DNA from: Candidatus Bathyarchaeota archaeon
GTDB lineage: Archaea; Thermoproteota; Bathyarchaeia; JAPDIZ01
Direction of reading: 5' to 3'
Length of the DNA stretch: 64,000 nucleotides
Assembly: GCA_029259355.1 (NCBI GenBank)
Contig: JAPDIZ010000002.1
Coordinates: 124,001-188,000 of the forward strand
In this document: positions 1 through 64,000 of the stretch, piece by piece
How the letters are laid out: the number at the start of each line of letters is the position of its first letter
How positions within the stretch are numbered: the first letter of the stretch is position 1
Notes under the pieces: model-generated
Told to the model about the DNA's origin: nothing
The model's database searches: none
The model's input: only the letters and a program-made list of their open reading frames with translations
Made by a program: the position numbers and the translations under genes

Positions 1-219
1 CGAGGCTTTGAGGAAGAGAGTTGGGGATTGCGCCTCCTTAGCTACGACAGCTTGGCTAAAGAAGTGGGTTTGAGATCCGTCAACATGTCGCTGCTGGGTG
101 CGGCTTTGAGGGAGCTGGACAAAGGGGTTTTGCTGAAGGCCTTGGAGACTGCGGTTAAGGAGTCTACGCTGAAGAATGCTCAGAGAGCACTTGAACTAGG
201 AGCTAAGTTGTTCGAATAG
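1..219 (+). CDS. porG: 2-oxoacid:ferredoxin oxidoreductase gamma subunit, C-terminal part
   Basis: The reading frame is open from base 1, so this is the last 72 residues of a gene that begins outside the window. The pattern NMSLLGAALRE followed by a charged helix and NAQRALELGAKLF matches the end of the gamma (domain III) subunit of archaeal pyruvate, 2-oxoisovalerate or related 2-oxoacid:ferredoxin oxidoreductases, which oxidise 2-oxoacids to acyl-CoA and reduced ferredoxin in the cytoplasm. Substrate cannot be told from this fragment. A G-rich/C-rich hairpin follows the stop, so this is probably the last gene of its operon. The family call is fairly good; the symbol is generic. Confidence 0.6.
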   Translation, partial: RGFEEESWGLRLLSYDSLAKEVGLRSVNMSLLGAALRELDKGVLLKALETAVKESTLKNAQRALELGAKLFE

Positions 220-229
220 AAGCTGAATT

Positions 230-258
230 GGGGGAAAACTTTTCCTTCTTTCTCCCCC
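230..258 (+). terminator. hairpin with T-rich loop after porG
   Basis: A GGGGGA run pairs with TCCCCC across a pyrimidine-rich segment that contains TTTT and TTCTTTCT. It lies just after the porG stop and before the cetZ promoter region, as expected for the end of a transcript. Confidence 0.45.
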
Positions 259-357
259 GCTTAAATTGGACAAATACGATTAAGCTTATTAGACTCTATC
301 GTGTGATTGTCTACGAACCACAGCAGTTGGGTTGTGGAATAGGAGAGTTGGCATAGG

Positions 358-1521
358 ATGAGGCTAGCGGTAATAGGCGTTGGCCAAGCAGGAGGACGTG
401 TCGCCGACAAGCTAGCCTACTACAACAGGAGAAGAAGAGTGAAGAACGAGATAGTGCCAGCTGCTTTCGCCGTTAACACCGCGAAGAGCGACTTGATGGG
501 GCTTCAGGAAATCCCCCTGAAGAACAGGGTCTTGATCGGGCAGGCGTGGGTCGGTGGACACGGTGTTGGATTAGACAATGAGCTGGGCGCAACCATCATG
601 GAGAAGGAGTTTAGCAAAGTAGAGCATGCCATAATCGAGCGGGGGACCTACGACGTTGACGCTTTTCTGGTAATCGCTGGATTGGGAGGGGGAACGGGCT
701 CTGGTGGAGCTCCAGTACTCGCTAGAGAGCTTAAGAAGCACTATGGCATCCCTGTATACGGTCTCGGAATACTACCCAGTATAGACGAGGGCAAGCTCCC
801 AACCTACAACGCAGCTAGAAGCCTCCTCGAGTTCTACGAATCAACGGATAGCCTCATACTCTTCGACAACGAGGCTTGGAAGGTGGAGAACAAACCCCTC
901 AACGAGGCTTACGACTACATGAACGAGGTGATGGTTAAGCCCTTCACCTACTTGCTGGAGGCTGGTGAAGTCACCGACCCCAAAACTGTAGGAACGAAAG
1001 TTCTAGACGCTTCCGACATAGTCAACACGCTAACGGGCTTCACCGTCATTGGATATACTGAGGAGAAAGTTCCTAGAAGGTTCTTCCTATCAAGCGAGCC
1101 AACCTCCATTGAGCAGTTGGATAGCGTTACCAGAACCTACACCGTGGTTGTCAACGCAGCTGGCAAGCTAACTACTCCGTGCAGAGCAGAAACTGCTAAG
1201 AAGGCATTTATGCTGCTCTGCGGACCCCCCGCCCACATGAACAGAGATGGCTTGGAGAGAGCAAGGAAGTGGCTCGAAGACCTCATCGATGGAGCAGAGG
1301 TTAGAGCAGGAGATTACCCCGTCGGCGGAGACAAGCTCATAGGCATCGTAGCGTTCTCCGGCGTCACCGACATACCTAGGGTTAAGATGATCATGAAGAT
1401 GGGTATCGAGGTTAAGAAGGAGCTAGAGGATTTGAGGAAGTTCGAGGAGAGCGAGGAGATCGACATAATCAAGTTGGGATCCCAACTGCCTAGGTTGACA
1501 AAGAAAAAGGGGGAGGATTAG
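358..1521 (+). CDS. cetZ: CetZ-family tubulin-like GTPase
   Basis: This 387-residue protein belongs to the tubulin/FtsZ superfamily. Glycine-rich loops are clear: GVGQAGGR at residues 7-14, NTAKSDLMG near 40-48 (typical of CetZ rather than FtsZ), and the tubulin signature GGGTGSGG at 110-117. A T7-like region (DASDIVNTLTG) follows in the second half. CetZ proteins polymerise with GTP and control cell shape or division at the membrane; haloarchaeal CetZ1 affects rod shape. The ATG start has GGAGAG upstream. A 63-residue two-helix membrane protein starts at the base after the stop, so the two are probably co-translated. This genome also carries cdvA/cdvB, so CetZ is less likely to be the sole divisome protein. 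Confidence 0.92.
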   Translation: MRLAVIGVGQAGGRVADKLAYYNRRRRVKNEIVPAAFAVNTAKSDLMGLQEIPLKNRVLIGQAWVGGHGVGLDNELGATIMEKEFSKVEHAIIERGTYDVDAFLVIAGLGGGTGSGGAPVLARELKKHYGIPVYGLGILPSIDEGKLPTYNAARSLLEFYESTDSLILFDNEAWKVENKPLNEAYDYMNEVMVKPFTYLLEAGEVTDPKTVGTKVLDASDIVNTLTGFTVIGYTEEKVPRRFFLSSEPTSIEQLDSVTRTYTVVVNAAGKLTTPCRAETAKKAFMLLCGPPAHMNRDGLERARKWLEDLIDGAEVRAGDYPVGGDKLIGIVAFSGVTDIPRVKMIMKMGIEVKKELEDLRKFEESEEIDIIKLGSQLPRLTKKKGED

Positions 1522-1713
1522 TTGATTAGGCTAGACCTGAGGGGCTTTCTGGCCATCGTTATGGCTTGGCTAGGAGGGCTGTTCTTCTACGCCGCTTTGG
1601 AGAGCTCTGGCGTAACTCCGAAGTGGTTTGACCCCTTGGTAGCTACGCTGCTCAGCGGCCTTCTCGCAGGCATATTCTTGGTACTCTCCATCATAGTGGC
1701 GGCATACGAGTAG
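1522..1713 (+). CDS. small two-helix membrane protein linked to cetZ
   Basis: A 63-residue ORF starting with TTG immediately after the cetZ stop codon. It has two hydrophobic segments, roughly residues 9-27 and 39-61, joined by a short polar loop (SSGVTPKWFDP) that could lie outside the cell or in the cytoplasm. I do not recognise a family. Zero-base spacing with cetZ suggests translational coupling and hence a related role, for example as a membrane partner of the CetZ polymer; that is inference. A T-rich stretch at 1758-1770 follows and could terminate the cetZ transcript. Confidence 0.6.
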   Translation: MIRLDLRGFLAIVMAWLGGLFFYAALESSGVTPKWFDPLVATLLSGLLAGIFLVLSIIVAAYE

Positions 1714-1755
1714 CTGAGCAAGCTCTGTTGGAAAAAGCTGCAGCAGATGGGTACC

Positions 1756-1770
1756 TCTCTTTTTTTCTTT
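1756..1770 (+). terminator. T-rich terminator after the cetZ unit
   Basis: Pyrimidine run with seven or more consecutive T about 45 bases after the small membrane protein gene. Oligo-T tracts end archaeal transcripts. The opposite strand also shows a T run directly after the tRNA, so the site may serve convergent transcription. Confidence 0.4.
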
Positions 1771-1780
1771 AAAAAGGAGT

Positions 1781-1890
1781 TGGTAGCCCGGGGGAGATTC
1801 GAACTCCCGTCCGCGGGTCACCCCTCTCGCGATCCAGAGCCCGCGATCCTTGGCCCACGACCCTGCGGTTGGCCGCTAGACGACCGGGCT
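1781..1890 (-). tRNA. tRNA-Gln(CUG) with two introns and encoded CCA
   Basis: On the minus strand the gene begins AGCCCGG and ends CCGGGCU-A-CCA, forming a perfect acceptor stem with the CCA encoded. The T arm is GGGAG-UUCGAAU-CUCCC, and the anticodon loop reads CUCUGGA, giving anticodon CUG. Removing 19 bases in the D loop (1850-1868) and 15 bases at the canonical 37/38 site (1819-1833) leaves a normal 76-base tRNA (CCA included) closely resembling archaeal tRNA-Gln, including the AGCGGCCAA D loop. Both introns fit a bulge-helix-bulge: GGCC/GGCC with bulges AAC and AAG for the first, and CUCU/GGGG with bulges GGA and UGA for the second. Both would be cut by the archaeal splicing endonuclease. 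Confidence 0.88.
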
Positions 1891-1916
1891 AACCAATTGG
1901 CATGGCTACACAATCA

Positions 1917-1930
1917 CCCTTAAAGCTTTT
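1917..1930 (-). promoter_or_regulatory. TATA-like box for tRNA-Gln
   Basis: On the minus strand AAGCTTTAAGG lies about 30 bases upstream of the tRNA 5' end, the normal archaeal TATA spacing. Confidence 0.5.
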
Positions 1931-1974
1931 TCTCGCCTCTGAGTGTTGAAGAAGCTGTTGGTTGTGGATCGGCT

Positions 1975-2451
1975 ATGGCGAGGAGAAGCAAGAAGTCTTG
2001 GAAGGATAAACTTGAGAAAGCTGAAGGTTACCCAAGATCGTAGACGTTCCGAAGAAGATGCAGAAGAGGCTTGGTAGAGAAAAGATACTCATCCCGCACC
2101 CAAAGGAGGTGGACAACCTCATTAAGAGGGTTGGTTGGGAAAGCTCGCTACCCAGGAGCAGATTAGGAATAAACTAGCTAAGGAGCACGGAGCAGATGCC
2201 ACGTGCCCCGATAACGACTGGAATCTTTATGCGCATAGTCGCTGAAGCAACTGAGGGAGGAGCTTCGCTCAGGAAAGGAGGAGGTAATGCCTTATTGGAG
2301 AGTCGTCGGTAGAGACGGCAGCCTAAACCCGAAGTTTCCCGGAGGAATAGAAGCTCAAGCAACTAGGCTTGAGCGTAAGGGACACGTCATCGAGTGGAAG
2401 TGAAGCAAAGCTTTCGTGAAAGACTTCGAGAAACACCTCGCTACACTATGA
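1975..2451 (+). pseudogene. decayed MGMT-family (alkyltransferase-like) gene
   Basis: No single frame is open, but conserved pieces of one protein appear in order across the three frames: MARRSKKSWKDKLEKAEG, then PKIVDVPKKMQKRLG and EKILIPHPKEVDNLIKRV, then KLATQEQIRNKLAKEHGAD, then ITTGIFMRIVAEATE, then EVMPYWRVVGRDGSLNPKF with GGIEAQATRLERKGHVIEW, and finally KDFEKHLATL after an in-frame TGA at 2401-2403. This is the roughly 155-residue archaeal MGMT family (DNA_binding_1 fold). Frame breaks fall near 2030, 2143, 2210 and 2260. At least four indels and one stop make this a pseudogene rather than a single sequencing error. The helix-turn-helix and KFPGG parts are well conserved, so decay is probably recent. 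Confidence 0.8.
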
Positions 2452-2768
2452 GTTTTTTACTCAATCGCCTCCACATCCATGAGCTTAACAGTATATAAGG
2501 GCTCAGTTGCCACATCTGTTCTCAGCCTAAGCCGCAGAGTGCTTGCGCCTCAACGCGCTTTTGACTTTTCAAACAACAATTTTCGACCACGTGCAACGTT
2601 TTGAAAAGGTTTTCTGAGGAAAAGATTTATATAGCAGTTTTGTTGGAGACTTATTCCGCTAAGGGTCTTAAGGAGCCGTTCTGATTTCAGATGAAGAGCA
2701 TTACAAACTACTTCTGGGCTCTAATGAAAGACCTAAATACAATTGACAAATGACAAAAAATACGGAGG
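2452..2768. other. intergenic region upstream of tfb
   Basis: About 317 bases without a gene. It holds a TATA-like element at 2493-2498 (TATATAAG context) with no obvious ORF behind it, and the stronger TATA box at 2626-2633 that probably drives tfb. Loose matches to C and D boxes occur between 2680 and 2730 but not in a convincing arrangement. Confidence 0.5.
2626..2633 (+). promoter_or_regulatory. TATA box of tfb
   Basis: TTTATATA preceded by a purine-rich BRE-like GAAAAGA. The predicted start of transcription near 2657 would give tfb a leader of about 110 bases, unusually long for archaeal mRNA. Confidence 0.6.
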
Positions 2769-3740
2769 ATGTCTTTACACAAAAAGGGAGGTTTGAGAAA
2801 AGTGTTGCTGAAAGAGGAGGAGAAGAAAGGAAGAGTTAGGGGTATTGAGAAGTGTCCCGAATGTGGTAGCACTCACCTTGTTCAAGATTACGACATGGGC
2901 GAAATCGTTTGCGCAGCATGTGGTCTCGTCATTAGGGAAAACATAGCTGATCAGGGCCCTGAATGGAGGGCCTTCACCAAGGAGGAGAAGGAGGGGCGTA
3001 GCAGGACAGGTGCGCCCATTTCGCTATCTGTTCATGACAAAGGCTTATCCACCGTAATCGACCGCATTAACAAAGACGCTTTCGGCAGGGAGCTTCCGCT
3101 TGAGACTAGGCTTCAGATGCTTAGGCTGAGGAAATGGCAGATAAGGGCACGCGTCCACTCCTCTATAGACAGAAACCTCGCTCAAGCCATGGCGGAGCTC
3201 GATAGGCTAGCCGACAAGACGCACATTCCACCTAGCGTCAAGGAAAAAGCTGCTCTAATATACAGGAAAGCTCTAGAGAAGGGCTTGGTTAGGGGTAGGT
3301 CCATATCTGCCATAGCCGCCGCCGCGCTATACGCTGCTTGCCGGCACAGCGAGACTCCGCGTACACTGAAAGAGGTCGCTGAAGCCAGCCTCATAAAGAG
3401 GAAAGACATAGCCCGCTGCTACAGGCTCTTGCTGAGGGAGCTCGACATACAGATGCCCATATCCGACCCAGTGAAGTACGTGTCGAAGATCGCCGCCAAA
3501 GTCGGCATAAGCGAAAAGACGCAGCGAAAAGCCATAGAGATACTTCGCGAAGCAGAGAAGAGGAAGGCTATAGCTGGTAAGGATCCCATGGGGCTCGCGG
3601 CTGCTGCGCTCTACATAGCCTGTGTCTGTGAAGGCGAGAGGAAGACGCAGAAGGATATAGCTGAAGCAGCTGGCGTAACAGAGGTTACGGTCCGCAACAG
3701 GTACAAGGGGCTTAAGGAAGCCCTCAACTTAGACGTGTAG
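2769..3740 (+). CDS. tfb: transcription initiation factor IIB (TFB)
   Basis: A 323-residue TFB, the factor that binds TBP-TATA-BRE and recruits RNA polymerase. The N-terminal zinc ribbon has Cys at 29, 32, 48 and 51 (CPEC and CAAC). The B-reader/B-linker region (DQGPEWRAFTKEEKEGRSRTG) follows, then two cyclin-like repeats, about residues 130-215 and 225-315, including KDPMGLAAAALYIACV. Length and motifs are typical. The ATG has GGAGG six bases upstream. It is transcribed alone or with the downstream MarC gene, which begins 18 bases after the stop. Confidence 0.95.
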   Translation: MSLHKKGGLRKVLLKEEEKKGRVRGIEKCPECGSTHLVQDYDMGEIVCAACGLVIRENIADQGPEWRAFTKEEKEGRSRTGAPISLSVHDKGLSTVIDRINKDAFGRELPLETRLQMLRLRKWQIRARVHSSIDRNLAQAMAELDRLADKTHIPPSVKEKAALIYRKALEKGLVRGRSISAIAAAALYAACRHSETPRTLKEVAEASLIKRKDIARCYRLLLRELDIQMPISDPVKYVSKIAAKVGISEKTQRKAIEILREAEKRKAIAGKDPMGLAAAALYIACVCEGERKTQKDIAEAAGVTEVTVRNRYKGLKEALNLDV

Positions 3741-3758
3741 GTAGGTAAGCCTCGGGGA

Positions 3759-4358
3759 ATGACCCCCGACTCCCTCCTCTACGACTTTCTGCAAGCCTTC
3801 ACCATAATCTTCGTCATACTCGATCCTTTGGGCAACATCCCGCTCTTCTTGGCGCTGACTGAGGGCATGTCCGACGAGCAGAGAGCCAAAACCTTCGACA
3901 AAGCCTCAGCGATAGCGCTGCTGCTCCTCCTAGTCTTCGCCATAACTGGTGAGAAAATCCTTTCTTGGCTTGGGATAAGCTTCGAAAGCTTCATGATAGC
4001 GGGAGGCTTCCTACTCCTAATAATCTCCATAGACATATTCAGAGGGCTTCCAAAGGAGTACGAGCATGGAGAGGACATAAGCAGCGTACCGCTGGGCACC
4101 CCTCTCCTAGCTGGCCCCGGAGCCATCACAGCGACCATTCTATCGATGAGGAGCTGGGGGTACGTAGTGACGATTGCTGCGGTTTTCTCCGCCATAGCGT
4201 GCACGTGGGCCATACTCAGGAGCTCGGAGCAGATTTATCGAAGGCTTGGCAGAAGTGGATCAAATGCTCTGAGCAGAGTTATGGGCATAATCGCCGCAGC
4301 CATAGCGGTTGAGTACATAGCGAAGGGCGTTATTGGGCTATCTACTCGCTTAGCTTGA
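3759..4358 (+). CDS. MarC/UPF0056 family membrane protein
   Basis: A 199-residue integral membrane protein with about six hydrophobic segments. The N-terminal FTIIFVILDPLGNIPLFLALT and the middle LLAGPGAITATILSM segments are hallmarks of the MarC family. The function of the family is not settled; no antibiotic role is established for archaeal members. It follows tfb closely on the same strand and its 3' end overlaps the end of the convergent glyA gene by 17 bases. The start is ATG with a weak upstream GGGG. Confidence 0.85.
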   Translation: MTPDSLLYDFLQAFTIIFVILDPLGNIPLFLALTEGMSDEQRAKTFDKASAIALLLLLVFAITGEKILSWLGISFESFMIAGGFLLLIISIDIFRGLPKEYEHGEDISSVPLGTPLLAGPGAITATILSMRSWGYVVTIAAVFSAIACTWAILRSSEQIYRRLGRSGSNALSRVMGIIAAAIAVEYIAKGVIGLSTRLA

Positions 4359-5652
4359 TGCCCAGAGCGTAGGAGAGGAAGCCCACAACCTCTTCATACT
4401 CTTCTATGTTTAGGCAGTAGTGGACTGAGGGAAACTCCCTCCTCAGCTTCTCAACGTCGCTCTTGACTTGCTCGATGGGCCTCCTACCCCTTAGCACATC
4501 GGATATAAGCTCAGCGATTCGCTCCATCTCCGCCTCCTTCATACCGTATCTGGTGACTTCTTGCGAGCCTATTCGAATGCCTGATGGAGACTCAACCATA
4601 GAGACCTTGTCCCAAGGGAGCAGGTTCTTGTTCACGATTATGTTAGCCTCCTCAAGCCTCTTAGCCGCTGAAGCTCCTCCTCCAAACCTAGTTACGTCAA
4701 CCGCTATCTGGTGGGATTCGGTGAACTCCTTGTGGGGACACAGAACCTTGAAGCCGTCTTCGTATAGGGCTTTGCCCAAAGCCTTTGCGTTTCGAACAAC
4801 CTGCTTAGCGTACTCTTTTCCAAAGAGCTTGAACTCCAGCAGCGTCACAGCCAAACTCGGAAGCCTGTGCAGGTGGTGGTTCGAGACCAAGCCTGGGAAG
4901 ATGGCTGGGCGAACTCGGCTGAAAACGTCTTCTCTGTTGGTGAAAACGATTCCTCCCTGAGGACCGGGGAAAGTTTTGTGCGTTGAAGCCGTTACTATGT
5001 CAGCACCCTCCTCTAAGGGTCTCTGAAAGCACCCCCCAGCGATAAGCCCAAGCACGTGAGCTGCGTCGTAGTGCACATACGCACCTACTTCAGAAGCTAT
5101 TTTGCTAATATCCTTGACAGGGTGGGGGAAGAGGAAGAGGCTCCCCCCCAAGGTTATGATCTTGGGCTTAGCCTTCTCAACAACCTCTGAAAGGGCTTCT
5201 AAGTCTATGTTCATGTCTTCGTGGGAAAACGGTATGTCGTGCACGACTAGACCTCTGCAGCCCGCTGCGCCGAACTCCCTAAAGCTTATGTGGCCTCCGC
5301 AAGGGACTTGAAGGCTGGCGATCGGGTCTCCGGGGCTTGCCAGCCCAAAGAAGACGGCTAGGTTGGCGAGAGCGCCAGAGATGGACCTAAGGTCCACGTA
5401 CTTAGCTCCAAACACCTCAGAAGCAAGCTTTAGGCATATATCCTCGACTTCATCGATATAAGCGGCTCCTTGGTACTCTCTATGCCAGACATCTCCCTCA
5501 GCATACCTATGCGCGAAATCTGAGATGTGCAGAGCCCTAGCTAGAGGACTCATGATGTTCTCGCTAGCTATCAGATTGATTGTGGACCTACCCCGCCACT
5601 CCTCCTGACTCCTAACCAGTTCGATGATCTTTCGCGCTAGGTCTTCAGCCAT
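4342..5652 (-). CDS. glyA: serine hydroxymethyltransferase
   Basis: A 436-residue PLP enzyme that interconverts serine and glycine while transferring a C1 unit to tetrahydropterin or an archaeal equivalent. NLIASEN (26-32) near the N-terminus, HYDAAHVLGLIAGG (194-207) with the PLP aspartate D196, and TASTHKTFPGPQGG with the Schiff-base lysine K226 are diagnostic. An upstream in-frame ATG at 5787 is not used here because the 5652 ATG has a strong GGAGGCGGAG site and begins where the family begins. In an organism with a Cdh pathway it links C1 units to serine and glycine. Confidence 0.93.
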   Translation of the reverse strand: MAEDLARKIIELVRSQEEWRGRSTINLIASENIMSPLARALHISDFAHRYAEGDVWHREYQGAAYIDEVEDICLKLASEVFGAKYVDLRSISGALANLAVFFGLASPGDPIASLQVPCGGHISFREFGAAGCRGLVVHDIPFSHEDMNIDLEALSEVVEKAKPKIITLGGSLFLFPHPVKDISKIASEVGAYVHYDAAHVLGLIAGGCFQRPLEEGADIVTASTHKTFPGPQGGIVFTNREDVFSRVRPAIFPGLVSNHHLHRLPSLAVTLLEFKLFGKEYAKQVVRNAKALGKALYEDGFKVLCPHKEFTESHQIAVDVTRFGGGASAAKRLEEANIIVNKNLLPWDKVSMVESPSGIRIGSQEVTRYGMKEAEMERIAELISDVLRGRRPIEQVKSDVEKLRREFPSVHYCLNIEEYEEVVGFLSYALGIKLSE

Positions 5653-5721
5653 AGCTCCGCCTCCACGAGCAGCATATTGTGGTGAGCATCGCTTTGAAAT
5701 AGCTTTTGACCCTGAAGACCT

Positions 5722-5736
5722 CTTTCGATAGCTTAA
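5722..5736 (-). promoter_or_regulatory. TATA-like element upstream of glyA
   Basis: The minus strand reads GTATTTAACTTAAGC about 75 bases upstream of the glyA ATG. It gives a plausible transcript start near 5700. Confidence 0.4.
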
Positions 5737-5801
5737 GTTAAATACGCAACCCATCGAAAACATATCACAAATGGATAGTTGTTGCACACAGGTGAGTGCG
5801 C

Positions 5802-6263
5802 ATGAACTTAGATGAGTTGGACAAAAGGATATTGGCTATGCTCGTTGAAAATGCTAGAAGTCCCTACTCGAGGATAGCTAGGGAAATAGGCGTAGCCGAA
5901 AGCACCGTGCTATCTCGAGTGAGGAAGATGCTCGAAGAAGGCGTGATAATAAGCTTCGAGACAAGGGTGAACCACAAGAAGCTTGGCTACCACATCTACG
6001 CATGGATAGGGCTCACCACAGACCCCGACAAGACCATAGAAGCGGCTGAGAAGATTGCTGAGGACGATCGCACGCTCGAGGTGCACGTCACCAGCGGCCC
6101 CCATAGAATAGTCGTTTCGGGGTTCTTCAAAGACTTCGAAGACTACAGCGACTTCCTAAATAAGAGGATATACCCGCTTACCGGGCTGAGGGACTTCCAC
6201 GAGTCAATAGTGATATCCACTGTCAAGCCTTCTCCAGAGAGAAAGAGGCGGTTGGTGCTCTAA
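5802..6263 (+). CDS. Lrp/AsnC family transcription regulator
   Basis: A 153-residue regulator with an N-terminal helix-turn-helix (LDELDKRILAMLVENARSPY, then AREIGVAESTVLSRVRKML) and a C-terminal ligand-binding RAM domain of alternating strands. Lrp/AsnC proteins sense amino acids and control their metabolism. It is divergent from glyA across about 150 bases, so regulation of glyA is plausible but unproven. The ATG at 5802 is six bases behind AGGTGAG; an in-frame GTG two codons earlier overlaps that site. The 3' end overlaps the next convergent gene by four bases. Confidence 0.88.
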   Translation: MNLDELDKRILAMLVENARSPYSRIAREIGVAESTVLSRVRKMLEEGVIISFETRVNHKKLGYHIYAWIGLTTDPDKTIEAAEKIAEDDRTLEVHVTSGPHRIVVSGFFKDFEDYSDFLNKRIYPLTGLRDFHESIVISTVKPSPERKRRLVL

Positions 6264-6487
6264 CCTCGCTGAGCGCTCTCCTCATCTACCTCTAGAGCAA
6301 TGGGCCCAACGTACCCGCACCTCTGGCAGTAGTAGCGTGTGGGAGTTAACCAACCATCCAGCCAGTTTGAGAGCTTAAGCTCCTCGCTACCACACCTCGG
6401 GCAGAGAACCCGCGTCTTTGTGGGTCGCGCTCTTCTCGCGCTTCTCAGAACCTCTCTGAACCCCTTCAGCAGAGCTGCAAAGCCCAT
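6260..6487 (-). CDS. small zinc-ribbon protein
   Basis: A 75-residue protein with a basic N-terminal part and one zinc ribbon: CPRC followed about 24 residues later by CQRC (YYCQRCGYVGPI). Family function unknown; such small ribbons occur in archaeal information-processing proteins. It starts one base after the aIF1 stop and is probably co-transcribed with it. Confidence 0.7.
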   Translation of the reverse strand: MGFAALLKGFREVLRSARRARPTKTRVLCPRCGSEELKLSNWLDGWLTPTRYYCQRCGYVGPIALEVDEESAQRG

Positions 6488-6796
6488 CTAATGGACCTCG
6501 ATATTGGACTCAGGGAAGCCCAGCTGAACTAGCGCCTTCTTCGCTCTCATCCTTTGATCCCCTTGGAGCTGAATCTGTCCGTTTTTAGCTGTTCCACCGC
6601 ATGCGCAGATGGACTTGAGCTTTTGAGCCAGTCGGCTTAGCTCGACGGTCTTGGGGTCTATGCCCTCTATTATGGTCATTGGCCTGCCCCACTTCCGCGT
6701 CTCAAGCCTCACCGTGATGCGCTGTTGCTCCTTGCTTATCTCTCCACAAACACACAGGTCCCTTGGAAGACCACACACCGAGCAGATGTCCGCCAT
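6488..6796 (-). CDS. translation initiation factor aIF1 (SUI1)
   Basis: A 102-residue SUI1 protein. It starts MADICSVCGLPRDLCVC, the cysteine-bearing N-terminus common in archaeal aIF1, and continues into the SUI1 fold with the motifs RKWGRPMTIIEGID and KLKSICACGGTAKNGQIQLQGD. aIF1 acts on the small ribosomal subunit in start-codon selection. A longer frame to 6847 exists, but the 6796 ATG has TAGGAGCG upstream and matches the family start. Confidence 0.93.
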   Translation of the reverse strand: MADICSVCGLPRDLCVCGEISKEQQRITVRLETRKWGRPMTIIEGIDPKTVELSRLAQKLKSICACGGTAKNGQIQLQGDQRMRAKKALVQLGFPESNIEVH

Positions 6797-6887
6797 TTTA
6801 TCGCTCCTAACCCACGACGTGTTTTTCTTCTCACCTAGTCGAAGCACTAATTATCTAGGCGGTATTTAAAGCTAATCGGGGTCTTCC

Positions 6888-8042
6888 TTGTTTCCCGAGG
6901 AAGGGGTTAGCCAAGAAAAGGTTTTGAGCACTCTTCAGCGCCTCCTCGAAGGCGAAGGCTACGTCGGGGGAAGAGTGCTTTCCTCGATGTGCACCTACCC
7001 ACACCCCTTCGCCAAGAAGGTCTTTGAAGCCTACATAGAGAGGAACTTGGGCGATCCAAGGCTCTTCCCAAAAACCGCTGAGATAGAGAAAGAGGTTGTT
7101 TCGATGCTCGGTGAGCTCCTCTCGCACCCCAACGCAGCAGGATACATCGTCACAGGAGGCACCGAAGCCAACATAACGGCTCTTTGGGTAGCGAGAAACT
7201 CCTCGGGCAAGCGACGAGGCGCTGTGGTTGCTTCAGGGGAGGCTCATTTCTCTATAGCAAAGGCTTGCGACTTGCTTGGCTTAGAGTTCAGAGTAGCTCC
7301 CTGCAGAAACTATGTAATGGATGTTGAAGAAGCTAGGGGGCTTCTGGACGAAGATGTTGTCGCGGTGGTAGGGGTTGCTGGGACTACGGGGCTTGGATTG
7401 GTGGAGCCCATCGAGGAGATGGCTGAGGTCGCCGAAAAAGCTGGTGTGTACCTCCACGTAGACGCTGCTTTCGGCGGTTTAGTCCTTCCTTTCCTGAAGG
7501 AGCTTGGGATTGAGGTTCCAAAGTTCGACTTCTCGCTAGAGCAAGTTCAGTCAATGACCGTAGACCCCCACAAGATGGGCTTAGCCCCGATACCAGCTGG
7601 TGCTGTGCTGTTTAGAAGAGAAGAGATGCTCAACAGCATAGCAGTCGAAGCGCCATACCTAACTGGAGGACTTTACCTCGTCAAGACGCTCTCGGGAACT
7701 CGCTCGGGCGCTTCAGCCATAGCGGCTTGGGCTCTGTTCAAACACTTGGGGAAGAAGGGGTATAGGGAGCTGGTAGCTCGGTGCATGAAGCTCACCGAAT
7801 ACCTCGTAAAGAGAGTGGAGGAACTTCCCGACTGGTCAGTGGTTACGAAGCCAATGATGAACTTGGTTGGCGTGAGGCATGAGAGAATAAGCATTGAGAG
7901 GATTATGGAGGAGTTGACCAAGAAGGGTTGGGCGGTTTCGAGGCACCGAGATTTTCTGCGCATAGTGGTGATGCCTCACCTAAACACTAACATTATAGAC
8001 GACTTCGTCCAAGACCTTGTTGAGGTTGGTAGAGGTGGTTGA
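6888..8042 (+). CDS. mfnA: tyrosine/aspartate decarboxylase MfnA-type
   Basis: A 384-residue group II PLP decarboxylase. GGTEANI (90-96), HVDAAFGG (190-197) and TVDPHKMGLAPIPAG with PLP lysine K229 are clear. Archaeal MfnA makes tyramine for methanofuran in methanogens or beta-alanine from aspartate for coenzyme A. The next gene, coaBC, overlaps its end and needs a pantothenate-derived substrate, so aspartate decarboxylation for beta-alanine is the more likely role here (inference from context). It starts at TTG; the ATG-rich alternatives begin too late. Confidence 0.87.
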   Translation: MFPEEGVSQEKVLSTLQRLLEGEGYVGGRVLSSMCTYPHPFAKKVFEAYIERNLGDPRLFPKTAEIEKEVVSMLGELLSHPNAAGYIVTGGTEANITALWVARNSSGKRRGAVVASGEAHFSIAKACDLLGLEFRVAPCRNYVMDVEEARGLLDEDVVAVVGVAGTTGLGLVEPIEEMAEVAEKAGVYLHVDAAFGGLVLPFLKELGIEVPKFDFSLEQVQSMTVDPHKMGLAPIPAGAVLFRREEMLNSIAVEAPYLTGGLYLVKTLSGTRSGASAIAAWALFKHLGKKGYRELVARCMKLTEYLVKRVEELPDWSVVTKPMMNLVGVRHERISIERIMEELTKKGWAVSRHRDFLRIVVMPHLNTNIIDDFVQDLVEVGRGG

Positions 8043-9300
8043 GCATCCGAGCAAGGACATAGTGGGCTCTGAGGGCAGCGAGCTCGCTGGCAAGAAGATC
8101 GCGCTCTGCATAACAGGAAGCGTTGCAGCGTACAAGTCCCCAGACTTGGCTAGAGAGCTGATGAGGCTTGGAGCAGAGGTTTTCTGCGTAATGACGCAAG
8201 CAGCTCAGAAGATCATACACCCATATCTTATGGAGTGGGCTACTGGAAACCCTGTTGTAACGGAGCTTACCGGTGGGCTCGAGCACGTTGCGCTCGCTGG
8301 TGAGCATGAAGAGCGCGTAGACCTCGTGCTCGTAGCTCCAGCAACAGCCAACACCATAAGCAAAGCCGCATGCGGAATAGGCGACACTTCAGTAACCTCA
8401 GTGATCTCGACGGCAATGGGAGCGGGGATACCGATCATCGTCGTCCCCGCAATGCACGAATCCATGTACAAGCATCCAGCGGTTGCTGAAAACCTCAGAA
8501 AGCTTAGGGAAATGGGGGTTTACGTAGTTGAGCCCGTGATCGAGGAGAAGAAGGCTAAGCTTCCCGACGTACAAGATGTGGTGGACGAAGTGGTTAATGT
8601 GCTCTCACCAAAGGATATGCAGGGCATGAAGGTTTTGGTGACGGCTGGCCCCACCTACGAGCCCATAGATCCCGTCCGCATAATCACCAACAGAAGCTCT
8701 GGCAAGATGGGGATCGCCATAGCTCGCGAGGCTAGGAGACGAGGCGCAGAGGTTACGCTCGTATGTGGCCCAACCGACGTCAGGATACCTCGAGGCATAA
8801 AGACCATCTGGGTTGAGACCACGCAGCAGCTATTCGACGCTGTCGTCACCGAGCTAAAGTCCTCCGCATACGACGTAGTTGCGGCAGCAGCCGCTGCGGC
8901 AGACTACACACCCGAAAAAGCCTTTGGCTACAAAGTCCCCACACGCGAACACCCCTCGCTCGAGATCAAGCTAACGTCTACTCCAAAGGTCATCGATACG
9001 GTAAAGGAGGTTAGCCCAAGCAGCTTCTTGATCGCTTTTAGAGCAGAGTATGGCGTAAGCGACGAAGAGCTCATCCAAAGCGCTATAAAGCGGATGAAGA
9101 CTGCCAACGCCGATATGATAGTGGTCAACGACGTGGGAAGGCCAAACGTAGGCTTTCGCTACGACACCAACGAGGTCTTTGTCATAGATAAGGACGAGAA
9201 CGTGGTGCATATACCGCTCACGAGCAAAAAAGAAGTCGCGAAGAGGGTGATGGACATGGCCTTAGCCAGAATGGGCAGAGCTGTTTTCGCTCAGCAGTAG
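8035..9300 (+). CDS. coaBC: bifunctional CoaBC (phosphopantothenoylcysteine synthetase/decarboxylase)
   Basis: About 421 residues. The N-terminal flavoprotein decarboxylase half has GKKIALCITGSVAAYKSPDLAREL and VAPATANTISKAACGIGDT. The C-terminal CoaB half has VLVTAGPTYEPIDPVRIITN and RSSGKMGIAIA, then a region ending NDVGRPNVGF. It makes 4'-phosphopantetheine from phosphopantothenate and cysteine for coenzyme A. The GTG at 8035 overlaps the mfnA stop; TTG codons at 8017, 8020 and 8026 are alternatives. Coupled to mfnA, forming a CoA precursor unit. Confidence 0.93.
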   Translation: MVEHPSKDIVGSEGSELAGKKIALCITGSVAAYKSPDLARELMRLGAEVFCVMTQAAQKIIHPYLMEWATGNPVVTELTGGLEHVALAGEHEERVDLVLVAPATANTISKAACGIGDTSVTSVISTAMGAGIPIIVVPAMHESMYKHPAVAENLRKLREMGVYVVEPVIEEKKAKLPDVQDVVDEVVNVLSPKDMQGMKVLVTAGPTYEPIDPVRIITNRSSGKMGIAIAREARRRGAEVTLVCGPTDVRIPRGIKTIWVETTQQLFDAVVTELKSSAYDVVAAAAAAADYTPEKAFGYKVPTREHPSLEIKLTSTPKVIDTVKEVSPSSFLIAFRAEYGVSDEELIQSAIKRMKTANADMIVVNDVGRPNVGFRYDTNEVFVIDKDENVVHIPLTSKKEVAKRVMDMALARMGRAVFAQQ

Positions 9301-10752
9301 GTTTATCGCCGAAAGGATGGCGTCTACGCTAGCCATCACGATATCGCCCTTAGCGCCCATAGTGGTCACGACTTTGTTTCCCCTTCTCACCCTAGTCACC
9401 ACCTCTACAACTGCGTCGGTGCCTCCAGTTATCGCCTTTACGTGATACTCCTCAAGCGCGATGGGCTCTACCTCGGATACCGCTCTCCTGATGGCATTGA
9501 TAGCTGCGTCAACTGGCCCAACGCCCGTAGCTGACTCCACCACCTTCTTGCCCCTAACGACGAGTGTCACTGACGCTGTAGGAGTTACTTTGTCGCCAGT
9601 AACGACCACAATCTCCTTGAGCCTGATGGGCTTGTTCTTAGGTATTCCCATAACCGCTTCGGCGATCGCCTGAAGGTCTCCGCTAGTCACCTTCTTGCCC
9701 TTGTCTCCAAGAGCTTTGACCCTCTTCATTATCTCTCGGAGCTGCTCTTCCGTCGGCGAAAGCCCCATCTCCTCCAAGATAGCCCTTATCCCGTGCGAGC
9801 CCGCGTGCTTGCCGATGACGAACTTCCTCCTCACACCAACCATCTCGGGTGGGATGGGTTCGTAGGTGAGGGGGTGTGAGAGTATTCCGTGCGTGTGTAT
9901 CCCCGACTCGTGCGTAAAGGCGTTCTCCCCAACGATAGCCTTGTTTGGCTGAAGGTATACGCCCGTAAGCCTTGAGACCAGCTGAGAGACATCGTAGAGC
10001 ATCTCGGTTCTGACTCCAACCTCTACTCCATAGAGTGCTTTGAGCGCAACGACCACCTCCTCAAGCGCTGCGTTGCCAGCTCGCTCCCCTATCCCGTTGA
10101 CGGTTACGTGAACTTGGTCTGCTCCAGCTCTGAGAGCGCTTATCGAGTTTGCCACAGCCATGCCCATGTCGTTATGACAGTGAGCGCTTATCACAACATT
10201 GGGAAGCTCCTCTCGCAACCGCCTGAACATAGCGTAGGAGCGCTCTGGCGTGAGTATGCCGACGGTGTCGCATAGGCACACCCTGTCTGCTCTGGCCTCT
10301 ACGCCTCTCCTAAACAGCTTCACGATGTAGCCTAGGTCGCTTCTCGAACCATCTTCTGCTGAGAGCTCGACGATTAAGCCGTGGCTCTTGGCATACTCGA
10401 CGCATTCTTGTGCAAGCTCCAGCACGTCCTCAGGCGTTGACTTAAGCTTGTACTTTATGTGGAGCTCTGAAGTGGGAACTACGAGGTGTACGCTCTGCGC
10501 CTCGCTCGCGATAGCTGCGTCTAGGTCTTGCTTGTTTGCTCGAGCCATGGTGCAGATCTCCGCTCTAAAGCCCTGCCTCGCTATCTGCCTGATAGCGGCT
10601 AGCTCTCCCTCAGAGACCATCGCCGAGCCTGCTTCGATAACGTCTACGCCAAGCTCGTCGAGCTTCTCAGCTATCCTCAGCTTGTTTCGAGCTGAGAGCG
10701 ATACGCCAGGCGTTTGCTCGCCGTCTCTGAGGGTGGTGTCTAAAATCCTTAT
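9262..10752 (-). CDS. leuA: 2-isopropylmalate synthase-type enzyme without a canonical start
   Basis: About 496 residues from an ATA at 10752, the frame being open to 10800. It condenses acetyl-CoA with a 2-oxoacid (2-oxoisovalerate for leucine; citramalate or homocitrate synthase cannot be excluded). The N-terminal catalytic motif RILDTTLRDGEQTPGVSL lies upstream of the first in-frame ATG (10620), so that ATG cannot be the real start. No ATG, GTG or TTG occurs in frame before the motif. HCHNDMGMAVANS and the C-terminal LeuA regulatory domain (PTASVTLVV, MGAKGDIVMASVDAI) are present. A leaderless 24-codon ORF (10823-10749) ends in a TAA that overlaps the ATA. The 3' end overlaps coaBC by 39 bases. 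Confidence 0.82.
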   Translation of the reverse strand: MRILDTTLRDGEQTPGVSLSARNKLRIAEKLDELGVDVIEAGSAMVSEGELAAIRQIARQGFRAEICTMARANKQDLDAAIASEAQSVHLVVPTSELHIKYKLKSTPEDVLELAQECVEYAKSHGLIVELSAEDGSRSDLGYIVKLFRRGVEARADRVCLCDTVGILTPERSYAMFRRLREELPNVVISAHCHNDMGMAVANSISALRAGADQVHVTVNGIGERAGNAALEEVVVALKALYGVEVGVRTEMLYDVSQLVSRLTGVYLQPNKAIVGENAFTHESGIHTHGILSHPLTYEPIPPEMVGVRRKFVIGKHAGSHGIRAILEEMGLSPTEEQLREIMKRVKALGDKGKKVTSGDLQAIAEAVMGIPKNKPIRLKEIVVVTGDKVTPTASVTLVVRGKKVVESATGVGPVDAAINAIRRAVSEVEPIALEEYHVKAITGGTDAVVEVVTRVRRGNKVVTTMGAKGDIVMASVDAILSAINLLLSENSSAHSG

Positions 10753-10823
10753 CTTCGGTGGGAAGCGGTCTTCACCGTATGATAAAACGATACCCCACTT
10801 TCACCACACCCACGGAGAGGCAT
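10749..10823 (-). other. short ORF preceding leuA, out of frame
   Basis: ATG at 10823 sits about 24 bases downstream of a minus-strand TATA box, so the transcript would be leaderless. The frame runs 24 codons (begins MPLRGCGESG) and stops at TAA overlapping the ATA of the leuA frame. A one-base shift near 10750-10760 would join it to leuA. It is either the true N-terminus of leuA separated by an indel, or a leader ORF that couples to leuA. Confidence 0.45.
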
Positions 10824-10841
10824 TGAAGTCCCCACAACAAA

Positions 10842-10850
10842 CATATAAAG
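10842..10850. promoter_or_regulatory. bidirectional TATA box between leuA and ilvD
   Basis: CATATAAAG reads as a TATA box rightward for ilvD and, as CTTTATATG, leftward for leuA. Predicted starts are about 10870 rightward and 10820 leftward. One element appears to serve both branched-chain amino acid genes. Confidence 0.6.
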
Positions 10851-10892
10851 CTTTTCGATAAAGAAGTGGCACTTTCCCACGCTTGGGGGTCA

Positions 10893-12566
10893 ATGAGGAG
10901 GCTGCACAGGTTGAGGAGCGATGTGGTGAAGAAGGGGATAGACAGAGCACCCCACAGAGCTTTGCTCAAGTCTGTTGGGGTATCGAATGAGGACTTGGAG
11001 AAGCCGTTTATCGCCGTGGTCAGCAGCTATGTGGAGATTCTCCCCGGACACGTCGGCATGAGAGAGCTTGCCGAGGAGGTAAAGCAGGGAGTTAGGGAGG
11101 GGGGAGGAGTCCCCTTCGAGTTTAACACCATTGGCATTTGCGATGGAATCGCCATGGGCCACGTGGGCATGAAGTACTCCCTACCCTCTAGAGAGGTGAT
11201 CGCGGACTCGATAGAGCTCATGGTGCAAGCTCACCAGTTCGACGGCATGGTGCTGCTGACCAACTGCGACAAGATAACCCCCGGCATGCTGATGGCTGCG
11301 GCTAGGCTAGACATACCCACGATCGTGGTAACAGCTGGCCCCATGCTGTCCGGCTACTTTCGCGGAAAAAGAGTCGGCGTAATCTCGATGTTTGAAGCAG
11401 TTGGAGAGCTTAAGGCGGGCAAGATAACCGAGGAGGATCTCAAGGAGCTGGAGGAGGTGGCTTGCCCAACCTGGGGATCGTGCAACGGCTTGTTCACCGC
11501 CAACACCATGGCTTGCTTGACTGAGGCGCTGGGCATGTCTCCTCCCGGGTGCGCCACCATCCACGCCGTCGACGCGAGGAAGAGGAGGATTGCGCGATGC
11601 GCTGGTCGCAGAGTGGTTGAGATGGTTCACGAGGGCCTAACGCCCTCCAAGATAATGACGAGAGAAGCCTTTGAAAACGCCGTAATGGTTGACGTAGCGC
11701 TCGGAGGCTCAACCAACACAGTCCTACATCTCCCCGCCATAGCAGCTGAGGCTGGAGTAGAGCTGGAGATAGAGATGTTCGACGAGCTTAGTCGAAAAGT
11801 CCCCCAGATAACCACCATCCTCCCAAACGGACCGCACACCATGGAGGACTTGGACCGCGCTGGCGGCATACCAGCTGTTATGAGAGAGCTCAGCCCGCTA
11901 CTGCATTTAGACGCCTTAACAGTAACGGGCTACAATGTAGCCAGAAACATAGCCTCTGCTCGCGTGCTAGACCGCGAAGTCATCAGAAGCATCAGAAATC
12001 CCGTGACGAAGGAGGGGGGAATCGCTATACTCAAGGGAACTCTCGCGCCACGAGGCGCTGTGGTAAAGGTAGCTGCTGTCTCTCCAGAGATGAGGTATCA
12101 CGAGGGCCCAGCTAGGGTGTTCGACTCTGAGGAGGAGGCTATGAAAGCTATCTTGGGCGGAAGAATACAACCCGGAGATGTCGTGGTAATCAGGTACGAG
12201 GGACCCAGGGGTGGTCCGGGAATGAGGGAAATGCTCGGTCCTACGGCAGCCATCGTCGGCATGGGGCTTTCGGAGTCGGTTGCGCTTATCACCGATGGCA
12301 GGTTTTCGGGAGGGACTAGGGGGCCCTGCGTAGGCCACGTATCGCCCGAGGCCGCAGAGGGAGGACCCATAGCTGCGTTGAGAAACGGCGATGTAATCGT
12401 CATCGACATCCTTAACAGAAGGCTTGACGTGGTGCTTTCAGAGGAGGAGATTGCTGAGAGGCTTAGGGAGTGGACGCCGCCTGAGCCCAAAGTGCCTAGG
12501 GGGTACTTGGCTAGGTACGCTAAGATGGTCTCGGGAAGCGATAGAGGAGCCATCTTGAAGGCTTAG
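10893..12566 (+). CDS. ilvD: dihydroxy-acid dehydratase
   Basis: A 557-residue IlvD/Edd enzyme that dehydrates dihydroxyvalerate derivatives in valine, leucine and isoleucine synthesis. Iron-sulfur and active-site motifs are intact: [16 protein letters not shown] and [19 protein letters not shown], and the C-terminal [20 protein letters not shown]. The ATG at 10893 follows GGGGGT; the longer frame from 10866 starts at the predicted transcription start and lacks a binding site. It is divergent from leuA across a shared TATA element, which fits joint control of the branched-chain pathway. Confidence 0.95.
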
Positions 12567-12594
12567 CAAGGCTTTGCGCCAGCATGTAGGTACG

Positions 12595-12602
12595 TTTATA
12601 TA
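12595..12602 (+). promoter_or_regulatory. TATA box of the GNAT gene
   Basis: TTTATATA about 30 bases after the ilvD stop. Predicted transcription start near 12627, which excludes the longer GNAT reading frame beginning at 12574 and supports the GTG at 12640. Confidence 0.6.
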
Positions 12603-12639
12603 CCTCAGCAGCTCTTTGCGAGCGTTCCACCGAGGTCTG

Positions 12640-12954
12640 GTGAAGCGGTTGAATAGGAAGAGGATATGTGCCTACAACGAGCTCGACCAGCTATCGGGCT
12701 ATGCGCTGGTTGAGAAGTGCGAGGATTCCCTCAAGCTCCTATGGATATCCGTTTTTGGCAGAGAAAGGCGGCGAGGGATCGGCTCCCACCTAATCGAGCT
12801 TGTGAAGGAGTACGCAAGATCTAGTGGCTGTTGCAGAATCTGCGGCTACATCGACTCAAACCCTGAGGGTTTTTTGAGTAGGAAGAGGTTTTTCGAAAGA
12901 CACGGAAGAATCTTTGTCCAAAACGGCGTGCTAGTCTTCACGATCCCCGTCTAG
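12640..12954 (+). CDS. GNAT-family acetyltransferase
   Basis: About 104 residues. The acetyl-CoA-binding signature is visible as RERRRGIGSHLIELVKEYAR (the R/Q-x-x-G-x-G/A loop plus helix), and the C-terminal part FLSRKRFFERHGRIFVQNGVLVF fits the last GNAT strands. Substrate unknown. The GTG start follows CGAGGT and a TATA box at 12595. It lacks the first strand of larger GNATs, so it is a minimal member. Its 3' end overlaps the convergent sirtuin gene by 17 bases; a deacylase and an acetyltransferase side by side is suggestive but not evidence of a shared target. Confidence 0.75.
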   Translation: MKRLNRKRICAYNELDQLSGYALVEKCEDSLKLLWISVFGRERRRGIGSHLIELVKEYARSSGCCRICGYIDSNPEGFLSRKRFFERHGRIFVQNGVLVFTIPV

Positions 12955-13765
12955 AGCCAACGATTCTCTCCACTTCTTCTACAATCTTCGGCAGCATTTC
13001 ACCAGCTCTTCCAAGAATGGTGTAGTCAGCTACAGAGTCGGTGAGCGGCGTAGGCTCGAGGTTCACCTCAACAACCTTTGCGGGTTTGTCTCTAGGCTTC
13101 GAAACCACGCCCATCATCCACAAAAAGCCAGTAGATCTCTCCTTAGCAACTCTTGGGAGAAGCGCTGCTGGGTATACAACAGCCGACGTTCCAACCACTA
13201 ACATGAGGTCACAGACTAGAGCGTGTTCGAGAGCAGCTCTAAGAGCCTCTTGTGGAATCTGCTCCTCGAAAAACACCGCATCTGGCTTCAATACTCCTCC
13301 ACACCCACATCTTGGAGGCAACTCTCCTCTCAACGCCGCTTCCTCGGCCGCCTCTATGGACACTCTAGTTCCGCAGCTCAAGCACTTCGCATACCTCAGG
13401 TTTCCGTGGAACTCAATAACGTTTTGGCTCCCAGCTTTTTGATGTAGCCCATCTACGTTCTGAGTTATGATGCACTTTAGTATGCCCATCTGCTCAAGTT
13501 TAGCGAGCGCTGCGTGACCGGGGTTGGGCGTGGCGTCAGCTAAAAACGCTTCTCTCCTAACCTCTAACCAAAGCCTCCAGAACCCTCCAGGATCTCTGAC
13601 GAAGTTGCTGTAAGTAAACAGCCTTGGGTCGTACTTCTTCCAAAGCCCGCGAGGTCCCCTAAAGTCGGGGATACCGCTCTCCGTCGATATCCCCGCACCA
13701 GTTAGGGCGACTGCATGATCAGAAGACACAAGCTCTTCAGCCACTCGCTTGACGAGCTCCCTCAA
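12938..13765 (-). CDS. cobB: NAD-dependent protein deacylase (sirtuin)
   Basis: A 275-residue Sir2 protein that removes acyl groups from lysines using NAD+. The NAD-binding segment GAGISTESGIPDFRGPRGLW is near residues 23-42, the catalytic His is in VIEFHGN, TQNVDGLH is intact, and the zinc site has CLSC followed by CGCG. There is a small insertion near the C-terminus (FLWMMGVVSKPRDKPAK) inside the NAD-binding fold. In archaea sirtuins act on Alba and metabolic enzymes. Confidence 0.93.
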   Translation of the reverse strand: MRELVKRVAEELVSSDHAVALTGAGISTESGIPDFRGPRGLWKKYDPRLFTYSNFVRDPGGFWRLWLEVRREAFLADATPNPGHAALAKLEQMGILKCIITQNVDGLHQKAGSQNVIEFHGNLRYAKCLSCGTRVSIEAAEEAALRGELPPRCGCGGVLKPDAVFFEEQIPQEALRAALEHALVCDLMLVVGTSAVVYPAALLPRVAKERSTGFLWMMGVVSKPRDKPAKVVEVNLEPTPLTDSVADYTILGRAGEMLPKIVEEVERIVGSRRGS

Positions 13766-13881
13766 CAGGCAACACCCAACTGAAGAGACGCTGAAATCTC
13801 GGAAAAGGTTTCTGGAGAGCTGGCGTCAAGTTTTTAAGCAGATTTGGGAGCAAAAATGCGCCATACGCGTGGGGGAAGCTC

Positions 13882-14520
13882 GTGCTCGGCTTCTTAGCGA
13901 AAGTCGTCGTCATAAGCGCTTCTGGAGCGCTTTCTCCAGGACCCCTCACCATAGCGACAGCATCTGTTGGCGTCAAGCATGGGTGGAGAGGCGGCTTTTG
14001 GGTGAGCGTGGGCCACGCCTTAGTCGAGTTTCCCTTCATAGCTCTCCTCGCCACAGGAGTGATGGTCGCTACCATAACCTCTCCCTTGACGAAGACCATC
14101 TTAGCTTTCGTAGGCGGGGTATTCATGCTGTGGTTTGGCTACATGACCATCAGAGACTCCATTAGGTCTGGTAGGGAGCAGCCTAAGCAAGAGCTTCAGG
14201 AGATAACGAAGTCTCCCCTGCTGGTAGGGATAGGCCTATCGGGGCTAAACCCATTCTTCCTAATCTGGTGGGCGACGATAGGCGCTGTGCTGATATTCGA
14301 GGCCATAAGCATCTGGGGATGGTTGGGCGTCCCAATACTCTTCGCAGCGCACATCTGGCTAGACTTCGTGTGGCTTGGGTTTGTGGCTCAAGCAACTTAT
14401 GTAGGCGGAAGAGGAGGGCTGTACAACAAGCTGCTGCTACTTCTCGGCATCGTGCTCATAGTCTTCGGAGTAGACTTTCTGTACACAGCCTTCGCTGGCC
14501 AGCACCTCCTCCCTCTCTAA
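13882..14520 (+). CDS. LysE-family exporter
   Basis: A 212-residue membrane protein with about six transmembrane segments. SASGALSPGPLTIATASVGVKHGWRGGFWVSVGHA is the N-terminal LysE/RhtB signature, and GLSGLNPFFLIWW is the second conserved helix. Such proteins export amino acids or related metabolites; substrate unknown. The GTG start lies 8 bases after GGGGGAAG, and a TATA-like GTTTTTAAG is at about 13830. The 3' end overlaps the next convergent gene by four bases. Confidence 0.85.
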   Translation: MLGFLAKVVVISASGALSPGPLTIATASVGVKHGWRGGFWVSVGHALVEFPFIALLATGVMVATITSPLTKTILAFVGGVFMLWFGYMTIRDSIRSGREQPKQELQEITKSPLLVGIGLSGLNPFFLIWWATIGAVLIFEAISIWGWLGVPILFAAHIWLDFVWLGFVAQATYVGGRGGLYNKLLLLLGIVLIVFGVDFLYTAFAGQHLLPL

Positions 14521-15005
14521 GCCACCCTCACCAAACTAGCTTCAACCCTATCGCTCCAGATGGTAAGCACGGCTACTGTAGGCTTTGAAAGAAGCGGTGG
14601 AATAGGGACGGTAGGGCTACCTGGGTTCACGTATACAGTCCCCGCCTTTACCTTAATGTAGGGGAGGTGGGTGTGGCCAGTAATCACCAAGCTATGCTCG
14701 CCCCTCTTGGGAATAGCTTGGATCCTATGCGCTACAGCCACCGCATGCCCCAAGACATCAGCTTCCGCAACTCTGGGAAGCTTAGCCTTTAAGGCTGAAG
14801 AGTCCATGTTGCCGTGCACAGCCACTAAAGAAGCTCGGCTCCTCAAGTCTTCGTATACCCATTCCTCGGTGAAGTCTCCTGCGTGGAAGACTACATCCGC
14901 TTCTTCTACAAGCTCCCAAACCTTCTTCGGGATTTCGCGAGCTCGATGAGGGATGTGCGTATCCGAGAGCACAACAGCTTTCACCGGCTCCTTGTCAAAC
15001 CCCAC
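14517..15005 (-). CDS. MJ0936/YfcE-type phosphodiesterase
   Basis: A 162-residue metallophosphoesterase. The metal ligands are in VVLSDTHIPHR (residues 11-21), FHAGDFT, VHGNMD and ITGHTHLP, the full set for a two-metal calcineurin-like fold. The family hydrolyses phosphodiesters such as bis-p-nitrophenyl phosphate; the cellular substrate is unknown. GTG start, one base after the stop of the upstream gene at 15006, with which it is probably co-translated. Confidence 0.9.
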   Translation of the reverse strand: MGFDKEPVKAVVLSDTHIPHRAREIPKKVWELVEEADVVFHAGDFTEEWVYEDLRSRASLVAVHGNMDSSALKAKLPRVAEADVLGHAVAVAHRIQAIPKRGEHSLVITGHTHLPYIKVKAGTVYVNPGSPTVPIPPLLSKPTVAVLTIWSDRVEASLVRVA

Positions 15006-15299
15006 CTACGCAACCTCCTCAGACACTACATGTGGAAAGATCCACTGGTCTCGGCTAGACCTCAGCCTAGACCACTCCTTTAGCCGAGCCTCCAGAGCAT
15101 CAACCGCGTCTCGATTTCCCAAAACCTCCATGAAGATGTAGCCACCTGCTTCCGAAACCTCGACCTCCGCTATCGCATCCTCCGAATAAGCCCTCTTTAT
15201 GTCGGGGAGGAAGGTGTGCTCGATAAGCCTCTTCCACCAATTCACCTCCCACTTAGCCGAAGCCTGCCCAAGCACATAGGTTCTTCTCACGCTCAACAC
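15006..15299 (-). CDS. conserved hypothetical protein, 97 aa
   Basis: A mixed alpha/beta protein with a Trp-rich start (KWEVNWWKRLIEH) and a strand-helix pattern EVEVSEAGGYIFMEVLGNRDAVDALEARLKEW. I do not recognise the family. It abuts the phosphodiesterase gene directly and follows the HAD gene after ten bases, so the three form a likely operon. The first codon is not ATG; the exact start is uncertain by a few residues. Confidence 0.55.
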   Translation of the reverse strand: MLSVRRTYVLGQASAKWEVNWWKRLIEHTFLPDIKRAYSEDAIAEVEVSEAGGYIFMEVLGNRDAVDALEARLKEWSRLRSSRDQWIFPHVVSEEVA

Positions 15300-15309
15300 T
15301 TAGCACCGC

Positions 15310-16134
15310 CTAACCCAGCTTGGATAGAGCTTTGCACAGCTCCCCCAAGTCCCTTATCACGAAGTCTGGCTTGGGGTGTTTCCAAAGCTCAGAAGGCTTC
15401 GGAGACTGTTGAGCAACCAGTATCGAGCATATACCCACTGGCTTAGCTCCAGCAACGTCTTTTGCCAGCGAATCCCCAACCAGCACAGCTTCCTCTGGAG
15501 AGGCTCCAGCATACTCAAGCGCTTGCTTAAACAGGTATCCAAAGGGCTTTCCCACAATCACAGGTTCTTTCCCGGTAGCGGTCGATATAGCCATCGCAAT
15601 CGCGTATTCTCCTAGGTACACCCCGCTATCCCCAAGGTACGCTCCAGTGTAGGTTTTGCTTCCCCCTGCGCACACAAACTTAGCACCCTTCAGCACAAGC
15701 CTAGTTGCGTGGTTAAGCTCTGCGTAGGTTAATCCTCGATCAACTCCCACTACCACGAAGTCGGCTGTATCGTCGAAAACGATCTCCAAATCAGCTTCGT
15801 AAAACTCCTCGATCAACCCCTCCTCAGATATGACAAAGCACCTCGCATCGGGCTTCTGAGACTTCACGTACTGAGCTGTGGCATAGCCCGCGTTAAACAC
15901 CTCCTCCAACTTCACGTATAGCCCAGCTGAGACAAGCCTCTTGTGTACGTAGCGCCTAGATTTTCTCGCTACATCTGTCAGCACCAGAATTCGCTTATTT
16001 AGCTCCCTCAACTGCTTGATCAGGTCCTGTGCATGAGGAAGTGGCTCAGCTTGGTCAATGTTATTGAGCAAAACTCCTTCAACATCCAGCAGGAAAAGGC
16101 TCTTTGAAGCAACAACGTCTTCGAGTTTTGCCAT
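15310..16134 (-). CDS. HAD-superfamily NagD-type phosphatase
   Basis: A 274-residue class IIA HAD hydrolase. The nucleophile motif reads FLLDVEGVLLNN (D17), LTDVARKSRR is motif II, and VLVGDSLAKDVAGAKPVG is motif IV; the cap region carries VVGVDRGLTYAELNHA typical of NagD/p-nitrophenyl phosphatases. The second Asp of the usual DxD is Glu here (DVE), which may change or weaken phosphatase chemistry. The natural substrate is unknown. A TATA-like ATTTAAAAT (minus strand, about 16160) lies just upstream of the ATG. Confidence 0.85.
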   Translation of the reverse strand: MAKLEDVVASKSLFLLDVEGVLLNNIDQAEPLPHAQDLIKQLRELNKRILVLTDVARKSRRYVHKRLVSAGLYVKLEEVFNAGYATAQYVKSQKPDARCFVISEEGLIEEFYEADLEIVFDDTADFVVVGVDRGLTYAELNHATRLVLKGAKFVCAGGSKTYTGAYLGDSGVYLGEYAIAMAISTATGKEPVIVGKPFGYLFKQALEYAGASPEEAVLVGDSLAKDVAGAKPVGICSILVAQQSPKPSELWKHPKPDFVIRDLGELCKALSKLG

Positions 16135-16264
16135 AGCTACTCCAGACTTAGGTGTGTGATTTTAAATAAGCATTAGGAGAAGCGCTTAGCGAAGCTTCTT
16201 TACCTTTGTAAAGATTTACGTTGGTCAAGCAGGTGCGGCGGGCAAATCACATGTAAACCCCCTG

Positions 16265-16279
16265 CTGAACAATGTTCAG
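16265..16279. promoter_or_regulatory. perfect 7-1-7 palindrome upstream of glnA
   Basis: CTGAACA-A-TGTTCAG, a perfect dyad about 80 bases upstream of the glnA TATA box. Size and symmetry fit the operator of a dimeric regulator. Which regulator binds is unknown. Confidence 0.45.
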
Positions 16280-16351
16280 AATAAGACCCTTAGGAGAGTT
16301 CAAAGAGCTTTTCTATTAAGCTAAACAATTTTTTACGTCATCTACAAAAGG

Positions 16352-16360
16352 CTTAAATAT
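16352..16360 (+). promoter_or_regulatory. TATA box of glnA
   Basis: CTTAAATAT preceded by AAAAGG. Predicted transcription start near 16380, which places the first ATG at 16359 inside the promoter and supports the 16395 ATG. Confidence 0.6.
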
Positions 16361-16394
16361 GAACACCATAGCGTCTGGTAGAGAGGAGTTGCAA

Positions 16395-17861
16395 ATGCCG
16401 TACAAGAAAACGCCTAACGGAAGATTTGAGCCGATTTCGCGGACACCAGAGGAAGTTCTCGAGATGATCAAGAAAGAGGGGGTAAAGTTCATCGACCTCC
16501 AGTTCACCGACGTGCCGGGGAGGCTCCAGCACGTAACGATTCCGGTCTACAACTTAGATCTAGACGCCTTCGAGATGGGTGTGCCAAAGCTCGATGGCTC
16601 CTCCATAACAGGCTTTGCTGAGATACACGAATCCGACATGGTGCTGGTTCCAGACCCCAACACCTTCGCCATAATCCCGTGGATCTCCGAAAACATGAAG
16701 ACAGCTAGGATGATCTGCGATGTCTACTGGGGCTTGGGCCTTGGAAGGCTTTTGAGAGACCCACGCGCAGTGGCGCAGAAAGCAGAAGAAGTCCTAAGAC
16801 AGCACGGCTACGAAGTCTCATACTGGGGCCCTGAAGTCGAGTTCTTCGTATTTGATAGAGTCGAGTGGGATGTTCTCGACGCCTACAAGGGCCAGAGCTA
16901 CCGCATCGAGTCTAAGGAAGCCGCTTGGGCTGTAGGCTCTCCATTCTCGATTAGGTTTAAGGGAGGATACTTCCCAGCTCCACCACAGGATACGCTGCTG
17001 GAGTACAGAAACGAGTGCTCCATCATACTAACCGAGTACTTCAACATACCCTCCGATGCTCACCACCACGAAGTCGCAACCGCTGGGCAATGCGAGATAG
17101 ATATGCACTACGACTCCTTAACCAACATGGCTGACAACGTGATGACCTACAAATTTGTCATCAAAAATGTCGCCATAAAGTATGGAATGATAGCGACTTT
17201 TATGCCAAAGCCCGTCTTTGGCGACAACGCCTCGGGTATGCACGTACACACAAGCTTATGGAACGGTGGAGAAAACCTGTTCTACGACCCAAGCGACGAA
17301 TACGCTGAACTCAGCCAGCTAGGAAGATACTTCGTCGGAGGCTTGCTCGAACACGGTAGGTCGCTATCCGCCATAGTCACACCAACCACCAACAGCTACA
17401 AGAGGCTGGTACCCGGCTACGAAGCACCCGTCTACCTTGCTTGGAGCAGAAGCAACCGCTCAGCGTGTGTGCGCATACCCGTCTACCAGAAGGGTCCCAA
17501 AGTAGCTGCTAAGAAGCGAGTAGAATATAGGCCACCTGATCCCTCCGCAAACCCATATCTCTGTTTCGCCGCAATACTGGCTGCGGGGCTAGACGGCATC
17601 AAGAAGAAGATAGATCCAGGAGATCCGGTCGATGAGAACATCTACCTGCTTACGCCAGAGCGTAGGAGAGAGCTGGGGATCAAGGAGCTTCCAAGAAGCT
17701 TGAAAGAAGCCGTTGAAGAGCTAGAGAGCGACCAAGAATACCTGAAGCCAATATTCACCCAAGACCTCATAGACAAGATCATCGAGCTGGAGATGGCAAA
17801 CTACCTAGAGGTAGCGATGAGACCACATCCATACGAGTTCTACCTCTACTTCGATGTTTAG
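16395..17861 (+). CDS. glnA: glutamine synthetase
   Basis: A 488-residue type I glutamine synthetase, which makes glutamine from glutamate, ammonia and ATP in a dodecamer. The N-terminal beta-grasp region VKFIDLQFTDVPGRLQHVTIP, metal-binding GPEVEFFVFD, HHHEVATAGQCEID, GDNASGMHVHTSLW and the C-terminal NRSACVRIPVY with RPPDPSANPYLCFAA are all present. Start chosen at MPYKK, with GAGAGGAG upstream. A palindrome upstream (16265-16279) may be an operator. Confidence 0.95.
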   Translation: MPYKKTPNGRFEPISRTPEEVLEMIKKEGVKFIDLQFTDVPGRLQHVTIPVYNLDLDAFEMGVPKLDGSSITGFAEIHESDMVLVPDPNTFAIIPWISENMKTARMICDVYWGLGLGRLLRDPRAVAQKAEEVLRQHGYEVSYWGPEVEFFVFDRVEWDVLDAYKGQSYRIESKEAAWAVGSPFSIRFKGGYFPAPPQDTLLEYRNECSIILTEYFNIPSDAHHHEVATAGQCEIDMHYDSLTNMADNVMTYKFVIKNVAIKYGMIATFMPKPVFGDNASGMHVHTSLWNGGENLFYDPSDEYAELSQLGRYFVGGLLEHGRSLSAIVTPTTNSYKRLVPGYEAPVYLAWSRSNRSACVRIPVYQKGPKVAAKKRVEYRPPDPSANPYLCFAAILAAGLDGIKKKIDPGDPVDENIYLLTPERRRELGIKELPRSLKEAVEELESDQEYLKPIFTQDLIDKIIELEMANYLEVAMRPHPYEFYLYFDV

Positions 17862-17950
17862 AGAAAATGCGTAAAAACACCTAATTTTAAGTGAAGAGGT
17901 TGTTAAAGCGCTTCCTTAGTCTATTCTCCTCCCTTCCGAATCATTGTGTA

Positions 17951-18541
17951 TTACAATGATCTACCTTCTTCCCACAGCTCCATGAAGTATTCCGTCGCCT
18001 CGCTGCCAACCTCTTGAGATCTAACGTAGGCTGTGGCTTCGTGGTTGTACTTCAGAGCGCTCTCAGTCCAGTTGTGGCTCCCCACTAAAACATGTTTACC
18101 ATCTACAATCAGCAACTTTGCGTGCATTCTTATAGCATGGGATTCGTCAAGCCTAACCAAGACTCCTTGAGATTTGAGGAAGCCTATGGTCTGTGGATAG
18201 CTCTCAAGCGTCTCGTCATCAACCAGAACTCTAACATCCAACCCCCTCTGGCGAGCACTTGCCAATACGCTGAGTAGGTCGTTTACTGGATCGTCTGGGT
18301 CTTCTGGGTCGTACTTTGCTACGTACATCGCTACGTAGATGTTCTTCTCCGCGCCTTGAACGAGCTCCAGCGCCTTTGGGAAATACTCCTTGTCAGAGAG
18401 TATCGTTACATACCCTTCAGGAGCTGCTGCGGGGTGCGCATAGGGTAATTGGCTGGCTGCGACCAGACCCGCTATCACGCCCAGCAAGAAGGCGGTGGTT
18501 AAGGCTCCCAGCCCAAAGCGCTTTCTAGCCACCTCCACCAC
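17951..18541 (-). CDS. membrane-anchored phospholipase D-like nuclease
   Basis: A 196-residue protein with an N-terminal transmembrane anchor or signal segment (about residues 12-30) and one PLD domain. The HKD motif is HAKLLIVDGKHVLVGSHNW with the expected GSHNWTESA tail, as in the Nuc/Nuc-like endonucleases that dimerise to make one active site. The catalytic domain would lie outside the cytoplasmic membrane. Role may be DNA or phospholipid turnover; substrate not known. The start is GTG, with a second in-frame GTG three codons later. Confidence 0.85.
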   Translation of the reverse strand: MVEVARKRFGLGALTTAFLLGVIAGLVAASQLPYAHPAAAPEGYVTILSDKEYFPKALELVQGAEKNIYVAMYVAKYDPEDPDDPVNDLLSVLASARQRGLDVRVLVDDETLESYPQTIGFLKSQGVLVRLDESHAIRMHAKLLIVDGKHVLVGSHNWTESALKYNHEATAYVRSQEVGSEATEYFMELWEEGRSL

Positions 18542-18591
18542 CCAGCTTGTAAAACGTCAAACCTCCTATAAAGCCCCAACCACCAATTAAT

Positions 18592-19116
18592 ATGGTGTTG
18601 CGGGTGGTTGAGGTGAGGTCAATAAGCGAGATCCTGTTTCCCAGGCCAGTGGTTTTGATAACCACGTGCGACGCATCTGGTAAGCCCGACGTAGCCACAT
18701 TCTCATTTGTGATGCCAGTCAGCTTCTCCCCAATGTACGTAGCCTTTGCAGTTTCGCCGAAGCGCCATAGCTTCAAAAACCTCCAAGAGGTTAGCGAGTT
18801 CGTCCTCCACGTAGTGCCCGAGGAGCTGCTCGACGCCTCTTGGGTATGCGGAACCCGCTCAGGCAGAGATGTAGACAAGTTCTCTCTTGCGGGGCTGAGG
18901 ACGCAGCCCAGCTCCAAGGTAAGGCCTCCGAGAATAGTTGACTGCCCAGTTCAGCTCGAGTGCGTGGTGGAGGCCATGCCCGAGTATGGAGACCACTACC
19001 TCGTCATCGGCAGAGTAGTCGAGGTACACGTGGAGAAACCGGAGTACAGGCCTATTCTGCACCACACGGGAACAACGTTCTACAAAGTAGGAGAGAAAGC
19101 GTCTCCCAGCAGTTAG
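18592..19116 (+). CDS. flavin reductase-like FMN-binding protein
   Basis: A 174-residue split-barrel flavoprotein. PRPVVLITTCDASGKPDVATFSFVMPVSFSPMYVAFAVSP at residues 18-57 and VLHVVPEELLDASWVCG are typical of the flavin reductase/DIM6 family, which uses FMN to reduce flavins or other acceptors. A TATA-like ATTAATATGG overlaps the ATG, so translation may begin at a later in-frame GTG. Physiological partner unknown. It is divergent from the PLD-like gene. Confidence 0.82.
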   Translation: MVLRVVEVRSISEILFPRPVVLITTCDASGKPDVATFSFVMPVSFSPMYVAFAVSPKRHSFKNLQEVSEFVLHVVPEELLDASWVCGTRSGRDVDKFSLAGLRTQPSSKVRPPRIVDCPVQLECVVEAMPEYGDHYLVIGRVVEVHVEKPEYRPILHHTGTTFYKVGEKASPSS

Positions 19117-19153
19117 CTGGTTTAGGCAGAGGAGCTACCTACGTAGGTAACCT

Positions 19154-19468
19154 TCAAAAGCCCCCCGCTGCTCCCAAGAACGCATTGACTAATGAAGACG
19201 CCAGTATTCCAATACCCGCTAGTAAGTGGGCCAGATGGCCGAAGGCTCTCCCTACCAGTCCGCTGATCACTCCAGATAGGAAGAAGAAGAAGGATATGAG
19301 GACGCCGATGATCCCTGTAAGGAAGCCTGTGAGCACGCCTCTGCCCGCTTCGCCCCCAGCTACCACGCCAGCTATAAACCCAGCTATTATTGGGCCAGGC
19401 AGCGGGATGAAGCTCAGCACAGCCATCGCCACAAAACCAACCACCACACCCAAAACCAGCATGATCAA
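19154..19468 (-). CDS. small Gly-rich membrane protein (DUF5518-like)
   Basis: About 104 residues with three or four hydrophobic segments and many glycines (PLPGPIIAGFIAGVVAGGEAGRG then LTGFLTGIIGVLISFFFFLSG). The alternating glycine-rich and hydrophobic pattern resembles the archaeal DUF5518 group of unknown function. The TTG at 19468 follows AAGGGGTG; a longer frame to 19531 overlaps a TATA-like TTTAAAG and is less likely. It is divergent from the glycosidase gene. Confidence 0.6.
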   Translation of the reverse strand: MIMLVLGVVVGFVAMAVLSFIPLPGPIIAGFIAGVVAGGEAGRGVLTGFLTGIIGVLISFFFFLSGVISGLVGRAFGHLAHLLAGIGILASSLVNAFLGAAGGF

Positions 19469-19541
19469 CTTTAAACACCCCTTAAGAAATACCCCATGCC
19501 CTGCTTTCAAAAAGCTATCCGATACGAGCATCTAGAGAGGG

Positions 19542-20783
19542 ATGTGGTTGAGGCGTAGGTATGTGGTGCTAGCAGTTGCGTTGGCTGTCGCTCTATTTGT
19601 TGTAGCCGCCAACCTCTTGGGAGTAGCTCCACCGCCGCCATGGGCTCCCACAAAAATCGGTAGAAACCGCTTCTCAGTAGAGCCAGAAGATGCTGCCGCC
19701 GAGATGGGGTGTGGGTGGATAAGGATGCCTGCTCTACAGAGCTACATCGAAAAGGATCAGGGATACGACTTCTCCCTCACCGACGCTGTAGTGAGAGGTG
19801 CTCAGAGCAATGGCCTAGATATCCTCTTCACGATATTCCCGACAAACGCTGAAAAGCCCAGCGACGTAGAGGCGTACAAGAAGTTCGTGGAGAGCTTGGT
19901 TGAGCGATACGATGGCGATGGCGTAGACGACATGTTAGGCTTAGCATACCCCATCAAGCACTGGGAGGTTATGAACGAACCCGACATGACACCCGAGGCC
20001 ATACCTCCAGAGATGGCGGAGGAGATCCCGCCAGAGATAGTGGCTTTCATGTTCAAGGGTGATGCAAGGGATTACTTCGAGATACTGAAGGCGACGTACG
20101 AAGCGGTTAAGGAAGCTGATCCGGAGGCTAAGGTGCTGATAGCTGCTCCATCCTCGCTCAACGACAGAGCAATAGAGTTCTTCGATGAGGTCTTCTCGCT
20201 TGGAGGAGGTCAGTACTTCGACATAGCCAACCTCCACATGATCGCATTCGAGAAAGACTACTCCCCAGAAACAGACTTTGGAGTAGGGCAGTACAAGCAG
20301 CTGCTAGCTTCCCATGGGCTGGGAGACAAGCCTATCTGGATAACTGAGCTGCAGCTTGGCGCAACCTCCCCCGAGGGGGAGGAAAAACAGGCTGAGGCTT
20401 TGGTAAAGGGCTGTGTAAGAGCCTTTGCATCAGGCGTGGAGAGGATAAGGTATCAGCCGCTCAAGGTCCCGAGTCCTGAAGCTCCAGAGCCATACAAAGC
20501 AGCTGCGCTAATAGACGAAAGTGGTAGGAAGAAGCCAGGCTACTACGCCTTCAAGACGTTGGTTGACCTCATAGGCAGGTTTGAAAGCGTGGAGAAGCTT
20601 GAGGGAAGCTGCTACAAGTTCGTCGTCGAAGGCCGGGAGGTTTACGTGGTGTGGGGAGATGGAAGGCTTCCTCAAGAGCTAGCTGGAGAGGTTTGTGTGG
20701 TGGACGTCTACGGCAGCACAAGCAAAGTAGATGCGTCATCTATCGCGATATCTGACAAGCCCCTCTTCGTCTACAAGGATTAG
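19542..20783 (+). CDS. secreted or anchored glycoside hydrolase (GH-A clan type)
   Basis: A 413-residue protein with an N-terminal signal-anchor (residues 5-27), a short proline-rich linker, and a TIM-barrel domain of the GH5/GH39-like type. The acid/base is probably E146 in HWEVMNEPD, and the nucleophile E269 in IWITELQLG; both sit at strand ends as in clan GH-A. Substrate cannot be told; it acts outside the cell. A small C-terminal beta domain (about 350-413) follows the barrel. No sugar transporter is adjacent. Confidence 0.8.
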   Translation: MWLRRRYVVLAVALAVALFVVAANLLGVAPPPPWAPTKIGRNRFSVEPEDAAAEMGCGWIRMPALQSYIEKDQGYDFSLTDAVVRGAQSNGLDILFTIFPTNAEKPSDVEAYKKFVESLVERYDGDGVDDMLGLAYPIKHWEVMNEPDMTPEAIPPEMAEEIPPEIVAFMFKGDARDYFEILKATYEAVKEADPEAKVLIAAPSSLNDRAIEFFDEVFSLGGGQYFDIANLHMIAFEKDYSPETDFGVGQYKQLLASHGLGDKPIWITELQLGATSPEGEEKQAEALVKGCVRAFASGVERIRYQPLKVPSPEAPEPYKAAALIDESGRKKPGYYAFKTLVDLIGRFESVEKLEGSCYKFVVEGREVYVVWGDGRLPQELAGEVCVVDVYGSTSKVDASSIAISDKPLFVYKD

Positions 20784-21595
20784 CGACTTAGGATGCCTAA
20801 CCTACTCCTCCACTCTCTAAGAGCAGAGAAACTAACCTCTCCGTACACCACCTCTGCATCTACCTCAGACGCTGCCTCCGCCACAACTCCCCAAGGAGCT
20901 ACTAAAGCGCTCTTTGCGCCGAGAACTCTTCCGCTTTTTCCAACGCCTACGCACCCCGTCTTCGCGACGACGATGCCAAACTTGCTTGCGTATTCTTGCG
21001 AAAGGGGGTGTCCCTCAATGGGTGGGTGGTTTTGGCTCGACATAGAGATTGGGAGAAACACGAGCTCAGCTCCTCCAGCAACCGTTTGCTCCACCGCTTC
21101 GCGGTGGAGGCAATCTGCGCATATCAACACCCCTATCTTTAGCCCCCCAACGTCGAGGACCAGAGGCTCTCGACTAGGCGAAACCCCCTTAGCAAGCTCC
21201 TCCTCAATCGGAAACCTCTTCGAGTAAGACGCAACCACCTCTCCTCGATGGAGTATGTGGCAGGTGTTGTAGAAGCGGCTGCCGAAGCGTTCGACAATCG
21301 ACCCGCCAACAACGTATCCCCAGCCCATGGACTCTGAGATCTTTTTCAAAAGCTCCATCGCGATGTCGTGAGTAAGAGCGTAGGCTTCTTCTGCCCCTTC
21401 AGCGAAGCTTGAGGGAATTATGAAGAACTCGGGAAGACAAAGAAAGTCTGGCGCGTGCAGCTGTATGGCTCTCTCAGCCATTTCTAAGACGTGCTCAGCT
21501 ATCCCCTCAATGCTACCTATTCTCTTAGTCTGAAGAAGCACTACTCTTATGGTGGAAAGAGCTATGCACACCTCAACCATCCAGCCATAGGCCAT
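20780..21595 (-). CDS. carbon-nitrogen hydrolase (nitrilase superfamily)
   Basis: A 271-residue amidase-type enzyme with the Glu-Lys-Cys triad: LPEFF (E56), SYSKRFP (K126) and VLICADC (C159). It cleaves a C-N bond in a small amide or carbamoyl compound; the substrate is unknown. Two ATG codons (21595 and 21580) and a GTG at 21571 compete for the start; the family core begins about residue 14. Its stop overlaps the end of the glycosidase gene by four bases. Confidence 0.87.
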   Translation of the reverse strand: MAYGWMVEVCIALSTIRVVLLQTKRIGSIEGIAEHVLEMAERAIQLHAPDFLCLPEFFIIPSSFAEGAEEAYALTHDIAMELLKKISESMGWGYVVGGSIVERFGSRFYNTCHILHRGEVVASYSKRFPIEEELAKGVSPSREPLVLDVGGLKIGVLICADCLHREAVEQTVAGGAELVFLPISMSSQNHPPIEGHPLSQEYASKFGIVVAKTGCVGVGKSGRVLGAKSALVAPWGVVAEAASEVDAEVVYGEVSFSALREWRSRLGILSR

Positions 21596-21678
21596 AAGCA
21601 GTCTAAAGCTAGTTATGCAAAGAGGTTATTTGAAAGCCACTCGTTAAATAACGCTTCGTAAGCGGTTTCCGGGGGTTT

Positions 21679-22146
21679 ATGTTTATAGAAGGTGTTGAGC
21701 GAGTGAGGAAAGTTCTTCAACGCCTAGGCGTAGACGCCACGCTTGTTGAGCACCACGGTAGAAGCGGGAAGACGACCGAGGATGCGGAGAAAGCGCTTGG
21801 AATTCCTCGACAAAACATCTTGAAGTGCCTAATCTTCAAGGGGGGAGGGGGCTTTGTCGCTGCAGTAGTAACGGGCGACAGGCGAGTGAGCATATCCAAG
21901 CTTGAGCGAGCGTCTGGTTTGTCGCAGCTGAGGCTCGCTTCTCCAGAAGAGGTTTTGGAGAAAGCTGGCTTTTCCGTAGGCGGCATATGCCCCTTTGCGC
22001 TGGAGGGGATAAGAGTGTTTGTGGACGAGAAGGTTTTTCGTAGAGAGGTTGTGGCGTGCTCAGCTGGCTCAGAATACGTTGGGATGCTGTTCAACTCAAA
22101 AGAGCTTTTGAAGGTGGGCGTGCGCTGCGACATAGCTGAGGATTGA
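21679..22146 (+). CDS. YbaK/ProX-type aminoacyl-tRNA deacylase
   Basis: A 155-residue protein of the YbaK/INS-like editing family that removes wrong amino acids from tRNA in trans. The conserved lysine is in ILKCLIFK, and VAAVVTGDRRVSISKL and the glycine-rich SVGGICPFAL motif (PFG-like) are present. It starts at ATG behind CCGGGGG. tRNA specificity cannot be assigned by eye. Confidence 0.87.
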   Translation: MFIEGVERVRKVLQRLGVDATLVEHHGRSGKTTEDAEKALGIPRQNILKCLIFKGGGGFVAAVVTGDRRVSISKLERASGLSQLRLASPEEVLEKAGFSVGGICPFALEGIRVFVDEKVFRREVVACSAGSEYVGMLFNSKELLKVGVRCDIAED

Positions 22147-22206
22147 GGGATGCTTATATCGAGCCATTGCACAAAACTTGTTGAAAGCTGGTGGAGATAT
22201 GCGTAG

Positions 22207-23460
22207 TTGAGGCATGAGGAAGTAATCGGCTCAGGACAGAAGGCAGTGTTTGTCTCCTCAACAGCTATGGCTCTCCTCGCAACGCTGAAAGGTATCATTG
22301 GGTTTCTGGCATCCAGCTCAATACTCGTTGCAGACGCTCTACACAGCTTCGCTGACTTGCTAGCGGGAGCTGCTTCTTGGTTTGGGCTTAAGATCGCTAG
22401 GAGAAAGCCAGACGAGATGTTTCCCTACGGCTACTATAAGGTGGAGAGCCTAGCCGCCCTTCTGATCACGGCCTTTCTGGCTTACGCAGCCATCGAGCTG
22501 ATGTTAGAGGGATATAGAAGGCTGCTCTTCCTGCAGGAGATTGGGCTGCCATACGAGGCTTTGGCTGCAGCAGCCATATCAGCGGTTGTGTCCCTCTGGC
22601 AAACCAAGTACTTAGGAGGGGTAGCCGAGAAGACCAATCTCCAGTCGGTTTACGCGCTTTCTCGAGAGCGCTGGATAGACTTTCTATCCTCTCTGGTGGT
22701 GTTTGCTGGGGTGCTTTCCAGCATATACGCCATACCCTACGTCGAGGGAGTGCTTACTATGGCGATCTCAGCATTCATCCTGAGATTCTGCGTCGAAATG
22801 GGGAGAGACTCGGTGTTCGCTCTTCTCGATGTAAGCCCAGGCAAAGAACTTGAGAAGCGCGTGAGCAGCATAGCTCAAGCAATCCCCGGCGTCAAGGGAG
22901 TCAGCAGCATCAAGCTTCGCAAATCGGGGCCCTTCGTTTTCGGAGAAGTCGTGATCGAGGTGGAGAAGTACGTTGACGTGGCTCGAGCGCACGAGATAGC
23001 TGACTTGGTCGAGAGGAGGGTTAAGGAGGAGGTGGAAGTCGTTGACTCCCTTACGGTGCACGTAGAGCCTTATAGAGCGGAGCAGAGGAGGGTTGCCATT
23101 CCTGTGGAAAAGTCCGAGAAACTAGCTTCGCCTATAAGCAAGCACTTTGGAAGAGCGCCCTACTTCACCATCGCATTGGTGGATGTAGACTCTAAGAAGG
23201 TCTTGGAGACTGAGGTCGTGGAAAACCCCTACAGGGATAAGGAGGTTAGAGCAGGCTTAGCCGCCGCCAAGATGCTCATCAACAAAGGTGTTGACACGCT
23301 CATAACTAGTGAAATCGGCGAGATATCGCTACACACCTTGCGAGACGGGTTGGTGGAGGTTTATCAAGCTGAGGGAGAAACAGCTGAAGAAGTTCTTAAC
23401 AGGTACTTGGATGACCTGCTCACCCTCCTCACTAAGCCTACGAAGGAGAAAGAGGCGTAG
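22207..23460 (+). CDS. CDF cation transporter fused to a NifX/NafY-like domain
   Basis: A 417-residue fusion. Residues about 15-200 are a six-helix cation diffusion facilitator with DALHSFADLLAG near residue 39, one half of the metal site, and a second helix with RWIDFLSSLVVF. Residues about 205-295 are the CDF cytoplasmic domain. Residues about 300-405 form a dinitrogenase-cofactor (NifB/NifX-like) domain (SPISKHFGRAPYFTIALVDVD, then NPYRDKEVRAGLAAAKMLINKGVDTLITSEIG). CDF proteins export Zn, Fe, Mn, Co or Ni. No nif genes are near, so the NifX part probably senses or carries metal. A TATA box lies near 22153. TTG start. Confidence 0.88.
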   Translation: MRHEEVIGSGQKAVFVSSTAMALLATLKGIIGFLASSSILVADALHSFADLLAGAASWFGLKIARRKPDEMFPYGYYKVESLAALLITAFLAYAAIELMLEGYRRLLFLQEIGLPYEALAAAAISAVVSLWQTKYLGGVAEKTNLQSVYALSRERWIDFLSSLVVFAGVLSSIYAIPYVEGVLTMAISAFILRFCVEMGRDSVFALLDVSPGKELEKRVSSIAQAIPGVKGVSSIKLRKSGPFVFGEVVIEVEKYVDVARAHEIADLVERRVKEEVEVVDSLTVHVEPYRAEQRRVAIPVEKSEKLASPISKHFGRAPYFTIALVDVDSKKVLETEVVENPYRDKEVRAGLAAAKMLINKGVDTLITSEIGEISLHTLRDGLVEVYQAEGETAEEVLNRYLDDLLTLLTKPTKEKEA

Positions 23461-23481
23461 CTCAAGAGGAGTCAGCAGCGT

Positions 23482-24144
23482 TTAGAGGCTTATCTCAGCC
23501 CCAACTCCACACTTCATGCACTTGCTGGGAAACAGCTCATGGATGGCGAGTTTGTGCTGCGTGCAGTGGCAAGGCATAATGATCTCTAGATCCTCAAGCA
23601 GCCAAAACTCTCTAAAGCCGTGGAGCCCCCCAACTAGCCCAATGACCTTTCCCAGCTCCTTAGAACGCTCCAAAATAGCTCCTACTCCAGGGTGTGCACA
23701 TCCCGAGATGACTACTAAGCCCTTCTCAGACTCTACAACCAGCGACTGCTCCAACAAGCCCCTTCCGAGCTCTCCCGTCGAGTAGACGCCATCCACGATC
23801 TTTACAGGGCCTTTTCCGACCTCGTGCAGAGAGGCTCTGCTGGAGATCTCACGCTTGAGGTTTTGCGAAAAAGACTGCGGCACGTAGACCTCGAAGCGCT
23901 TGTCGAGCTGAAGCATAGCTGGCAACCCGCCCATATGATCCCAGTGCATATGTGAGATCGCGATCACGTCTATGGATAGGGGGGCTATTCCCAGCACCCT
24001 CATATTGTGGAGGAGTATTGAGCCATCCCAACCCGTATCGAAGAGAACTCTCTTCTCCCCCACGTCCACCACGCACGAGAAGCCCCAAGAGGGCCTAGCT
24101 TCTGAGACGAGAACCTCATTGTCGTAGACCACCTTGATCAACAA
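23482..24144 (-). CDS. metallo-beta-lactamase fold hydrolase (COG1237 type)
   Basis: About 220 residues. The metal ligands are in SHMHWDHMGG and GCAHPGV, and the terminal HCTQHKLAIHELFPSKC segment is typical of the COG1237 group, sometimes named dihydropterin-ribofuranosylaminobenzene phosphate synthase. True reaction unknown. The TTG at 24144 follows GGAGGCGAGGAGC and a TATA-like TTTTAAGGAT; the longer frame to 24213 runs into the promoter. Confidence 0.8.
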   Translation of the reverse strand: MLIKVVYDNEVLVSEARPSWGFSCVVDVGEKRVLFDTGWDGSILLHNMRVLGIAPLSIDVIAISHMHWDHMGGLPAMLQLDKRFEVYVPQSFSQNLKREISSRASLHEVGKGPVKIVDGVYSTGELGRGLLEQSLVVESEKGLVVISGCAHPGVGAILERSKELGKVIGLVGGLHGFREFWLLEDLEIIMPCHCTQHKLAIHELFPSKCMKCGVGAEISL

Positions 24145-24253
24145 GCTCCTCGCCTCCGAAAACAACACAAACCAGCTCTTCATCCTTAAAAGCTGCGGAA
24201 ACCGAGGAAGCACTTCTTAAAGCGCAGCACACCCATCCAAGGTATGGTGGAGG

Positions 24254-24601
24254 GTGTTGAGCGAAAAACTCAATGAGGTCAAGCCAGTCTTCCGTATGTG
24301 GCTTGTGTATAGGGGAAAGAATGTTTTGGGCAAGGGTGGAGCCGACCTCTTGAAGGCTATCGAGGAGACAGGGTCGCTGTCTGCTGCTGCGAAGTCGCTG
24401 GGAATGTCGTACCGCTACGCTTGGAGCTACATAGCAAAAATCGAGGAGAGGATGGGTGAGCCAGTGGTCTTCTCTACGCGCGGAGGAAGAGGTGGAGGAG
24501 GCGGTATGAGACTGACAGAGCTTGGGAGAGGCTTGCTAAGGCTATACAGAAGGTTTGAGAATTTGCTTGAGAAGGCGATGGAGCAGGAGGCTAGGCGCTG
24601 A
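24254..24601 (+). CDS. ModE-like N-terminal DNA-binding regulator
   Basis: A 115-residue winged helix protein of the ModE/LysR-type HTH: LLKAIEETGSLSAAAKSLGMSYRYAWSYIAKIEERMGEPVV followed by a glycine-rich wing (TRGGRGGGGGMRLTELG). The molybdate-binding TOBE half of bacterial ModE is absent. Such archaeal short forms probably control molybdate/tungstate transport or cofactor genes; two moeA genes lie 9 kb to the right but no direct link is visible. TTG start. Confidence 0.85.
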   Translation: MLSEKLNEVKPVFRMWLVYRGKNVLGKGGADLLKAIEETGSLSAAAKSLGMSYRYAWSYIAKIEERMGEPVVFSTRGGRGGGGGMRLTELGRGLLRLYRRFENLLEKAMEQEARR

Positions 24602-25412
24602 GCCTGTGTTTCTGCACCTCTACGACGGGGGGGGTCCTCCTCTTGTGCTCGCTACTCCTCACCATCTCGACTACTCGGTTGACTTTGCTAAGCGGGATGC
24701 CAGATTTCCTAGCAACCTCTTCAGGCTTCATCGAGAGCTCTATGAGCCCGTAGAGCACCACGTCGAGCTCCTCGTACTTTATTCCAAGCTCATCCTCATC
24801 GGTTTGCCCAACCCACAGACCAGCTGTCGGCGTCTTCCAAACAATGTCCTTGGGCACACCCAAGTGCTCAGCGAGCCAGCGCACCTGCGTCTTATAGAGG
24901 TCTCCGATGGGTAGTATGTCCACGCCGCCGTCGCCATACTTGGTGAAGTAGCCTACTAGCAGCTCGCTCTTATTGCTCGTCCCAGCTACAATGCGGTTGA
25001 TGAGGTTGGCGTAGTAGTATAGCGCCATCATCCTTATCCTAGGCTTTAGGTTTCCCACAGCGATCAAGTTGGCTTCGTCAAAGCGTGGACAAGCCTTGGC
25101 AAACGCCTCCTCGATGGGAGTGATCTCGACAACCTCGTAGCTTATTCCTAGCGACTCCGCAATGCGCTTAGCATCTTCAATGTCTTGCTTAGCGGTGGTG
25201 GTGGAGGGAAGTATTAGAGCGAAGACGCGGTCGCTGCCCAACGCCCTAACCGAGAGGTAGGCTACGGTGGAAGAGTCTACGCCTCCGCTAAGCCCAATGA
25301 CTACTCCAGTAGCTCCAGCTTCTTCAACGCACCCCCTTATAAAGCCCACTATCTCCTTCTCGACAGCGCTGAGGTCTAGCCTAAGGTTTTCTAGCGAAAG
25401 CCCTGCACCCAT
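24591..25412 (-). CDS. nadE: ammonia-dependent NAD+ synthetase
   Basis: A 273-residue N-type ATP pyrophosphatase that converts deamido-NAD to NAD+. The PP-loop is GLSGGVDSSTVAYL, and GTSNKSELLVGYFTKYGDGG forms the NAD-binding part; no glutaminase domain is present, so free ammonia is the donor. The ATG at 25412 has GGAGGAGG upstream; the longer frame to 25445 lacks a site. It overlaps the end of the ModE-like gene by 11 bases. A nicotinamidase at 39707-40312 fits the same pathway. Confidence 0.94.
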   Translation of the reverse strand: MGAGLSLENLRLDLSAVEKEIVGFIRGCVEEAGATGVVIGLSGGVDSSTVAYLSVRALGSDRVFALILPSTTTAKQDIEDAKRIAESLGISYEVVEITPIEEAFAKACPRFDEANLIAVGNLKPRIRMMALYYYANLINRIVAGTSNKSELLVGYFTKYGDGGVDILPIGDLYKTQVRWLAEHLGVPKDIVWKTPTAGLWVGQTDEDELGIKYEELDVVLYGLIELSMKPEEVARKSGIPLSKVNRVVEMVRSSEHKRRTPPVVEVQKHRLSA

Positions 25413-25579
25413 TTGCAAACCTCCTCCGAGGAGAGGAGAGACCATCCCTATGGGAAATAAATCTTTCTGTCAAACATATAATTGAGTATATATGTATATT
25501 GAAAAATTTCAGAAGGATGGTGAGCAAGCTGGCGCAATCTTTTTTCAGCGAGTGGTAAAAATCCCGTGGGGCGCCTGAG

Positions 25580-26548
25580 ATGGTAAAGGTTGTGGTTGTT
25601 GGGACGATAAACTGGGACATAAACCTCTTCGTCAAAAGGTTTGCAGCTGTTGGTGAAGAAGTCCCCATTGAGAGAATTGAGAGAGTTCCAGGCGGGAAGG
25701 GAGCTAACGTCGCCGTAGCTGCTGCGAGGCTGTTGGGAAGAGGAGAAGCTGCTTTCATCGGAGCATTAGGTAAGGACGACATCGCTCAGAAGCAGCTGGA
25801 GATACTTGAGAGCGAGGGCGTCGATACGAGCTTGGTGAAGGTGGTTAGCGGAGTTGAGTCTGGACAAGCCTACATAGTCATAGACGAGAACGGAAACAAC
25901 ATCATTAACACGCTCTATGGCGCAAACCTAGAGATCCGCCCCGAAGACTTGGAGGACCCAGCTCGTAAGAGAGCCTTCGAGCAAGCAAGCGCTGTGGTGG
26001 TGATGGATCCGCCAATCGAGACAGCTGAGAAAGCAATCGACATCTGCCACCAGCTCGGGGTAGCCGTTGCTTGGAGCCCAGGAACCTACTGCGTCCTAGG
26101 GCTCAATAGGTTAGGCAGAGACTTCTCAAAGCTCTCTTACCTCGTCCTCAACGAGGTGGAGGCTCAGAACCTAACTGGGCTCTCCAATCCCCTAGAGGCT
26201 GCCGAGAACCTGATGAAGAAATACCCCACGCTTTCGGTGGTCGTAACCCTTGGGTCAGAGGGCTGCGCTCTTGCATCTAGAAGAGGCGTGATCAAAGCCC
26301 CAGGCGTCCCGCTTCAAAAGCTTGGGTACTCTGTGGTGAACACTGTCGGATGCGGAGACGCCTTCTTGGGAGCGTTTGCAGCCTTCAAAGCATTGGGCTC
26401 TGAAGACGCTGAAGCGCTTTGGATGGCTAATTTGGCTGGTGCTATAAACGCGACGAAGTCCGAGACGCGCGGAAGCCCCACCATGGATGAGCTGATCAGC
26501 CTTAGGAGGCGGGTTGAGGAAGCAGGCCTCACTCTCGAAGAGGTATGA
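25580..26548 (+). CDS. PfkB-family carbohydrate kinase
   Basis: A 322-residue ribokinase-type kinase. The N-terminal PGGKGANVAVAAARL and the C-terminal NTVGCGDAFLGAFAAF (anion hole and catalytic Asp) are both intact. In archaea this family includes ribokinase, nucleoside kinase and ADP-free sugar kinases; substrate not assigned. An AT-rich region at 25478-25500 (TATATATG) supplies a promoter. The 3' end overlaps the convergent UspA gene by 20 bases. Confidence 0.88.
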   Translation: MVKVVVVGTINWDINLFVKRFAAVGEEVPIERIERVPGGKGANVAVAAARLLGRGEAAFIGALGKDDIAQKQLEILESEGVDTSLVKVVSGVESGQAYIVIDENGNNIINTLYGANLEIRPEDLEDPARKRAFEQASAVVVMDPPIETAEKAIDICHQLGVAVAWSPGTYCVLGLNRLGRDFSKLSYLVLNEVEAQNLTGLSNPLEAAENLMKKYPTLSVVVTLGSEGCALASRRGVIKAPGVPLQKLGYSVVNTVGCGDAFLGAFAAFKALGSEDAEALWMANLAGAINATKSETRGSPTMDELISLRRRVEEAGLTLEEV

Positions 26549-26969
26549 TTATCACTGGACAAGCAGCGTTCCTAACCACTGCCTCGCTCACGCTTCTTCT
26601 GAAGAGCCTCTCTAGGATGCCTCGCTTGCCCACGCGCTTCATCAGAACCACCGCAAGATATCGACCAGTGTTTGCTTCTTGCACGATTCCCTCGGCTACA
26701 TTTCTGGCGGCAGCTATCTTGAGCCTCACAGCGCATCCCTGCTTCCTAAACCAGTTGTAGATGGCTCTAAGCCTCTCCTTCGCTCTATCAGCTTCAGCCC
26801 TAAACTCATCAGCTTCCACAGGCAGCGTCTCGGGCACGCGTATCACGTGAAGAAGCGTGACCCTTGGAGCCCAGAGGGCGATCATTGGCATGAGGATTTC
26901 CTCTAAGCCCTCGAGGTTGACCTCTTCAGCTACAGGGATTAGCAGCTCTTTGTGCACCTCCACCGGCAA
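26529..26969 (-). CDS. universal stress protein (UspA family)
   Basis: A 146-residue Usp fold with ATP-binding glycine region replaced: the C-terminal part reads KRVGKRGILERLFRRSVSEAVVRNAACPVIIIP. It is the last gene of the leftward unit RCK-MscS-APC-Usp, starting five bases after the permease stop. Usp domains are often fused or linked to APC transporters and may gate them in response to energy or osmotic state. TTG start, with GTG two codons later as an alternative. Confidence 0.85.
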   Translation of the reverse strand: MPVEVHKELLIPVAEEVNLEGLEEILMPMIALWAPRVTLLHVIRVPETLPVEADEFRAEADRAKERLRAIYNWFRKQGCAVRLKIAAARNVAEGIVQEANTGRYLAVVLMKRVGKRGILERLFRRSVSEAVVRNAACPVIIIPLRE

Positions 26970-26974
26970 ACCAC

Positions 26975-28465
26975 CTACCCACTCTCCTCTGGGAATATCT
27001 TAGGGGTTGGGGGAAGTATGGGGAGACCTTTTCTCCTTCTGTAGAGGGCATACATCGCGAAGCCTATGGCGAACCAGATGGGGCCAAGTATGCGCGCATA
27101 CCTGTGCAGCCAAACTATCAGCAGCCATATGACTAAGCAGGAGGTGAACCCTATCATCGGGATTACGGGCAGCTCATACGTATGTCCGTTTCTCGTGATT
27201 TTTATGTTTCCTGGAATCTTCCACGGTCTATACACGTACGGCTCCTTTATTCTCAGTACGATAGTCGATAGGTTTACGTACATGTAAGCGATTAGAGCGC
27301 CAAAGTTGTAGAGGTCTGCTATGGCTGCTAGGAGCCCAACTTCTTCCACACCGCCCGTCTCCAGCGCACCGGGGCGAAGCCCCGGAGTAGCCATGGCGAC
27401 TAGCAGAAGCCCACAAGCCACTAGCGAGAAGATGATTATCGTCACGTATGGAGTTCGGAACTTGCTGTGGACCTTGCGAAACTGATCCGGCATAAGCTGG
27501 AGCCTACCCATCGAGTAGGTGACTCTCGAAACACCAATAACGCCTGTGTTTGTGGAAACGGTACACAGCATGAAGCCAGTAAATGCCGTCCACGTAGCTA
27601 GAATTGAGCCAATTCCCGGCAAAGCCTCAGCTACTCTAGAAACAGGAGCTTGTGAGTGCAAAATGAGTTCTCTGTAGTTTATGACGCCCATCGCTAGTGT
27701 AGACATCCCTACAGCGACGGAAACTATGGCGATTATAGCAATACCCGTAGCCTTTGGAATTACCCTAGCCGGCCTCCTCGTCTCTTCGGCAGCTTGGGAG
27801 ATGGACTCTATACCTATGTAGGAGCAAACAGCTAGCGAGTATCCGTGTAGGAAGCCTATCAATGTGGGGTTTTCTCCCCACTTGATCTGCGAAAACCAGT
27901 TTTGGAAGCTGAAGACGGTTAAGAAACCAACGAGCATAACGCACGCGACCGTGATGAGATCCGTAGCTACGAAGATTTCGTTAAACCTTGAGGACTCGCG
28001 AATGCCAAGTATGTTAAGGCACATCAACCCCAGAATGATGAGTATAGCTGTACCCGCGTAGTATGGGTTCTTGGAGAGAAAACCTATCCCGAAGAACCTG
28101 TTGACGAGAATCGATAGATAGCCCACAGCGGCTAAGGCGAAGAAGGCTGTGCATACGGTGTAGTCCAGCATAAGCCCCCATCCCGCGATAAAGCCGTGGA
28201 GGTCTCCGAACGCTCTCTGCGAGAAGACCTGCGCCCCCCCAGCTACTGGGTGAGCCGACGCCAGCTCGGCGTAGCACAGAGCGGTGCATATGTAGGTTAT
28301 GGCTGCAAGCGCCAACGCGATAGGCGATAGCGCAGCTGCGTATAGCGCGACGACGCCAAGCGCTATATAGTAGTCAGCGCCTACGTCGGCGTACCCCATG
28401 CTGAAGGAGCCCCAAACTCCTAGGGAGCGCTTTAGCCCAACCACCCTAGGCCTCTCGTCGGCCAA
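26975..28465 (-). CDS. APC-superfamily permease
   Basis: A 496-residue secondary transporter with about 12 transmembrane segments and the discontinuous first helix expected of APC (GVWGSFSMGYADVGADYYIALG), followed by CYAELASAHPVAGGAQVFSQRAFG. APC members move amino acids, polyamines or, in the KimA/KUP group, potassium. Its place between an MscS channel, an RCK protein and a Usp protein suggests an osmolyte or ion role, but substrate is unproven. A soluble-looking loop about residues 375-390 precedes the last helices. Confidence 0.88.
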   Translation of the reverse strand: MADERPRVVGLKRSLGVWGSFSMGYADVGADYYIALGVVALYAAALSPIALALAAITYICTALCYAELASAHPVAGGAQVFSQRAFGDLHGFIAGWGLMLDYTVCTAFFALAAVGYLSILVNRFFGIGFLSKNPYYAGTAILIILGLMCLNILGIRESSRFNEIFVATDLITVACVMLVGFLTVFSFQNWFSQIKWGENPTLIGFLHGYSLAVCSYIGIESISQAAEETRRPARVIPKATGIAIIAIVSVAVGMSTLAMGVINYRELILHSQAPVSRVAEALPGIGSILATWTAFTGFMLCTVSTNTGVIGVSRVTYSMGRLQLMPDQFRKVHSKFRTPYVTIIIFSLVACGLLLVAMATPGLRPGALETGGVEEVGLLAAIADLYNFGALIAYMYVNLSTIVLRIKEPYVYRPWKIPGNIKITRNGHTYELPVIPMIGFTSCLVIWLLIVWLHRYARILGPIWFAIGFAMYALYRRRKGLPILPPTPKIFPEESG

Positions 28466-28496
28466 GCCAACGCCTCCACAGCGTTTACCGCAGAGG

Positions 28497-29258
28497 TCAT
28501 TCGCTTGCTTTTCTTCGCTTTAGGTCAGCTATCTCAGCCCATACGCGCTTCTTAACCTCAGACGCTATATAGCCTCTTTTGGCTGGGTTAGCCAGCCTCA
28601 GGAGAAGCTCCACAGTCGTGTAATCCTTCTCAAGAGCCCTTACCCTAACCTCTACTTTAGAGCCCTCCAACAGCTCAGACCTAAACTCCTCACCAACCTT
28701 AATGAGCCTCTTCTCGAGCTCGCCAACATCTATAGAGCTGTCTACGGATATGGGGATGGATAGCCTAGTCCCCTCCGGAGTGCTGTAGTTCACCACAACC
28801 TTCTCCAAGAACACGGCGTTGGGTATGGTCACCAGCTCATTGTCTGGGGTGACCAAGGTGGTGTGGATGGGGTTTATGTGGACGACCCTGCCGTAGTGCT
28901 CCCCAACCTGGATCCAGTCGCCTATCTTGAAGGGGTTATAGGCTGCGTAGAGGTTTTGAGCGATCAAACCGCTCGTCAGGGTCCTCGTAGCTACTATGAA
29001 CAGAGCACCTGCTAGCGCGAGCAAAGCGACGAACGCCCACGAGTTTATGTATGGCAGTTGGCTGAGCGCGAGAAGTATCCCAAAAGTCCAGATAGCTAGG
29101 GAGCCGTAGCGCTGAAAGCTCTCGATGAGCAAGGAATGAGCTGCACTGAAGTATCTCTCTACAGCTCTCTTGTAGCTTCGCGCAGCTATCGCTGTGATCA
29201 CGAGCACACCTACGGAGACGAGGAGTTTCACCACGATCTCAAGTGTTAGGTAGTCCAA
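28497..29258 (-). CDS. MscS-type mechanosensitive channel
   Basis: A 253-residue small-conductance mechanosensitive channel. Three transmembrane segments precede the beta domain; the pore-lining TM3 is represented by LLALAGALFIVATRTLTSGLIAQNLYAAYNPFKIGDWIQVGEHYGRV, and the cytoplasmic part has LVTIPNAVFLEKVVVNYS. It releases solutes on hypo-osmotic shock. Ten bases separate it from the RCK gene upstream and 31 from the permease downstream. Confidence 0.92.
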   Translation of the reverse strand: MDYLTLEIVVKLLVSVGVLVITAIAARSYKRAVERYFSAAHSLLIESFQRYGSLAIWTFGILLALSQLPYINSWAFVALLALAGALFIVATRTLTSGLIAQNLYAAYNPFKIGDWIQVGEHYGRVVHINPIHTTLVTPDNELVTIPNAVFLEKVVVNYSTPEGTRLSIPISVDSSIDVGELEKRLIKVGEEFRSELLEGSKVEVRVRALEKDYTTVELLLRLANPAKRGYIASEVKKRVWAEIADLKRRKASE

Positions 29259-29268
29259 GCCCCATACC

Positions 29269-29940
29269 TCACGTAGCCTCAGCGCTCCTCAATATGGAGA
29301 CCGACTTGTCCACAGCCTTGATAGAGCCCACCACAAGTACTTCGTCCCCGCCATGTATCTCGTAGTTTTCGTCGGGAAAAATCAGCTCATTTCCCCTTAT
29401 TATCATCGAGACACGAGCTTCTGGTGGAAGCTTTATCTCAGCGATTTTCTTCCCAACCACCTCAGCGTGCATGGGTATTTTTACCGAGACAACCTCCCAG
29501 TTCTCCTCCCGCTTGCAGAGAAAAGCCGTTACGTCTGTGCGAGTGGAGAAGGTCTTCTCAAACTCGCTCAGTATGGCGTCTAGCGGAGAGATGGTTACGT
29601 CAGCTCCAGCGGCTACGTAGTCTGGGAGGCGGCTCATGCTGTTTACGAGGGCAACGACCTTGGGGACCCCGTGCTTCTTCGCGATTTTGCAGGCGCAGAC
29701 GTTGACATCATCGTCGTCGGTAACCGCGTACACTATGTCGGCGCTGTCTACTTCAGCGCTCTTTAACACCGCCTCATCGTCTCCGCTTCCGCAGAAGACC
29801 TTTATGTTGGGGCTTATGTCGGTGACTTCTCTGCACTTCTCCTGTCTCAGCTCTACAACCGATAGGTCTACCCCTCTGTTGGAGAGGTATTCCGCAAGAT
29901 GTTTTCCGACAAAACCAGCGCCGACTATTAGTACCCGCAT
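29269..29940 (-). CDS. TrkA/KtrA-type RCK protein
   Basis: A 223-residue cytoplasmic protein with an RCK-N NAD(H)-binding fold (VLIVGAGFVGKHLAEYL at residues 3-19) and an RCK-C (TrkA-C) domain (about 140-215). Such subunits gate potassium transporters in response to nucleotides. No TrkH/KtrB membrane subunit is adjacent. It is the first gene after a structured leader of about 150 bases, and its binding site AGGGAG (29951-29956) is inside a palindrome. It leads the RCK-MscS-APC-Usp unit. Confidence 0.9.
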   Translation of the reverse strand: MRVLIVGAGFVGKHLAEYLSNRGVDLSVVELRQEKCREVTDISPNIKVFCGSGDDEAVLKSAEVDSADIVYAVTDDDDVNVCACKIAKKHGVPKVVALVNSMSRLPDYVAAGADVTISPLDAILSEFEKTFSTRTDVTAFLCKREENWEVVSVKIPMHAEVVGKKIAEIKLPPEARVSMIIRGNELIFPDENYEIHGGDEVLVVGSIKAVDKSVSILRSAEAT

Positions 29941-29942
29941 AT

Positions 29943-30088
29943 CCCCAAGCTCCCTAGGGACGAGAAGTGCTTGGGCTACATCTCCCTAGAAGTACGCTGA
30001 GGCATCCCCCGCTTAAGGGGGTGGTTGTTGTGGGGTTTTCCCGCAGCAAAACAGCCACACACATGTTGACGATGGGTGTTTTGGTGAT
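29943..30088 (-). promoter_or_regulatory. structured 5' leader of the RCK-MscS-APC-Usp operon
   Basis: Read on the minus strand, two 7-bp helices interleave: CTAGGGA (29989-29983) with TCCCTAG (29960-29954), and CCCAAGC (29975-29969) with GCTTGGG (29950-29944). This is the order of an H-type pseudoknot. The 3' strand of the second helix ends four bases before the ATG of the RCK gene, and the ribosome-binding AGGGAG lies in the first. A hairpin CCCCC/GGGGG (30006-30021) lies upstream. A possible cis-regulatory RNA; ligand unknown. Confidence 0.5.
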
Positions 30089-30111
30089 GCGGTCTCTATT
30101 TCCACCCCACT

Positions 30112-30119
30112 GTTATAAA
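30112..30119 (-). promoter_or_regulatory. TATA box of the RCK operon
   Basis: Minus strand TTTATAAC following an A-rich stretch, immediately after the htpX stop. Predicted transcription start near 30088 gives a leader of about 148 bases. Confidence 0.55.
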
Positions 30120-30127
30120 TTTTTTTG

Positions 30128-31084
30128 CTACGATAGCTGCTGAAGAGCTCTAATTCTTTTGACTATGTTTGGATGCGTTGAGAAAAGCTCAGCTATCCTA
30201 TCGGCCAACGTTATACGCCTAGAGGCTATTTCCTGTATGAGAGCTTCCTCCCTCGGAGCGATAGCCACAGAGCCGAGCTCCTCCAAGTCCCTGTCGGCTC
30301 TGTCCGGATCAGCGATGAACAGGGCTTTGAAGTGGCCGAAGGAGCTAGTATTTGCGCCCATAAGTTTTGCTCTACCCGTTACCGAGACGATTTTGGCTAG
30401 AGCAGCTGCGAGGCTCCTCGCACCCCCAGAAGCAACCGCAGCGCCATGCCTGTCAGCGTAGTACTCCCTCAACCTGCTAAGGTACAGCGTGAACATGGTG
30501 AGTATCCAGTAGAACACGAGAGCGGCGAAGCCTAGCGCCATAGCTGGGCCACGGCCCTCCCTCTCCCCGAACATTCCGGAGAGAAGCAGGGAGTACCCGA
30601 TGTAATAGAATATCGCGGGCAAAACCGAGACGAACATCATTATCTGGACATCTCTGTGCTTGAGGTGGCCCAGCTCATGCCCCAAGACAGCCTCCACCTC
30701 GTCGAGGTCGAGAGTGCTTAGGAGCCCTTTAGTGACCGCGACCCGGTTTCCAGTAAGAGGCGATCCGTAAGCAAATGCGTTCGGTATCGGGATGTCGGCG
30801 ACCATTAGCTTAGGGGTTTTTATGCCACTCTTTTTGCTGAGCCGCTCCAGCACGGAGTATAGCTGAGGAGCTTCCTCTGGTGAAACTTCCCTCGCCCCGT
30901 AGACAGCATCTATTATGTAGGGGGCGAACAGCCACTGGGCTAGGTTTATCATCACAACAACCGCGGCTATGAAGTATATGCCGAATCCAGCGAAGCTCAT
31001 CAGCACAGCGATGGCTAGCGAGGAGAGACCTATGATTATGGCTAGGGTAGCCATCATCGAAAACCTAAGCATCCAAAGCCCCAA
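30128..31084 (-). CDS. htpX: HtpX-type membrane metalloprotease
   Basis: A 318-residue M48 peptidase. Two N-terminal transmembrane segments, then the active site VLGHELGHLKHRD (HExxH as HELGH), then two more transmembrane segments and a C-terminal cytosolic part with FSTHPNIVKRI typical of the family. It degrades damaged membrane proteins. It ends right before the TATA box of the next leftward unit and is probably its own transcript. Confidence 0.93.
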   Translation of the reverse strand: MGLWMLRFSMMATLAIIIGLSSLAIAVLMSFAGFGIYFIAAVVVMINLAQWLFAPYIIDAVYGAREVSPEEAPQLYSVLERLSKKSGIKTPKLMVADIPIPNAFAYGSPLTGNRVAVTKGLLSTLDLDEVEAVLGHELGHLKHRDVQIMMFVSVLPAIFYYIGYSLLLSGMFGEREGRGPAMALGFAALVFYWILTMFTLYLSRLREYYADRHGAAVASGGARSLAAALAKIVSVTGRAKLMGANTSSFGHFKALFIADPDRADRDLEELGSVAIAPREEALIQEIASRRITLADRIAELFSTHPNIVKRIRALQQLS

Positions 31085-31150
31085 GGTTGCACCCCCTTCT
31101 TATTAGCTAAAGAACACGGGCATCCTCGAAGGATATAAACTTCTTGCCAC

Positions 31151-31516
31151 CTACTCCTGCGGAGGCTCTTCGAGGACGTATCCGCATTTGCAGACGTTAG
31201 ACTTGCCGACGAACCGCTTGCACCTCGGGCACTTTCTCACAATAGGCCTGCGAGCAGGAGCGGGTCTCTTTATGGTTACCTTCTCCTCTATGCCCATAGC
31301 ATCTAGCAGAGACCTCAAACCGTCGATTCCCAGCGACTGGAGGATTATCTTCGTCCTATCCAAAGCTTCCTCGAGTGATATGGTCTCGTAGAGGCGGTCG
31401 CTCCATATCTGGACTCCATGGATCATTTCATGAAGCTTTCTCACATCCTCTACGCTCTTGCAAGCGCCCAAGATCTCCTTGATAGCTGAGTCGAGCGTAA
31501 CCTCTCTCTTTGACAA
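31151..31516 (-). CDS. helical protein with C-terminal zinc ribbon
   Basis: A 121-residue protein. The N-terminal 90 residues look all-helical; the C-terminus has CPRCKRFVGKSNVCKCGYV, a small zinc ribbon (Cys at about 96, 99, 109, 111). I do not recognise the family. It is divergent from the four-CBS gene across about 95 bases. Confidence 0.6.
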   Translation of the reverse strand: MSKREVTLDSAIKEILGACKSVEDVRKLHEMIHGVQIWSDRLYETISLEEALDRTKIILQSLGIDGLRSLLDAMGIEEKVTIKRPAPARRPIVRKCPRCKRFVGKSNVCKCGYVLEEPPQE

Positions 31517-31610
31517 GCAAGCAAGCCCCCGCTAAGTCGGAAAGGTTGTATACCCAACCTTTTAATCTTGCGGAAAACTTGTTGCATAGGGAGCGCGTGG
31601 CGGGGTTAGC

Positions 31611-32744
31611 TTGGAAAGGCTTCGTAAACGAAAGGTTTGGGAGCTTAGGCAGGAGCCAGTGGTCGTAGACCCCTCAGCACCTCTCTCTAAAGTAGCCTCT
31701 ACCCTAGAGGAGAGAGGAGTCTACGAAGCCTTTGTAGAGCTTAGGGACAGAGTGGGAGTGGTGTCCATAAGAGGGATCTTGGAGGCCAAGAACCTAGACG
31801 CTAAGGCTGAGTCGAGCATACTGTATGTCCCGAGGCTCTCCCCCGAAGAACCGCTTTATAGAGCAGCCCACTTCATGTCGCATCACAGAGTCAGGTCTCT
31901 TCCCATCGTAGAGGGGCGAGAGCTCGTAGCAGCGGTTACGGCTAAGGCTATCGTGGAGAGAATCGCCGAAGCCAACCTTCCGCCGATAAAGCCCAACGAC
32001 TTGATGACGCCAAACCCTATAACTATATCCCCACACGACGTAGCAGCTAGAGCGAGGAGCTTGATGGTCACCAACTCCATCGACCATCTCCCCGTCCTAA
32101 GTGGAAAGGATGTTGTGGGCGTAGTCACCTCGGATAGGTTAGTAAGCATCATGCTCCCAAGAGAGAGGATAAAGAGGGGGGCCTACGGGATAGAGGCCAA
32201 GCCCCTCTTCGAGTTTCCAGTGAAGGAGCTGATGGACGACCAGCCCCTCCGATGCGATGTCGAGAGCTACGCTTCGGAAATCGTGAAGGAGATGGTCAGC
32301 AAAAGCAAAACCTACGCCCTAATCACCCTCTGGGGGGAACTTCAAGGAATAGTCACTTATAGAGACGTGGTGTCGCTCTTAGCCGAAGAGGTGGAGGCAG
32401 AGATCCCCGCTTACATAGTCGGCTTACCCGACAACTCCATCGAAGCCGGGATGGCTAAGGCGAAGTTCCTCAAGATGGTGAACGCTTTGTCGAAAAGCCT
32501 CCCCGGTATAATGGAGGCTAGGTCTAGGATAAAGGCATCGAGCGCAAGCGGAGACAGAAGGTTCTACGAAGTCACCGTGTTGATAAAGGCGCGCGACAGG
32601 GTCTACACGCACTCAGAGACTGGCTGGGACCTAGCCAATATCTTCGACGCCATCGGCAACCGCCTCAAGAGGATGGCTTCGGAGAAGCCCAAGACCAAGC
32701 GTGGAGCGAGGGAGAAGAGGGCGTTTCTCCCCGAAGCTGGCTAA
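31611..32744 (+). CDS. four-CBS-domain protein with HPF-like C-terminal tail
   Basis: A 377-residue protein. Four CBS motifs occur in two pairs (about residues 1-60, 62-118, 123-185 and 200-265), with MTPNPITISPHDVA and PVLSGKDVVGVVTSDRL typical of nucleotide-binding CBS. The last 90 residues (about 285-365) read ARSRIKASSASG, FYEVTVLIKARDRV, then TGWDLANIFDAIGNRLKRMASEKPKTKRG, a strand-strand-helix pattern like ribosome hibernation-promoting factors. CBS-containing hibernation factors are known in archaea, so ribosome binding under energy stress is a fair inference, not shown here. TTG start. Confidence 0.78.
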   Translation: MERLRKRKVWELRQEPVVVDPSAPLSKVASTLEERGVYEAFVELRDRVGVVSIRGILEAKNLDAKAESSILYVPRLSPEEPLYRAAHFMSHHRVRSLPIVEGRELVAAVTAKAIVERIAEANLPPIKPNDLMTPNPITISPHDVAARARSLMVTNSIDHLPVLSGKDVVGVVTSDRLVSIMLPRERIKRGAYGIEAKPLFEFPVKELMDDQPLRCDVESYASEIVKEMVSKSKTYALITLWGELQGIVTYRDVVSLLAEEVEAEIPAYIVGLPDNSIEAGMAKAKFLKMVNALSKSLPGIMEARSRIKASSASGDRRFYEVTVLIKARDRVYTHSETGWDLANIFDAIGNRLKRMASEKPKTKRGAREKRAFLPEAG

Positions 32745-33082
32745 TCGCCTAAGCCCATAGCCCTCCTCCACTTCTCAACGGGAAACCTCTTCTCCATCCT
32801 CGAAAGTTCTTCGAGGACTGCGCTCTCCAAGTCTACGTCAAAGTGATTTGCTAGCTGGATGAAGAGGGCGAAGGCTTGCGCAAACTCTCTCCCCAAGTCG
32901 CCCCGGTTAACGCCTTCGTGGCCTAGCCCAGCCTTCTTATACCCTTCCTCATGCAGGATGTAGTTCCCTATTTCTCCAAGCTCTTCAACGAGGTGTACAA
33001 ACACCTGTGAAGCGGGGAAGAGGTGCCAACCTCTCTCCCTCTCAAACTCCCTAAACCTCCTCTGAATCTCTCTGAGATCCAA
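32741..33082 (-). CDS. MazG-like nucleotide pyrophosphohydrolase
   Basis: A 113-residue all-helical protein with HLVEELGEIGNYILHEEG near residues 29-46 and a later GREFAQAFALFIQLANHFDVDLESAV, the MazG/MazG-like arrangement (EExxE-like plus a D-containing helix). Such enzymes hydrolyse non-canonical NTPs. The second acidic helix has E and D but no clean EXXD, so activity is uncertain. It overlaps the end of the CBS gene by four bases. Confidence 0.7.
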   Translation of the reverse strand: MDLREIQRRFREFERERGWHLFPASQVFVHLVEELGEIGNYILHEEGYKKAGLGHEGVNRGDLGREFAQAFALFIQLANHFDVDLESAVLEELSRMEKRFPVEKWRRAMGLGD

Positions 33083-33095
33083 TTCAAAACCTCCT

Positions 33096-33644
33096 CTACT
33101 CCACTAGAAGCAGCCCAGTCCAAGTAAGGGTATCCCTAATTGGCATGGAGATGGGCATGCCCGCCTTCTTAGCTGTGGAGAAGACATCAATGCCCAACGC
33201 TTGCATAGAGGGCCTAGCCTCCAACGGGTGTTTGCACGCACCGCTCGGCCCAACGCACTTCTCGCAAAGCATACAATTGGCTGAGCCGAGGGCAGCGGCA
33301 AACACGTACCCAAGCTCAAACGCTCTACGCTCTAGAGAGGAGAGGAGGTTGTTGAAGTCTCTCCACGCATCTGCAACAAGCTCGCGCCGATGCTTCTCGC
33401 TCGGTAGGCGATAGTCTTTCTGAACCAAAACCGCTTTTCTATAGCGCTTTATGGCTTTCCAAACCTCCTCCAGCGGGGGAAGGTTTGGAGGGCAGAGGAG
33501 ATTGCTCCCGTACTCTGGGCACAGAGGCGCAAAACACTTGAGCCTACACCTCTCGTCAAAGACTATGGTCTCGGCGACATCAACGGCTTTTGCCCTAGAA
33601 GCCCCCAGCGAAATCGCGTAATCAACCAGCTGATCCAAGCTCAC
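33096..33644 (-). CDS. DUF2284 metal-binding protein
   Basis: A 182-residue protein with the cysteine cluster CRLKCFAPLCPEYGSNLLCPPNLPP near residues 33-57 and a second, CMLCEKCVGPSGACKHP, near 124-140. This pairing is the DUF2284 family of putative metal or iron-sulfur proteins common in anaerobes; function not established. It lies between a MazG-like gene and the two moeA genes, all leftward. Confidence 0.85.
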   Translation of the reverse strand: MSLDQLVDYAISLGASRAKAVDVAETIVFDERCRLKCFAPLCPEYGSNLLCPPNLPPLEEVWKAIKRYRKAVLVQKDYRLPSEKHRRELVADAWRDFNNLLSSLERRAFELGYVFAAALGSANCMLCEKCVGPSGACKHPLEARPSMQALGIDVFSTAKKAGMPISMPIRDTLTWTGLLLVE

Positions 33645-33662
33645 GCCAAAGCACCTCCTTGC

Positions 33663-35636
33663 TCAGAACTTAGGCGACCCTAGATCATCGGGCACCACAA
33701 ACCCTCCCGTTTGAGATAAGAAAGACCGAAACTCGCGCGACTTCAAAACCTCTAGCAACGCCTTAACCGAGGGCTTCTTCACGCGATTAGCTGCTACAGC
33801 GAAGTCGTAGTCCTCTAGCCAAAGCGGGATGAACCCCAGCCCAAATCGCTTAGCAACTCTCTCAAGGCCGAAGCCCACATCAGCCGCACCAGAAGCCACA
33901 GCAAGTGCGGCCTCTGAGTGGGAGGATACTTCGACCCCATACCCCTCGACGCATCTGGCAACATCCTCTAGCGAAGCTCCTCTTTTCTCAGCAACCTTCT
34001 CCAGCTCGAGGTCTATGAGCGTACGCAGAAAAGAGCCTTTTCTCCAATTGACGATCCTAAGCCCTCTGCTGACAATGTCCTCGAATCCGCTTACTCCAAG
34101 AGGGTTTTGAGGAGCAGTCATCACCCCCAAAACCCTTTGGTATCCTCGGTAGACAACGCACGATACACCGCGTCTACGCAGAACTTCGGGTGTGTTGTAG
34201 CTTTTGGAGGCTTTGTCGTACAGGCATATCCCCGCAACGTCGGCGACTCCAGCCCTCAGAGCGTTTAACCCTCCTGAAGAGCCAGCGTCCACGGCTCTGT
34301 AGTCAAAGCCCGCTCGCTTGGAGGCCATCGCTAGCAGAGCCCAAGCCCCAACGCAGTGCTCTCCCACAAAGATTAGATCCGCTACCCTAAGCTCCCCCCA
34401 AGGGAGTATGGCGTCCAGCTCCTCTCCAGCTTCAACGAACTCCCTATCTTCCGGGATCATGACCAGGCAGTCGGCGGATAGAAGCGAGGCGATGGCTCCA
34501 GAGCCTCCGGGAATGGGGAACGTGAGCAAATCTCCGCCCGATTTCGCCAAGATGGAGGGGAGAAACTCCCTACGCCCCATGGGAGAAGCCATTCTCACCG
34601 CTGCCCTAACCCTCGCAGTTAGTGTAGGGCTATGCCGCGCCCCCAAGTAGCCCATGAGCAGCGGTCGAGCCACTAGCAAGAACATGGCGAGAGCTGAGAC
34701 GGGATATCCCGGAAGAGCGATCACTGGCTTCTGACGCACAACCGCTAGTGCAGTGGGTTTTCCCGGCTTAGCTGCTATGCCGTGAAAAACGAGCTCTCCC
34801 AACTCCTCCAGAGCCCTATAAACCAAGTCCCCGGATCCAGCGGATGTTCCTCCAGATAAGAGCACAACGTCCGCCACCTCCAGAGCTTTGAGAACTGCTT
34901 CCTCGATTTCTCGAAGGCTGTCGCCCACAATCCCCATCCTAAGCGCCTCGCACCCACACTGCTCAACGAGGTACGAAAGCGTCCAAGAGTTTACGTCGTA
35001 TACCCGCCCGTAGCTGAGCGATGTTCCCGGCTCTACGAGCTCGTCGCCAACAGATATCACCGCGACTACGGGCTTCCTAAACACCTTGACCTCCTTCAGC
35101 CCAAGAGCTGCCAAAACCCCTACGCTAACAGCATCTAAGAGGGTGCCGCGCAAGAGCACGGGTTCGTCTCGAGAAACGTCTGAGCCAGCTGGGGCGAGGT
35201 TCTCCCCGGGATGTACGGGTCGAGTGACGTATACGAAGCCGTTTTTGGTGAAGGCGTGCTCAACCATCACCACCGCATTCGCCCCTCTCGGCAAAGGAGC
35301 TCCCGTAGAAACCTCTACCGCCTCTCCTTTGCTCAGCAACCCATCGAAGAACTCCCCCGCACCCACTTTCCCAACTACCTTGAGCTCCTTTGGAGACCCG
35401 TACTGAGCGCCGTAGGTGTCCTCTGCCCTAACCGCGTAGCCGTCTACGGAGGATCTGTCGAATGGGGGAACGTCTATCGGGGCCAAGATGTCCTCAGCCA
35501 ACACTCGCCCAACAGCTTCTTCGAGCGAAACCACCTCAACTCCCAGGGGCTTTGGCTCAACTGAGGAAAGCGCTAGCGAAAGAGCTTCCTCCAAGCTCAC
35601 GAGCTTACGAAAAACCCTACGCTCCAACTCAAACAC
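33663..35636 (-). CDS. moeA: MoeA fused to a periplasmic-type molybdate/tungstate-binding domain
   Basis: A 657-residue fusion. Residues about 1-400 are MoeA, which inserts molybdate or tungstate into molybdopterin: VPPFDRSSVDGYAV, GAPLPRGANAVVMVEH and SGGTSAGSGDLVYRAL are clear. Residues about 420-657 resemble a PBP-like (LysR/ModA-type) ligand-binding domain (FVGEHCVGAWALLAMA, SSGGLNALRAGVADVAGICLYD, SHSEAALAVASGAADVGFGLE). MoeA-PBP fusions are widespread in archaea. It is downstream of the second moeA with a one-base gap, so the pair is co-transcribed; the molybdate-binding part may sense or deliver the oxyanion. Confidence 0.92.
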   Translation of the reverse strand: MFELERRVFRKLVSLEEALSLALSSVEPKPLGVEVVSLEEAVGRVLAEDILAPIDVPPFDRSSVDGYAVRAEDTYGAQYGSPKELKVVGKVGAGEFFDGLLSKGEAVEVSTGAPLPRGANAVVMVEHAFTKNGFVYVTRPVHPGENLAPAGSDVSRDEPVLLRGTLLDAVSVGVLAALGLKEVKVFRKPVVAVISVGDELVEPGTSLSYGRVYDVNSWTLSYLVEQCGCEALRMGIVGDSLREIEEAVLKALEVADVVLLSGGTSAGSGDLVYRALEELGELVFHGIAAKPGKPTALAVVRQKPVIALPGYPVSALAMFLLVARPLLMGYLGARHSPTLTARVRAAVRMASPMGRREFLPSILAKSGGDLLTFPIPGGSGAIASLLSADCLVMIPEDREFVEAGEELDAILPWGELRVADLIFVGEHCVGAWALLAMASKRAGFDYRAVDAGSSGGLNALRAGVADVAGICLYDKASKSYNTPEVLRRRGVSCVVYRGYQRVLGVMTAPQNPLGVSGFEDIVSRGLRIVNWRKGSFLRTLIDLELEKVAEKRGASLEDVARCVEGYGVEVSSHSEAALAVASGAADVGFGLERVAKRFGLGFIPLWLEDYDFAVAANRVKKPSVKALLEVLKSREFRSFLSQTGGFVVPDDLGSPKF

Positions 35637-35637
35637 C

Positions 35638-36927
35638 CTACATTAGATACACCCAAACCCTCTCCCCAGCCTCATAGCCCTCGAGCTCAGGAGGGACTAC
35701 TACGACCCCGTCTGCGCGGGTGATGGAGGAGAGTACGCCTGCGCCAGATGCCGTAATTGGATCCGCGTACAGCTCATCCCCTTCCCTCCTCAGCGAAACG
35801 CGGACAAAGTGGGTGACCCCAGGATGGGAAGGAACTTTTCTGGATAAGCGGGCGAGGGCTGTTCGGCGAGGGGGGCCGTCTCGATGCCCCATAGCCATCC
35901 AGAGAAAGCGAATCACCACAAACTCTGTTACGAGGTAGGCGGCGGCGGGAAAACCCGGTACGAGGAAAACAGGTTTCCCCACAACCACGGCTAAGCCAGT
36001 GGGCCTTCCAGGCCTAATAGCTAATCCACGAACCACAACACCAGGCGGTCCAAGCGAGTCCACAGCTTCTGGAACAACGTCTTTCTCGCCTACCGAGGTA
36101 CCCCCACACACTACTGCTGCATCGCAGCTCTCCAACGAGCGTCTTAGCGCTTCCTTCACCGCATCCACATCGTCTGGAACTGGTTCGCTGGCTACGGGAT
36201 CAGCTCCCCACCTCCTCAGCACCGAAGAGATCATGGGGGTGTTGGAGTCCACTATCTTGCCCGGCGGCGCATCTGGAAAGAGCTCTACAAGCTCATCGCC
36301 AACCGAGAACACGGCCACCTTTGGCTTTGCGAAGACCTCTACTTCCTCGAGGCCGAGCTGGTGGATGAGGCCGAGCTCAGCTGGCCCCACCACAGCCCCC
36401 CTCTTTAGAGCGATGGAGCCTGCTTTCACGTCTTCTCCACGCTTCGACACGTTTTCCCCAACCGCGACTGGAGACAAAACCTCGACAAACTCCTCGGACA
36501 CCCTGTTTGCGTACTCAACCATCACTACAGCGTCTGCTCCCTTAGGGATGGGCGCGCCCGTATCCACGTACGCTGCCTCGCCTCTATGGACCTCAAAGCC
36601 TGGCCACTGCCCGATGCGCGACTCACCCACTACCTTGAGCAAAGCGGGGTTTGTGGGCGAAGCTCCAAAGGTGTCCTCAGCTTTTACGGCATAGCCATCC
36701 ATAGCGGCTCTATCAAATGGCGGGAAGTCGGCTGGAGCAACCACGTCCTGAGCTAAGATCCTGTTTAAGGCGTCAGGCGCGCGCACCCTCTCAGTCTCGA
36801 TTCGCCAGCCGTTCAGAGCATCCCATAGCGCTCTAATCGCTTTTTCGATGGAGAGCTCACGTCCGATCAAACGCTCTCTGCCAGCCATTGGAAGCACCGA
36901 TATGGTTTTGTAAGCCTGTCGCGTCAT
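35638..36927 (-). CDS. moeA: molybdopterin molybdenumtransferase MoeA
   Basis: A 429-residue MoeA: ADFPPFDRAAMDGYAVKAED, GAPIPKGADAVVMVEYAN, FSVGDELVE and CGGTSVGEKDVV with the C-terminal DNA-gyrase-like domain. It catalyses adenylyl-molybdopterin hydrolysis with metal insertion. Two moeA paralogs in one operon often serve molybdenum and tungsten separately (established for some archaea; not proven here). An alternative ATG at 36888 begins MAGRERL; no convincing ribosome-binding site marks either. Confidence 0.93.
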   Translation of the reverse strand: MTRQAYKTISVLPMAGRERLIGRELSIEKAIRALWDALNGWRIETERVRAPDALNRILAQDVVAPADFPPFDRAAMDGYAVKAEDTFGASPTNPALLKVVGESRIGQWPGFEVHRGEAAYVDTGAPIPKGADAVVMVEYANRVSEEFVEVLSPVAVGENVSKRGEDVKAGSIALKRGAVVGPAELGLIHQLGLEEVEVFAKPKVAVFSVGDELVELFPDAPPGKIVDSNTPMISSVLRRWGADPVASEPVPDDVDAVKEALRRSLESCDAAVVCGGTSVGEKDVVPEAVDSLGPPGVVVRGLAIRPGRPTGLAVVVGKPVFLVPGFPAAAYLVTEFVVIRFLWMAMGHRDGPPRRTALARLSRKVPSHPGVTHFVRVSLRREGDELYADPITASGAGVLSSITRADGVVVVPPELEGYEAGERVWVYLM

Positions 36928-36947
36928 TTCAATGCCTGTGATGACCT

Positions 36948-37493
36948 ATGAACGTTGTGGGGAGCAGGAGGCCTAGCAAAGACGAGTACTACCTAAACAT
37001 CGCGAAGGAAGTGGCTCAGAGGGGAACGTGCCTTAGGAGGAGGTATGGGGCGGTAATCGTTAGGGAGGATCAGATCGTGAGCACTGGGTACGTGGGAGCT
37101 CCTCGCGGAACCCCCAACTGCATCGACGTAAAGAGGTGTCTCCGCGAAGAGCTGAACATCCCACACGGAGAGCGATACGAGCTCTGCAGAAGCGTCCATG
37201 CCGAGATGAACGCTGTGATAAACGCAGCCAGAGCTGGGGTGAGCCTTTTAGGTGGAACCATGTACATATACGGTGAAGATGTCAAAACCGGCAAGATAGT
37301 AGACGCTTATCCGTGCAAGATGTGTAGGAGAGTGATAATTAACGCTGGGCTCAAAAGGGTTGTCATTCGCTGCGCAGACGGATCCATCAAGTCTTTTGAC
37401 GTATCGGACTGGGTTGCTGAGGAGTCTGATATGGAGGCGCAGATAAGAGAGGCTATGGCGCTTATCAAGAGAGAAGAGGCTGGTGAAGACTAG
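36948..37493 (+). CDS. dCMP deaminase-like cytidine deaminase
   Basis: A 181-residue zinc deaminase. The active-site motifs are SVHAEMNAVINAA (HAE) and AYPCKMCRRVIINAG (PCxxC). The N-terminus has RRYGAVIVREDQIVSTGYVGAPRGTPNCID, the dCMP/ComE-type pattern with an added zinc-binding Cys/His set. It makes dUMP from dCMP for thymidylate. A small membrane protein starts at the base after the stop. Confidence 0.9.
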   Translation: MNVVGSRRPSKDEYYLNIAKEVAQRGTCLRRRYGAVIVREDQIVSTGYVGAPRGTPNCIDVKRCLREELNIPHGERYELCRSVHAEMNAVINAARAGVSLLGGTMYIYGEDVKTGKIVDAYPCKMCRRVIINAGLKRVVIRCADGSIKSFDVSDWVAEESDMEAQIREAMALIKREEAGED

Positions 37494-37829
37494 TTGTGGG
37501 AAGATGTGCTGCTCCAGCTCTTTCTAGGAGCTTTTTTCGGCTTCTTCACGGGAAACGTACTGGTTCGTGCAGGCATACTCTTCGGGGGCTTGGTGGCCGC
37601 AGCAGGTGTGGTTATCCAATCCTATATAGTGGCGAGGTACGTCGCAAGCCCTAGATACACCATATTCTCAGCTGCTAAGGAGTTCCTCCTCCCCCTATAC
37701 CCATATGTTGGGCAGCACGTGTGGTTCATCCTAGTGTTTTTCCTAGCCAACCTACCCTTTGCCTTCGCGTTCCTCATTGGTTTCATGCTGGGGGTAGCCT
37801 CCGCAATCCCGGGGTACGAGTGGAGCTAG
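37494..37829 (+). CDS. small multi-helix membrane protein
   Basis: A 111-residue ORF with three hydrophobic segments (about 5-25, 27-48, 75-103). TTG start directly after the dCMP deaminase stop suggests translational coupling. I do not recognise a family; a link to the deaminase cannot be argued from sequence. Confidence 0.6.
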   Translation: MWEDVLLQLFLGAFFGFFTGNVLVRAGILFGGLVAAAGVVIQSYIVARYVASPRYTIFSAAKEFLLPLYPYVGQHVWFILVFFLANLPFAFAFLIGFMLGVASAIPGYEWS

Positions 37830-37848
37830 GCGAACTCGGGGTGTTTGG

Positions 37849-38724
37849 ATGAAGGTTTCGCTGGAGTGCGTCGAGTGCCTGCTCATAAGGGGAGTTGCTG
37901 GAATCAAGAGAGCCACCGACAACAACGAGGTGAGGTTTAGAGCGGTTTCTAAGCTGCTGGAGCTTCTAGCGAGGGAGTTTTCGCCTGAAGCCGTTCCCGC
38001 TAGGCTGGGGACGTTGAGGGAGAGGCTCATCAAAGAGGTTACGGGCAATCCAGATCCCTACTTCAGCGACAAGAAGAGGTCTAATGCCTTGGGCAAGCGC
38101 CTCGCTAGCCAAGTCGAAGAAGTTGTGCGCCAAGAGGATAGCGTGGAGAAGCGGTTTGCGCTCGCCTGCAGAGCGGCCGTCCTCGGCAACCTAATTGAGT
38201 TCGACATACCCGGCCACGACTTCTCCCTAGAGAAGCTCGAGCACATGCTGAGGAACACCAAGCTTTCCATCGACGACTCCGAGCGCATCCTACGAGCCAT
38301 AGGGCCTGGGGCAAAGGTTCTCTACGTCACTGACAACGCTGGGGAGATAGCCTTCGACAAGATACTGGTGGGGGTTTTGGAGGAGCTTGGCGCTAAGGTT
38401 GCTGTTGCTGTACGAGGTGGGCCAGTGCTCAACGACGCAACGCTCGAGGACGCGCTAGAGGTTGGGATGGATGAGGTAGCGACTGAGGTCATAACCACTG
38501 GCTGCGATGCGGTGGGAGTAGACTTCGAGTTGGTTTCCAAGGAGTTTTTGGACAAGTACCTGGGCTCCGACCTAATAGTTGCGAAGGGGATGGGCAACTA
38601 CGAAACCCTGTCGGAGGAGAGGATGGGAAAGCCAGTAGCCTACTTGCTTGTGGCTAAGTGCGGGCCAGTTGCTAGGCACATAGGCGTCGAGAGAGGGTCG
38701 GCTGTCGTCAAGCTCGTTGAGTAG
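37849..38724 (+). CDS. DUF89/ARMT1-like metal-dependent phosphatase
   Basis: A 291-residue DUF89 protein. The N-terminal cysteine motif LECVECLLIRG, the central KVLYVTDNAGEIAFDKIL, the strand VAVRGGPVLNDAT and the late DLIVAKGMGNYETLSE match the DUF89 domain family of metal-dependent phosphatases acting on damaged sugar phosphates or cofactors. Substrate unknown. ATG start. The 3' end overlaps the convergent YkgJ-like gene by 17 bases. Confidence 0.87.
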   Translation: MKVSLECVECLLIRGVAGIKRATDNNEVRFRAVSKLLELLAREFSPEAVPARLGTLRERLIKEVTGNPDPYFSDKKRSNALGKRLASQVEEVVRQEDSVEKRFALACRAAVLGNLIEFDIPGHDFSLEKLEHMLRNTKLSIDDSERILRAIGPGAKVLYVTDNAGEIAFDKILVGVLEELGAKVAVAVRGGPVLNDATLEDALEVGMDEVATEVITTGCDAVGVDFELVSKEFLDKYLGSDLIVAKGMGNYETLSEERMGKPVAYLLVAKCGPVARHIGVERGSAVVKLVE

Positions 38725-39109
38725 CTTCTCCAAAACCAGCTTCTTGGCTGACCACAGCTAGTAGGCGCACGAGGGCCTTGGATTTCCGCCTAAACTCTCG
38801 CTCGCCAACTGTGTGGCCCATGGGGCACAGCGGGTCTACGATCGGCCCAACACCAACCTCGTAGACGACGGGGTATATCCTGCAGCCGAGTGGCCTGTGC
38901 TTATATATCCTACACCTCGACCGCTTCGGGTCGTAGAAGAAGCAAACACCTCCTACGTTCACCAACCTCTTAAAACCCATCTCATCTACTCGAACAAATT
39001 GAGCTGGGTCGTACCCCAGCTTGGAGATCCTTTCAACGTCCTCACTTGTTAGGATCATCTCTGTTTCGACGCAGCAGCGTCCGCACTTAGCGCACCGCAT
39101 CGAGCGCAT
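38708..39109 (-). CDS. YkgJ-family cysteine cluster protein
   Basis: About 133 residues. The cysteine motif CAKCGRCCVE at the N-terminus with GGVCFFYDPKRSRCRIYKHRPLGCRIYP is the YkgJ zinc- or iron-chelating cluster. Family function unknown. A TATA box (TTTATAG, minus strand, 39127-39133) lies about 20-25 bases upstream of the ATG at 39109, so the mRNA is probably leaderless and could even begin at the next ATG (39100). Confidence 0.8.
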   Translation of the reverse strand: MRSMRCAKCGRCCVETEMILTSEDVERISKLGYDPAQFVRVDEMGFKRLVNVGGVCFFYDPKRSRCRIYKHRPLGCRIYPVVYEVGVGPIVDPLCPMGHTVGEREFRRKSKALVRLLAVVSQEAGFGEATQRA

Positions 39110-39183
39110 AGTTGGTGCGGGAAAGCTATAAATGGCGCTCCCCATAAGAGAAGTGCGAGCCGCTACGCGAGAAGGTTGTTAGG

Positions 39184-39705
39184 TTGAAGCAAGATCCTGA
39201 TAAGCCCGTTGTAAAGGCTATGCTGGTTAGGCTTCCAGCCACGATACTCACTCTCCTCAGCCAGCAGATGGGGAGGGGGATAGTCATACAGCATGTTAGG
39301 GAGGAGATTAGGGAGATAACCTTTCCGTGGCAATCCTTTGAGCAGCTGTCCAGCAGGAGCCCATCTGAGTTTGAGGAGTTTTTGGGGAAGCAGTTCCCCG
39401 GCATATCCTCAGTCATAGTGAGGTATAGGGAGACCGATGACAAGCTTATGCCCTCGTCCATACAGATATTCGCCAACAAAGCCCCACAGACTCGGCAAGC
39501 ACCAGCCTCCCCACCTTGGGGCGTGGGGGTGAGGCAACAGCAGCAACAGGATACGCAATACCTCCTCCGCACAGTCAACTCGCTCAGGGAGAAGCTCATG
39601 CTGTACGAGCAGAAAATGAGGGAGCTCGAAGCAGAGGTTTCCTCGCTTAGAAGAAGGCTTTACCTGCTGGAGTCTAGCACCAAAAAAGGCGTGGGGGAGG
39701 ATTAA
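39184..39705 (+). CDS. hypothetical protein with C-terminal coiled coil
   Basis: A 173-residue protein. The first 95 residues form a mixed fold (PVVKAMLVRLPATILTLL), a Gln/Pro-rich linker (QAPASPPWGVGVRQQQQQD) follows, and residues about 120-165 form a coiled coil (LRTVNSLREKLMLYEQKMRELEAEVSSLRRRLYLLES). Not recognised. TTG is the only start in the open frame. The linker and coiled coil suggest an oligomeric or scaffolding protein. Confidence 0.65.
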   Translation: MKQDPDKPVVKAMLVRLPATILTLLSQQMGRGIVIQHVREEIREITFPWQSFEQLSSRSPSEFEEFLGKQFPGISSVIVRYRETDDKLMPSSIQIFANKAPQTRQAPASPPWGVGVRQQQQQDTQYLLRTVNSLREKLMLYEQKMRELEAEVSSLRRRLYLLESSTKKGVGED

Positions 39706-39706
39706 G

Positions 39707-40312
39707 CTACTCGATCTTGATGAGGTCAGACCTCGTTATCGCCGACCTGTAGAGGTTAGCCATCTGAAACAGCGCAACCTCTTGCCCGTAGTCGTCTAAG
39801 GCAGCTATGCAGTCTACGGGCACTACAGTTTTGTACCCCCTCAGAGATGCGCCAGCCACCATGTGCATGACGCATATGTTAGAGACCGTGCCAGTTACGA
39901 TAAGCGTCTTTCTCCCCAGCTTCTCCAAAACCTGCTCCATGTCAGTTTTGTAGAAGGCATCGTAGGTCTGCTTCTTGACGCAGACATCTCCCTCCGCTGG
40001 CTTGAGCTCGTCAACCACCTCAGCTCCCCAAGTCCCAGCGACCGTGTGCTGGCCCCAAAGCTCAAACTCGGGGTCGCCGGGCTGGTGCCAGTCTTGCGTG
40101 TAGACCACGGGTATCTTCTTCTCCCTAGCCACCTTTAGCAGCTCAGCGATCTTTGGGATGGTTTTGTCGCAGCTCTCGCCTACGTAGAGCTTGCCCTCTT
40201 TTTTGCAGAAGTCGTTCTGCATATCGACTATGACAAGGGCCACTTCCTCCGCCTTTAGCGTGACGGGCTGAGGCTCAGGAATTCTAGCAGACACTATCGA
40301 TAAACCCCCCAA
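39707..40312 (-). CDS. pncA: nicotinamidase
   Basis: A 201-residue cysteine hydrolase. The catalytic Asp is in IVDMQNDF, the metal site in TQDWHQPGDPEF and WGQHTVAGTWGAE (Asp-x-His and His), and the nucleophile Cys in GTVSNICVMHMVAGASLRGY. The metal site argues for nicotinamidase/pyrazinamidase over isochorismatase. With nadE in the same window it supports NAD salvage. The N-terminal start is uncertain between 40312 and a GTG at 40294. Confidence 0.85.
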   Translation of the reverse strand: MGGLSIVSARIPEPQPVTLKAEEVALVIVDMQNDFCKKEGKLYVGESCDKTIPKIAELLKVAREKKIPVVYTQDWHQPGDPEFELWGQHTVAGTWGAEVVDELKPAEGDVCVKKQTYDAFYKTDMEQVLEKLGRKTLIVTGTVSNICVMHMVAGASLRGYKTVVPVDCIAALDDYGQEVALFQMANLYRSAITRSDLIKIE

Positions 40313-40361
40313 AAAGAAAAGCTAGCTTAAGTGCGTATTATGCTATTCGGCGTGAAGCGAG

Positions 40362-40721
40362 TTGACTTGGCCAGAAATCGCTCGCAGAAAGATCGCAGAG
40401 GTTCTTGCAGCAAAGAAATTGATCGGGTCAGATAGGGGGTGTCCCTACTACCCATGCCATTTTGATGGGCAAGACTGCACCTGGTGCTTCTGCCCCTTCT
40501 ACCCATGCCTCGACGAGTCCACGGGCGGAAGACACGTGGTGGGTAGGTACTCGAGGAGGCTCGTTTGGAGCTGTGAAAATTGTGACTGGGTGCATAGGCC
40601 GGAGGTTGCTCAGGCTATCTTGGAAGAAATCCTTCACGCTGGGATTAGCCGACCAGAGGAGGCGTCTAGCGAGATCAAACGAGTTTTTCAGAAAGTTAAG
40701 AAGAAGTTCCCTCCCCCCTAA
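40362..40721 (+). CDS. cysteine-rich small domain protein
   Basis: A 119-residue protein with a dense cysteine core: GCPYYPCHFDGQDCTWCFCPFYPCLDE, then WSCENCDWVHRPEVAQ. This is the archaeal 'cysteine-rich small domain' family (PF04071-like), often near corrinoid genes, presumed to bind metal. The C-terminal 35 residues are helical and charged. It starts with ATG or the preceding TTG region; the end overlaps the convergent Tes-like gene by 26 bases. Confidence 0.8.
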   Translation: MTWPEIARRKIAEVLAAKKLIGSDRGCPYYPCHFDGQDCTWCFCPFYPCLDESTGGRHVVGRYSRRLVWSCENCDWVHRPEVAQAILEEILHAGISRPEEASSEIKRVFQKVKKKFPPP

Positions 40722-42213
40722 GCTCCAGCCACTCTTCGTAGGGTATTGAGTGAGCTTTTTCGAAGGGCTCTCTGTGTATGGAGTTGTAGGAGCAGAAGGG
40801 CCTTATGGTTCCGTCTGGTAGCCCGTAATGTATGACGCAGCGCTGAAGCCTATCGAGGTCGAAGTTGTAGGGATCCATGAAGTGCATGCAGCCGATCATT
40901 ACGACGCGGTACATGAAGTCGGCTAAGGCGCCATAGCTTCCCCTCCTCACCACCGAGAGAATAGCTTTCGCGAGAGTGAGGCTCTGAACGTGTCTTGGAG
41001 CCAGTAGAGCTCTGAGTTTTGCTCGCAACCGCCTCCCGCGCTCGACATCCTCACAAACCCTCTTCATCGACTCGAAGAAGCCGTCTACATTGGATAACCT
41101 AGTGATGGGGACCCAACTTCCATCAGACTTCTTAACCATGAAGGTGGCTACTCCGCAGAAAGGGCTTGTGGTGAACTCTACGAAGCGCTTGTTGAGCAGA
41201 GCTCCCACCGCGCGGGAAATGGGGACCACCGAGGGAACTGGCCTGAAGTCCTTTACGGATATCATGCCGTTTGTCTGCTCCTCCACAAGCTTCATGAAAT
41301 CGGTGGTGTTTATCCTCATCTTCTCCCTAGACTCCCTGTCTATCCTGCCCGTTATGGAGACTGGCTGAACGTTTACGCACCTAACCACGTCCGAGTTCTC
41401 CAGCGCAAACCGTATGATGTCGCCCATCTGGTGGTCGTTTATGCCCCTAACCAGCGTCACCACCAACACGATGCTCCCAAACCCGATCTTTCGGGCATTC
41501 TCTAACACCCTAAGCTTGGTCTCGAGCAGCGGAAGCCCCCTAACCTTTTCGTAGATGTCGTCGCTCAAGCCATCGAACTGGAGGTACACGGTGCTCATCC
41601 CAGCCTCCATAAGCTCCCTAAAGTACTCCACATCTCTCGCTATCCTTATTCCATTGGTGTTTACCTCGACGTGCGTAAAGCCCACTTCCCTAGCAGCTCT
41701 AATGAGCTCAGGAAGGTCCTCCCTAACGGTAGGCTCTCCGCCGCTAAACTGGAGAGCGGGGGGCGCGACGGGGAGGTTTCTCCTAAAGTTCTTGAGTATC
41801 TCGACGATCTCCTCCTTAGTGGGCTCGTAGACGTAGCCTGCAGCGGCGGCGTTGGCGAAGCATATGGGGCATCTGAGGTTGCACCGGTTGGTGACATCTA
41901 TTATCGCGAGCACGGTGTGTGACTTATGGTTTGGGCATATGCCGCAGTCGAAGGGGCAGCCATTTCTCCCCTCAGTACGGGGGTTCTTTAGCCCGTCTCC
42001 GTCGTTAGCGTAGGCCTCAGCCCACTTATACAACTCGTAGTCGGAGAAGGTGTAGGTGTCGTCGAAGTATCCGTGGGCATCGCATGTCTTCCTTATCCGG
42101 ACGACGCCCTCTTCGTCCACAAACACCTCTGCTTCGACAACCTTCATGCACACGGGACAGAGACTACGCGTTTTTCTCAAAACCCTTTTTGAGGAGGAGA
42201 CCATCTCCAACAC
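40696..42213 (-). CDS. tes: radical SAM enzyme of the tetraether synthase (Tes) type
   Basis: A 505-residue radical SAM protein. After an N-terminal cysteine region (SLCPVCMKVVEAEVF, CDAHGYFDDTYTF) and GCPFDCGICPNHKSHT comes the SAM cluster TNRCNLRCPICFANAAA and SGGEPTVREDLPEL. This layout with several extra cysteine sites matches MJ0619-like Tes, which joins two archaeol lipids tail-to-tail to make tetraethers (established for homologs). Length matches MJ0619. It fits a thermophile membrane. Start at 42213 or ATG 42204. Confidence 0.85.
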   Translation of the reverse strand: MLEMVSSSKRVLRKTRSLCPVCMKVVEAEVFVDEEGVVRIRKTCDAHGYFDDTYTFSDYELYKWAEAYANDGDGLKNPRTEGRNGCPFDCGICPNHKSHTVLAIIDVTNRCNLRCPICFANAAAAGYVYEPTKEEIVEILKNFRRNLPVAPPALQFSGGEPTVREDLPELIRAAREVGFTHVEVNTNGIRIARDVEYFRELMEAGMSTVYLQFDGLSDDIYEKVRGLPLLETKLRVLENARKIGFGSIVLVVTLVRGINDHQMGDIIRFALENSDVVRCVNVQPVSITGRIDRESREKMRINTTDFMKLVEEQTNGMISVKDFRPVPSVVPISRAVGALLNKRFVEFTTSPFCGVATFMVKKSDGSWVPITRLSNVDGFFESMKRVCEDVERGRRLRAKLRALLAPRHVQSLTLAKAILSVVRRGSYGALADFMYRVVMIGCMHFMDPYNFDLDRLQRCVIHYGLPDGTIRPFCSYNSIHREPFEKAHSIPYEEWLELRGEGTSS

Positions 42214-42276
42214 TTCTTCAACACTATTTCCAAGACACGGTGAAAAGGATTCGACGCTGCCTCTATTTAAGCGTAT

Positions 42277-42483
42277 TCAGCTCCTTTGACGACCCCTTCG
42301 ACGCCTACCCCTATCGCTTCTGTGGACGTTTATGTCTGGCGCACCACACCTCGGGCAGAAAGAGGGTTTGGGAACACCGAAGGGGATCTCAAACCTGTAG
42401 CCACACACAGCGCACTCAAACACCTTAGCCTGTCTAGACAAGGCTCGATTTGCCCTCCGCAGCGCAACAATAGTCAATAGCAC
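42277..42483 (-). CDS. small rubredoxin-like zinc ribbon protein
   Basis: A 68-residue protein with a hydrophobic start (LLTIVALRRANRAL), a zinc ribbon FECAVCGYRF and PSFCPRCGAPD, and an Arg-rich tail (RSDRGRRRRGRQRS). The order resembles small membrane-associated ribbons found beside redox genes, but no function can be assigned. GTG start. It lies upstream of tes in the same direction. Confidence 0.6.
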   Translation of the reverse strand: MLLTIVALRRANRALSRQAKVFECAVCGYRFEIPFGVPKPSFCPRCGAPDINVHRSDRGRRRRGRQRS

Positions 42484-42486
42484 GCC

Positions 42487-42494
42487 AAATATAT
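42487..42494 (+). promoter_or_regulatory. TATA box of the amidohydrolase gene
   Basis: AATATATA about 40 bases upstream of the chosen ATG. It lies upstream of the longer reading frame's first codons and supports the 42528 start. Confidence 0.55.
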
Positions 42495-42527
42495 AGCTTG
42501 GCCAGCGTAGTGATTTGGGGCGTAGCC

Positions 42528-43397
42528 ATGCCCTATAGAGCCGTTGATGCGCACATACACGTCATCGACCCAAAGCTCATGCACCCAGACACCTCCAAGA
42601 CCATGCTAGGCTTTGGCGGCGTAGGTGTTGAGCAATACGCCCGCATCATCAAAGAGCCAGATGTGCTGCTGAAGCTCATGGATGAGGCTGGTGTGGACGC
42701 ATCGGTGGTGGTTTCGTACTACGCACCAGAGGTAATGGGCTTTGGGTACAACTCAACGGAGTTCGTAGCAGACTACGTTAGGAGAAGTAGGGGAAGGCTT
42801 TATGCCCTAGGCGGGATCAACCCATGGGATGATAAGCTTGTGGAAAGGCTGGAGTGGCTCTTCTCCAAGCTAGAGGTGGTCGGCCTCAAGATCCACCCAG
42901 TGCACCAGCTTTTCAAGCCAAACGCTTACAAGTCAGAAGAGGGTGGCTTAAAAAGCCTCGAAAAGGTCTACGAGTTTTTGGAGGATAACCAAATCCCCCT
43001 CGTAGTGCACACTGGAACCAGCGTATTCCCAAGAGCTAGGGTGAAGTTCGGCGACCCACTGTTCCTCGACGACGTAGCCGTAGACTTTCCGAGGCTAAGG
43101 ATCGTGATGTGCCACGGAGGAAGGCCCTTCTGGACCGATAGAGCGTTTTTCCTCCTAAAGAGGCACTCAAACCTCTTCCTAGACATCTCAGGCATACCGC
43201 TTAAGCGGCTGAATCAATACTTTCCCAGATTTGAGGAGATAGCTCAGAAAACCATTTTCGGATCCGATTGGCCCGGAATATCTCACAGCAGAATAGCCAG
43301 CTACATCTCGATCATCAAAGAGATGGGCTTGAGCCAGGAAGCTGTTGAGCTGATCCTCTCGGGCAACGCTGAGCGGGTTTATGGCCTATCTCCATAG
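42528..43397 (+). CDS. amidohydrolase-family (TIM barrel) hydrolase
   Basis: A 289-residue amidohydrolase_2-type protein. AVDAHIHVIDP near the N-terminus gives the HxH metal site, KIHPVHQLFKPN and VVHTGTSVFPRARV the middle ligands, and IFGSDWPGISHSR the catalytic Asp. Decarboxylases and lactonases of this family are common; substrate unknown. The ATG start is set by the TATA box at 42487. Confidence 0.83.
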   Translation: MPYRAVDAHIHVIDPKLMHPDTSKTMLGFGGVGVEQYARIIKEPDVLLKLMDEAGVDASVVVSYYAPEVMGFGYNSTEFVADYVRRSRGRLYALGGINPWDDKLVERLEWLFSKLEVVGLKIHPVHQLFKPNAYKSEEGGLKSLEKVYEFLEDNQIPLVVHTGTSVFPRARVKFGDPLFLDDVAVDFPRLRIVMCHGGRPFWTDRAFFLLKRHSNLFLDISGIPLKRLNQYFPRFEEIAQKTIFGSDWPGISHSRIASYISIIKEMGLSQEAVELILSGNAERVYGLSP

Positions 43398-43429
43398 CGG
43401 ATGCATGCTTAGCAGCGATTTGCTGAAAA

Positions 43430-43438
43430 CATTTTTAA
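43430..43438 (+). promoter_or_regulatory. TATA-like element of the PIN-like gene
   Basis: CATTTTTAAAC about 33 bases upstream of the ATG at 43469, the expected position for a short-leader archaeal gene. Confidence 0.45.
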
Positions 43439-43468
43439 ACAGAGTAGTCGAAAAGCTTAGACAAGACA

Positions 43469-43885
43469 ATGGGAGAGTTCTCAGAAAACAAACAGCTCCA
43501 GCATGCTGAGCAGAGGTCCATAGTCATAGACGCCATGTTCTCACCAGATATAGCCAAGTACCTCCGCGCCTTGGGCTACAGAAACGCAAAGCACGTCTCG
43601 TCGATACTGCCCAAAAACGCAAGCGATGGAGCGCTAATCAAGCGTTTGGAGAAGGACTCAGCCATCTTCTTCACCAGAGATAAGCGCCACTTCAACAACC
43701 TCAACTCCGCGCTCGTCTTTGTAATAGACGAGCAAGACACCGAGAACGCGTTTAGAGAGATGGTTCGGTGCCTGATCGCCATAGGGCTACTTCCCAAAGT
43801 AGACTGGCTATTTAAGTTCATGCAGCTTGGGAGCAGGGGTCAACCAGCATTTCCGTTGCACCCATCAGTTAAAACTGAGAGCTAA
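43469..43885 (+). CDS. PIN-like (DUF5615/Mut7-C type) protein
   Basis: A 138-residue protein. IVIDAMFSPDIAKYLRALGYRNAKHVSSILP followed by SDGALIKRLEKDSAIFFTRDKRHFNN is the DUF5615 PIN-like pattern, with acidic residues at the ends of strands where PIN nucleases bind metal. Many such proteins are toxins, but no antitoxin gene is adjacent and it has its own promoter, so a solitary RNA nuclease role is equally possible. The N-terminal 17 residues are charged and not part of the fold. Confidence 0.72.
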   Translation: MGEFSENKQLQHAEQRSIVIDAMFSPDIAKYLRALGYRNAKHVSSILPKNASDGALIKRLEKDSAIFFTRDKRHFNNLNSALVFVIDEQDTENAFREMVRCLIAIGLLPKVDWLFKFMQLGSRGQPAFPLHPSVKTES

Positions 43886-43956
43886 AAGCCTCCTCAAGCA
43901 CACGCATCTTCTCGAAATACGTGAAAAAGCGTAATTAACTACATACGCGCTAGGGT

Positions 43957-44102
43957 TTGTCGCCGGGTGGCCCGTGAGGGCCCACGCCGACGAGGCCTAG
44001 TTGCGAATCCCCGCCGCAACTAGGGCCCGGAGGCAGTCCCGCAAGGGATTGCCAAAGGGTAAATACCGTTGGTGTGGACAGCGGGTGGCCACTCGGCTTT
44101 TT
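43957..44102 (+). ncRNA. compact structured RNA candidate
   Basis: Between the PIN-like gene and DUF2070 lies a G+C-rich block with three strong hairpins: 43959-43991 (loop GTGA), 43996-44024 (a perfect 10-bp stem, CCTAGTTGCG with its complement) and 44032-44053 (9-bp stem, loop GCAA). Two of the loops are GNRA tetraloops on the plus strand only. A weak TATA-like TAATTAA lies about 25 bases before, and T runs at 44098-44102 and 44114-44118 follow. GCCGA (43987) could also pair with TCGGC (44093). No conserved RNase P, SRP or tRNA motif is evident. Not recognised. Confidence 0.6.
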
Positions 44103-44120
44103 GCTTTCTGGGATTTTTCG

Positions 44121-45878
44121 CTACAAACCCGCTGCTAGAGCTATCATCGGTATCGCGATCAGCGGTAGGAATACTCCCACTGCAAATATAGCCGCACACC
44201 TCTTGACCATGGCTACGAGAGATCTCAAAGCATCCGCTCCCAAGAGCTTAGCGTCCACCTCCACCGCTGAAGCTCCTACCTCGCAGTCCTCGAGGTTGCT
44301 TAGGGCGGAGGAAGCGGCTTCTTTCGCTAGCTCGATAAGCTTTTGATGGCCTGTTCGCTCGCCAACTAGTAGGTAGCCCTTTCCGGATCTGAAAACAGCG
44401 GTCATGAGGTGAGTGTCGGTGGTGTAGACTTCTGCGTCGCTAAAACCCAGCTCAACCAGCGCCTCTATTATCCTCTCGCGCAGCCCTTGTATGAGGTTGT
44501 TTCCATCTATAACGAGGTGTAGGAAGAGCTGTTTCTTAGTCTCGATCGCCAGCGCTGAAAAACCGAGGGGCCCCACCTCCTTTGAGAACTCGGGCGGAGG
44601 GTCTACGCGAGCAAACCCCACCTTCAGCCAATTGCCAACGCTCCTCGCAGCTTCGCTTAGAGCAGCTTCTACGGCGGAAGCGATTGCGCCAAAGTCGGCT
44701 GGGGGAGGTTCCTCAACCCCCGCGCAGTTGTGAGCATCCACCAAGTCTATCACGAGCTCAGCAGCTTTCTGAAGGGGGAGGAGAACTTCGTTGACCTGCC
44801 CAGGTATGTCGTCGCAAGGGGTTGGGGAGGTGGTTACCGCCGCCAAAGCGTGTCCATCGAGCACTTGGCAACAAGCGTTTACCCTACTCCTCAACGCCCT
44901 CCTAGCCGCAGAGGCTTTGCTACCAAACTCTCTTGGCAGAGACTCCAGAATAGCTTCGGCAACTTTCTCACACTGGCTAGTGGACGCTAGGTCGCGGGTG
45001 TGGTCGGAGGCTCCGTGGAAGACCACGGTTGGACACCCTAGCTTATCAAGCACCTTTCGGCTAAAGACGTAGGGAAAGAGGCTGCTCCCCAGCTTCCTAA
45101 ACGGTCCCATGTGGAACTTGGGGATGAGTACAGCAACCTTTGGGACGTGGTCGCGTTTTCGCCTAAACACCAGTAGGGAGGCTTGAACCCTTCCACCCAC
45201 TCCTATGCGGTCAAACACTTCGTCAAGCTCGTCTCCCCGTCCCGTCATCCAGTCCATCATAAACGCTCTGAAGAGCGCGAGGGAGCTTATACCCAAGCGC
45301 TTTCTGCCCAAGTAGTCCATGGCGGCGAGAGAAGCTGTGGGCAGTAGGAGAAGCGCGGCCACAGGTGCTATGGGAAGAACAAGCTTTGGCGCGGAGAGGA
45401 GTGCCGCCATAGCTGAGCACACCAGTGCTGGCTGAACCAGCGCAGCAACAGCTACTCTGAAGAAGCTCCTCCTCGATAGAAGGCCAAAGGCTGTTGCTCG
45501 AAAGAAGATGGCTTGAGCAGCGCACAGCGCTATGAGCTCTGGGGCAGAGCTGGGGAGAGGAGCAAACGCGAGAGCGAAAGTCCATAGCACCACTACCACC
45601 AGCGAAACCGCTGAGCAGCGCCTAAAGTCGAAGGGCTTACCCTCCCCCCTGAGGACAGCGTATGACGCGTAGTCGCTTAGAAGCGTAAGCAGCGCAGCGG
45701 ATACCCCAGCCAGCAGAGAGGTTGGGGGATCTACCCCCTTTAGGAAGAGCAAGAGGTTCCAAAGCATTGAGAAGAGAGTGATTGCAGCTGCTATGCGCTT
45801 GTGAGAGGGAAAAACGAACAGCACGCTGTAGAGCCTCTCAACGCTCTTCGAGTATCCGTAGGCTGGTTGAGCATCCAA
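44121..45878 (-). CDS. DUF2070 family membrane protein
   Basis: A 585-residue archaeal DUF2070 protein. The N-terminal third has about six transmembrane segments; a large cytosolic or extracytosolic part (about 210-560) contains VAVLIPKFHMGPFRKLGSSLFPYVFSRK, VFHGASDHTRDLAST and LVIDGNNLIQGLRERI, and a last hydrophobic segment ends the protein. Function of the family is unknown. TTG start behind GGAAGTGAGCTGAG; a TATA-like element (minus strand) lies near 45925. Confidence 0.85.
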   Translation of the reverse strand: MDAQPAYGYSKSVERLYSVLFVFPSHKRIAAAITLFSMLWNLLLFLKGVDPPTSLLAGVSAALLTLLSDYASYAVLRGEGKPFDFRRCSAVSLVVVVLWTFALAFAPLPSSAPELIALCAAQAIFFRATAFGLLSRRSFFRVAVAALVQPALVCSAMAALLSAPKLVLPIAPVAALLLLPTASLAAMDYLGRKRLGISSLALFRAFMMDWMTGRGDELDEVFDRIGVGGRVQASLLVFRRKRDHVPKVAVLIPKFHMGPFRKLGSSLFPYVFSRKVLDKLGCPTVVFHGASDHTRDLASTSQCEKVAEAILESLPREFGSKASAARRALRSRVNACCQVLDGHALAAVTTSPTPCDDIPGQVNEVLLPLQKAAELVIDLVDAHNCAGVEEPPPADFGAIASAVEAALSEAARSVGNWLKVGFARVDPPPEFSKEVGPLGFSALAIETKKQLFLHLVIDGNNLIQGLRERIIEALVELGFSDAEVYTTDTHLMTAVFRSGKGYLLVGERTGHQKLIELAKEAASSALSNLEDCEVGASAVEVDAKLLGADALRSLVAMVKRCAAIFAVGVFLPLIAIPMIALAAGL

Positions 45879-45936
45879 CTCAGCTCACTTCCAAATTGAA
45901 GAATGCACATGCCCCACCACACTATATACGGTTTGC

Positions 45937-46635
45937 CTACGAGAGGAGGGCAGCGAGCACTCCCGTGAGGAATATGCCGTCGAAAACCCCCGCTCCTCCT
46001 ACGCTCAGCACCACAGCTCTGTTGGAGGATAGGATTTTGGGGAGGTTTAGCAGATCAGCTCCGATGAGCGTGCCTAGCACACCAGATATGAAGGCGATTG
46101 GCGCGGGTAGAGGTGGGTATAGCAGGATTGCGCAGAGCGCGGAGGCGAATGGGGGAACTAGTCCGGGGAGAACTATCCCCACCCCCGGGACGAACCTGCT
46201 AAGAGCCTTTGAAATGATCGTGACGAAAGCGACTGAGGCGAGGAGCGGAATCAGCGCATCGCGAGGTAGTTTGGGCGCTATGTAGGCGCATACGAGGAGG
46301 GGAACCAATGCTCCGCCCACGTTTACGCAGATGATTTGCTTCCTAACCAAAAGCCTAGGAAAACCAAGTAGGTAGGCGAGAAGCCCCGAAAGGGTTTGAG
46401 GATGCCACTCCTCGACCACCTCGCGCTCATACACCTTGAGGTTCACCCCGCTTCCCGCTAGGGCTAGGAGAAGCGTCAACACCGCGGCGATGGGGGGTAT
46501 GCCGAGCTTTGCGAAGGCTATTCCAGCAGCGCCTATGTGGATGAGCAACACAAGCGGTAGGAGAAGGAGGAGCAGAAGCGCGAACAGCAGCCTAGAGGTG
46601 GGTAGGTATATGGGGTGACCGCTCCACTCGCTCAT
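45937..46635 (-). CDS. DUF1614 family membrane protein
   Basis: A 232-residue integral membrane protein with about seven hydrophobic segments and the motif VNVGGALVPLLVCAYI in the middle and LIGADLLNLPKI near the end, typical of DUF1614 (COG4089). Function unknown. The ATG at 46635 lies one base after the stop of the upstream trm5 gene, so the two are co-translated. Confidence 0.8.
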   Translation of the reverse strand: MSEWSGHPIYLPTSRLLFALLLLLLLPLVLLIHIGAAGIAFAKLGIPPIAAVLTLLLALAGSGVNLKVYEREVVEEWHPQTLSGLLAYLLGFPRLLVRKQIICVNVGGALVPLLVCAYIAPKLPRDALIPLLASVAFVTIISKALSRFVPGVGIVLPGLVPPFASALCAILLYPPLPAPIAFISGVLGTLIGADLLNLPKILSSNRAVVLSVGGAGVFDGIFLTGVLAALLS

Positions 46636-46636
46636 C

Positions 46637-47491
46637 TCATGGCACAACCTCTATGTCGAGCACCACTTGGTGCCATCGGGGACCAACTGAACGCACCGCC
46701 CTAGCCCCCACAACCACAAAGTCTCTGCATAGCTTTTCAAGCTTCCCCGCAACCTCTTCTTCGCACAGCTTGGTGGGCGACCCACCTCGAGGCGCGTGCA
46801 CATGCGCGTAGTAGTGTATGAAGCCCCTTTTTCTCAGCGCGCGAACAGCTACCTCGAGGTACTTGGGCGCAAGCTCTGGAAGAGGCATGAGCACGCGGTC
46901 GCACCTGTTCTCCAAAGCTCTTCCCACTTCGCCAGCGTCGCCGAGCAGGGGAACGACTCTGCCTCCCACGCGGTTTCTCCTTATGTTCTTAACCATGTAG
47001 AGGTAGGCGTAGGGGTTTACGTCGACTGAGCACACCAAGCATGCTCTGCTGTGCTTCGCTGCCACTATGGAGAAGCAGCCCACGCCAGCAAACATGTTTA
47101 GGACTACCTCTCGGCTTTCGCCGATGAGCCTCGCTATGCGAATGTGCTCGTAGCTGAGCCTAGGCGATATGTAGACCTTCGACAGATCTGCTTCAAAGAC
47201 GCACCCATGTTCTCGGAAGAGGGTGTAGGTTCTCCTCTCCCCAGCAAGCCACTCGAGGCCTCTGAGCCTATATGGACCTGAGACAGGAGTGGCTTGCGCA
47301 AGAACCACGCGCACGGCAGGAAGCCTGCGCAGTAGCTCTTCAGCCAACGCTTTTCTGTGCTCCCACAGCTCCTTTGGAACCCTCATCACTGCTATGTCTC
47401 CTACGACATCCACCCTAGACCACATCCTGCTGCCCAGCTCATCACCCAGCAGCTCTTTAGCAATCTCTCGGAGGATGCGTCTTCTCCGCAA
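46637..47491 (-). CDS. trm5: Trm5-type tRNA (guanine37-N1)-methyltransferase
   Basis: A 284-residue class I methyltransferase. LNMFAGVGCFSIVAAKHS is the SAM loop (motif I), CSVDVNPYAYLYMVKNIRRN motif II, and VLMPLPELAPKYLEVAVRAL corresponds to the NLP/PLP catalytic segment of Trm5/Taw. It methylates G37 in tRNA, the base 3' of the anticodon, and may start wyosine synthesis. TTG start. A Taw2-like role cannot be fully excluded, but the PLP motif fits Trm5. Confidence 0.82.
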   Translation of the reverse strand: MRRRRILREIAKELLGDELGSRMWSRVDVVGDIAVMRVPKELWEHRKALAEELLRRLPAVRVVLAQATPVSGPYRLRGLEWLAGERRTYTLFREHGCVFEADLSKVYISPRLSYEHIRIARLIGESREVVLNMFAGVGCFSIVAAKHSRACLVCSVDVNPYAYLYMVKNIRRNRVGGRVVPLLGDAGEVGRALENRCDRVLMPLPELAPKYLEVAVRALRKRGFIHYYAHVHAPRGGSPTKLCEEEVAGKLEKLCRDFVVVGARAVRSVGPRWHQVVLDIEVVP

Positions 47492-47540
47492 CTAGCGTTC
47501 GCTCCACAGGCAGGTTTTTGAGGACGTTTGAGGAGCTGTT

Positions 47541-49157
47541 TTGCCGAGGCAGAAGATGAGGGTTTTGATAGTCGATGCCTTAGGCGCTGGTCGCGGCGAG
47601 AGAAAAGCAACTGTAGACGTGATCGGCGCAGGCCCTCGAGCAGTAGCAGGGGTACTGGAGAGCAGGGGGGTTTCGGTCGACCTCGCAACAGCTAAGCAGG
47701 TTTTGAGCTTGGACAAACCCCTATCTGGCTACGATGCTCTCCTCGTCAGCGGGATGGTTTCTGATGTCCCAGCTGTTTCCTCGGTTTCCAAGCTGTGGAG
47801 GAAGGTGAGCGATGGCCCGCTGATAGTCGGTGGACCCCTAGCAGCAGACTTTCACCAGCTGAGGAGGAGGGTTAGCTACGAAGTTGCTGTTGTAGGAGAG
47901 GGGGAGCAAACCCTAGAGGAGCTCGTATCCTCCGGCTTATTCGGAGGAGAAGCTGAGGCAGAGGAGCTCTCTAAAATACGCGGCATCGCCTACTCGATTG
48001 AGGGGAAGCACGCCTTCACTGGCTTGCGACCAGTTATGCCTCCCGAGATGTTCCGGAGGTATAAGCCCTCTCCTCGTGTCGTCTCCAAGTACCCCCTGTA
48101 CAGAGCTTGCAGGGTGTATGTAGAGGTCGTTAGAGGCTGTAGCAACTACTTGAGGACCAAAATCGAGCTTCCCGATGGGAGAAAATGCATCGACTGCTTG
48201 AGATGTATAGAGGGCGATCTCGAGGAGAGGTACTACTGCCCAGCCGGCATACCTCCGGGATGCGGGTACTGCTCAGTCCCAAGCCTCTTCGGCCCAAGCA
48301 GAAGCAAGCCCACAGACTTAGTCGTCGAGGAGGTTGAAGGCTTGGTTGAGGAAGGGGTTTGCAGAGTGGTGCTGAGCGCCTCCGACTTCCTAGACTACGG
48401 CAGAGATTGGTTGGTCGCTCCCAAGCCCCTCACCAACCCCAGAGAACCCCCAGCCAACCTAGAGGCCATCGAAGACCTGTTGAGCAGCTTAGCTGGCATC
48501 AACAGAGTTTCCTCGGGAAGAGCGGTCGTAATGGTGGAGAACCTCAAGCCGGGCTTGGTTACTGAGGAGGTAGCTAGGGTTTTGGGCAAGTATCTGAGGA
48601 ATACTCCCGTCCATATAGGGTGTGAGACCGCTTCGAGAGAGCTTTGCGAAGCCATCGGCAGACCATCTACGCCAGAGGAAGCTGTTAGAGCGGTGAAGCT
48701 CTTGAGGAAGCATGGGCTGCGCCCCTACCTATACTTTATCCACGGGCTACCCGGAGAAACCGTGGAGAACCTTGTGGAGACGGCGAGGTTTGTGAGGTCC
48801 TTAGCCGCCGCTGGGGTTGAGAAGGTGACAGTGTACCGGTTTACGCCTCTTCCAATGTCGGCTTTCGGAGATTTCCCTAAAGCACCTCCAGCACACCAGA
48901 GGGCTGGGGCTAGGGAGCTCGTCGAGGCGGCTAAGGAGGTGAACAAGCTCTCCAAGAAAGAGCTGCTCGGCAGGGAAATCGAAGTAGTTTTGGCGAAGGA
49001 GAAGCGGGGGTTTTGGATAGCCTATCCCCTCAGGCACGGCCCAGTCGTATACGTCAAGGAGGTGTCCCAAGCTTCGTCAGGAGACAGGGCCTTGGTTAGG
49101 GTGACTAGGGTTGTTTCGGATAGAGCAGTTGAGGCTAAGCTAGCTCATAAGGTTTAA
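47541..49157 (+). CDS. B12-type radical SAM protein with inserted cysteine segment and C-terminal TRAM-like tail
   Basis: A 538-residue radical SAM enzyme. Residues about 1-140 form a B12-binding-like Rossmann domain (VVGEGEQTLEELV). The cluster region starts VEVVRGCSNY, then an insert of about 45 residues holding CIDCLRC and CPAGIPP precedes GCGYCSVPSLFG. So the first cysteine is far from the second and third. The barrel then has HIGCETASRELCEAIGRP and YFIHGLPGETVENLV. The last 60 residues look like a TRAM-type beta domain. Substrate unknown. TTG/ATG start at 47541. Confidence 0.82.
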   Translation: MPRQKMRVLIVDALGAGRGERKATVDVIGAGPRAVAGVLESRGVSVDLATAKQVLSLDKPLSGYDALLVSGMVSDVPAVSSVSKLWRKVSDGPLIVGGPLAADFHQLRRRVSYEVAVVGEGEQTLEELVSSGLFGGEAEAEELSKIRGIAYSIEGKHAFTGLRPVMPPEMFRRYKPSPRVVSKYPLYRACRVYVEVVRGCSNYLRTKIELPDGRKCIDCLRCIEGDLEERYYCPAGIPPGCGYCSVPSLFGPSRSKPTDLVVEEVEGLVEEGVCRVVLSASDFLDYGRDWLVAPKPLTNPREPPANLEAIEDLLSSLAGINRVSSGRAVVMVENLKPGLVTEEVARVLGKYLRNTPVHIGCETASRELCEAIGRPSTPEEAVRAVKLLRKHGLRPYLYFIHGLPGETVENLVETARFVRSLAAAGVEKVTVYRFTPLPMSAFGDFPKAPPAHQRAGARELVEAAKEVNKLSKKELLGREIEVVLAKEKRGFWIAYPLRHGPVVYVKEVSQASSGDRALVRVTRVVSDRAVEAKLAHKV

Positions 49158-49174
49158 TTCTCAGCTCGTGGTGT

Positions 49175-49360
49175 ATGGAGGCGGTGTCTGCGTTGGCGCA
49201 CAGCGGATCTGGAGGCATAGAGTACGAGTGCATCAGGTGCGGGTCGAGGATCTCGGTTGAGGACCTTGCCTACGCACCAGACCTAAAATGCCCCCACTGC
49301 GGGTACAAAGTTCTTAGAAAGATTAGGCAGTCAATCGTCAAGAGGGTGAAGGCTCGGTAA
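49175..49360 (+). CDS. rpo12: RNA polymerase subunit Rpo12 (P)
   Basis: A 61-residue protein ending in the RPB12-like zinc ribbon: YECIRCGSRISVEDLAYAPDLKCPHCGYKVLRKIR. Rpo12 is a small core subunit of archaeal RNA polymerase. About 12 residues precede the usual start, so translation may begin a few codons later. It follows the radical SAM gene by 17 bases and precedes a PurM-like gene. Confidence 0.9.
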   Translation: MEAVSALAHSGSGGIEYECIRCGSRISVEDLAYAPDLKCPHCGYKVLRKIRQSIVKRVKAR

Positions 49361-49430
49361 GCAAAATGAGAAATATGCTTCCCAGTAAAGGAAAAGCTAC
49401 ACCTTCCCGCACCAGCGGCTGTGGGTAGCC

Positions 49431-50393
49431 TTGGGAGAAGATATAGACCTAGTCAAGCTTGTTGAGGACTTGAGGAGCTACAAGGGGTTTACCAGAAAAT
49501 CCATTCTAAGCGACATACTCAACATCTTCGGAGATACCTCTTGCGAAGACGCTGGAATCATCGGACTCGGAAACAGTCGGTACGTCGTCGTCTCCACCGA
49601 CGGGATAACAGAGGAGTTAGTGAAGGCAGACTGCTGGCTAGCTGGCTTCTACTCAGTTGTGGTCAACGTGAACGACGTAGTGGCTAAGGGAGCTAAGCCT
49701 ATAGGCTACGCCAACGTAATCGCTTCGAGCTCAGCTGAGAGGAGGAGGCTGATGGCTGAGGGCGCGAAGGAGGCTATGGACAAGTATAGGCTGGTGTTGC
49801 TCAAGGGACACACCCACCCAGACACTACCTATGATGCCATAGACGCGTGCGTCGTAGGAGTTTGCGATAAGTTCATCCCGGTAGACGGAGCTAAGCCGGG
49901 AGACTCCCTCGTAGTCGCCATAGACTTGGAGGGAACCTTTGGCTGCCCGGCTTGGGTTAGGTGCTTCGACTCCGTAATGAACAAGTCGCCCGAGGAGATA
50001 ACGCGCAGAATCGACGGCATGATCGCTTTAGCTAAGAGCGACCTAGCTACTGCGAGCAGAGATATAAGCGCGCCAGGCATCGTAGGAAGCATCGCTATGC
50101 TGTGCGAGCCCAGTGGAGTGGGCGCCGAGGTTTGGTTGGACGAGATCCCATCACCCAGAGGGGTTGGGCTTGGGGAGTGGCTGCTCTCATATCCAGGGAT
50201 GGGGTTTGTCATCGCGACGCAAAAGCCTCGAGAATGCGTAGAGCTGTTGGAGGAACATGGCTTCGCAGCCAAAACCGTTGGGCAGGCGACAAAGGACTTG
50301 AGGGTAGTTCTCCGCCTAGAGGAGAGAGCCGCTGTGTTCATAGACCTGCAGACGGAGTCGGTGTTTGGGTTCAGAAGGGTGGGCCGTACCTAG
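49431..50393 (+). CDS. PurM/AIR-synthase-like protein (methanogenesis marker 2 type)
   Basis: A 320-residue PurM-like fold. The N-terminal half carries RYVVVSTDGITEELVKADCWLAGFYSVVVNVNDVVAKGAKPIGYANVI and LLKGHTHPDTTYDAIDACVVGVC; the C-terminal half has LEGTFGCPAWVRCFDSVM and SAPGIVGSIAMLCEPSGVGAEV. This resembles the AIR-synthase-related 'methanogenesis marker 2' group, ATP-binding proteins of unknown role. Marker 2 homologs are not restricted to methanogens, so methanogenesis cannot be inferred. Codon 1 is TTG. Confidence 0.72.
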   Translation: MGEDIDLVKLVEDLRSYKGFTRKSILSDILNIFGDTSCEDAGIIGLGNSRYVVVSTDGITEELVKADCWLAGFYSVVVNVNDVVAKGAKPIGYANVIASSSAERRRLMAEGAKEAMDKYRLVLLKGHTHPDTTYDAIDACVVGVCDKFIPVDGAKPGDSLVVAIDLEGTFGCPAWVRCFDSVMNKSPEEITRRIDGMIALAKSDLATASRDISAPGIVGSIAMLCEPSGVGAEVWLDEIPSPRGVGLGEWLLSYPGMGFVIATQKPRECVELLEEHGFAAKTVGQATKDLRVVLRLEERAAVFIDLQTESVFGFRRVGRT

Positions 50394-50571
50394 GAGCAGC
50401 CTCCACCGGGAACTCGCGCTTGCACCTCGGGCACATCATGTAGGTGCATCCACCCACAGCTTGTGGGCAGCCCTGGCAGCCGAAGAGCCTTCCGTAGGAC
50501 ATGGAGAAGCTGAAGCCACAGTAGGGACACGTAACCATCCTTCTGTCTGTGCTCAATATTAGGTCACCCAA
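50371..50571 (-). CDS. small double zinc-ribbon protein
   Basis: A 66-residue protein with two CxxC pairs and further cysteines: VTCPYCGFSF, GCQGCPQAVGGC and MMCPRCKREFPV. The spacing is like a zinc knuckle pair. It overlaps the 3' end of the PurM-like gene on the other strand by 23 bases. Start at TTG 50571 or ATG 50538. Function unknown. Confidence 0.55.
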   Translation of the reverse strand: MGDLILSTDRRMVTCPYCGFSFSMSYGRLFGCQGCPQAVGGCTYMMCPRCKREFPVEAAPRYGPPF

Positions 50572-50597
50572 AACCTTTGAATAGGCTTGGCATAATA

Positions 50598-51644
50598 TTA
50601 TATGAGCTTTACGTAATCTCTGCCTGCGAGCTCTGGAGAACCCACCACCAGCCTGTAGAAGACCTCGTTTCTCCTCAGGTCGGCCACCTCCTCGACCTTG
50701 CCGAAGACCTCAACGAGATCCCCCTCCTCGAAAACCCCGCCATACAATCCTTCGAAAGTGGTTAGAGTGCGCAGGTCCTCTGGCGGAGAGCCCTCTAGCA
50801 CCTCCACCACATCGACTAGGTAATCTCCTGGGAGATACGATGACTCTGAATCGTCAACAACTCTCAGAACCACCTTTGCAAAGCCCTTTGCCCGGTAAAC
50901 CCTATCCCCATATCGCCAGCCTACCTCCTCCTCACCCCTTATGGGATGCACCGAAAACATTCTCCCCCTGAAGACGCCTCGGTTCCACATCCGTTCGTAC
51001 AGCCTCTTCGCGTCTCGCTCAGATATGGGGTGTGTCTTAGCTTTGTCTGCGCACCAGCTCCTCAACTCAGAACCCGAAAACCTCCTCACCAACAAGCCTT
51101 CCTCGCTTAGCAGCTCTCTCAGCGTAGCAGCTACGCGCTCCACAGCTACTTTTCCGTGGACGGTGAGGTCGATGTCTGAGAAGGAGGGGTTGTGTATACC
51201 AGCCAGCACAGACCCAGTTACCCCAAAGCGACGAGCTTCAACACCAGCCTCCTTAGATAGAAGCTCCACGAGCTGCACCACAAGCTCCTCAAGCTTATCC
51301 CGATGCTGCGCCTCCATAATCTCCGCAAGCCTGTTCTGAGGTCGGAGGTGTTGAGAGATCAGGTTCCTCGGCACTACGCTCATCTCGATCCCCCAAAGCT
51401 CGAGGAGGCGAACGTATCTGGAGTTCCTCTCCCTTAGGAAGTTGATCGTGTCGAGTACGGCTGGGACTGAGTAGGCTCTGAGCCTTCGCTCAAATCTGCG
51501 CTTACCAAACCCCCACTTGCCAGAGCTAGACTCTATGTACTTAAGGTAGGCTACTGCAGCGTCTTTAGGATGTTCATATCCCAAGACGCAGAAGATGAAA
51601 CCGTCCTTGGAGGCTATATAATCGTGATCGAAGAACTCAAGCAC
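50598..51644 (-). CDS. nucleotidyltransferase-domain protein, second of tandem pair
   Basis: A 348-residue protein. The nucleotidyltransferase motif GVTGSVLAGIHNPSFSDIDLTVHG lies near residues 143-166, with the metal-binding DxD as DID. It is flanked by an N-terminal domain (about 1-125) and a C-terminal beta-rich domain with EEGDLVEVFGKVEEV, an OB-like end. The neighbouring upstream gene is a paralog with the same layout. Substrate unknown. GTG start directly after the TAG of the paralog. Confidence 0.72.
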   Translation of the reverse strand: MLEFFDHDYIASKDGFIFCVLGYEHPKDAAVAYLKYIESSSGKWGFGKRRFERRLRAYSVPAVLDTINFLRERNSRYVRLLELWGIEMSVVPRNLISQHLRPQNRLAEIMEAQHRDKLEELVVQLVELLSKEAGVEARRFGVTGSVLAGIHNPSFSDIDLTVHGKVAVERVAATLRELLSEEGLLVRRFSGSELRSWCADKAKTHPISERDAKRLYERMWNRGVFRGRMFSVHPIRGEEEVGWRYGDRVYRAKGFAKVVLRVVDDSESSYLPGDYLVDVVEVLEGSPPEDLRTLTTFEGLYGGVFEEGDLVEVFGKVEEVADLRRNEVFYRLVVGSPELAGRDYVKLI

Positions 51645-52700
51645 CTAGTCCACCAGCTTCAGGTAGTCAGCTGGGTTCTCCCCGATCATGACTCGGTAGA
51701 AGGGCTCGCTCGACCCTCTAAACACCTGCTCGACCTTGCCGCGGAACAGAATCCGCTCACCCACCCTCGCTGAAGCCGAGAACCTCCCCCTGTAGGATAT
51801 GAGCTCTCTGATGGGGTTGAACCGCGGTCCGTTCACCACCTTAGCGTTCTTTAGCACGTACCTGCAGGGCGTGAAGAGTGAATCTGAGTCATCCTCTACC
51901 TCAGCCACAACCTCTGCATAGCCCACTGGAACGTACATAGCGTCTCCGTAGACCTCTCGCACCTCCCCCCAGCTCTTGACAAACCTCGTGAAAAACTCTC
52001 GCCCTCGGAAAAACCCCTGCGTAGGCTTCCTCCTCTCCACTTTAGCAAACTCCTCGATGGATATGGGCTTAGCGGGGTATCTGAACTCGTATAGCTTGCT
52101 AAGCTCTGAGTCGTCATACTTCCTCACCCCGGTACCCGGGGTTTGACAAAGCATCTCGAAGACCTCGTAGGCTGCTTGAGAAGCCCTCCTCCCATACACG
52201 ATGAGGTCTATGTCCGACGATGGGGTGTGTAGCCCTAGAAGGAGCGAGCCTGAAATCCCTAGCGAGGATCGGGAAACGCCGTGTTTAACAAGAAGCGTCA
52301 CCAGTTCGATGGCATCGTTTTCGACGAGGTCTAGGTCGCCTGAGAACCAGAGCATATCGAGAACTTTTCTTGGCCTGTAGTGGTAGGCTATGTCGCTCCA
52401 TGGAACTTGCATCATCAGCATATTGGAGAAGGGATCGAATATCAGGTACTGGGGGAGGCGAGTCCTCACGTACCTGATTCGCTGGCTTATGTCGTACACC
52501 TTGGTGTACCTAACCCCCAGCCTCACCCGCTCGCCGAAGAGGTCTGGCACATACTTGAGATAAGCGATGACCTTCCTCGGCGGGTGCACCAAGCCCTTTA
52601 CGTCGAAGATGTGCCCATCGAAGGTCTCTACGTAGTCTCCTTCCCTCGCCCTTCCATAGTCCTCTGAGTCGCAGACGAAGTCCTTGGGGTCCCTCTCCAT
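51645..52700 (-). CDS. nucleotidyltransferase-domain protein, first of tandem pair
   Basis: A 351-residue paralog of the next gene. GISGSLLLGLHTPSSDIDLIVYG holds the GS...DxD nucleotidyltransferase site. The N-terminal part (DGHIFDVKGLVHPPRKVIAYLKYV) and the C-terminal GERILFRGKVEQVFRG end match its partner, so the pair arose by tandem duplication. ATG start. It is divergent from the cdh operon across 90 bases with a shared AT-rich TATA region. Confidence 0.72.
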   Translation of the reverse strand: MERDPKDFVCDSEDYGRAREGDYVETFDGHIFDVKGLVHPPRKVIAYLKYVPDLFGERVRLGVRYTKVYDISQRIRYVRTRLPQYLIFDPFSNMLMMQVPWSDIAYHYRPRKVLDMLWFSGDLDLVENDAIELVTLLVKHGVSRSSLGISGSLLLGLHTPSSDIDLIVYGRRASQAAYEVFEMLCQTPGTGVRKYDDSELSKLYEFRYPAKPISIEEFAKVERRKPTQGFFRGREFFTRFVKSWGEVREVYGDAMYVPVGYAEVVAEVEDDSDSLFTPCRYVLKNAKVVNGPRFNPIRELISYRGRFSASARVGERILFRGKVEQVFRGSSEPFYRVMIGENPADYLKLVD

Positions 52701-52731
52701 AGCCCACCCGCTCTAGCTAATCTACGCTGTG

Positions 52732-52744
52732 TTAAAATATAAAA
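52732..52744. promoter_or_regulatory. overlapping divergent TATA region, cdh operon and nucleotidyltransferase pair
   Basis: TTAAAATATAAAA reads as a TATA box rightward (start near 52765) for cdhB and as TTTTATATTTTAA leftward (start near 52710) for the nucleotidyltransferases. One TBP/TFB complex at this site could point in only one direction at a time. Confidence 0.55.
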
Positions 52745-52789
52745 ATGGGAAGCGAGGTATTGCACCAAAAAGCCTTTGGAGGGTATTTG

Positions 52790-53338
52790 TTGCCCACGTA
52801 CGCTATTCCTTGGCAGCCAACCGCTATACCGGGCCCGGAGATGGCCAACGTCATAACAAAGCCTGCGGTGGTGGCTGCGCTCATCAAAAGAGCCAAAAAC
52901 CCGCTCTTCATTGTGGGTACTGAGGTTTTGGCTGGAAAAGAGGGCGAGGAAGCCATAGACTTCGCAAAGAGGTTCTCCAAAATCGTGCCAACGGTCGTGA
53001 CTGGACACCTCTTAGAAAAAGCCAAGAGCTTGGGCTTAGAGGTAGTGGCCAATCTTCCCGCTTTCGACATAATCAACAGGCTCAAGGACCCAGAGTGGAA
53101 GGGGATCAACAGCAAGGGTCCGCACGACGTTGTAGCGATGATGGGCATCCTCTACTACTACGAGTCTCAGCTGTTTTCGACGCTTAAGCACTTCGCAGTG
53201 GGCAAGCACATGCGCGCGACGATCGCGCTCGATAGGTACTACCAGCCAAACGCTACTTGGTCGTTTCCAAATCTCTCAAAGGAGGATTGGGTGAAGAGTT
53301 TAGAGGAAATACTCAAAGTTTTGGAGGGTGGTGGGTAG
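52790..53338 (+). CDS. cdhB: acetyl-CoA decarbonylase/synthase epsilon subunit
   Basis: About 182 residues. The family core IPWQPTAIPGPEMANVITKPAVVAALIKRAKNPLFIVGTEVLAG is clear, with the C-terminal dimer part ending KEDWVKSLEEILKVL. CdhB pairs with the CO dehydrogenase subunit CdhA in the archaeal Cdh complex. A longer frame from 52745 starts within the TATA region; the TTG at 52790 follows GGAGGG and fits the family start. The first gene of the cdh operon, and no cdhA lies beside it. Confidence 0.9.
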   Translation: MPTYAIPWQPTAIPGPEMANVITKPAVVAALIKRAKNPLFIVGTEVLAGKEGEEAIDFAKRFSKIVPTVVTGHLLEKAKSLGLEVVANLPAFDIINRLKDPEWKGINSKGPHDVVAMMGILYYYESQLFSTLKHFAVGKHMRATIALDRYYQPNATWSFPNLSKEDWVKSLEEILKVLEGGG

Positions 53339-54762
53339 TGTCATTTGCGGACATACCTGTTGATGTTGGAGTCGTGTATGAGGGAGAGCGCGTAAGAAAA
53401 GAGCAGATGTTCGTGGAGCTAGGAGGACCCGACGAAGATCACAAGTTTGAGCTGTTGCTGGTCAAGCCTATGGAAGAAGTCGAAGACGGTAAGGTGGAGG
53501 TTGTTGGCCCAGACCTCAAAGATCTCCCCGAAGGCGAGCACGTACCCTTTGGCGTGAAGGTTGAGGTTGCGGGCGAGCAGCTTGAGAGAGACTTAGAGGG
53601 CGTTTTCGAGAGGCGTATCCACGACTTCTTCAACTACATACAGGGCGTTATGCACCTGAACCAGAGGGACACCATCTGGCTCAGGGTGGCTAAGTCGTCA
53701 GTTCAGAAGGGCTTGGACTCGTTTAGGTACATCGGGTTAGTGCTGCAAAGGATGTTTAAAGCTGAGTTCCCCATAATCGAGAAGGCGCAGGTTACGTTCT
53801 ACACCGACCCCAAGGCTGTTGAGGAGCAGCTCAAGTTTGCTAGAGAGGTTTACGAAGCAAGAGACGCGCGCGTGCGCGGGATGCGCGACGAAGACGTTGA
53901 CGAGTTTTATGGATGCACCCTCTGCCAGTCGTTCGCCCCAACCAACGTATGCATCATTACACCGCAGAGGTATGCTGCTTGTGGAGCCATTAGCTGGCTC
54001 GACGCTAGGGCCTCAGCGAGAATAAACCCAAGCGGGCCCAACTTCCCCATACCAAAGGGCGAGTGCAAAGACCCCGACCTCGGCTGGTACACGGGCGTTG
54101 ACGAAGCCGCAAAGAAGTATTCTATGGGCGAGATCGAGCACATAAACCTCTACTCGCTGCTTGATCACCCACCCTGCATCTGCGGATGCTTTGAGGCGGT
54201 GGCGTTCTACATACCGGAAGTAGACGGCATAGGGATAGTCCACCGCGACTTCAAGGGAGTTGCCGTAAACGGGCTTCCGTTTTCAACACTCGCCGACCAG
54301 ACGGCGGGAGGTAGGCAGGTTCCAGGCTTCAACGGGATATCCATTGAATACATGAGGTCCAGCAGGTTCTTCAAGCCAGAGGGTGGTTGGAGCAGGGTTG
54401 TGTGGCTTCCAAAAGCCGTCAAAGAGAGAGTTAAGGATGCGATACCACCTGAGCTATACGACAAGATAGCCACAGAGGAGGACGCAACCAACTTAGAGGA
54501 GCTTAAGGAGTTTCTGAAGAGAGTCAACCACCCAGTGGTTGAGAGGTGGCCAAAGGAAGAGGAGGAAGAAGAGGTTGAGGAAGCTGCTCCACCAGAGGCT
54601 GCACCACCTACCTTCGCGCCCACCGTGCAGGTCCCGATGCAGCCCGTTACAATGCCAGCAGCCCCTGCTGGTCCGAGCTTCAAAATATCGTTCAAAAATG
54701 TTCGGGTCAGAGCGGAGAAGCTAGTGTTTAGAAAGCTGGAGGAGGAGAAAAAGAAGAAGTAA
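53338..54762 (+). CDS. cdhC: acetyl-CoA synthase beta subunit (A-cluster)
   Basis: A 474-residue CdhC, which makes acetyl-CoA from a methyl group, CO and CoA at the nickel-iron A-cluster. The cluster cysteines are in FYGCTLCQSFAPTNVCIITP and YAACGAISW, and the HPPCICGCFEAVAFYIPEVDG segment holds the Cys-Gly-Cys motif that binds the proximal and distal nickel. The GTG start shares its G with the TAG of cdhB. A C-terminal Glu/Pro/Ala-rich linker (about 415-450) ends in FKISFKNVRVRAEKLVF, a tail that resembles a motif in orf73 and in CdhD. Confidence 0.93.
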   Translation: MSFADIPVDVGVVYEGERVRKEQMFVELGGPDEDHKFELLLVKPMEEVEDGKVEVVGPDLKDLPEGEHVPFGVKVEVAGEQLERDLEGVFERRIHDFFNYIQGVMHLNQRDTIWLRVAKSSVQKGLDSFRYIGLVLQRMFKAEFPIIEKAQVTFYTDPKAVEEQLKFAREVYEARDARVRGMRDEDVDEFYGCTLCQSFAPTNVCIITPQRYAACGAISWLDARASARINPSGPNFPIPKGECKDPDLGWYTGVDEAAKKYSMGEIEHINLYSLLDHPPCICGCFEAVAFYIPEVDGIGIVHRDFKGVAVNGLPFSTLADQTAGGRQVPGFNGISIEYMRSSRFFKPEGGWSRVVWLPKAVKERVKDAIPPELYDKIATEEDATNLEELKEFLKRVNHPVVERWPKEEEEEEVEEAAPPEAAPPTFAPTVQVPMQPVTMPAAPAGPSFKISFKNVRVRAEKLVFRKLEEEKKKK

Positions 54763-54783
54763 CTGCTGGAGGTTGAGCCAATA

Positions 54784-55005
54784 GTGGAACAAGTAGCTGT
54801 GCAAAAAGCTGAGGAAGGCGAAGATTTTCTCTCTCTTCTCCTAAGCCTTGTGAGGAAGTACGGTTATCTCAGGCTCGAAAATGTGAAGATCGAGGCCGAC
54901 GTCATCGAGGTGTGGGTGGAGGAGGGAAGCAAATCCCCTCCAACTCTCTCCATCACGTTACAGCAAGGACCAACCTACAAGGTTAGCTTATCCAAGAGCG
55001 ACTAA
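54784..55005 (+). CDS. small protein homologous to the CdhD N-terminal domain
   Basis: A 73-residue ORF between cdhC and cdhD. Its middle (LLSLVRKYGYLRLENVKIEADVIEVWVE) and its end (LSITLQQGPTYKVSLS) align with residues about 18-80 of the following CdhD (LLELLEKYGAFELEGVEIEAEELNLDL and FSITLSTGQTFYYSLA). It is therefore a stand-alone copy of that domain. The GTG start has GGAGG upstream. A docking or assembly role in the Cdh complex is inference. Confidence 0.75.
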   Translation: MEQVAVQKAEEGEDFLSLLLSLVRKYGYLRLENVKIEADVIEVWVEEGSKSPPTLSITLQQGPTYKVSLSKSD

Positions 55006-55018
55006 GGAGGTTGAGGAT

Positions 55019-56326
55019 TTGTCTAGAAAGGAAGAGATTGAGGAGGAAGTAAACGAACTTGGGAGAGAGTGGGGAAAGAAGCTGCTAGAGCTTTTAGAGA
55101 AGTATGGTGCCTTTGAGCTCGAAGGAGTGGAGATCGAAGCTGAGGAGCTTAACCTCGACCTAAGGCCCTCTGCAGCCACCATGGCCCCAATACCAGTTGG
55201 CTTCTCGATAACGCTTTCAACTGGTCAAACATTCTACTACTCCCTAGCTGGAGCTCCAGCAGCTGCACCGCCAGCTCCGACAGCTCCTCCAGCTCCGCCT
55301 AAGCCAAAGATCGAGAAGATCATCGAGGTGGAGTTCACTCCTCCCGTTACGACCTACTCAAGACAGATAGAGGTAGTGCCAATAGGCGCTACCAAAGCAG
55401 AGGGAGGAACGAGGTCTAAGAGGCTATACGTTGGAGGCGAGAAAGCTCCCGCCTTCTACCTCTTCGAGGCTGAACAACCTCCGCCAGTCATAGCAATGGA
55501 CGTGTTCGACATGCCCATTCCGCTAGCAAAGCCAGTAAAGGAGCACTTCAAGGATGTCCTAGACAACCCGGTCGAGTGGGCGAGGCTGGAGGCGGAGAAG
55601 TTCAAAGCCGACATGATCTCCATACACCTCGTAAGCACCGATCCCCTTACCGAGGGAAGACCAGTTGATAAAGCGGTCAAGGTAGTGGAGGAGCTACTAC
55701 AAGCTGTTGATGTGCCCATCGCAGTGGGAGTTCCAGGAGTCCCGGAGATCGACCACCAGATACTGAAGAAGGCGGCGGAGATAGGGGAGGGCGAGAGGCT
55801 AGTCCTCAACTCAGCAAACTTAGACACCGACTACATAGGCATTGCAGAAGCTGCTAAGAAGTATGGGCATGTGGTGATCGCTTTCACGGCCATGGACTTC
55901 AACAACCAGAAGAGGCTTAACAGAGAGCTGCTCAACGCGGGGCTACCTAGAGATAGCTTGATAATGGATCCCACTACTGGAGCCCTCGGCTACGGCATCG
56001 AGTACACGTTCAGCTATGTAGAGCGATTTAGGCTAGCTGGCTTGATGGGCGACGAGGAGGTCGCGTTCCCCATATCCTGTGCAACCGCCAATGCTTGGGG
56101 AGCTAGAGAGGCTTGGATGAAGGCGCCAGAGCTGGGTCCACGCGAGCTGAGAGGGCCACTTTGGGAAACCGTCACGGCCCTAACGGTGGCGCTTGCTGGA
56201 GCAGATTTCTTCATGATGGATCACCCAGCAGCCATCCAGACGCTTAGAGACTTCTTCAGCTACATGAAGTCCAGCGTCGCAGCCAAAGCTGAGGAGATCG
56301 CTGAGTGGGTTAGCGTGAAGATATAG
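55019..56326 (+). CDS. cdhD: acetyl-CoA decarbonylase/synthase delta subunit
   Basis: A 435-residue CdhD. It has an N-terminal about 80-residue domain, an Ala/Pro linker (about 81-100), and the TIM-barrel corrinoid-protein partner domain with PVIAMDVFDMPIPLAKPVKEHF, MISIHLVSTDPL and LIMDPTTGALGYGIEYTFSYVERFRL. Together with CdhE it forms the corrinoid iron-sulfur protein that passes the methyl group to CdhC. The TTG start follows GGAGG. It is placed between orf73 and cdhE with short gaps, clearly one operon. Confidence 0.93.
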   Translation: MSRKEEIEEEVNELGREWGKKLLELLEKYGAFELEGVEIEAEELNLDLRPSAATMAPIPVGFSITLSTGQTFYYSLAGAPAAAPPAPTAPPAPPKPKIEKIIEVEFTPPVTTYSRQIEVVPIGATKAEGGTRSKRLYVGGEKAPAFYLFEAEQPPPVIAMDVFDMPIPLAKPVKEHFKDVLDNPVEWARLEAEKFKADMISIHLVSTDPLTEGRPVDKAVKVVEELLQAVDVPIAVGVPGVPEIDHQILKKAAEIGEGERLVLNSANLDTDYIGIAEAAKKYGHVVIAFTAMDFNNQKRLNRELLNAGLPRDSLIMDPTTGALGYGIEYTFSYVERFRLAGLMGDEEVAFPISCATANAWGAREAWMKAPELGPRELRGPLWETVTALTVALAGADFFMMDHPAAIQTLRDFFSYMKSSVAAKAEEIAEWVSVKI

Positions 56327-56341
56327 AGGGGGTTTGGCGAA

Positions 56342-57736
56342 GTGTCTAAGAAGGTTGGGCCGTTAGACATCTACAACCTCCTGCCCCGAACCAACTGCGG
56401 AAGGTGCGGCGAGTCCACATGCATGGCTTTCGCCACCAAGCTAATCGATGGAGTCTATGAGCTGGAGGACTGTCCACCTCTCTTCGAAGACCCCAAGTAT
56501 GCTGAGAACCTAGCTAAGCTCAAGGAACTCACTAGGCCCATGGTGACCTACATCGACATCGGACCAAAGGAGAGAGCGGTTAGGATCGGAGGCAAGCGAG
56601 TCCTCTATAGGCACGAGCTCACCTACCACAACCCCACGGCGATAGCTATCGACGTATCTGATGACCTCTCTGACGACGAGATTGCTAAGAGAGCGAAGGA
56701 GATAGATGAGTTTAAGCTGGTGAGGATTGGGGAAGAGCTTAAGCTCGATCTAATTGCGGTTAGGTCAGTGACTGGAGATCCCAAGAGGTTTTCCGAAGTA
56801 GTTAAGCTGGTGATGGAGAACACGCAGAAGCCCTTGGTTCTATGCTCCTTCGACCCAGAGGTACTGGAGGCTGGCTTGGCGGTAGCTAAGGATCAGAAGC
56901 CGCTGATATACGCAGTGACGGAGAAGAACTGGAAAGACGTAAGCGACCTAGCCTTGATGTACGACTGCCCACTAGCCGTCTTCGTCCCAAACGACCTCAA
57001 GAAGCTGAGGTCTTTGGTCAACACCTTGTTTGAGAAGGGCATAGAGAAGGTCGCTTTGGATCCCGGGACGTTTCTAGGCGAAGGCTTCAAGGATACCATA
57101 AACAACTTCACCATGATTCGGAAGGCTGCTAGAGATGGAGATAAGCTCTTGGGAAACCCTCTGATAGGAGTCCCCCTCATCTCGTGGACTAAGCCAGAGG
57201 CTGTTCCTGAGCTCACCAAGTGGAGAGAGGCTTGGATGGCCTGTGCTCTCCTACTACGGTTCGCCGATATGCTGATCATGCACAGCTACGATGTGTGGGT
57301 TCAGCTGCCCCTGCTAACCCTCAGGCAGAACATATACACCGACCCAAGGAAGCCAGTAGCTGTTGAGCCAGGCCTGCGCGTAGTAGGCAACCCAGATGAA
57401 AACGCTCCAGTAATGTTCACAACGAATTTCGCCCTAACGTACTTCACCGTGATGAGCGACGTTGAGAAGCTAGACTGTTACCTGCTCGTCATCGACACAG
57501 AGGGACTTGGCGTTGACTCAGCCATAGCTGGTAGAAAGCTGACAGCGGACAAGGTAGCTGAAGCCATTAAGGAGAGCGGCGTAGAGCAGAAGGTAAAGCA
57601 CAGGAAGATCATTGTACCGCAGCTGGCTGCTAGGCTGAAGGGAGAGATAGAGGACCTCAGCGGCTGGGAGGTCATAGTGGGACCAAGAGACTCGTCGGGA
57701 ATACCTGGGTTCTTGCAGGAGCGCTGGAAGCCCTAA
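56342..57736 (+). CDS. cdhE: acetyl-CoA decarbonylase/synthase gamma subunit (corrinoid iron-sulfur)
   Basis: A 464-residue CdhE. The N-terminal iron-sulfur motif is LLPRTNCGRCGESTCMAFA followed by DCPPL, four cysteines spaced as in the corrinoid iron-sulfur protein. A TIM barrel follows and the C-terminal corrinoid-binding part has VMFTTNFALTYFTVMSDVE and the LLVIDTEGLGVDSAIAG segment. It carries the methylated cobamide between the methyltransferase and CdhC. GTG start 16 bases after cdhD. Confidence 0.93.
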   Translation: MSKKVGPLDIYNLLPRTNCGRCGESTCMAFATKLIDGVYELEDCPPLFEDPKYAENLAKLKELTRPMVTYIDIGPKERAVRIGGKRVLYRHELTYHNPTAIAIDVSDDLSDDEIAKRAKEIDEFKLVRIGEELKLDLIAVRSVTGDPKRFSEVVKLVMENTQKPLVLCSFDPEVLEAGLAVAKDQKPLIYAVTEKNWKDVSDLALMYDCPLAVFVPNDLKKLRSLVNTLFEKGIEKVALDPGTFLGEGFKDTINNFTMIRKAARDGDKLLGNPLIGVPLISWTKPEAVPELTKWREAWMACALLLRFADMLIMHSYDVWVQLPLLTLRQNIYTDPRKPVAVEPGLRVVGNPDENAPVMFTTNFALTYFTVMSDVEKLDCYLLVIDTEGLGVDSAIAGRKLTADKVAEAIKESGVEQKVKHRKIIVPQLAARLKGEIEDLSGWEVIVGPRDSSGIPGFLQERWKP

Positions 57737-57749
57737 GCTTATCCAATAC

Positions 57750-57758
57750 ATTTTTATC
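57750..57758 (+). promoter_or_regulatory. TATA-like element of cooC
   Basis: ATTTTTATC 33-40 bases upstream of the cooC TTG. This suggests that cooC has its own short-leader promoter and is not only read through from the cdh operon. Confidence 0.4.
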
Positions 57759-57790
57759 TATGAAGCCCTTCCCTGCGCAAGGGACTCTGG

Positions 57791-58618
57791 TTGTCTTCTA
57801 GAGACATCTACCAGCTCATGGTTAAGGCAAAAGAGGTTTTGCCGTATTCGCTTGGGAAGTGCGTCGTCTCTGTTTCGGGAAAAGGCGGCGTGGGGAAGAC
57901 TACATTCACCGCTCTCCTCCTAAAGGCTCTCATAGAGGAAGGAATGGACTCTATCCTCGTCGTAGACGCAGATCCAGATACAAACCTCCCAGACGTTTTG
58001 GGCATTGAGGTAAAGCGAACCGTTGGAGAAGTGGTCACCCGCATGAAGAAAGATATCGACGAGGGAAAAATACCTCCAGGAACCGACAAGGAGCTCATGC
58101 TGGAGGCTATGATCTCGGAGACGCTGATCGAGGGATCCAGCTTCGACATGCTGGTCATGGGTAGGCCAGAGGGAGAGGGGTGCTACTGCTTCGTAAACCT
58201 GCTGCTCACGCGCATACTAGACAGGCTAACCTCTAACTATAGGATCACACTGATGGACATGGAGGCTGGGCTCGAGCACGTAAGCCGCAGAACCGACAGA
58301 GATGTAGACATCATGGTAGTCGTCACCGACGCCTCCAAGATGGGGCTGCTCACTGCTCAGAGGATCCGTAGGCTCGCGAGAGAGGTGCACGTCGAGATAA
58401 GGCAGCTCTACGTAGTCGGTAATCAGATACCACCTGAGCTAGAAGGAGTGGTGAGGAAGAGAGCGCAGGACCTTGCGCTGAAGTACGTGGGTAGCATACC
58501 TTTCGACAAGGAGATCATGGAGTACAACCTAGTGGGGAGGTCTCTTCTGGAGCTTCCGAGCCAAAACCCAGCATACGCCGCTGTGAGGGAGATTGCGCAG
58601 ACTATTCGCTTAGTCTAG
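57791..58618 (+). CDS. cooC: CooC-type nickel-insertion ATPase
   Basis: A 275-residue MinD/ParA-like ATPase. The deviant Walker A is VSGKGGVGKTTFTALL, VDADPDTNLPDVLG is the A'/switch I region, and GRPEGEGCYCFVNLLL holds the CxC pair that binds nickel and dimerises CooC. It helps insert nickel in CO dehydrogenase and acetyl-CoA synthase. It is next to cdhE, and with the CooT-like protein 3 kb away forms a nickel-handling set. Confidence 0.9.
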   Translation: MSSRDIYQLMVKAKEVLPYSLGKCVVSVSGKGGVGKTTFTALLLKALIEEGMDSILVVDADPDTNLPDVLGIEVKRTVGEVVTRMKKDIDEGKIPPGTDKELMLEAMISETLIEGSSFDMLVMGRPEGEGCYCFVNLLLTRILDRLTSNYRITLMDMEAGLEHVSRRTDRDVDIMVVVTDASKMGLLTAQRIRRLAREVHVEIRQLYVVGNQIPPELEGVVRKRAQDLALKYVGSIPFDKEIMEYNLVGRSLLELPSQNPAYAAVREIAQTIRLV

Positions 58619-59324
58619 GGGAGGCAGCCCGATCTTCGGATGCGGGGTAGCGAAAGCTCCTCTTCCTTAGTTGCAACACCTTCGTTGCCACATCTGCTAG
58701 CTTTCTCGTTCTCGTCGTCACGATGAGCGTCTTCCCCTTTCTCATATGCAATCCTCTAAGGAGCGAGATGATGAACTCCGTGGTCATCGGATCCAGATGC
58801 TGAGTAGGCTCATCTAAAACCAATATAGGAGGGTCAGTCACCAAGGCTCTAGCGATCGAAACGCATTGCCTCTCACCAAAGCTAAGCCTCTCTATCCTTC
58901 GATACCCCTTGCCTAAGAGCCCAATCACGTCCAAGACCTGCTCAACCATTTCTGCTCGCTTCCTTGGCGGAACCCCCCTCGCTATCAAAGGGAGCTCTAC
59001 GTTTTCGTAAACCGTGAGGTTAGGGAGAAGGCTTTGTGATTGCAAAGAAATTCCCATGAGCTTAGCTCTAAGTCTAGATAGCTTGTCCTCAGAAAGCTTG
59101 GTTATATCCACACCGTTTACCAACACCATTCCGCTGCTAGGCCTATCCAGCCCAGCGATAATGTTCATCAAAGTAGTCTTCCCGCTTCCTGTAGACCCGG
59201 TTATGACTAGGAAGTCGTTTGGGTATATGTCGAGCGATAGACCGTTGAATATCAAGATAACTTCGTCTTCTGTCCTATACACCTTCTCAACGTCTATTAG
59301 CCTTATAATGGGTTTTTCAGGCAT
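58602..59324 (-). CDS. FtsE/LolD/MacB-type ABC ATPase lacking the H-loop histidine
   Basis: A 240-residue ABC ATPase. Walker A is GSTGSGKTTLMNIIAG, the Q-loop is in ISLQSQSLLPNLTVYENV (as in FtsE/LolD), the signature is LSFGERQ, and Walker B is ILVLDEPTQHLD. The position where the switch histidine normally lies (VTHD) reads VTTRTRKLA, so the catalytic H-loop His is absent and ATPase activity may be slow or lost. It overlaps the end of the permease by eight bases and is the last gene of the cdvA-cdvB-permease-ATPase unit. It overlaps the end of cooC by 17 bases. Confidence 0.85.
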   Translation of the reverse strand: MPEKPIIRLIDVEKVYRTEDEVILIFNGLSLDIYPNDFLVITGSTGSGKTTLMNIIAGLDRPSSGMVLVNGVDITKLSEDKLSRLRAKLMGISLQSQSLLPNLTVYENVELPLIARGVPPRKRAEMVEQVLDVIGLLGKGYRRIERLSFGERQCVSIARALVTDPPILVLDEPTQHLDPMTTEFIISLLRGLHMRKGKTLIVTTRTRKLADVATKVLQLRKRSFRYPASEDRAASPRLSE

Positions 59325-59838
59325 TTTCGCTAAGCTCCGCCAATGATTTGTTCAGCGATCTCGCAACGAGCACAAACCCCGGAACTGCTGCCAAGAGCTC
59401 GCAGGCTACCAGTGCAAAAGCTGAGTCTAGGAGAAACTTCAGAGAAGAGGGAGATTGTAAAAGAAAGGTTGCACACCCAATAGATGCTCCAGTGATGCCT
59501 AGGAAAATGAGCACTAGCCATTGCGAAAAGGAGGATGTGAGTGGATCAAAGCCGAGCACCTTCAGCACAAGGAGATTCTTCAAGCTCTTCTCAGCTACGT
59601 GGTGCAACGTGAGAGAACTGACGAGCGTGATAAGAGCTAAGAGCGAGAACCCCTCGAGGGAGCTGCTCAACGAGCAGTTCATTTTCTGAGCTAGATAGAG
59701 AGCAAAGAAAACCGAGGACGATACCAAAACTATGGCGACCACGTTTAGCTTACGGAAGTCCCTAATTCCATGAGTGGTGATCCACTTAACGCTGTATACC
59801 CACCCCGCAAGTCCTTTAGCGGTCTTCAAGAGAGGCAC
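59317..59838 (-). CDS. minimal FtsX/MacB-like permease
   Basis: A 173-residue membrane protein with four hydrophobic segments (about 33-50, 62-78, 108-128, 140-158). The part AEKSLKNLLVLKVLGFDPL followed by two glycine-rich helices and LVARSLNKSLAELSE resembles the FtsX/MacB permease core. The large extracellular domain of MacB and LolC is missing; this is a compact form. It starts six bases after the cdvB stop and overlaps the next ATPase, so the transporter and cdvB are one transcript. Confidence 0.75.
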   Translation of the reverse strand: MPLLKTAKGLAGWVYSVKWITTHGIRDFRKLNVVAIVLVSSSVFFALYLAQKMNCSLSSSLEGFSLLALITLVSSLTLHHVAEKSLKNLLVLKVLGFDPLTSSFSQWLVLIFLGITGASIGCATFLLQSPSSLKFLLDSAFALVACELLAAVPGFVLVARSLNKSLAELSENA

Positions 59839-59844
59839 CTAAGC

Positions 59845-60687
59845 CTAGTCAATCACCACGATTCTGCCTTCCTTCTCCAGCGCCTCAATGACTTCCTTAA
59901 CTAGCTCAGGAGAGAGCTGCAGATCTGCTGCGCACTTCGCCAAGTTGATGTTTCCTCCATGCTCCTTGACGTACCTATAGACGAGCTCCTTAACGTCTTC
60001 GGAGCTTCCGTCAACGGTTACGCTGACGGGGATTCTGAGCTGAGCAACCTCATCTCTTGAGGAGAGCAGATTTGAGGGTATCTCTGGAAACTTCTCAGCC
60101 ATCTTCTGCTCAGCTACAGCGTAGGCTTCGTTGAGGATTTCTTGTACCTCTTGAGAAAGCGATGCTGAGTCGAGGTTGGGGAGCGCGTCGCTTGGGAGAT
60201 GAAGCACATCCATTAAGCTGTTTAGGGCGAGGTTTATCTCCTCCATCCCCATAGCGATCTCTGGCGTCAAGCTCGACAGCTGGTTCTTCAGGCTTTTGAC
60301 CAGCTTGATTGATGGTCCAAGCGCTACCACGATCTCGCCCAAGTCATGCATAGTCTCTAGCCTAAGGGCTATCTTCTCCAGCGCTAGCTTGCTAGCCATC
60401 ACGGAGCGAAGCATCTTGCGGTTTTCAGCGCACTCAATCGCGTAAATTACGGCTCTAGCGCGGTCTTTCTTCATCTCAGAATCGATGCACTTGTTGAATA
60501 TCTCTTGATCACGCTTCTTCAGCTTGGCGATGACCTGGTCGAGCCTCTTGACGTGGTAGTTTATGAGGTGGATAGCTCTCGCGATTTGCTCTTTTAGGGG
60601 GGGTTCCTTCGCCAGCTTCTTCTCTACCTTACGAAGGATGCCTTCCTCATGCTCTCCACTCCAGCGCTTCGCGAGCTCCTTTGGCAT
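59845..60687 (-). CDS. cdvB: ESCRT-III-like division protein CdvB
   Basis: A 280-residue Snf7-fold protein. The basic helical core (about 10-165) has IARAIHLINYHVKRLDQVIAKLKKRDQEIFNKC and EMKKDRARAVIYAIECAENRKML; an acidic second part follows. The C-terminal 50 residues (VKELVYRYVKEHGGNINLAKCAADLQLSPELVKEVIEALEKEGRIVV) form the winged helix that binds CdvA. CdvB polymers constrict the membrane during division. It starts 32 bases after cdvA. No CdvC/Vps4 ATPase gene is in the window. Confidence 0.9.
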   Translation of the reverse strand: MPKELAKRWSGEHEEGILRKVEKKLAKEPPLKEQIARAIHLINYHVKRLDQVIAKLKKRDQEIFNKCIDSEMKKDRARAVIYAIECAENRKMLRSVMASKLALEKIALRLETMHDLGEIVVALGPSIKLVKSLKNQLSSLTPEIAMGMEEINLALNSLMDVLHLPSDALPNLDSASLSQEVQEILNEAYAVAEQKMAEKFPEIPSNLLSSRDEVAQLRIPVSVTVDGSSEDVKELVYRYVKEHGGNINLAKCAADLQLSPELVKEVIEALEKEGRIVVID

Positions 60688-60719
60688 GCTGGCGGGAACC
60701 CCCCAGGATGCGGCGGGGC

Positions 60720-61469
60720 TTAAGCTCCGTCCATTATCCTTACGAAGAGCGTGTCTCTGCTGGTCTGCTCTTCCTCCTCCACTCGGTAGGAGAGGGTTTC
60801 TGAGGAAGAGGGCTCACTTGCTTCGTGAGCGGTCGTAGCTTGTGTGTGAATAGGTTGCTGCGTGGTTGGCGTGGATGCCTGAAGAGTAGACAGCTGGTGT
60901 AGAGCGTTTTCGAGGTCTCTCCTCTCGTTCGCAAGAGCTTCTATGCATAGCTGGATAAACTCAAGCGCGTCCCTGTAAGATACGTTATCTACTTCGCCTG
61001 CTTTATGCTGCATTTTTAGGTTGACCAAAGCCTTCTCGTGGCCTCTGAGATCTTGTGGTAGGGAGCTTAGCCTATCTTTTATCTTCCCAGCTATCTCTGA
61101 GAGCTTGCTGACTTGGCTCGCCAGCATCTCCTCATACTGTTTATGGAGGTCTTCGTAGACCTCTCTGTCGATGTCGCCAGATCTGAAGAGCTCCTCAACG
61201 GCCTGAACCCTCTTCTTGGCGTAGTCGATCTCCTTCTTCGCTCTCTCAAGCTCCACCTTCCACTCAGGCACCACTACCAGAGCCTCTGGCTCGACGATTA
61301 CCCTGATGTAGGGGTACTCCACGAGCCTACCATCCCAGTGGGCTACGTAGAACTCAGCTCTGTCCCCCGAGAAGTCGAGTGCTACGCCAACTACCTTGCC
61401 GATTTCTCTTCCGTATATGTCCTTTGCGGGTTTGCCCACGATATTATGTGCTAGGTCTCCAGAATACAT
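60720..61469 (-). CDS. cdvA: division protein CdvA
   Basis: A 249-residue protein with a PRC-barrel-type N-terminus (IVGKPAKDIYGREIGKVVGVALDF, about 10-70), a long coiled coil (about 75-195), a Thr/Gln/Ser-rich linker, and the C-terminal E3B-like peptide SRDTLFVRIMDGA that binds the CdvB winged helix. CdvA forms the membrane scaffold that recruits CdvB. The ATG has GGAGGTAGG upstream. First gene of the four-gene cluster. Confidence 0.9.
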   Translation of the reverse strand: MYSGDLAHNIVGKPAKDIYGREIGKVVGVALDFSGDRAEFYVAHWDGRLVEYPYIRVIVEPEALVVVPEWKVELERAKKEIDYAKKRVQAVEELFRSGDIDREVYEDLHKQYEEMLASQVSKLSEIAGKIKDRLSSLPQDLRGHEKALVNLKMQHKAGEVDNVSYRDALEFIQLCIEALANERRDLENALHQLSTLQASTPTTQQPIHTQATTAHEASEPSSSETLSYRVEEEEQTSRDTLFVRIMDGA

Positions 61470-61663
61470 TCCATTCCTACCTCCTGGTTCAGTTTTCTCA
61501 GTCTTTGAGTAGGCATCAATGGATTCGTTCTATTAAGGAAGATGGATTGTGCGTTGTGTCAAAAAGTGAGAAAAGACCTGCATTGTTTCACGAAATTGGT
61601 AAAGGAGAGTGGTGAAGATGTTCTCGAGAGATTTATGTGGGTAATACCAAGAAGTCGATTGGC

Positions 61664-62008
61664 TTATAAGCGCCCCCGAACGCTGCTAAGATCCTCTACA
61701 AGCTCATCACCTCTTTCCCTAACCTCTGCCCATAGCTCCCTTACCTTGCTCGCATCAAGCTCTCCCCTAGCGTAAGCTACGAGAGCTTGAACAAACCTCA
61801 TGAAATTCTGAGCCAAGCTTAAGCGGTAAACCCTCATGGTCTCTGTCCTAACGTCTACCTCGCCTATGACGCCACCCTCTATCTCTACTCTTATGCCTAA
61901 GATGTCCTGAACCACCAGCTTTCCATCCTCTAGGCGGGCAGCGATTACGTCCTCAGCGAGAGGCGCTTCGCTTTCCTCGCCAATAACGTAGACCCTAAAT
62001 TCACACAT
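61664..62008 (-). CDS. cooT: CooT-family nickel-binding protein
   Basis: A 114-residue protein starting MCEFRVYVIGEES, with Cys2 next to the initiator Met and a small beta-sandwich (DVIAARLEDGKLVVQDILGIRVEIEGGVIGEVDVRTETMRVYR). This matches the CooT family, small proteins that bind nickel through Cys2 and assist CO dehydrogenase. The C-terminal 50 residues add a helical segment (ALVAYARGELDASKVRELWAEVRERG) not found in the minimal 65-residue forms. Start at ATG 62008, not the ORF's TTG at 62026. Confidence 0.8.
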   Translation of the reverse strand: MCEFRVYVIGEESEAPLAEDVIAARLEDGKLVVQDILGIRVEIEGGVIGEVDVRTETMRVYRLSLAQNFMRFVQALVAYARGELDASKVRELWAEVRERGDELVEDLSSVRGRL

Positions 62009-62062
62009 GCTTACACCACTAAGCAAGACGTAGACGCGAGATAAAACTGTTTATCTGAGCGG

Positions 62063-63367
62063 CTACCTCCTCTCAATGAGCTCTTTGAGGACCGAAAGAA
62101 AGCCTGGCTTGTGAGGTCTGGCAACTTTGGGCTTAACTATGGGCCTCCCCGTTATGCATGCGAGGCAAACGTTTTTGCCCAAAATCTTCCTCAGCGCAGC
62201 AACTGGCAAAGCCTTTACGCCAGTTTCCTCAAGCTCTTCTCTCCTAATGGGATGAAGCGCTGCAAAGCAGGACCTCTTGGGTATAGGTAACACGGAATAA
62301 GCTAGTACTTGGCTTGCCCCAAAGCCTCTGAGAATAGCGCTAACCTGCCTCAGCTCGGTGAAGGTTGGCGGTAGGCCGCACACGAGCGCAACGGAGCCCA
62401 CCTCCTCAAAGCCTTTGGAGAGGGCTTCTCTGTAGAATGGTATGCCTAAGTACTCGGAGAAGCCTATAGCTATCTCCGCATCGCTTTGCCTCAAACAGAC
62501 AACGGCTTCGAGGTAGTCATTTTGGGCGATGCTTGCGAGAGCCCACCCAAGGCTTATTCTAAGATCCCTAACCAGCCCACCCTCAATGAAGGTTTCGGGA
62601 GAGAGGTGTCCCACAAGCTCCATGCAGCATACGCGAGCGTCTCCCTGAAACAGCGGGTACCTACCAACCACACCTCCTGCTCTTCCTATTCTTTTATCGG
62701 ATAGCACCAACACCTCTCCTGGCCTAATCTCAGCGAGGAGCCTTCCACCAACCGACTCGATCGCACAGCTCTCCGAAGCTACTAGCATGAAGTTTTCTCC
62801 CACAGCTCCCAGAAACAGAGGCTTTAGCCCACGCGGATCTCTCGCAGCAATGATGTCGCCATCTCCCGCTAACACCGCAAGCGCGTACCCCCCATCAACC
62901 TCCTCCATCACCCCACTGAAGGCGTCTACCCAATCCGAGCATATCCCGTACTCGGATGCCAAAGCGATTGAAAAGACTTCCACATCCTCCCATGTCTCAA
63001 ACCTACAGCCCATCATCGCATACGTAGCTCTGAGCCGAGCGGGGTCGGAGAGCTTGCCGTCAAGAGAAGTCGCAAACACTGGCTTCTCACGACGTATGAA
63101 GGGCTGGATCTCCTGGCCTACATAGCCGATGGCGTAGGGAGACCTTAGCTGGCTCATCAGCTCATCTGGGGGAGAGGAAGAGGAGGCTTCGACGGGCTTG
63201 GTGAAAGTTACGAACCGATCCTCGTCCTCAAAGGCACATATGCTCATCCTTCCTCCTCCCCTATGCTTAAGCGCGTAGAGCATCCTCCAGAGAAGGGGGG
63301 TGGAGTTTGCGTACCTATCGAGTGAGTAGACAGCGGCTATGCCGCTAACCAGCCAGAATCCCTCCAC
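62063..63367 (-). CDS. PurF paralog lacking catalytic motifs
   Basis: A 434-residue relative of amidophosphoribosyltransferase. The glutaminase half is recognisable (SGIAAVYSLDRYANSTPLLWRMLYALKHRG; RDPRGLKPLFLGA), but the nucleophile Cys is Ser (after MEGFWLV), the HxRYST-like loop and the NG oxyanion motif (here DG in SLDGKLSD) are lost. In the phosphoribosyl half the PRPP loop VDDSIVRGTT is replaced by VALVCGLPPTFTE. A structural or regulatory role is likely. ATG start; the gene stands alone. Confidence 0.82.
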   Translation of the reverse strand: MEGFWLVSGIAAVYSLDRYANSTPLLWRMLYALKHRGGGRMSICAFEDEDRFVTFTKPVEASSSSPPDELMSQLRSPYAIGYVGQEIQPFIRREKPVFATSLDGKLSDPARLRATYAMMGCRFETWEDVEVFSIALASEYGICSDWVDAFSGVMEEVDGGYALAVLAGDGDIIAARDPRGLKPLFLGAVGENFMLVASESCAIESVGGRLLAEIRPGEVLVLSDKRIGRAGGVVGRYPLFQGDARVCCMELVGHLSPETFIEGGLVRDLRISLGWALASIAQNDYLEAVVCLRQSDAEIAIGFSEYLGIPFYREALSKGFEEVGSVALVCGLPPTFTELRQVSAILRGFGASQVLAYSVLPIPKRSCFAALHPIRREELEETGVKALPVAALRKILGKNVCLACITGRPIVKPKVARPHKPGFLSVLKELIERR

Positions 63368-63406
63368 CTCAGTACGGCATCGCCCACCGCAAGCTACCGC
63401 CTCTTT

Positions 63407-64000
63407 TTACCAAAAACTCCTCTTAAGCGCTTTCCTCTCAGCCTCCAGAACAAGCTCGAAGAGCTTATCGCAAACTCTACTTTCTTTGGCAAGCACCTCC
63501 TTAGCGTCTCTCGGCGTAACCTTCTTGCCAGCTAGAACCAGAGCAGCGACCCATCCGTACCTGCTCACTAGCTCCGCAGACTCTTCGAGCTGCTTCAGCA
63601 ACCTCTGATCTCTTTCGCTCACAGCCTTGCCCTGCTTCTCGAGAAGCCTCCTCACTCTATCCTCTGCCTCAGGCGAGACCGCTAACCTCGTAGAGCCGCA
63701 TACGGAGCACTTGGGCTGTGGCGGGAGATCCTTGATCTGCTTTATCTCAACGTACTCTCCACAATCCAAACAAGCAAAGGTCCTAGCTTCGTTTAGGAGC
63801 CTAGCCCTAGCCGACTCCACCAAAATCCTGTGCATCTTCTCAGGCGGGATGAGGTCGGTTTTCCTGCTTATTCTCTCCATTCCAAGTTTGGCGATGGGGG
63901 AAAGGCCCTCCTCTAAGACGCAGACCTCTATCTCGCCCCCCCGAATCCTGCGCAGAACCTCCACCGTGTTCTCGACATCTACGTCTTGGCTCAGAGCATC
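63407..64000 (-). CDS. lhr: Lhr-type helicase, C-terminal part
   Basis: The frame continues to the window edge (reading DALSQDVDVENTVEVLRRIRGGEIEVC from 64000), so this is the C-terminus of a larger gene, about 197 residues. It has a four-cysteine zinc site (ACLDCGEYVEI and KCSVCGSTRLAV) after a helix with ERISRKTDLIPPEKMHRI. This order resembles the C-terminal end of archaeal Lhr/Ski2-like DNA or RNA helicases. The rest of the gene lies beyond the right edge. Confidence 0.72.
   Translation of the reverse strand, partial: DALSQDVDVENTVEVLRRIRGGEIEVCVLEEGLSPIAKLGMERISRKTDLIPPEKMHRILVESARARLLNEARTFACLDCGEYVEIKQIKDLPPQPKCSVCGSTRLAVSPEAEDRVRRLLEKQGKAVSERDQRLLKQLEESAELVSRYGWVAALVLAGKKVTPRDAKEVLAKESRVCDKLFELVLEAERKALKRSFW

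Follow-up and report, generated by a model that had tools for sequence, protein, structure and literature searches.

This locus raises the question of whether the permease and ABC ATPase genes that follow cdvA and cdvB belong functionally to the Cdv/ESCRT-III apparatus and, if so, what such a complex might do there. CdvA and CdvB act on the cytosolic face. To our knowledge, the Cdv ring's tie to the membrane and its timing are poorly understood, and apart from CdvA we know of few membrane partners. The window analyzed here, that is, the whole stretch of 64,000 nucleotides (G000:C1:124001-188000), lies within a 1.74-Mb genome of family f1, for which the closest rank shared with the compared genomes is the class, Bathyarchaeia. 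It carries the following gene set:

cdvA, 60720..61469, minus strand: first gene of the set; PRC-barrel and CdvA coiled-coil domain
cdvB, 59845..60687, minus strand: ESCRT-III (Snf7) domain, winged helix at the C-terminus
permease, 59317..59838, minus strand: 173 aa, GTG start; minimal FtsX-type permease with four TM helices, without extracytoplasmic domain
ABC ATPase, 58602..59324, minus strand: FtsE/LolD/MacB-type, cdv-linked subfamily; signature LSFGE, R205 in place of the H-loop His

The initial annotation had described the order cdvA-cdvB-permease-ATPase, the first three genes being 32 and 6 bases apart and the last two overlapping by 8, and the ORF coordinates agree in every respect: on the minus strand, cdvA and cdvB are separated by positions 60688-60719 and cdvB and the permease gene by 59839-59844, and the permease and ATPase genes share 59317-59324. 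A convergent plus-strand gene (57791-58618) shares 17 bases with the end of the ATPase gene. CdvA matches PF18822 (3.3e-21) and the PRC barrel (0.0016) in Pfam and NF041007 (5.4e-28) in NCBIfam. CdvB matches Snf7 (4.3e-7, Pfam) and NF041005 (1.9e-47, NCBIfam) and, since the CdvB model NF041008 spans its residues 39-278, the winged-helix end is included. Both are ordinary members of the TACK Cdv/ESCRT-III system, the CdvC of which is encoded elsewhere in the genome. The ATPase matches ABC_tran (5.5e-31, Pfam), its top NCBIfam models being LolD (7e-52) and FtsE (1.7e-49). Its first designation as FtsE/LolD-like holds at the level of the FtsE/LolD/MacB group, with both equivalog cut-offs missed by far (168.4 bits versus 264.85 for the FtsE model TIGR02673, and 176.1 bits versus 307.75 for the LolD model TIGR02211).

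The window permease on its own gave no match in Pfam or NCBIfam profile searches, so that its FtsX/MacB-like identity rests on its homologues and on structure. Of the 22 homologues aligned, 13 match Pfam FtsX (PF02687), the strongest at 1.2e-11, and the family profile, compared with solved structures, finds YtrF (9.9e-12), then LolF, MacB and LolE; it also finds MacB-like permeases in other archaea. The AlphaFold model (mean pLDDT 80, pTM 0.66) shows a four-helix core, the best PDB match of which is FtsX of the ATP-bound FtsE(E163Q)X complex (8x61; probability 1.00, TM 0.60/0.63, with weak E-values, 0.042 at best), followed by LolCDE and then HrtB of the heme exporter HrtBA. The loop between TM1 and TM2, where FtsX has its outer domain, is about 10 residues long, and the homologues are alike in this. 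Judged from homologues and model, the protein is an FtsX core (type VII ABC) lacking the extracytoplasmic domain, and the minimal FtsX/MacB-like permease of the initial annotation is upheld by the Pfam FtsX and AlphaFold matches. Identity of the homologues to the window permease is only 11-24%, and a single-sequence search of 61 genomes gave, beyond the protein itself, just weak matches containing stops. Because the permeases are too divergent, linkage was traced by gene neighborhood and profiles.

CdvA-containing regions across the class were therefore examined with one profile per gene. A small multi-TM protein and a cdv-linked ATPase (the module) occur within the cdv locus in 33 of 257 Bathyarchaeia genomes, from five families and in three gene orders. 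The order is CdvA, CdvB, permease, ATPase in f1, the family of the window, and Zn-ribbon, CdvA, permease, ATPase in f4 (6 genomes), and a nine-gene cluster CdvB-CdvA-CdvB-CdvC-Lrp-permease-ATPase-CdvB-CdvA, in some cases shortened by contig ends, is found in f16 (8), f19 (17) and f23 (1). Among the f16, f19 and f23 clusters that reach the position of the module, 26 of 27 carry it; four clusters (L084, L206, L207 and L208) stop before that position. Where the module at first seemed to be missing in f19 and f16, contig ends account for G039, G069, G072 and G052, and G077 (L209) is a true absence. In L218 and L210 the permease is visible just as a shortened reading frame. Since the pair is kept within the cdv locus in 33 genomes of five families, its tie to the cdv genes is more than chance, and the check on order conservation in relatives that had been proposed at the outset comes out in favor of the link.

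An ATPase profile was made from eight cdv-linked members and run on the 257 genomes of the class, the matches being compared with the positions of CdvA. Of the 33 top-scoring ATPases, 32 sit in cdv loci, and the remaining linked ATPase follows with a slightly lower score. Since the profile was made from linked members, high scores of orthologues are expected, and the finding is rather their continued linkage, in three orders. By maximum likelihood, 23 cdv-linked ATPases separate from 11 generic LolD/MacB-type ones with support 100/99, and the window ATPase clusters with those of f4 (99/97). The window genome also encodes a generic ATPase (L068), with a 449-residue permease nearby, and this ATPase branches among the generic ones.

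The window ATPase has intact Walker A, Q-loop, Walker B DE and D-loop motifs, and the loss of the H-loop His pointed out initially is real, R205 (LIVTTR) standing at the expected position; to this must be added the signature, LSFGE instead of LSGGE/Q, which the initial annotation did not mention. The third residue of LSGGQ/E is substituted in all 33 cdv-linked ATPases, and the H-loop His is replaced by R, N or A in 27 of them (f1, f16, f19 and f23) and retained in f4 (TTH). The cdv-linked ATPases conserve Walker A and the Walker B Glu. The generic ATPases examined have the H-loop His, and nearly all have LSGG. Loss of this His usually stops or slows ATP hydrolysis, with ATP binding and dimer closure still possible. 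As far as motifs can tell, these changes fit a switch, and the ATPase/permease pair is likely a switch and not a pump. The earlier suggestion to this effect gains from the recurrence of the loss in four families, but we keep it at likely because the sister family f4 retains the His.

It could also be that the module is a real transporter acting in division, a small HrtBA- or LolCDE-like complex which, where the cell constricts, would extract or flip lipids or other hydrophobic molecules and so make the membrane suit ESCRT-III. The fold neighbors LolCDE and HrtBA, the catalytic His kept in f4, and the type VII system YbbAP-TesA, described as extracting hydrophobic compounds from the membrane (PMC12646458), are in line with this. 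Against it stand the altered signature in every linked ATPase, the His lost in most of them, and the clusters' lack of any recurring accessory gene for substrate handling. We regard active transport as rather unlikely.

A further feature of the clusters is a second CdvA. All f16, f19 and f23 clusters carrying the module terminate in one, and the 14 second CdvA proteins placed on a tree form a single clade (100/99), the CdvA of the window and of f4 grouping with the main CdvA. No second CdvA was found in six clusters free of the module (two from f2, two from f17, one from f11 and one from the f19 genus g41); the module and the second-clade CdvA are thus present or absent together. This bears on the possibility of a chance neighborhood, in which an ordinary LolD/MacB-type exporter would be co-transcribed with cdv genes by accident. 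Archaeal operons are often of mixed function, and the cdv clusters of several families do without the module. Nevertheless, the pair adjoins cdv genes in 33 genomes and three orders, the second CdvA occurs only with it, and the ordinary exporters of this class that these genomes encode lie away from cdv genes and have full-size permeases and normal motifs. We therefore consider chance very improbable and already disfavored.

Another possibility is that the cdv locus and its ABC module serve extracellular vesicles or a membrane-stress response instead of division, with the ABC complex as a sensor or cargo selector. Archaeal ESCRT systems are tied to vesicles as well as to division (PMC11188069), and PspA/Snf7 genes accompany ABC genes in envelope-stress operons (PMC11237479); moreover, a second CdvA and a third CdvB adjoin the module in f16, f19 and f23. 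In f1 and f4, however, a single full CdvA was found next to the module, and an outer sensor domain is absent. Such a function appears improbable to us, though less so than a chance neighborhood.

The distribution of the module has clear limits. Within the class, cdv clusters without it occur in f2, f17, f11, f25, f27 and f8, and the ATPase profile found no cdv-linked subfamily member in the large families f6, f18, f9, f10 and f22 among the 257 genomes. In f10, a PadR/LolD operon adjoins a gene for a short coiled coil resembling CdvA; this case was excluded, since the ATPase is canonical and the CdvA-like protein has no PRC barrel. In a 398-genome sample of the phylum, no member of the ATPase subfamily was found outside Bathyarchaeia and none by cdv genes elsewhere; the five best outsiders examined belong to MacB-type operons with large permeases, have the H-loop His and lie away from cdv genes. 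No ABC ATPase was found near 26 sampled Asgard Snf7/Vps4 loci. A CdvB scan of named genomes gave no matches, and a scan with a CdvC alignment did. Thus, relatives that have cdv genes and lack the transporter, which the initial annotation had named as evidence against its proposal, do exist in several Bathyarchaeia families, whereas five families keep the pair. The transporter-ESCRT link proposed there stands as a trait conserved in these five families but not as a general archaeal one.

In the window genome, CdvC adjoins a CdvB at C2:360-362 kb and a further CdvB lies at C1:588 kb. FtsZ was considered as the division protein and rejected, both tubulin-family proteins being CetZ-like. Given these tubulins, the CdvC and the two more CdvB elsewhere, Cdv is likely the division system of this organism, and the module may act in division.

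Which known system the module resembles most is a matter of comparison. As in bacterial FtsEX, an ABC ATPase is combined with a four-TM FtsX core, the pair adjoins division genes, and 8x61 is the permease's best structural match. The extracytoplasmic domain of bacterial FtsX is where activators, EnvC among them, are bound (PMC7668044, PMC11491553), and FtsEX is thought to signal rather than to transport (PMC11627006). The module, in contrast, has no TM1-TM2 domain for binding hydrolase activators, its partner is ESCRT-III/CdvA instead of FtsZ, and the window ATPase has an altered signature, no H-loop His and a score far under the FtsE cut-off; its link to the division machinery is one of genes, and it may act at the division site as FtsEX does. 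Since it departs from FtsEX in the outer domain, the FtsE cut-off and the H-loop His, we do not class it as FtsEX. LolCDE, MacB, HrtBA and YtrEF have a homologous ATPase and permease core, but their permeases have 340-670 residues with outer domains against 173 here, and the archaeal members examined have canonical motifs and no tie to cdv genes. In the largely open-access literature searched, no ABC module has been described for the TACK Cdv/ESCRT-III system, and the passages found in the broad ESCRT survey PMC11188069 contain no such module. For Asgard ESCRT operons, one sentence of PMC11237479 mentions, with no further detail, a transmembrane protein and an ABC ATPase near ESCRT-III genes; the text found there says nothing of an FtsX identity, of motifs or of conservation, and the 26 Asgard loci sampled here did not show the arrangement.

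We judge it highly probable that the module has some function together with the Cdv/ESCRT-III set. As to how, bacterial FtsEX acts through the outer domain absent from this permease, and the output of the module must therefore differ. Since the permease lacks this domain and is placed with CdvA and CdvB, the simplest mechanism would be an ATP-gated anchor or regulator read out inside the cell. The complex would probably be a type VII ABC assembly of two four-helix FtsX cores and two cytosolic ATPases, most likely moving no substrate. ATP binding would close the two ATPases, the motion being relayed to the short membrane helices, and on the cytosolic side the complex may place the CdvA/ESCRT-III polymer, trigger its assembly or license constriction. 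In this scheme we infer a common transcript, the dimer, contacts of the complex to CdvA/CdvB and its action as a switch. Counting against it, related families divide with module-free cdv clusters, f4 has the H-loop His, and ESCRT-III genes may also serve vesicle formation. We give roughly even chances to the module working like FtsEX without transporting a substrate, as an ATP-gated anchor or regulator that serves the CdvA/ESCRT-III apparatus at the membrane.

In any case, a conserved ABC module in cdv clusters provides a concrete candidate for a membrane partner of the Cdv ring, and the ATPases that have repeatedly lost the H-loop His form a ready-made series with which to ask whether a complex of this kind can act by binding ATP alone. 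If the proposed role is true, two unrelated division machines, bacterial FtsZ and archaeal ESCRT-III, would each have recruited an ATP-driven membrane complex of one and the same class. More tentatively, and with chances we put somewhat short of even, an FtsEX-derived complex that binds ATP, hydrolyzes it weakly or not at all, and has no outer domain could be a core membrane component of the Cdv ring in one branch of Bathyarchaeia, in which case one ATP-driven membrane principle would serve both FtsZ- and ESCRT-based division.

The cdv operon of the window (minus strand, cdvA at 60720-61469) has the following genes around it:

57791-58618, plus strand, MinD/ParA-type ATPase, on one flank
61664-62026, minus strand, CooT (PF10133, 3.7e-11), on the opposite flank
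62063-63367, minus strand, glutamine amidotransferase-type protein of 434 residues (PF13537, 1.2e-12)

The ATPase was taken as CooC on the basis of its position after carbonyl-metabolism genes. The amidotransferase-type protein resembles a PurF paralogue, and its gene lies upstream of cooT and cdvA on the strand shared by both. No clear FtsZ was found in the window's genome (G000), in which the tubulin-family matches are two CetZ-like genes, identified by profile match to PF21011 with E-values of 1.2e-40 and 2.5e-26:

window 358-1521, plus strand, CetZ-like gene
locus L229 (contig C2) 8561-9787, CetZ-like gene

Among the bathyarchaeial families, an additional CdvA is restricted to clusters with the ABC module (FtsX-type permease and FtsE/LolD/MacB-type ATPase), and in the tree these second copies form a single clade (support 100/99). 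Several loci carry one, among them (positions within each locus):

L069 7918-8592, second CdvA
L070 10166-10777, second CdvA
L074 10376-10996, second CdvA

Five loci of family f10 (L177-L180 and L185) encode a short CdvA-like coiled coil without the PRC barrel, divergent from an operon of PadR and a canonical LolD-like ATPase, which is a CdvA-ABC neighbourhood of a separate kind. Family f19 has, divergent from the cdv cluster, a gene for a protein of 370-398 residues that matches CdvA weakly (~33 bits):

L074 3151-4344
L075 12535-13722
L083 10737-11879

In all six f4 genomes (L037-L041, L077), cdvB is absent from the cdv cluster, and the gene immediately upstream of cdvA encodes a small protein that has a Zn ribbon and, at its C-terminus, a tail that is both basic and hydrophobic.

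In clusters of f11, f16, f17, f19 and f23, an AsnC/Lrp-type HTH gene separates cdvC from the gene that follows, for example:

L046 7522-8034
L074 8096-8575
L183 4329-4890

Its product is a candidate regulator of the division genes.
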